From NCBI GenBank assembly GCA_029287645.1, contig JARFQS010000412.1, positions 1 through 13,502 of the forward strand: a DNA stretch of 13,502 nt, written 5' to 3'. The notes beneath the pieces are model-generated. The model saw nothing but the letters and a program-made list of their open reading frames with translations. It had not been told where the DNA came from and searched no databases. Positions 1-13,502 of this stretch are shown piece by piece; positions within the stretch are counted from its first letter, which is position 1; each line of letters opens with the position of its first letter. This DNA is from Thermoanaerobaculia bacterium. GTDB lineage: Bacteria; Acidobacteriota; Thermoanaerobaculia; Multivoradales; JAHEKO01. A program made the translations under genes and the position numbers.

Positions 1-1
1 C

Positions 2-118
2 GAAAAGATCCTGGATGGGAGCTTCGGTCCGGGGGACACGATCCAGGTCGATGTGAAGGGCGGCGAGCTCGTCTTCTCGGCAACTCGGGCGGAGACGGCC
101 GACGAAGTTCCTGCCTGA
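2..118 (+). CDS. clpB: ClpB-like AAA+ disaggregase, C-terminal end only
   Basis: Partial gene entering from the left edge; 38 residues and a TGA stop are visible. The fragment contains ILDGSFGPGDTIQVDV followed by GGELVFS, which resembles the extreme C-terminus of ClpB, where a small beta-rich D2 tail (G-E-F-x-P-G-D-T-I-x-V-D-V) follows the second ATPase domain. ClpB works with DnaK to resolubilise aggregated proteins in the cytoplasm. No catalytic motif lies in the visible part, so the call rests on the tail alone; another ClpA/ClpC-class ATPase is the main alternative. It ends 61 bases before egtD on the same strand, so read-through is possible. Confidence 0.68.
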   Translation, partial: EKILDGSFGPGDTIQVDVKGGELVFSATRAETADEVPA

Positions 119-179
119 TCAGGTGCTGGAGATCAGCCGATTCACAGTCGCTCTCGTCTGGTACCGTTGACGGCACTGT

Positions 180-1187
180 ATGACGATTATCTTCGAGAGC
201 GACTGCAATCGACTTCGGGTCTTCACGGCTCTGACGGGGCACGATGAGGATCCGGTGGCCGAGGAAGTGGGCGCCGGGCTGAAGGCGTCCAGCAAGACTC
301 TACCCAGCAAGTACTTCTATGACGCTCGCGGCTCCAAGCTCTTCGAGGAGATCTGCGAGCTGCCCGAGTACTACCAGACTCGAACCGAGCTCGCCCTGCT
401 GGAACGGTTCGGGCCCCAGATCATGGAGGGCTTCACCGGCGGCGATCTCATCGAGCTCGGCTCGGGTGCCAACCTGAAGATCCGGGCTCTCCTGGACGCC
501 GTCGATGCAGGGCAACGGCAGCAGCTTCGCTACGTTCCAGTGGACATCAGCGAGACGGCCCTGATCGAGGCGGCGGAGCATCTGCTGGAGCTCTATCCGG
601 ATCTCACCATCATGGGCCTGGTGACCGACTTCCATCATCCAATCGACCGGTTGGACCCTTCGAGAAGGAAGCTCTTCCTCTTCCTGGGCAGCACGATCGG
701 CAATCTGGACGAGGTTCAGGCGTCGGAGTTTCTCTCCAGGGTCACGGCCCTGATGGACGACGACGACCGATTTCTCCTGGGCCTGGACACCCTCAAGGAC
801 GTGGCGGTTCTGGAGAGCGCCTACAACGATGCGGCCGGCGTGACCGCGGAGTTCAACAAGAACATCTTGTCGGTGCTGAACGCGACCCTGGGGGCGGATT
901 TCGATGTGGACAGCTTCGAGCATCTCGCCTTCTTCAATCGCGACGAGGCGCAGATCGAGATGCGCCTCTCTGCCAGCCGCGAGATGCAGGTGGCGGTCCG
1001 GGATCTCGGACTGAGCTTCACCCTGGAAGAGGGCGAGACCATTCGCACCGAGATCTGTCGCAAGTTCGATCGCACCAGTGCCGAGGCCATGGTTCGCTCG
1101 GCGGGGCTGCATATCGCAGAGTGGTACACGGACAGTGACGAGGTGTTTGCGCTGGCTCTTCTGGAGAAGAGGAGCACAGCGAGTTGA
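180..1187 (+). CDS. egtD: L-histidine N-alpha-methyltransferase EgtD (hercynine synthase)
   Basis: Transfers three methyl groups from SAM to the alpha-amino group of histidine, giving hercynine (trimethylhistidine), the first step of ergothioneine synthesis; cytoplasmic. The 335 aa match the family length (about 320). Hallmarks seen: the N-terminal LPSKYFYDARGSKLFEEI region, LPEYYQTRTE (Y64-Y65), the SAM loop IELGSGANLK at 91-100, PVDIS around D122, GSTIGNLD with N175, and the C-terminal IRTEICRKF. From remembered Mycobacterium smegmatis EgtD numbering, a constant offset of 9 aligns Y65, N175, M261 and E291 with Y56, N166, M252 and E282; the usual Ser284 is Cys293 here. The ATG at 180 has no strong Shine-Dalgarno, so the start is likely but not certain. 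The stop overlaps the TTG start of the next gene, implying translational coupling with mes. Confidence 0.95.
   Translation: MTIIFESDCNRLRVFTALTGHDEDPVAEEVGAGLKASSKTLPSKYFYDARGSKLFEEICELPEYYQTRTELALLERFGPQIMEGFTGGDLIELGSGANLKIRALLDAVDAGQRQQLRYVPVDISETALIEAAEHLLELYPDLTIMGLVTDFHHPIDRLDPSRRKLFLFLGSTIGNLDEVQASEFLSRVTALMDDDDRFLLGLDTLKDVAVLESAYNDAAGVTAEFNKNILSVLNATLGADFDVDSFEHLAFFNRDEAQIEMRLSASREMQVAVRDLGLSFTLEEGETIRTEICRKFDRTSAEAMVRSAGLHIAEWYTDSDEVFALALLEKRSTAS
1168..1174 (+). promoter_or_regulatory. Ribosome binding site deciding the TTG start of mes
   Basis: AGAGGAG lies nine bases before the TTG at 1184, inside the last codons of egtD. The next in-frame ATG encodes residue 40 and would remove three of the four iron-sulfur cysteines (C9, C12, C16), so TTG at 1184 is the credible start. 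Confidence 0.7.
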
Positions 1188-4100
1188 TCCAAGAGAGGGA
1201 TGGCCTTTGCGGCATCTGCCCGGCGGGCTGCTGGGTGAGAGCCCAGATCGAGGACGGGCGACTCGTGCAGGTCGAGCCCCTGCCCGACCATCCTCTCGGC
1301 ATGATTTGCACGAACGGTGTTCACTCACCGGAGATCGTGCATGATCCGCAGCGCCTTCGGCACCCCCTGAAGCGGGTTGGCCCCAAGGGGACCTACGAGT
1401 TCGAGCCCATCTCGTGGGACGAAGCGATGGAGACCGTCGCGGAGCGGCTCCAGTCCATCAAAGCGGAGTCGGGACCGGAAGCCACTGCGATCTACACGGG
1501 GCGCGGCAGCTTCGAGCTCTCGTTGTGCGACATCTTCCAGCCGGCCGGTGTGGCGATCTCGTCGGCCTCGAGTGTCCTCTTCCCATTCGGCTCGCCCAAC
1601 ACCCTGGGTGTCGGTGCCCTCTGCTACGTCTCGTTCGCGATGATCGCGCCCCACACCACGATGGGCGAGATGTACCACACGATGGATTTCGACATCGACC
1701 AGGCTCAGCTCATCGTGGTCTGGGGAGCCAATCCGGCGACCGACTCACCGCCGTTGGCCCACGAGCAGATCAAGCAGGCTCGGGCCAGGGGCGCGGAGGT
1801 CGTCGTCATCGATCCCCGTCGAACCGAGACGGCCCGAGACACCGGCGCCGAGTGGGTGCCCATCCGTCCCGGCACCGACGGCGCGCTGGCACTCGGGTTG
1901 ATCAACGTTCTGGTCGAAGAAGAGCTCTACGACGAAGAGTTCGTGAGCCAGTGGACGATCGGGTGGGAGCCGCTGGTGGATTACATCCAACACTTCCGGC
2001 CGGAAGCGGTGGAGGAGATCACCGGGATTCCGGCGGGCAAGGTCGTGGAGCTCGCGAGGCGAATCGCCGGCGCTCGGGGAGCGTGTCCGGTCATGTACAC
2101 GGGACTCGAGTACGCGGACAGCGGGGTGCAGGCGATCCGCGCCGTCTTCACACTCTGGGGTGTGGCCGGCCAACTCGACGTACCTGGCGGGCTGCTGTTC
2201 CGGATGAAGGAGAACCGTTTCCCGATCAATCGGCAGGGGCTGGTCGAGAATCCGGACGTGCGCCAAGCGCTGGGCCGGGACCGTTTCCCCGTCTACAGCA
2301 TGTATCGCGGCGAATCCCACGCCATTGCTCTTCCGGATTCGATTCTGAAGGGCGAGCCCTACAAGATCCGTGCGCTGATGATCCTGGGCGGCTCGATCAT
2401 CACTGCGTGGCCGAACCCGACCATCTGGCGCGAAGCGCTGGGGGCGCTGGACTTCCTGGTGACCATTGATCGGCACTTCACCGCCGACGCAGCCTGGGCC
2501 GATATCGTCCTGCCGGCCACCACGGGCTACGAGATCAGCTCCTACATGACTTACGGACCCCTCTTCAAGCTCCGCGAAAGGCTCATCGATCCGGTCGGAG
2601 AGGCCCGGGACGACTTCCATATTCTCGCGGAGCTGGCGTCGCGACTCGGGTATGGAGACACGTATCCACAGAGCGATGAAGAGCGTTTGAGCCACGCTCT
2701 CGAAGGCTCCGGCTTCACCCTGGAAGAAGTCCGTGCCAATGACGGCGAGGTCCGTTGCCCCACGGTGATGACGCAGTACAAGAAGTGGGAGAGGGGGCTG
2801 CTGCGGCCGGACGGTCAGCCGGGCTTCGACACTCCGACAGGCAAGTTCGAGATCGCCTCGAGCATTCTCGAAGAGCATGGCTACGACGCGCTGCCCGTCT
2901 ACACCGAGCCGAAGGAGGGACCCCTGGCCCGACCCGATCTGGCGCAGCGCTATCCGCTGGTGTTTAATTCCGGGGCGCGCATCTTCGCCGATTTCAGGTC
3001 GCAGCATCACGGGGTTCCCGGTCTCCAGCGCAAGGCGCCCGAGCCCATGGTGACCCTGAATACCGAGGATGCCGAGGCGCGGGACATCTCCTTGGGCGAC
3101 TGGGTCTACCTGGAAACCTCCCGCGGGCGGCTGAAATACCGCGCCCAGGTCACGGACGACATCGTCCCGGGGGCTATCGAAGCGAACATGGGAGGTGGTG
3201 GGCCTCTGGGTACGGAGGCCTGGCGAGAGTGCAACGTGAACGACCTCACGGATCTGGCGAACTACGATCCGATCAGCGGCTTTCCGGTCTACAAGGCTCT
3301 CCTGTGTGAGGTCGTGAAAGCCGAAGGCGGCGGCGGTTCGAAACTCGAGCCGAGCGTCCAGGAGAGTGAGGCTGACGCCAGCGGAGGTGCCATCGAGCAG
3401 CAGCGCCCGACGAGACAGGTCTACCTGGACAACAACGCCACCTCGAACGTGCACCCGGAGGTGCTGGAAGCGATGCTGCCTTTCCTGCAGGAGCAGGGTG
3501 GCAACCCGTCCAGTGTTCACGGCCGGGGTACGGCAAGCCGAGACGCGGTCGAGAGCGCGCGGCGTAAGGTGGCTCAGGTCCTCAATTGCACCGCCAGGCG
3601 AGTCGTTTTCACCAGCGGTGGAAGCGAAGCGGACAATCTGGCCATCAAGGGGGTCGCCTTCGCATTCCAGGACAAGGGGAATCACATCATCACCTCTTCC
3701 ATCGAGCATCCGGCAGTGTTGAATGCGTGTCGGGGCCTGGAGGCCTTCGGGTTCGAGACCACCGTGCTCGAGGTGGACTCGGATGGCAGGGTCGATCGGC
3801 GACGGTTGGCGGAGGAGCTACGGCCCGAGACCCTTCTCGTCAGCGTGATGATGGCCAACAACGAGATCGGTACTCTGCAGCCGATCGCGGAGCTCGTATC
3901 GCTGGTGCACGAGCATGGTGCTCTCTTTCATACCGATGCGGTCCAGGCCCTCGGCAAGATTCCGATTGATGTGAGAGAGCTCGATGTAGATCTGCTGTCA
4001 CTCTCGGCACACAAGGCTCACGGTCCGAAAGGCGTGGGAGCTCTCTACGTCAAACAGGGCGTCAGCCTGTCTCCTCTCATCGATGGGGGCGGGCAGGAAC

Positions 4101-4576
4101 GAGAGCTGCGATCGGGCACCGAGAATGTTCCGGGCATCGTTGGCTTCGGCAGGGCCTGTGACCTGGCGGCACGATGGCTGAACCAGAGAGAGCCTGAACG
4201 AATTGCCGCATTGCGAGATCGGTTGGAGGCCGGGATCCGCGACCTGGTTCCCGGTGCCAGGCTCAACGGCCACGCAACGGAGCGCCTCCCCAACACGCTG
4301 AATCTCACCCTGCCCGAGATGCGCGGCGAGTCTCTGGTCCTCTTCCTCGATCGTCATGGGGTCTACTTCTCCTCCGGCTCCGCCTGCAAGTCGGGGAATC
4401 CGGCACCATCCCACGTCCTGTTGTCGATCGGTCTTACCGAGGAGGAGGCGCATTGCGCCGTGCGGCTGTCGCTCGGGGTGGACAATGACGAAGCGGACAT
4501 CGACTACGTTCTGGAGGCGTTGGGCGAGGTGATTCGGGAGAGCCAGAACAGTGTCCGATTCGTGTCGTGCCGTTAG
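1184..4576 (+). CDS. mes: Metallopterin-dependent ergothioneine synthase Mes (oxidoreductase-cysteine desulfurase fusion)
   Basis: A bifunctional protein of 1130 aa. Residues 1 to about 705 form a DMSO-reductase-family module: a [4Fe-4S] motif with C9, C12, C16 and C42, a probable metal ligand C147 in GALCYVSF, and a pterin-dinucleotide-binding C-terminal domain at about 590-700. A Gly/Ser/Glu-rich linker (about 708-743) joins a complete NifS/IscS-type domain: LDNNAT at 748-753, the PLP-stacking H842, PLP lysine K944 in SAHKAHGPKG, and persulfide cysteine C1068 in SSGSACKSG. In the Caldithrix abyssi Mes (known work of Beliaeva and Seebeck) the desulfurase moves cysteine sulfur to the metal centre, which attaches it to the imidazole of hercynine without O2. 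The same architecture beside egtD makes this role very likely here. The metal (Mo or W) cannot be told from sequence. The TTG start overlaps the egtD stop by four bases (TTGA). An unrelated fused molybdoenzyme is a remote alternative. Confidence 0.93.
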   Translation: MIQERDGLCGICPAGCWVRAQIEDGRLVQVEPLPDHPLGMICTNGVHSPEIVHDPQRLRHPLKRVGPKGTYEFEPISWDEAMETVAERLQSIKAESGPEATAIYTGRGSFELSLCDIFQPAGVAISSASSVLFPFGSPNTLGVGALCYVSFAMIAPHTTMGEMYHTMDFDIDQAQLIVVWGANPATDSPPLAHEQIKQARARGAEVVVIDPRRTETARDTGAEWVPIRPGTDGALALGLINVLVEEELYDEEFVSQWTIGWEPLVDYIQHFRPEAVEEITGIPAGKVVELARRIAGARGACPVMYTGLEYADSGVQAIRAVFTLWGVAGQLDVPGGLLFRMKENRFPINRQGLVENPDVRQALGRDRFPVYSMYRGESHAIALPDSILKGEPYKIRALMILGGSIITAWPNPTIWREALGALDFLVTIDRHFTADAAWADIVLPATTGYEISSYMTYGPLFKLRERLIDPVGEARDDFHILAELASRLGYGDTYPQSDEERLSHALEGSGFTLEEVRANDGEVRCPTVMTQYKKWERGLLRPDGQPGFDTPTGKFEIASSILEEHGYDALPVYTEPKEGPLARPDLAQRYPLVFNSGARIFADFRSQHHGVPGLQRKAPEPMVTLNTEDAEARDISLGDWVYLETSRGRLKYRAQVTDDIVPGAIEANMGGGGPLGTEAWRECNVNDLTDLANYDPISGFPVYKALLCEVVKAEGGGGSKLEPSVQESEADASGGAIEQQRPTRQVYLDNNATSNVHPEVLEAMLPFLQEQGGNPSSVHGRGTASRDAVESARRKVAQVLNCTARRVVFTSGGSEADNLAIKGVAFAFQDKGNHIITSSIEHPAVLNACRGLEAFGFETTVLEVDSDGRVDRRRLAEELRPETLLVSVMMANNEIGTLQPIAELVSLVHEHGALFHTDAVQALGKIPIDVRELDVDLLSLSAHKAHGPKGVGALYVKQGVSLSPLIDGGGQERELRSGTENVPGIVGFGRACDLAARWLNQREPERIAALRDRLEAGIRDLVPGARLNGHATERLPNTLNLTLPEMRGESLVLFLDRHGVYFSSGSACKSGNPAPSHVLLSIGLTEEEAHCAVRLSLGVDNDEADIDYVLEALGEVIRESQNSVRFVSCR

Positions 4577-4694
4577 CCGTGGTTTCCCTACAGACGTGGA
4601 GCTCGGGCCCTGGGTAGCTCGGGGTAGGGGCAGTCCGAAGGTCGAGCCGGGCCGTAGAGTTGGAAAGAAAGAACGGGCCACTCGGCCCCGAGAC

Positions 4695-4701
4695 GAGGTG
4701 A
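4695..4701 (+). promoter_or_regulatory. Shine-Dalgarno supporting a CTG start for the DUF5996 gene
   Basis: GAGGTGA closely matches the anti-Shine-Dalgarno complement and lies four bases before the CTG at 4706 (seven bases from the end of GAGG). No ATG, GTG or TTG exists in frame between the upstream stop (4655) and the ATG at 4787. Confidence 0.6.
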
Positions 4702-4705
4702 CGAC

Positions 4706-5536
4706 CTGAGTAGAGCCGATTTTCCGAGCCTGACTCTGTCCGAGTGGCAGGGAACCCGAGACACGCTTCAGGGGTACTGCCGGCTGATGAGCGCGATCCG
4801 CCGCGAGTCGAGCCCGCGGCAGCGCCACTGGTCTCATGTCTCACTTCGTGTCGTCCCGGAAGGTCTCATCACGACGCCGATTCCTTCGCGCAGCGGCACC
4901 TTCGGCCTGCGGCTCGACCTGGTGCATGACAAGCTGCGGATTCTGACGAGTGGCGGTCAGAGCCTGGAGCTTCCCGTCGAGGGTCAATCCCTGGCGCAGT
5001 TCCACTCGGAAGTCATGGCAGCCTTGAGAGGGCTGGAAGTGGCCTCAGAGGTCGAGGCCGAGGCGTTCTCTGATAGGTCGTCCGGTGAGTGGGATTCGGC
5101 GGCGATCGGACGGTATAGGCAAGCGCTCGTTCAGATCGATGCCGTCCTCAAGGCATTCAAGGGAGAGCAACGCCAGGAGACCTCGCCGGTACAGCTCTTT
5201 CCCCACCACTTCGATCTGGCCTTGACCTGGTTCTCGGGCCGACAGGTGCCCGGTCAGGAAGCGAAGGACGAGGAGCGGTCGGACGAGCAGATGACGTTCG
5301 GCTTCGCTACCGGAGACGAGACCGTTGCACAGCCCTACTTCTACGCCACCGCCTATCCGGAGCCTGAAGGATTCGTCGGTTCTCCGCTACCGGAAGGGGC
5401 CTATTGGAACGAGGCCGGCTTCTCAGGAGCCGTACTGCCATACGCAGCGCTCGAACAAGTGGACGAACCGCGGCAGCTTCTCGCGGAATTCCTCCGGCGG
5501 GCACACGAAGCCGGTGCGTCGAGAATGACGGGCTGA
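4706..5536 (+). CDS. DUF5996 family protein, probable CTG start
   Basis: Unknown function; 276 aa if read from CTG 4706. The family is recognised from the opening FPSLTLSEWQGTRDTLQGY, the block HWSHVSLRVVPEGLITTPIP, then RLDLVHDKLRILTSGG, the central YRQALVQIDAVLKAFK, FPHHFDLALTWFSGR, and the C-terminal YFYATAYPEPEGF. No signal peptide or membrane segment, so probably cytoplasmic. Starting at the only ATG (4787) would discard about 27 conserved residues including EWQ-TRDTL, whereas the CTG has a very good ribosome binding site. The gene lies 130 bases after mes on the same strand with no convincing terminator between, so it may share the ergothioneine transcript; any functional link is inference. 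No catalytic motif is obvious. Confidence 0.85.
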   Translation: MSRADFPSLTLSEWQGTRDTLQGYCRLMSAIRRESSPRQRHWSHVSLRVVPEGLITTPIPSRSGTFGLRLDLVHDKLRILTSGGQSLELPVEGQSLAQFHSEVMAALRGLEVASEVEAEAFSDRSSGEWDSAAIGRYRQALVQIDAVLKAFKGEQRQETSPVQLFPHHFDLALTWFSGRQVPGQEAKDEERSDEQMTFGFATGDETVAQPYFYATAYPEPEGFVGSPLPEGAYWNEAGFSGAVLPYAALEQVDEPRQLLAEFLRRAHEAGASRMTG

Positions 5537-5558
5537 CTCGCACTGCGGCGTCAGAACG

Positions 5559-5750
5559 TCAGGCAGCAATCGAGGAGTCGGTCTGAGCTGGATTCTCGAG
5601 ATCCAGCCCATAGAACACTCTCTCGAAAGGAGCCAGCCGGCGCCTGGCACCTTCTGGATTCCCGCACTCGCGGCATACGGCGAGCGTGCACTTGTGAGGA
5701 ATCGAGAAGGGGCGGCGGGTGTAGCAGATCCAGCAGAAAAGTCTCAGCAT
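5559..5750 (-). CDS. Possible small zinc-binding protein (63 aa)
   Basis: A short frame of 63 aa that I do not recognise. It carries a CWIC pair (residues 6-9) and a later cluster KCTLAVCREC (residues 20-29), giving C-x2-C ... C-x5-C-x2-C spacing as in small zinc ribbons, followed by a basic stretch and an acidic tail. AGGA lies just upstream of the ATG but the spacing (about two bases) is short. It is convergent with the DUF5996 gene and shares the strand of the metal-uptake genes, whose permease stop lies 260 bases upstream. A chance frame in GC-rich DNA cannot be excluded; the paired cysteines are the main argument for it. Confidence 0.35.
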   Translation of the reverse strand: MLRLFCWICYTRRPFSIPHKCTLAVCRECGNPEGARRRLAPFERVFYGLDLENPAQTDSSIAA

Positions 5751-6010
5751 ATTCCTATCCGGGGACCAAGGACTGCAAGCGAGATGCCACAGCGCCCTCC
5801 GGCGCACTCGAGATCTCAAGTCACTGGAATTATTGAATTTGGGGCGACAGCTGCCAGACGATCTGACGCCGAGCAGGGAAGAATTGCCCGGTCGCCAGGC
5901 AAGCGGCTCGGAAGAAAATCCTCGATGCGCCCCAGCCCGTTCTCGAGGTGCTGCTGTCCGCAGCGCTCTCGATCTCCGCTTGCGAGTCCTCGGAGGGCTC
6001 TAGGTCGGAG
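5751..6010. other. Intergenic region downstream of the permease gene
   Basis: No convincing gene is seen on either strand. A small inverted repeat (GCGCC, loop CTCC, GGCGC, at 5792-5805) is flanked by a further GAGAT/ATCTC pair (5781-5785 and 5813-5817) and could mark the end of the leftward transcript. It lacks a T-run, so it is not a classical intrinsic terminator. Confidence 0.4.
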
Positions 6011-7441
6011 TCAGGGAGTTCCTGCCCAGGCCCGTATTCGCTCGATGGCCTGGGCATTGTCCTCTTCACTCCCGAAAGCGTCATAGCCGAAGTCCTGGCC
6101 GGCCTCCTCCGCGATGAGTTGGTAGGACTCGTCGCGGACCAGAGGCGGCGACGCGGGCGAGAGCAGCTCGATCGCAGTCTTCAGGCCTCGTGGATCACCC
6201 CGGCTAGCCAGCAGTTGGGCGGCTTCGAGTCTCACGAGGGGCTCTACCTCTGCCGCTGCCAACTCGACGATGAGGTCGGCGCTCTCTTCGGATTCGACCG
6301 TGGCGAGCACTTCGAGCCAGTTCTCGCGCTCCGAGGTATCGGCCTCGCCGATGCGGTGGCTCAGGAGCTCCCGACTACCGGGAGTCTCCATGATTCGTTC
6401 CGCGATGCACGGAGCCTGGCCTCCGCACTCGGTCGAGAGCTCCCCCCACAGGGAGTCGTGAACGTGAGCATGACCCGCTTCGTCCTCATGCTCGGCTTCC
6501 CAGTCGTGCTCGTGCGCGATCTGCAGGAACGTGCTGCTGGAAAAGAATACGCTCAGACCCGCGAGCACCAAGACGACGGCGGTGATTCCAGCAGCCGCTT
6601 TTACGGTGGCTCCGACCCGACTCGGCGCAGCGAGAATCGAGTAGATGAGACCTGCCAGCAGCAGAGCGCCCCCCAGCGAGGCCACGACCGAGGGACCGGA
6701 GGGCAGGTCGAAACGGTAGGAGGCGACCAGCCCGAGCGCGCAGGCGACCAGCCCGACGCTCCATCCAATCACCAGCCTGGTGCTGATCCGCTCCGCAAAA
6801 AGTGAGGCGATGACCGCGGGGATGACCAGGAACGAGAAGACGAGCAGCACCCCGGCGATAGCCACAGACGAAGTGATCACAAAGGCGAAGGTGACGTAGA
6901 AGATGAAATCCCACAACCGGACCTTTAGACCCTCGGCATAGGCCTGCTCGGGATGAAACGAAATGGCGAAGAACTGCCGGCGAAGCGCGACGTGGAGAAG
7001 CCCTACCAGGGCATAGATTCCGGCTGTCTTGATGATGGTTGGCCACCGTACCCAGAGCAGCGTTCCGGTGAGGGTCTCCTTGATGTGCTCCGAGCCCTCA
7101 GGAGCGCGATCGGCGACCAGAATGGCCAGTGCCAGAGCCACAGCGTAGGTGATGCCGATGATCGCTTCCTGCGGTATTCGCTCATGCCGCATCCGGGTGA
7201 CCGCGAAGATGCCGGCGCCGATGATGGCGAAGGCGAGAGAAAAGACGTAGGCGGTCTGACTGTGCGGGCTCAAGCCCAACAAGAACCCGAACGTCGCTCC
7301 GAGTGCGGCGATCTGCGCCAGAGCCAGGTCCACGAAGATGACTTTTCTCTGGATGACATGCAGGCCGAGATAGGCATGGATGCCCACCAGGACCACGCAC
7401 GCCGCGAACGGCGCCGCCATCAACGCGGTCAGCTCTCTCAT
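6011..7441 (-). CDS. ZnuB/MntB-type metal ABC permease with His-rich and HEAT-like extension
   Basis: Inner-membrane permease of the ABC-3 family (Zn/Mn/Fe uptake). Residues 1 to about 300 contain eight or nine hydrophobic segments, with the family signature VDLALAQIAALGATFG near 37-52, FHPEQAYAEGL at 162-172 and a late DLPSGPSVV at 246-253. Family members are usually 260-300 aa; this one has 476. After the last membrane segment comes a His/Asp/Glu-rich stretch at about 310-329 (six His in 20 residues), two cysteines (C339, C345), then a helical region at about 372-445 with HEAT-like repeats (PLVRLEAAQLLASRGDPRGL, then PPLVRDESYQLI). The extension may bind metal or regulate transport; this is inference. 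The start follows the metal-binding protein gene by four bases and its ribosome binding site (GAAGGA) overlaps that gene's stop, so the two are coupled. No ATPase gene follows. Confidence 0.9.
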   Translation of the reverse strand: MRELTALMAAPFAACVVLVGIHAYLGLHVIQRKVIFVDLALAQIAALGATFGFLLGLSPHSQTAYVFSLAFAIIGAGIFAVTRMRHERIPQEAIIGITYAVALALAILVADRAPEGSEHIKETLTGTLLWVRWPTIIKTAGIYALVGLLHVALRRQFFAISFHPEQAYAEGLKVRLWDFIFYVTFAFVITSSVAIAGVLLVFSFLVIPAVIASLFAERISTRLVIGWSVGLVACALGLVASYRFDLPSGPSVVASLGGALLLAGLIYSILAAPSRVGATVKAAAGITAVVLVLAGLSVFFSSSTFLQIAHEHDWEAEHEDEAGHAHVHDSLWGELSTECGGQAPCIAERIMETPGSRELLSHRIGEADTSERENWLEVLATVESEESADLIVELAAAEVEPLVRLEAAQLLASRGDPRGLKTAIELLSPASPPLVRDESYQLIAEEAGQDFGYDAFGSEEDNAQAIERIRAWAGTP

Positions 7442-7445
7442 GCGA

Positions 7446-8546
7446 CTATCCTTCCGTCGCCTCGAAGGCTGCTAGAAGCCGCCCGATCCATGCGTCCACG
7501 AGCTCCTCGTACCCATCGATCCCGGCTTCACCCTCCGAGTAGAGAGGCACGGTCACCACGGTGGCGCCCGTTCGGTTGGCGATCGCCTTCGGCTTCTCCG
7601 GATTGAAGTAGTTGGCGGAGAGGATCACTTCGATCCCCTGGTCGCGGATCAGATCCATGATGGTCTCCACGTGACGCGGGGTCGGAGGAATGCCCGGTTT
7701 GGGCTCCACGTAGCCGACCATATCGAGTTCGAATCGGTGGGTGAAGTAGATCCAGTTCTTGTGGTAGCCGATCAACTGGTGTCCGCGGATGGGCTCGACC
7801 TGTTTCAGCCAACCGGCCAGCCGGTCGGCCAGGGTCGAACCGCTCCCGGCGGGGTATTCCTTTCCTTCCAGAAAAGTGCGCAGCTTGCCGGCCAGAGCGA
7901 GTCGGGCCAGGGTGTCACCACCTAGGAGGTCGACGAGCTCATCACCGAAAAGACGCCGATGAAGACGGTCCTCGAGGGCGGCTTCCCGTTCGCGGTAGTA
8001 CTCGGTGTTGGCGGGGTCGATCTTCTCCAGCCCCGCCAGAATATTGCGGGCTATGATGATCATGTTCAGCGGATCGGTGTGGATGTGGGGGTTGCCGTAC
8101 ACGTGGACATCACCCTCGGAACGGCTCAGGGTGGTTGGCTTGTCCAGTAGCTCTATGCCGGTCCAGGCAGCCACGTATCCGGGCGCCCCTTCGAGAATAT
8201 TGCGATTCCCGGCAGCATCGAGAAGCGTCGGAGCCCACAGCTCCAGGTCCAGGCCGGTCGAGATGAACATGTCCGCTGTTCGGAGTTTGGTTTGAAAGGA
8301 GGGTTTGGGCCGGACGAAGTGGGCATCCTGGTCACCGCGGCAGATGGCTTCGGCCTCTACGCGGTCACCACCAATCTCCCGTACAACCCAGGCGTAGTCG
8401 GGAATCGTGGCCACGACCTGGAGAGGAGAACCGGGAGAAGCGGGTGTCGATTGAGCCTGTAGAGGGGCTGCAAGTGCACAGCAAACCGCCCCAAGAGCGA
8501 TGAGTGTGGACAACAGAATCGGACTGGAGGTGCGTGTCGGTTTCAT
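7446..8546 (-). CDS. ZnuA/TroA-like metal ABC transporter substrate-binding protein
   Basis: Periplasmic cluster A-I metal-binding protein of 366 aa delivering Zn or Mn to the permease encoded next. A signal peptide occupies about residues 1-32 (hydrophobic core followed by LQAQS). Likely metal ligands by family position are H76 (QDAHFVRPKPSF), H154 or H156 (GNPHIHTDP, the DPHxWLDP box) and H262 (GYHKNWIYF). The C-terminal YVEPKPGIPPTP and RTGATVVTVPL segments are typical. The acidic His-rich loop common in zinc-specific ZnuA is nearly absent, only DVHVY near 146-150, so Zn versus Mn cannot be decided. The frame runs upstream into the porin gene; ATG 8546 is chosen because GGGAG precedes it at proper spacing and it starts a good signal peptide. 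It lies 16 bases after the porin stop. Confidence 0.9.
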   Translation of the reverse strand: MKPTRTSSPILLSTLIALGAVCCALAAPLQAQSTPASPGSPLQVVATIPDYAWVVREIGGDRVEAEAICRGDQDAHFVRPKPSFQTKLRTADMFISTGLDLELWAPTLLDAAGNRNILEGAPGYVAAWTGIELLDKPTTLSRSEGDVHVYGNPHIHTDPLNMIIIARNILAGLEKIDPANTEYYREREAALEDRLHRRLFGDELVDLLGGDTLARLALAGKLRTFLEGKEYPAGSGSTLADRLAGWLKQVEPIRGHQLIGYHKNWIYFTHRFELDMVGYVEPKPGIPPTPRHVETIMDLIRDQGIEVILSANYFNPEKPKAIANRTGATVVTVPLYSEGEAGIDGYEELVDAWIGRLLAAFEATEG

Positions 8547-8562
8547 GATCGCTCCCTGTCCA

Positions 8563-10041
8563 TCAGTAGTTTTCGTGTTTGTGCGGTCCGGCCGCGAAGG
8601 TGACCTGGAGCCAAAGCCGGTTGTCTGTTTTCGGGCCCCGGGGTGAGATGAAATCGCGATCGATTCGCTGGTACTGCAGACGGAGTCGTACGAACTCACT
8701 CTGCCAGTAGGTCAGGAATGGGGTCCAGCCGGTGTCCTTCAGGCCCTCGCGGAACTCCTCTGGATCGTGGATCCCGTGCGCATAGCCAGGCAGCTCTGCA
8801 TTGTCGTAGCGCAGTCCGACGATCCATCGACGGCTCAGCCGGCCGAATAAATAGGCATAGTACGAGTCCGAAGCGATCGAGGGTGCGTCCGCCGTGTCGA
8901 AATCGGTGTGGATGTACTCCCCGCGAAACTCCAGGCTGCGATAGCGGGCCCGGTTGGTCGGTTCCCAGACGTAGGCGAAGTCGAAACCGTAGATATCGGT
9001 CTTCGTGCTTCCCGTTTCCGAGTTGGGTCCGCGAGTCCAGTTCAAGCCGAGGTCGAAATAGGCGTCGGGCCCCAGGTCGAAGAACCCGGTGTGGCGCAGG
9101 AGAAAGGCCGGATCATTCCAGTCGGCGCCAGCGAATGCCACTGGATTGTCGGCGTTGGTGATCTCCAGGGTCAGTCCGTTGTTGGTCGCCCAGAGCTTGC
9201 CCAGCTGCCAGTCCAGTCCGATTCCGAGACCCGTGAGCCCTTCGTGACCGAAGGCGTGCTCGAGAGCGAAGGGTGTGTCGACACTGGGGAGGGCGTGGCG
9301 GTGCCAGCGGTTGAGCGTGCCGTACTGCTGTCGGAATTTGCCGACATAGAGCCTCGTGTGCAGGGGCAGAGCCACCCATTCCATGTAGGCCTCCTCGACG
9401 TTGACTCCGATCTCGCCGCCATGTGCGTGCTCGTCTTCGTGCTCCTCCTCCTCGTCGTGTTCCTCCCCTTCGTGCTCATGGTCGTCGAGGGGGAAGGTGT
9501 AGGGCTCCTGGTGGCCGGCCAGGGTCGCCTTGAATCGTGTATAGGGATCGAGAGGCGCCTGTAGCGCGATCTCGGCGCCCCGCAACACGAAGCCGTCCTT
9601 GATGTCGCTCTCGGACCAGTCGTAGGAGACATCTCCAACGAAGCTGATCTCGGGATTCAGTGCCTGCTGGGTGCGCTCACGTCCGACGAAGGTGTCGCGT
9701 TGCGCGGCCGCCTCTTCCTCTTTGAGCTTTTCGTCGGCAGTCAGCTCCTCCGCCTCCGCGAGCAGCGCTTCCAGCTCGTCATCCTGTTTCTGCTTCTGTG
9801 ACTCCGCGACCTGGCCCTTGAGCTCGTTGAGCTGCTCCTGGAGCTCGCGGATCTGGCGCTGGTAGCTCTCTTCGAGCTCCTCGAGCCGTTGCTCGAGTCG
9901 TCGAATGTCCTCGGCGGGATCGTCGCCGACCTCCTGGGTCTCTTCGGACTGGGCGTTGGCAGGCGGTACCCCCAAGGGCAAAGCCAGAATCACCAGGATC
10001 AGAATCCAGTATCTTCTGTGACGTCCTACGGGTATTTCCAC
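8563..10041 (-). CDS. Coiled-coil outer-membrane porin with His/Glu-rich loop, probable metal channel
   Basis: Predicted outer-membrane beta-barrel of 492 aa. From GTG 10041 there is a signal peptide (1-30, ending ANAQS), a long charged coiled coil (about 38-115, heptads rich in E, L, Q, K), and then alternating amphipathic strands up to the C-terminal aromatic HENY, as in OprP-like phosphate-selective porins whose N-terminal coiled coil trimerises in the periplasm. A loop at about 187-207 holds seven His among many Glu/Asp, likely a surface metal-attracting segment. Placement directly before the metal-binding protein and permease supports a role in bringing Zn or a similar ion across the outer membrane; this is inference. 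An upstream in-frame ATG (10131) would put 30 polar residues before the signal peptide and lies within the hairpin at 10103-10135, so GTG with AGGAGA seven bases ahead is preferred. Confidence 0.85.
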   Translation of the reverse strand: MEIPVGRHRRYWILILVILALPLGVPPANAQSEETQEVGDDPAEDIRRLEQRLEELEESYQRQIRELQEQLNELKGQVAESQKQKQDDELEALLAEAEELTADEKLKEEEAAAQRDTFVGRERTQQALNPEISFVGDVSYDWSESDIKDGFVLRGAEIALQAPLDPYTRFKATLAGHQEPYTFPLDDHEHEGEEHDEEEEHEDEHAHGGEIGVNVEEAYMEWVALPLHTRLYVGKFRQQYGTLNRWHRHALPSVDTPFALEHAFGHEGLTGLGIGLDWQLGKLWATNNGLTLEITNADNPVAFAGADWNDPAFLLRHTGFFDLGPDAYFDLGLNWTRGPNSETGSTKTDIYGFDFAYVWEPTNRARYRSLEFRGEYIHTDFDTADAPSIASDSYYAYLFGRLSRRWIVGLRYDNAELPGYAHGIHDPEEFREGLKDTGWTPFLTYWQSEFVRLRLQYQRIDRDFISPRGPKTDNRLWLQVTFAAGPHKHENY

Positions 10042-10048
10042 GGCAGTT

Positions 10049-10054
10049 TCTCCT
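10049..10054 (-). promoter_or_regulatory. Ribosome binding site deciding the GTG start of the porin gene
   Basis: AGGAGA on the minus strand lies seven bases before GTG 10041. That start gives an immediate, well-formed signal peptide. Confidence 0.75.
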
Positions 10055-10102
10055 GATCGTTGACGCTGTGAGCAGATGGGTCGGTCAACAGTACGACCAA
10101 CC

Positions 10103-10135
10103 GGCCTTGCCCACTCGATCGAGCGTGGCAAGGCC
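10103..10135 (-). promoter_or_regulatory. Strong 33-base hairpin in the leader of the porin gene
   Basis: On the minus strand GGCCTTGCC and GGCAAGGCC form a perfect nine-base-pair stem. Inside it, after a single bulged A, five more pairs (one G-U) close on a GATC tetraloop. No T-run follows on either strand, so a classical terminator is unlikely. It lies between the small CxxC gene and the porin gene and could stabilise or punctuate the transcript. Confidence 0.65.
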
Positions 10136-10149
10136 TGCTGAATGTGGCG

Positions 10150-10506
10150 TCAGGACCTGGGAGGACCGCGAGGGTCTGCGTACCGTAGAGGGGGTGTCGA
10201 GACCAGCCTCTCCGAAGTCGCTTCGACCTCGGCCTGCAGACTGGGCTGCGGCGGGTCTTCCGCACCCTGGGTACTGGCATGGGTCAGGATGCGCTGCAGA
10301 ACACAGGCTGCGCATTCGAGCAGATCGGCGTCCGTGGCGGGCACCAGAGAGGTGTTTCCGCTGGCTGTCCGAGAGATGAGAGTGTCGCTGTCGTCGGAGC
10401 TCTCGAGGGGGGCAGTGTGCCAGTGGGGAAGCCCGCTGGCGGCAATGACGATCGCCAGGACCAGAAGGGCCGTCAGCTGATGGATTCCTTTGCGCCCTCT
10501 AGTCAT
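10150..10506 (-). CDS. Small exported or membrane-anchored CxxC protein, first gene of the metal operon
   Basis: Hypothetical protein of 118 aa from ATG 10506; a TTG four codons upstream is possible. Residues 8-25 are hydrophobic (signal peptide or single membrane anchor), followed by a His-containing LPHWHTAP segment, a Ser/Asp/Thr-rich stretch and an ECAACVLQ motif with C65 and C68. This pattern of hydrophobic start, HxH near the membrane, then a CxxC-L motif recalls DUF2946-like small proteins found beside metal transport genes; I cannot confirm family membership. It is read leftwards, with 108 bases including a hairpin before the porin gene. A periplasmic metal-binding or metallochaperone role is possible but inferred from motif and context only. 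Confidence 0.7.
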   Translation of the reverse strand: MTRGRKGIHQLTALLVLAIVIAASGLPHWHTAPLESSDDSDTLISRTASGNTSLVPATDADLLECAACVLQRILTHASTQGAEDPPQPSLQAEVEATSERLVSTPPLRYADPRGPPRS

Positions 10507-10553
10507 GTTGTAGCTCAATCAACGCGGCCCGGGTCTGGATCGACCTTAGCGAG

Positions 10554-10562
10554 ATTGTAGCA
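10554..10562 (-). promoter_or_regulatory. Candidate extended -10 promoter for the leftward metal operon
   Basis: The minus strand reads TGCTACAAT, an extended -10 (TG-n-TACAAT) about 48 bases before ATG 10506. No good -35 is visible; the 10573-10597 inverted repeat covers that place, which would suit repression by an operator. Confidence 0.4.
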
Positions 10563-10572
10563 GGGGAGTGGC

Positions 10573-10597
10573 TCCAGAGAGTGTGAAGCTCTCTGGA
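10573..10597. promoter_or_regulatory. Perfect inverted repeat, candidate operator for the metal operon
   Basis: TCCAGAGAG and CTCTCTGGA form a nine-base perfect inverted repeat with a seven-base spacer. It lies immediately upstream of the extended -10 of the leftward operon and 60 bases before the GntR start. With no T-run on either strand it is not a terminator. A metal-responsive regulator is a reasonable guess for the binder; no consensus I know matches exactly. Confidence 0.5.
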
Positions 10598-10613
10598 ACC
10601 GGCGGTTGAAATC

Positions 10614-10630
10614 TGATATATTAGATATCA
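10614..10630. promoter_or_regulatory. TGATAT-N5-ATATCA palindrome, candidate operator of the GntR regulator
   Basis: A perfect six-base inverted repeat with a five-base spacer, in an AT-rich island that stands out from the GC-rich surroundings, 27 bases before the GntR start codon. A possible -10 (TATATT, 10617-10622) lies inside it. Autoregulation by the adjacent FadR-type regulator is a typical arrangement. Confidence 0.55.
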
Positions 10631-10657
10631 AAAGACACAATCAAGACGAGAATCCCC

Positions 10658-11356
10658 ATGGCTGACAACGGCATCTTGCAGCTCCGCTCCCTACGGGAAC
10701 AGGTGTACGAGTACCTTCGTGATGCCATCAACCGCGGCGAGCTGGACGCCGGCTCGTTCCTGGATCAAAAGCAGCTGTCGGAGAATCTGGGCATCAGCAA
10801 GACTCCGTTGAGGGATGCCCTGATTCAACTCGAGACCGAGGGATTCGTCTCGATCCTCCCCAGGCGAGGTGTGGTCGTGAATCGACTCACGCTCGAAGAC
10901 GTCCGGAACCTCTACGAGATCATCGGCGCTCTGGAGGGCGCAGCGGTCATTTCGGTAGGCGATCTCTTGGAGGAGGCCCACTATCGACAGATGCGGGCTC
11001 TCAACTCGGAGATGGTGGCGGCCGTGGAGGCGGGAAACTTCAACCGCTACTACGCTCGAAATCTCGCATTTCACGAGGTCTTTCTGGGCCTGACCCGGAA
11101 CAACAGTCTGCGTCGGATGGTGGAGAACGCCAAGCACCGGCTGTACGACTTTCCACGGCGCAGAGAGTTCGTGCCCGAGTGGGAGCTGGCTTCGACGGAA
11201 GAACACGCCGCGTTCCTGGACCTTCTGGAGAGTGGAGATGTGCGGGTGGCGGCCGACTATCTGCGGGATGTCCATTGGTCATTCGCGGTGCAGCAGCGGT
11301 TTATTCTCCAGTACTACTTCCCAGACGCCGAGCTTCTCAAAGCGGAGGGGGCCTGA
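10658..11356 (+). CDS. GntR family transcriptional regulator, FadR/FCD subfamily
   Basis: DNA-binding regulator of 232 aa. Residues 8 to about 75 form the winged helix-turn-helix (LREQVYEYLRDAI, LDQKQLSENLGISKTPLRDA, then the wing ILPRRGVVVNRL). Residues 80-220 form the all-helical FCD ligand domain, with N135, H139 (NLAFHEVF), H183 (EEHAAF) and H206 (DVHWSF) at the usual metal-binding positions, suggesting a carboxylate ligand held through a metal ion. The gene starts the activase/glycyl-radical-enzyme operon, with a three-base gap to the next gene, so it most likely controls that operon in response to its substrate. If the enzyme is hydroxyproline dehydratase, the ligand may be hydroxyproline or a product; that is inference. 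Confidence 0.92.
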   Translation: MADNGILQLRSLREQVYEYLRDAINRGELDAGSFLDQKQLSENLGISKTPLRDALIQLETEGFVSILPRRGVVVNRLTLEDVRNLYEIIGALEGAAVISVGDLLEEAHYRQMRALNSEMVAAVEAGNFNRYYARNLAFHEVFLGLTRNNSLRRMVENAKHRLYDFPRRREFVPEWELASTEEHAAFLDLLESGDVRVAADYLRDVHWSFAVQQRFILQYYFPDAELLKAEGA

Positions 11357-11359
11357 GAC

Positions 11360-12265
11360 GTGGTTCGGGGAGAGGTGTTCAACGTCCAGCGCTTCTCGGT
11401 TCACGACGGCCCCGGGATCCGTACGGCGGTCTTTCTCAAGGGCTGCCCACTGGCTTGCGTGTGGTGCCACAACCCGGAGGGGATTTCCCCTCGTCCAGAG
11501 ATCCTGATGACACCCAGCCGGTGTGTCGGCTGCGGTGAGTGCGTCTCGGTGTGTCCGAGGGACCTGCCGGTTCCTCTGCGATCGCCGAGTCTCGAAGATG
11601 CCGAGCACTGCCTCCTGTGTGGAGCCTGTGCGGACGCTTGCCCAACCGAGGCGCGACAGATGGCGGGCCACTCGATGAGCGTCGAGGAGGTCGTCGAGGT
11701 TGTTCTGAAGGACCGGATCTTCTACGACGAATCCGGGGGAGGGGTGACCTTCTCGGGCGGCGAGCCCTTGCGTCAGGCGGGGTTTCTACGCTCTGCCCTC
11801 GAAGCCTGCAAGCACGAGAGGATCCACACCGCGGTGGACACCTGCGGCCTGGTCGGGCAGGAGGACCTGCTCTCCGTGGCCGACTTCACGGATCTGTTTC
11901 TCTTCGATGTGAAGATGATGGACGACGACAAGCACCGCCGCTACACCGGGGTTTCGAACCGCCAGATCCTGCTCAACCTCGAAGCTCTGGGGCGAAGGGA
12001 GCGGCGGATCTGGATGCGAGTACCGGTCATTCCGGGCGTCAACGACAATTCCGAGAACCTGGAGGCCACTGCCAGGTTGGCGGCCTCGATCCCCTCGGTC
12101 GAGCGAGTCTGCCTGCTGCCCTACCACCCGCTGGGTGAGAGCAAGTCGAGGCGCTTGGACAGGGATGCGAGCCTTCCGGACCTGGGGGCTCCCACCCCCG
12201 GCAAGATGCAAGCACTGGTCGAGCTGGTGGAAGCGGAGGGCATTGCCGCCAGCATCGGAGGATAG
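11360..12265 (+). CDS. Glycyl-radical enzyme activating protein (radical SAM)
   Basis: Radical SAM activase of 301 aa that abstracts a hydrogen from the conserved glycine of its partner, using SAM and a [4Fe-4S] cluster. The SAM-cluster motif is C29-x3-C33-x2-C36 in GCPLACVWCHNPEG. A ferredoxin-like insert carries two further clusters: C55, C58, C61, C65 and C84, C87, C90, C94. This insert is found in activases of the CutD, HypE, BssD and glycerol dehydratase type and not in pyruvate formate-lyase activase. GGGVTFSGGEP and the DTCG segment follow in the expected order. GTG 11360 is preferred; it begins just before the conserved FNVQRFSVHDGPGIRT block. It sits three bases after the regulator and six before the enzyme, so all three are one operon. 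Confidence 0.96.
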   Translation: MVRGEVFNVQRFSVHDGPGIRTAVFLKGCPLACVWCHNPEGISPRPEILMTPSRCVGCGECVSVCPRDLPVPLRSPSLEDAEHCLLCGACADACPTEARQMAGHSMSVEEVVEVVLKDRIFYDESGGGVTFSGGEPLRQAGFLRSALEACKHERIHTAVDTCGLVGQEDLLSVADFTDLFLFDVKMMDDDKHRRYTGVSNRQILLNLEALGRRERRIWMRVPVIPGVNDNSENLEATARLAASIPSVERVCLLPYHPLGESKSRRLDRDASLPDLGAPTPGKMQALVELVEAEGIAASIGG

Positions 12266-12271
12266 AGAGAC

Positions 12272-13502
12272 ATGAATGAACGAACACGACGACTTCGACA
12301 AGAGAGCTTGGATCTGTTGCCCTCCATCTCCAGCGAGCGCGCCGAGCTGCTGACCGACTTCTATCAGGAGCATCTGGGTCGGCACTCGGTCCCGGTGCTC
12401 CGGGCCATGTCCTTCCGCCATCTGTGCGAGAACAAGACCCTGTATCTGGGCGAGGAGGAGCTCATCGTGGGTGAGCGGGGGCCTCGACCGAAGGCGGTCC
12501 CGACTTATCCGGAGCTGACCTGCCACAGCCTGGAGGATCTCAGAATCCTCGACTCGAGACCGAAGACCGCCTATCAGGTGCCAGAGCGGTGCCTGGAGGC
12601 CTATCAGAGCAAGGTGATTCCCTACTGGAAGGGTCGCTCGCTGCGGGATCGTATCTTCGCAGACCTCCCCGAAGCCTGGCACGAGGCCTACGAGGCGGGC
12701 ATCTACACCGAGTTCATGGAGCAGCGGGCTCCCGGCCATACCGTCCTCGACGACAAGATCTACTCGAAGGGCATGCTGGATTTCAAAGCGGACATCGCCG
12801 AGTCGCTGGCCGGCCTGGATTTCGAGGAGGACCCTGCCGCCCAGGAGAAGCGTGAGGCCCTTCGGGCCATGGATATCGCCTGTGACGCGGTAATCCTCTT
12901 CGCCGAGCGTCATGCCGAGCTGGCGGAGGATCGGGCCGCGGTGGAGGAGGACCCGAAGCGGCGGGCCGAGCTCGAGAAGATAGGTGAGGTCTGCCGGCAC
13001 GTTCCTGCCAGAGCGCCACGGGATTTCCACGAAGCGCTCCAGTACTACTGGTTCTGCCACCTGGCTGTGATCACGGAGCTCAACGGGTGGGACGCGTTCA
13101 ATCCAGGACACCTGGACCAGCATCTCCTTCCCTTCTTCGAGAAGGGCCTGGCGGATGGAAGCCTGACTCGAGAGACGGCAAGAGAGCTCCTCGAGGCCTT
13201 CTTCGTCAAGTTCAACAACCACCCGGCACCGCCCAAGGTTGGCGTCACCGCAGCCGAGAGCGGCACCTACACCGACTTCGCCAACATCAACATCGGCGGA
13301 CTCCTGCTGGATGGCTCGGACGGCTCGAACGAGATCTCCCACATCCTTCTGGACATCGTGGACGAGATGCATCTCCTGCAGCCCAGCACCAACGTCCAGG
13401 TGTCACGCAAGACTCCCGACGCCCTCCTCGACCACACATTGCGGGTGGTTCGCAAAGGGTATGGCTTTCCCTCCATCTTCAACGCCGACACGGTCGTGGA
13501 GG
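12272..13502 (+). CDS. hypD: Glycyl radical enzyme, probable trans-4-hydroxy-L-proline dehydratase, 5' part
   Basis: The first 410 codons of a glycyl radical enzyme cut by the right edge; family members have about 790-800 aa, so the active-site cysteine and the C-terminal glycine loop are outside. Similarity to the hydroxyproline dehydratase of Clostridioides difficile, as I remember it, runs along the whole visible part: LRAMSFRHLCENKTL, EELIVGERG, TEFMEQRAPGHTV, GWDAFNPGHLDQH, KFNNHPAPPKVGVT, TYTDFANIN, QPSTNVQ. With an offset of four, F148, H156, D274, S330 and F336 match F152, H160, D278, S334 and F340 reported for that enzyme's pocket. It dehydrates hydroxyproline to pyrroline-5-carboxylate, which ProC reduces to proline. 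The adjacent activase fits. A sister clade with another substrate (an uncharacterised dehydratase or lyase) remains possible until the second half is read. Confidence 0.8.
   Translation, partial: MNERTRRLRQESLDLLPSISSERAELLTDFYQEHLGRHSVPVLRAMSFRHLCENKTLYLGEEELIVGERGPRPKAVPTYPELTCHSLEDLRILDSRPKTAYQVPERCLEAYQSKVIPYWKGRSLRDRIFADLPEAWHEAYEAGIYTEFMEQRAPGHTVLDDKIYSKGMLDFKADIAESLAGLDFEEDPAAQEKREALRAMDIACDAVILFAERHAELAEDRAAVEEDPKRRAELEKIGEVCRHVPARAPRDFHEALQYYWFCHLAVITELNGWDAFNPGHLDQHLLPFFEKGLADGSLTRETARELLEAFFVKFNNHPAPPKVGVTAAESGTYTDFANINIGGLLLDGSDGSNEISHILLDIVDEMHLLQPSTNVQVSRKTPDALLDHTLRVVRKGYGFPSIFNADTVVE

Follow-up and report, generated by a model that had tools for sequence, protein, structure and literature searches.

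An egtD-mes gene pair in a Thermoanaerobaculia genome and its predicted oxygen-independent route to ergothioneine

Two overlapping genes in a stretch of DNA from a Thermoanaerobaculia bacterium (assembly GCA_029287645.1, contig JARFQS010000412.1, 13,502 nucleotides; hereafter, the window) very probably form, judging from their sequences, a two-gene ergothioneine operon. The first encodes a histidine N-alpha-methyltransferase (EgtD) and the second a fusion of a molybdopterin oxidoreductase with a cysteine desulfurase. The fusion adds a further member to an already described type of enzyme, metallopterin-dependent ergothioneine synthase (MES), and the operon is another instance of a pathway reported in 2022 (PMC9516567). 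The initial annotation had recognized this third route to ergothioneine, first shown for Caldithrix abyssi, and the architecture, the functional residues, and the partnership with EgtD all match it.

Organization of the gene pair and its predicted proteins

Both open reading frames are on the + strand: egtD at positions 180..1187 (335 amino acids) and mes at 1184..4576 (1130 amino acids), the latter assigned from Pfam, PDB sequence and fold matches, its residue set, and the tree. These coordinates agree with the overlap originally described, in which the four shared bases, TTGA (1184..1187), combine the TTG start of mes with the TGA stop of egtD. L002 and L003, the nearest relatives, have the same overlap; their MES proteins are 90% and 86% identical to that of the window. 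We infer the TTG start of mes; a sequence read by eye as resembling a ribosome site, AGAGGAG (1168..1174, + strand), ends 9 bases 5′ of it. Two near-identical database proteins, P0002 and P0003 (1113 residues, 98% coverage), are compatible with a start at V18, which would drop C9, C12, and C16; these cysteines are present in 41 out of 41 loci and in 114 out of 119 database proteins. Neighboring genes for a DUF5996 protein and a metal-type ABC system were considered as pathway members and rejected, because among L002-L017 they adjoin egtD-mes in L002 and L003 only.

The predicted EgtD passes the NCBIfam equivalog TIGR03438 (356.4 bits; cut-off 290.9), the family to which EgtD of Mycolicibacterium smegmatis (PDB 4PIM, 4UY5) also belongs, and its PF10017 match (356 bits) is the only one in the host genome. 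We take the histidine- and trimethylammonium-binding positions of the M. smegmatis enzyme to be Y39, F47, Y56, G161, N166, Y206, M252, E282, and S284. On that assumed list, eight out of nine are the same in the window protein; the exception, which weighs against the proposed function, is S284, which corresponds to C293 in the window and is likewise cysteine in L002, L003, L084, and L135-L137.

The fusion has Pfam matches to PF00384, PF01568, and PF00266, with PF04879 marginally below its cut-off (22.6 vs. 22.7 bits). Among solved structures, cysteine desulfurases and acetylene hydratase (PDB 2E7Z) are nearest to it in sequence, and a fold search with an AlphaFold2 model (pLDDT 86.2) returned acetylene hydratase and NifS/IscS-type folds as the top matches. 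The molybdopterin module (residues 1-715; 1184..3328) is closest to acetylene hydratase in both respects (258.6 bits; fold TM 0.83 on the target), and its Fe4S4 cysteines (C9, C12, C16, and C42) and its metal-ligand cysteine align with those of the hydratase. The latter residue, C147 (1622..1624), is the predicted Mo/W ligand, corresponds to C153 of C. abyssi MES (CaMES), and is present in all rows of the 41 loci and 119 database proteins. However, the hydratase is only 25% identical to the window protein and has no desulfurase module, and its residue D13, presumably catalytic, is replaced by P13, a proline at least 90% conserved in our alignment A1. A linker (residues 716-740; 3329..3403), with pLDDT under 50 at 722-740, leads to the cysteine desulfurase module (residues 741-1130; 3404..4573; PF00266, 279.5 bits). 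This shares its family and fold with NifS/IscS desulfurases (TM at least about 0.9 on the target), but its score against the NifS equivalog (503.3 bits) is below the cut-off of 530.75, and it carries an additional, predicted relay cysteine at the C terminus.

Because C. abyssi is named in none of the 80 loci and 120 database proteins listed, we compared the window protein with CaMES by published residue positions and spacing rather than by sequence alignment (PMC9516567). The two are alike in architecture and in being encoded with EgtD, and similar in length (1130 and 1136 residues). All nine functional residues of CaMES have counterparts in the window: the four Fe4S4 cysteines, the metal-ligand cysteine, the PLP lysine, and three C-terminal cysteines equidistant from the end, the last three of the nine having a constant offset of 6. 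By this comparison the PLP lysine is predicted to be K944 (4013..4015; CaMES K952), the desulfurase persulfide cysteine C1068 (4385..4387; CaMES C1074), and the relay cysteine C1129 (4568..4570; CaMES C1135), which is the penultimate residue and lies in a disordered tail (1122-1130) with pLDDT under 50. These three residues are kept in every row with letters there, across the 41 loci and 119 database proteins. The CaMES reaction has been shown, with the enzyme produced in an E. coli K-12 strain having the cofactor pathway, and the counterparts of C147, K944, C1068, and C1129 are required for it (PMC9516567). CaMES is one of four MES enzymes tested, along with AbMES, EaMES, and hvMES.

We infer that the window proteins act as in the CaMES route, with the C-terminal tail as sulfur carrier. 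EgtD would methylate histidine three times from SAM, giving trimethylhistidine (TMH). The desulfurase module, with PLP on K944, would transfer sulfur from cysteine to C1068, and from there to a persulfide on C1129, carried on the mobile tail. This persulfide would load the Mo or W center at its ligand C147, and the metal sulfide thus formed would deliver sulfur to C2 of the TMH imidazole, a step that is a proposal in CaMES too (PMC9516567). The product and the EgtD step are common to the EgtB and EanB routes; unlike MES, EgtB is O2-dependent, and EanB is a rhodanese-like enzyme that uses polysulfide (PMC9516567).

Distribution of MES and alternative functions

The initial annotation had noted that few examples of this pathway are characterized. 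By the homologue search, however, the pathway is not rare: all 120 proteins among the matches listed, one being the window protein itself, align over at least 97% of the fusion's length with at least 66% identity. They include a full-length MES relative in Geobacter sp. SVR (P0109). EgtD is encoded in 38 out of 42 MES genomes, compared with none of 11 genomes yielding only a related stand-alone molybdoenzyme, and for 28 of the 42 MES genes egtD falls inside the fetched flank. In the tree, the N-terminal module of the window is placed inside a clade with all 38 fusion rows; the position of five stand-alone rows is unsettled. The tree of egtD disagrees with that of mes, so one of the two genes has probably been exchanged. 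We saw no viral carriage of MES (14 stretches fit a pattern, none confirmed) and no plasmid carriage (1784 plasmid records match some part, none covering 80%). EgtB was above the cut-off in none of the 22 genomes tested, with subthreshold matches in 13, the window genome included. The latter thus encodes EgtD and MES with no EgtB over the cut-off, although at 70.45% completeness this absence is weak evidence; it also has two MoCF_biosynth matches.

The fusion might instead thiolate another heterocycle, its position behind egtD being incidental. EgtD was not found in four of the 42 MES genomes (G280, G308, G309, and G637), egtD is absent from the fetched flank of 14 of the 42 MES genes, and the stand-alone relatives occur in genomes lacking EgtD. 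In G280, G308, and G309, however, mes is truncated by a contig end, and these assemblies are therefore broken at that point, leaving G637 (a 2.1 Mb assembly) with a whole gene. The presence of EgtD in the remaining 38 genomes, the retention of the CaMES residues, and the coding overlap with egtD, which both nearest relatives share, make another substrate very improbable. Nor does it seem likely, to an even smaller degree, that the operon degrades ergothioneine or exchanges its sulfur through a reversible metallopterin half-reaction: The K952A variant of CaMES does move sulfur from ergothioneine to TMH in E. coli cells (PMC9516567), but the pairing with a biosynthetic EgtD and a desulfurase module having its catalytic residues points to synthesis.

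Oxygen and the MES hosts

Calling the operon O2-independent, as the initial annotation did, is upheld for the route but does not imply an anaerobic host: The window genome encodes an A2-type cytochrome oxidase. The same genome also carries a glycyl radical enzyme, a member of an O2-sensitive class, and because the two occur together the host appears to be a facultative organism that retains an O2-independent ergothioneine route. This differs from the description of MES, in the abstract of the original report, as encoded exclusively in anaerobes (PMC9516567).

That statement does not hold for the genomes we examined, since 19 out of 42 MES genomes encode oxidases with the O2-reductase motif HPxVY; in the Gemmatimonadota sample, all 11 MES-bearing genomes do so. 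Of the 23 MES genomes that lack an HPxVY oxidase, seven have full-length cytochrome bd (>500 bits), which was left out of this count because it occurs in many anaerobes. We do not claim MES as a mark of aerobes. In the sample of the window's phylum, PF00115 is present in three of six MES genomes compared with 248 of 297 overall, and in these few genomes MES may even lean toward oxidase-poor hosts.

An alternative that concerns the host rather than the pathway is that the oxidase contig was misbinned and the organism is anaerobic after all. The host assembly is incomplete, as noted, and consists of 638 contigs, and the oxidase is on a separate contig of 7,979 bases (C33). However, the COX1 it encodes shares 92.4% and 91.8% identity with COX1 of the L002 and L003 genomes, compared with 90% and 86% for MES, and the estimated contamination is 0.85%. 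Moreover, in five genomes of the Gemmatimonadota sample (G299, G301, G469, G508, and G624) a single contig carries MES together with an oxidase having the same motif, so the combination is real. We therefore consider misbinning highly unlikely.

A sister branch of stand-alone molybdoenzymes

The stand-alone relative of MES, found in a Desulfobacterota sample, has no desulfurase domain. Its carriers include Desulfosarcina ovata (P0359) and Desulfobacula phenolica (P0338). In five out of 12 loci the gene of the stand-alone enzyme immediately follows a methyltransferase gene, with a spacing of 9-26 bases. In all five, the best NCBIfam match of the methyltransferase is TIGR04345, at 88.7-113.2 bits, below the cut-off of 170; by sequence it thus resembles this family (OvoM/OvoC 5-thiohistidine N-methyltransferase, the OvoA C-terminal domain) but is not counted as a member. 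The proteins it matches best are 5-thiohistidine and 5-selenohistidine N-methyltransferases (the OvoA C terminus, OvsM, and OvoM). One residue also separates the branches: C115 of the window protein (1526..1528) is cysteine in 161 out of 161 fusion rows but in only one of 12 stand-alone proteins, and is lysine in the five OvoM-linked relatives.

We tentatively suggest that MES may belong, as one branch, to a larger family of histidine-sulfurizing molybdopterin enzymes, the stand-alone branch possibly serving an O2-independent ovothiol route, a proposal we hold at somewhat less than even odds. Using a separate sulfur donor, the stand-alone enzyme would convert histidine to 5-thiohistidine, and the methyltransferase would complete the conversion to ovothiol. 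Among the papers listed in our literature search, we saw no report of an O2-independent ovothiol pathway. An origin of the five OvoM-linked enzymes within MES by domain loss was considered and set aside: The first tree nests them among the fusions, but constraining the fusions to a single group gives a tree that the data do not reject (p-AU 0.242). The second tree, which leaves out the seven outer rows, is unrooted and cannot decide the matter.

The point of interest is perhaps less the operon than its setting. MES in oxidase-bearing genomes contradicts the exclusive-anaerobe statement for the genomes examined, and an O2-independent route is retained by lineages able in principle to use EgtB. 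Since some of these lineages possibly have a dual lifestyle, a role of ergothioneine without O2 becomes testable there. For an O2-independent ovothiol pathway, the sister branch provides a concrete candidate; if this is true, thiohistidine synthesis by molybdenum enzymes would be common to anoxic and micro-oxic life rather than a property of strict anaerobes only.

The egtD-mes gene pair and its product

The window (positions 1-13502 of contig C48 in the host genome) carries egtD, the histidine N-alpha-methyltransferase gene (180-1187, + strand; TIGR03438, 356.4 bits against a cut-off of 290.9), head-to-tail with mes, a fusion gene for 1130 residues (1184-4576, + strand). The 4-base overlap reported in the initial annotation is confirmed: The genes have TTGA in common. 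Besides EgtD, the host assembly (3.13 Mb, 638 contigs, completeness 70.45%) gives no PF10017 match; it has two MoCF_biosynth matches. In the fusion protein, Pfam finds a molybdopterin module together with a cysteine desulfurase module of the class V aminotransferase type. Among PDB sequences, cysteine desulfurases score highest (372.6 bits), and the nearest to the N-terminal part is acetylene hydratase 2E7Z (255.9 bits). The nearest named relatives of the host genome are two Acidobacteriota metagenome genomes (loci L002 and L003), whose counterparts of the fusion protein, a predicted metallopterin-dependent ergothioneine synthase (MES), are 90% and 86% identical to it.

According to the accessible part of PMC9516567, the Caldithrix abyssi enzyme (CaMES) has Fe4S4 cysteines at 14, 17, 21, and 48, metal ligand C153, and PLP lysine K952; its C-terminal module runs to residue 1136, with C1074 and C1135 essential and a two-fold effect of C1097. 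The window counterparts of these published positions are C9, C12, C16, and C42 (Fe4S4), C147, K944, C1068, C1129, and C1091, and the spacing from C1068 to the protein end is identical to that in CaMES. The survey covered 41 loci and 119 database proteins, overlapping kin that cannot be counted as independent. No locus or protein in this set lacks C147. K944, C1068, and C1129 are likewise kept in every database protein and in 38, 37, and 36 of the 41 loci, respectively, the other rows ending at a contig end or stop, while G replaces C1091 in one locus and two proteins. C115 (codon at window positions 1526-1528) is found in 161 of 161 fusion rows but is missing from 11 of 12 stand-alone relatives, i.e., MES-type molybdoenzymes without the desulfurase domain; we found no mention of it in the accessible part of PMC9516567.

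An AlphaFold2 model of the fusion (54 sequences; pLDDT 86.2, pTM 0.82) falls below pLDDT 50 only at 144-147 (metal-ligand loop), 722-740 (linker), 1067-1071 (persulfide loop), and 1122-1130 (tail). The predicted position of C1129, at the end of the disordered tail, would be compatible with a swinging persulfide carrier. Foldseek ranks acetylene hydratase first for this model (TM 0.83 on target) and human Nfs1 desulfurase second.

The reading of egtD-mes as an ergothioneine operon, here the MES pathway, is thus supported by the EgtD equivalog score, the CaMES residue counterparts, and the EgtD partnership described below. The window was also put forward as a further lineage with the pathway; it does carry the pair, but it is one of very many, since at least 120 homologues among the matches listed all contain both Pfam modules (coverage 97-100%, identity 66-100%). 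We found no plasmid record covering 80% of MES and could confirm no viral contig with MES. Among the literature matches listed, PMC9516567 alone has MES as its subject; in their accessible parts, the review PMC10903977 repeats its finding, and the enzyme mentioned in PMC12771579 is one of ergothioneine breakdown rather than MES.

Elsewhere in the window, Pfam identifies a metal-type ABC substrate-binding protein and permease (6011-8699, - strand), the permease end giving a weak HEAT-repeat match (26.6 of 27.7 bits); the Pfam run, which took in nine proteins of the window, gave no ABC ATPase. Upstream of the ABC genes lies a 522-residue protein with no Pfam or NCBIfam match (8563-10131). The DUF5996 protein (4706-5536, + strand) has 276 residues in most of its nearest relatives, 27 more than when read from the first ATG in the window, and an unusual CTG start is possible because this extra stretch begins, by eye, in frame at CTG 4706.

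Partnership with EgtD and history of the pair

The 42 MES genomes, which share ancestry and hence are not independent, comprise six from the window's phylum sample, 15 from the locus search, nine further Gemmatimonadota, and 12 further genomes from the phylum of G302. MES occurs in 6 of the 297 genomes sampled from the window's phylum (one being the host genome), 11 of 346 in the Gemmatimonadota sample (phylum of G299), and 13 of 345 in the Desulfobacterota sample (phylum of G302, a Desulfobulbaceae genome), under a cut-off of E 1e-180 that misses diverged or badly cut copies. The mes gene is truncated by a contig end in G280, G308, G309, and G311; in the last, the fusion is assumed, as the contig ends ahead of the desulfurase part. 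In eleven further genomes, the search found the stand-alone module only (one in the window's phylum sample, 10 in the Desulfobacterota sample).

PF10017 was found in 38 of the 42 MES genomes compared with none of these 11, and egtD lies within the fetched flank, of unequal length, of 28 of the 42 MES genes. Of the 42 MES genomes, 21 were searched, along with one other genome, for the O2-dependent enzyme EgtB (TIGR03440); none of these 22 has a match above cut-off, and 13 have sub-threshold matches. No egtD was found in the 15-kb L004 stretch, from a Gemmatimonadota chromosome that has a second egtD-mes locus (L017:4864-6963), its middle masked.

Trees were built for the MES and EgtD proteins of the same 28 loci with egtD in the flank. 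In the MES tree, the window clade (window, L002, and L003) joins the Gemmatimonadota rows, L007, L009, and L015 (100/97). In the EgtD tree, it joins 10 Desulfobacterota-sample rows and Methanoculleus (100/99), and the Gemmatimonadota rows, L007, L009, and L015 form a separate set (100/100). Constraining EgtD to the MES-tree grouping is rejected (p-AU 0.0047), as is constraining MES to the EgtD-tree grouping (p-AU 9.6e-48), both values being optimistic because the groups were named after the trees were seen. The conflict suggests that one gene of the pair has been exchanged, probably that for the methyltransferase. An S284-to-C change in EgtD is common to the window clade and L135-L137.

MES hosts and oxygen

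The abstract of PMC9516567 describes MES hosts as exclusively anaerobic. Host contig C33 carries an A2-type cytochrome oxidase subunit I gene and, by eye, putative subunit III and IV genes (L090:5489-7979). Its PF00115 protein (468 bits) has the YSHPAVY motif of A2-type oxidases. The oxidase is 92.4% and 91.8% identical to homologues in the L002 and L003 genomes, which argues against misbinning of the contig. At 11360-13502, the window itself encodes a glycyl radical enzyme resembling trans-4-hydroxyproline dehydratase, of a class inactivated by O2, together with its activase; a GntR regulator lies ahead of both (10658-11356). The enzyme scores 594.8 bits across positions 1-408 of 784, and its gene continues past the window end. 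From gene content, we read the host as a presumably facultative organism.

PF00115 proteins with H-P-x-V-Y, the O2-reductase motif, occur in 19 of the 42 MES genomes (G000, G176, G279, G297, G298, G299, G301, G308, G331, G361, G415, G469, G508, G529, G535, G624, G637, G967, and G985); in the Gemmatimonadota sample, all 11 MES genomes have such an oxidase. G303 and G309 have PF00115 proteins with NOR-type motifs only, and G702, G789, and G979 have further ones outside the motif classes (G979 additionally one NOR-type); PF00115 matches in G300, G302, G304, and G827 were fragmentary or weak and stayed outside the classing. In the window's phylum sample, MES may lean toward oxidase-poor genomes, since PF00115 is found in three of six MES genomes versus 248 of 297 overall. 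E. coli cultures in PMC9516567 were shaken and then kept for 20 h in tubes, anaerobic handling not being mentioned in the accessible methods section; strictly anoxic cells may therefore not be a requirement of MES.

A stand-alone molybdoenzyme sister branch

The 11 genomes with the stand-alone module only hold 12 such loci, whose proteins (699-741 residues) are 41-53% identical to the window's module and keep all four Fe4S4 cysteines and C147. Five of the 12 enzymes form one clade (100/100), all from the Desulfobacterota sample (L217:4049-7225, L218:8591-11772, L219:8023-11198, L220:7023-10208, and L221:2490-5673), and in each locus a methyltransferase of one family lies on the same strand, 9-26 bases upstream of the molybdoenzyme. 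The remaining neighbor genes are not in common, except between L220 and L221, and EgtD was not found in the five genomes. Several columns differ between this clade and MES, including C115 to K, L146 to P, and H157 to K, which are close in sequence to the metal-ligand cysteine.

Pfam, run on two of the five methyltransferases, gives a methyltransferase domain and a Trm112p-like N terminus in both (below cut-off in one). For all five, the best NCBIfam match is TIGR04345 ("putative 4-mercaptohistidine N1-methyltransferase"). The top three PDB matches of one methyltransferase are OvsM 9bxh, OvoA 8khq, and OvoM 9bxl, and five of the 10 plasmid matches listed for another are annotated ovoA. The molybdoenzyme and its OvoM/OvoA-C-like methyltransferase are candidates for an O2-independent pathway to ovothiol, which would call for a separate sulfur donor and for attack at C5 rather than C2. 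Against this reading, the TIGR04345 scores of the five methyltransferases (88.7-113.2 bits) stay below the curated cut-off of 170. Moreover, the seven other stand-alone modules (L088 and L152-L157), which fall outside the clade of fusions and in whose genomes EgtD was not found, have no OvoM-like neighbor in the stretches seen, some of them short. In its accessible part, PMC12631010 attributes ovothiol formation to OvoA, OvoB, and the methyltransferase domain of OvoA, and places OvoA homologues in species from aerobic and anaerobic environments; no molybdenum-dependent ovothiol route was found among the literature matches listed. The interest of the egtD-mes finding comes mainly from its oxidase-bearing hosts and from this sister branch.
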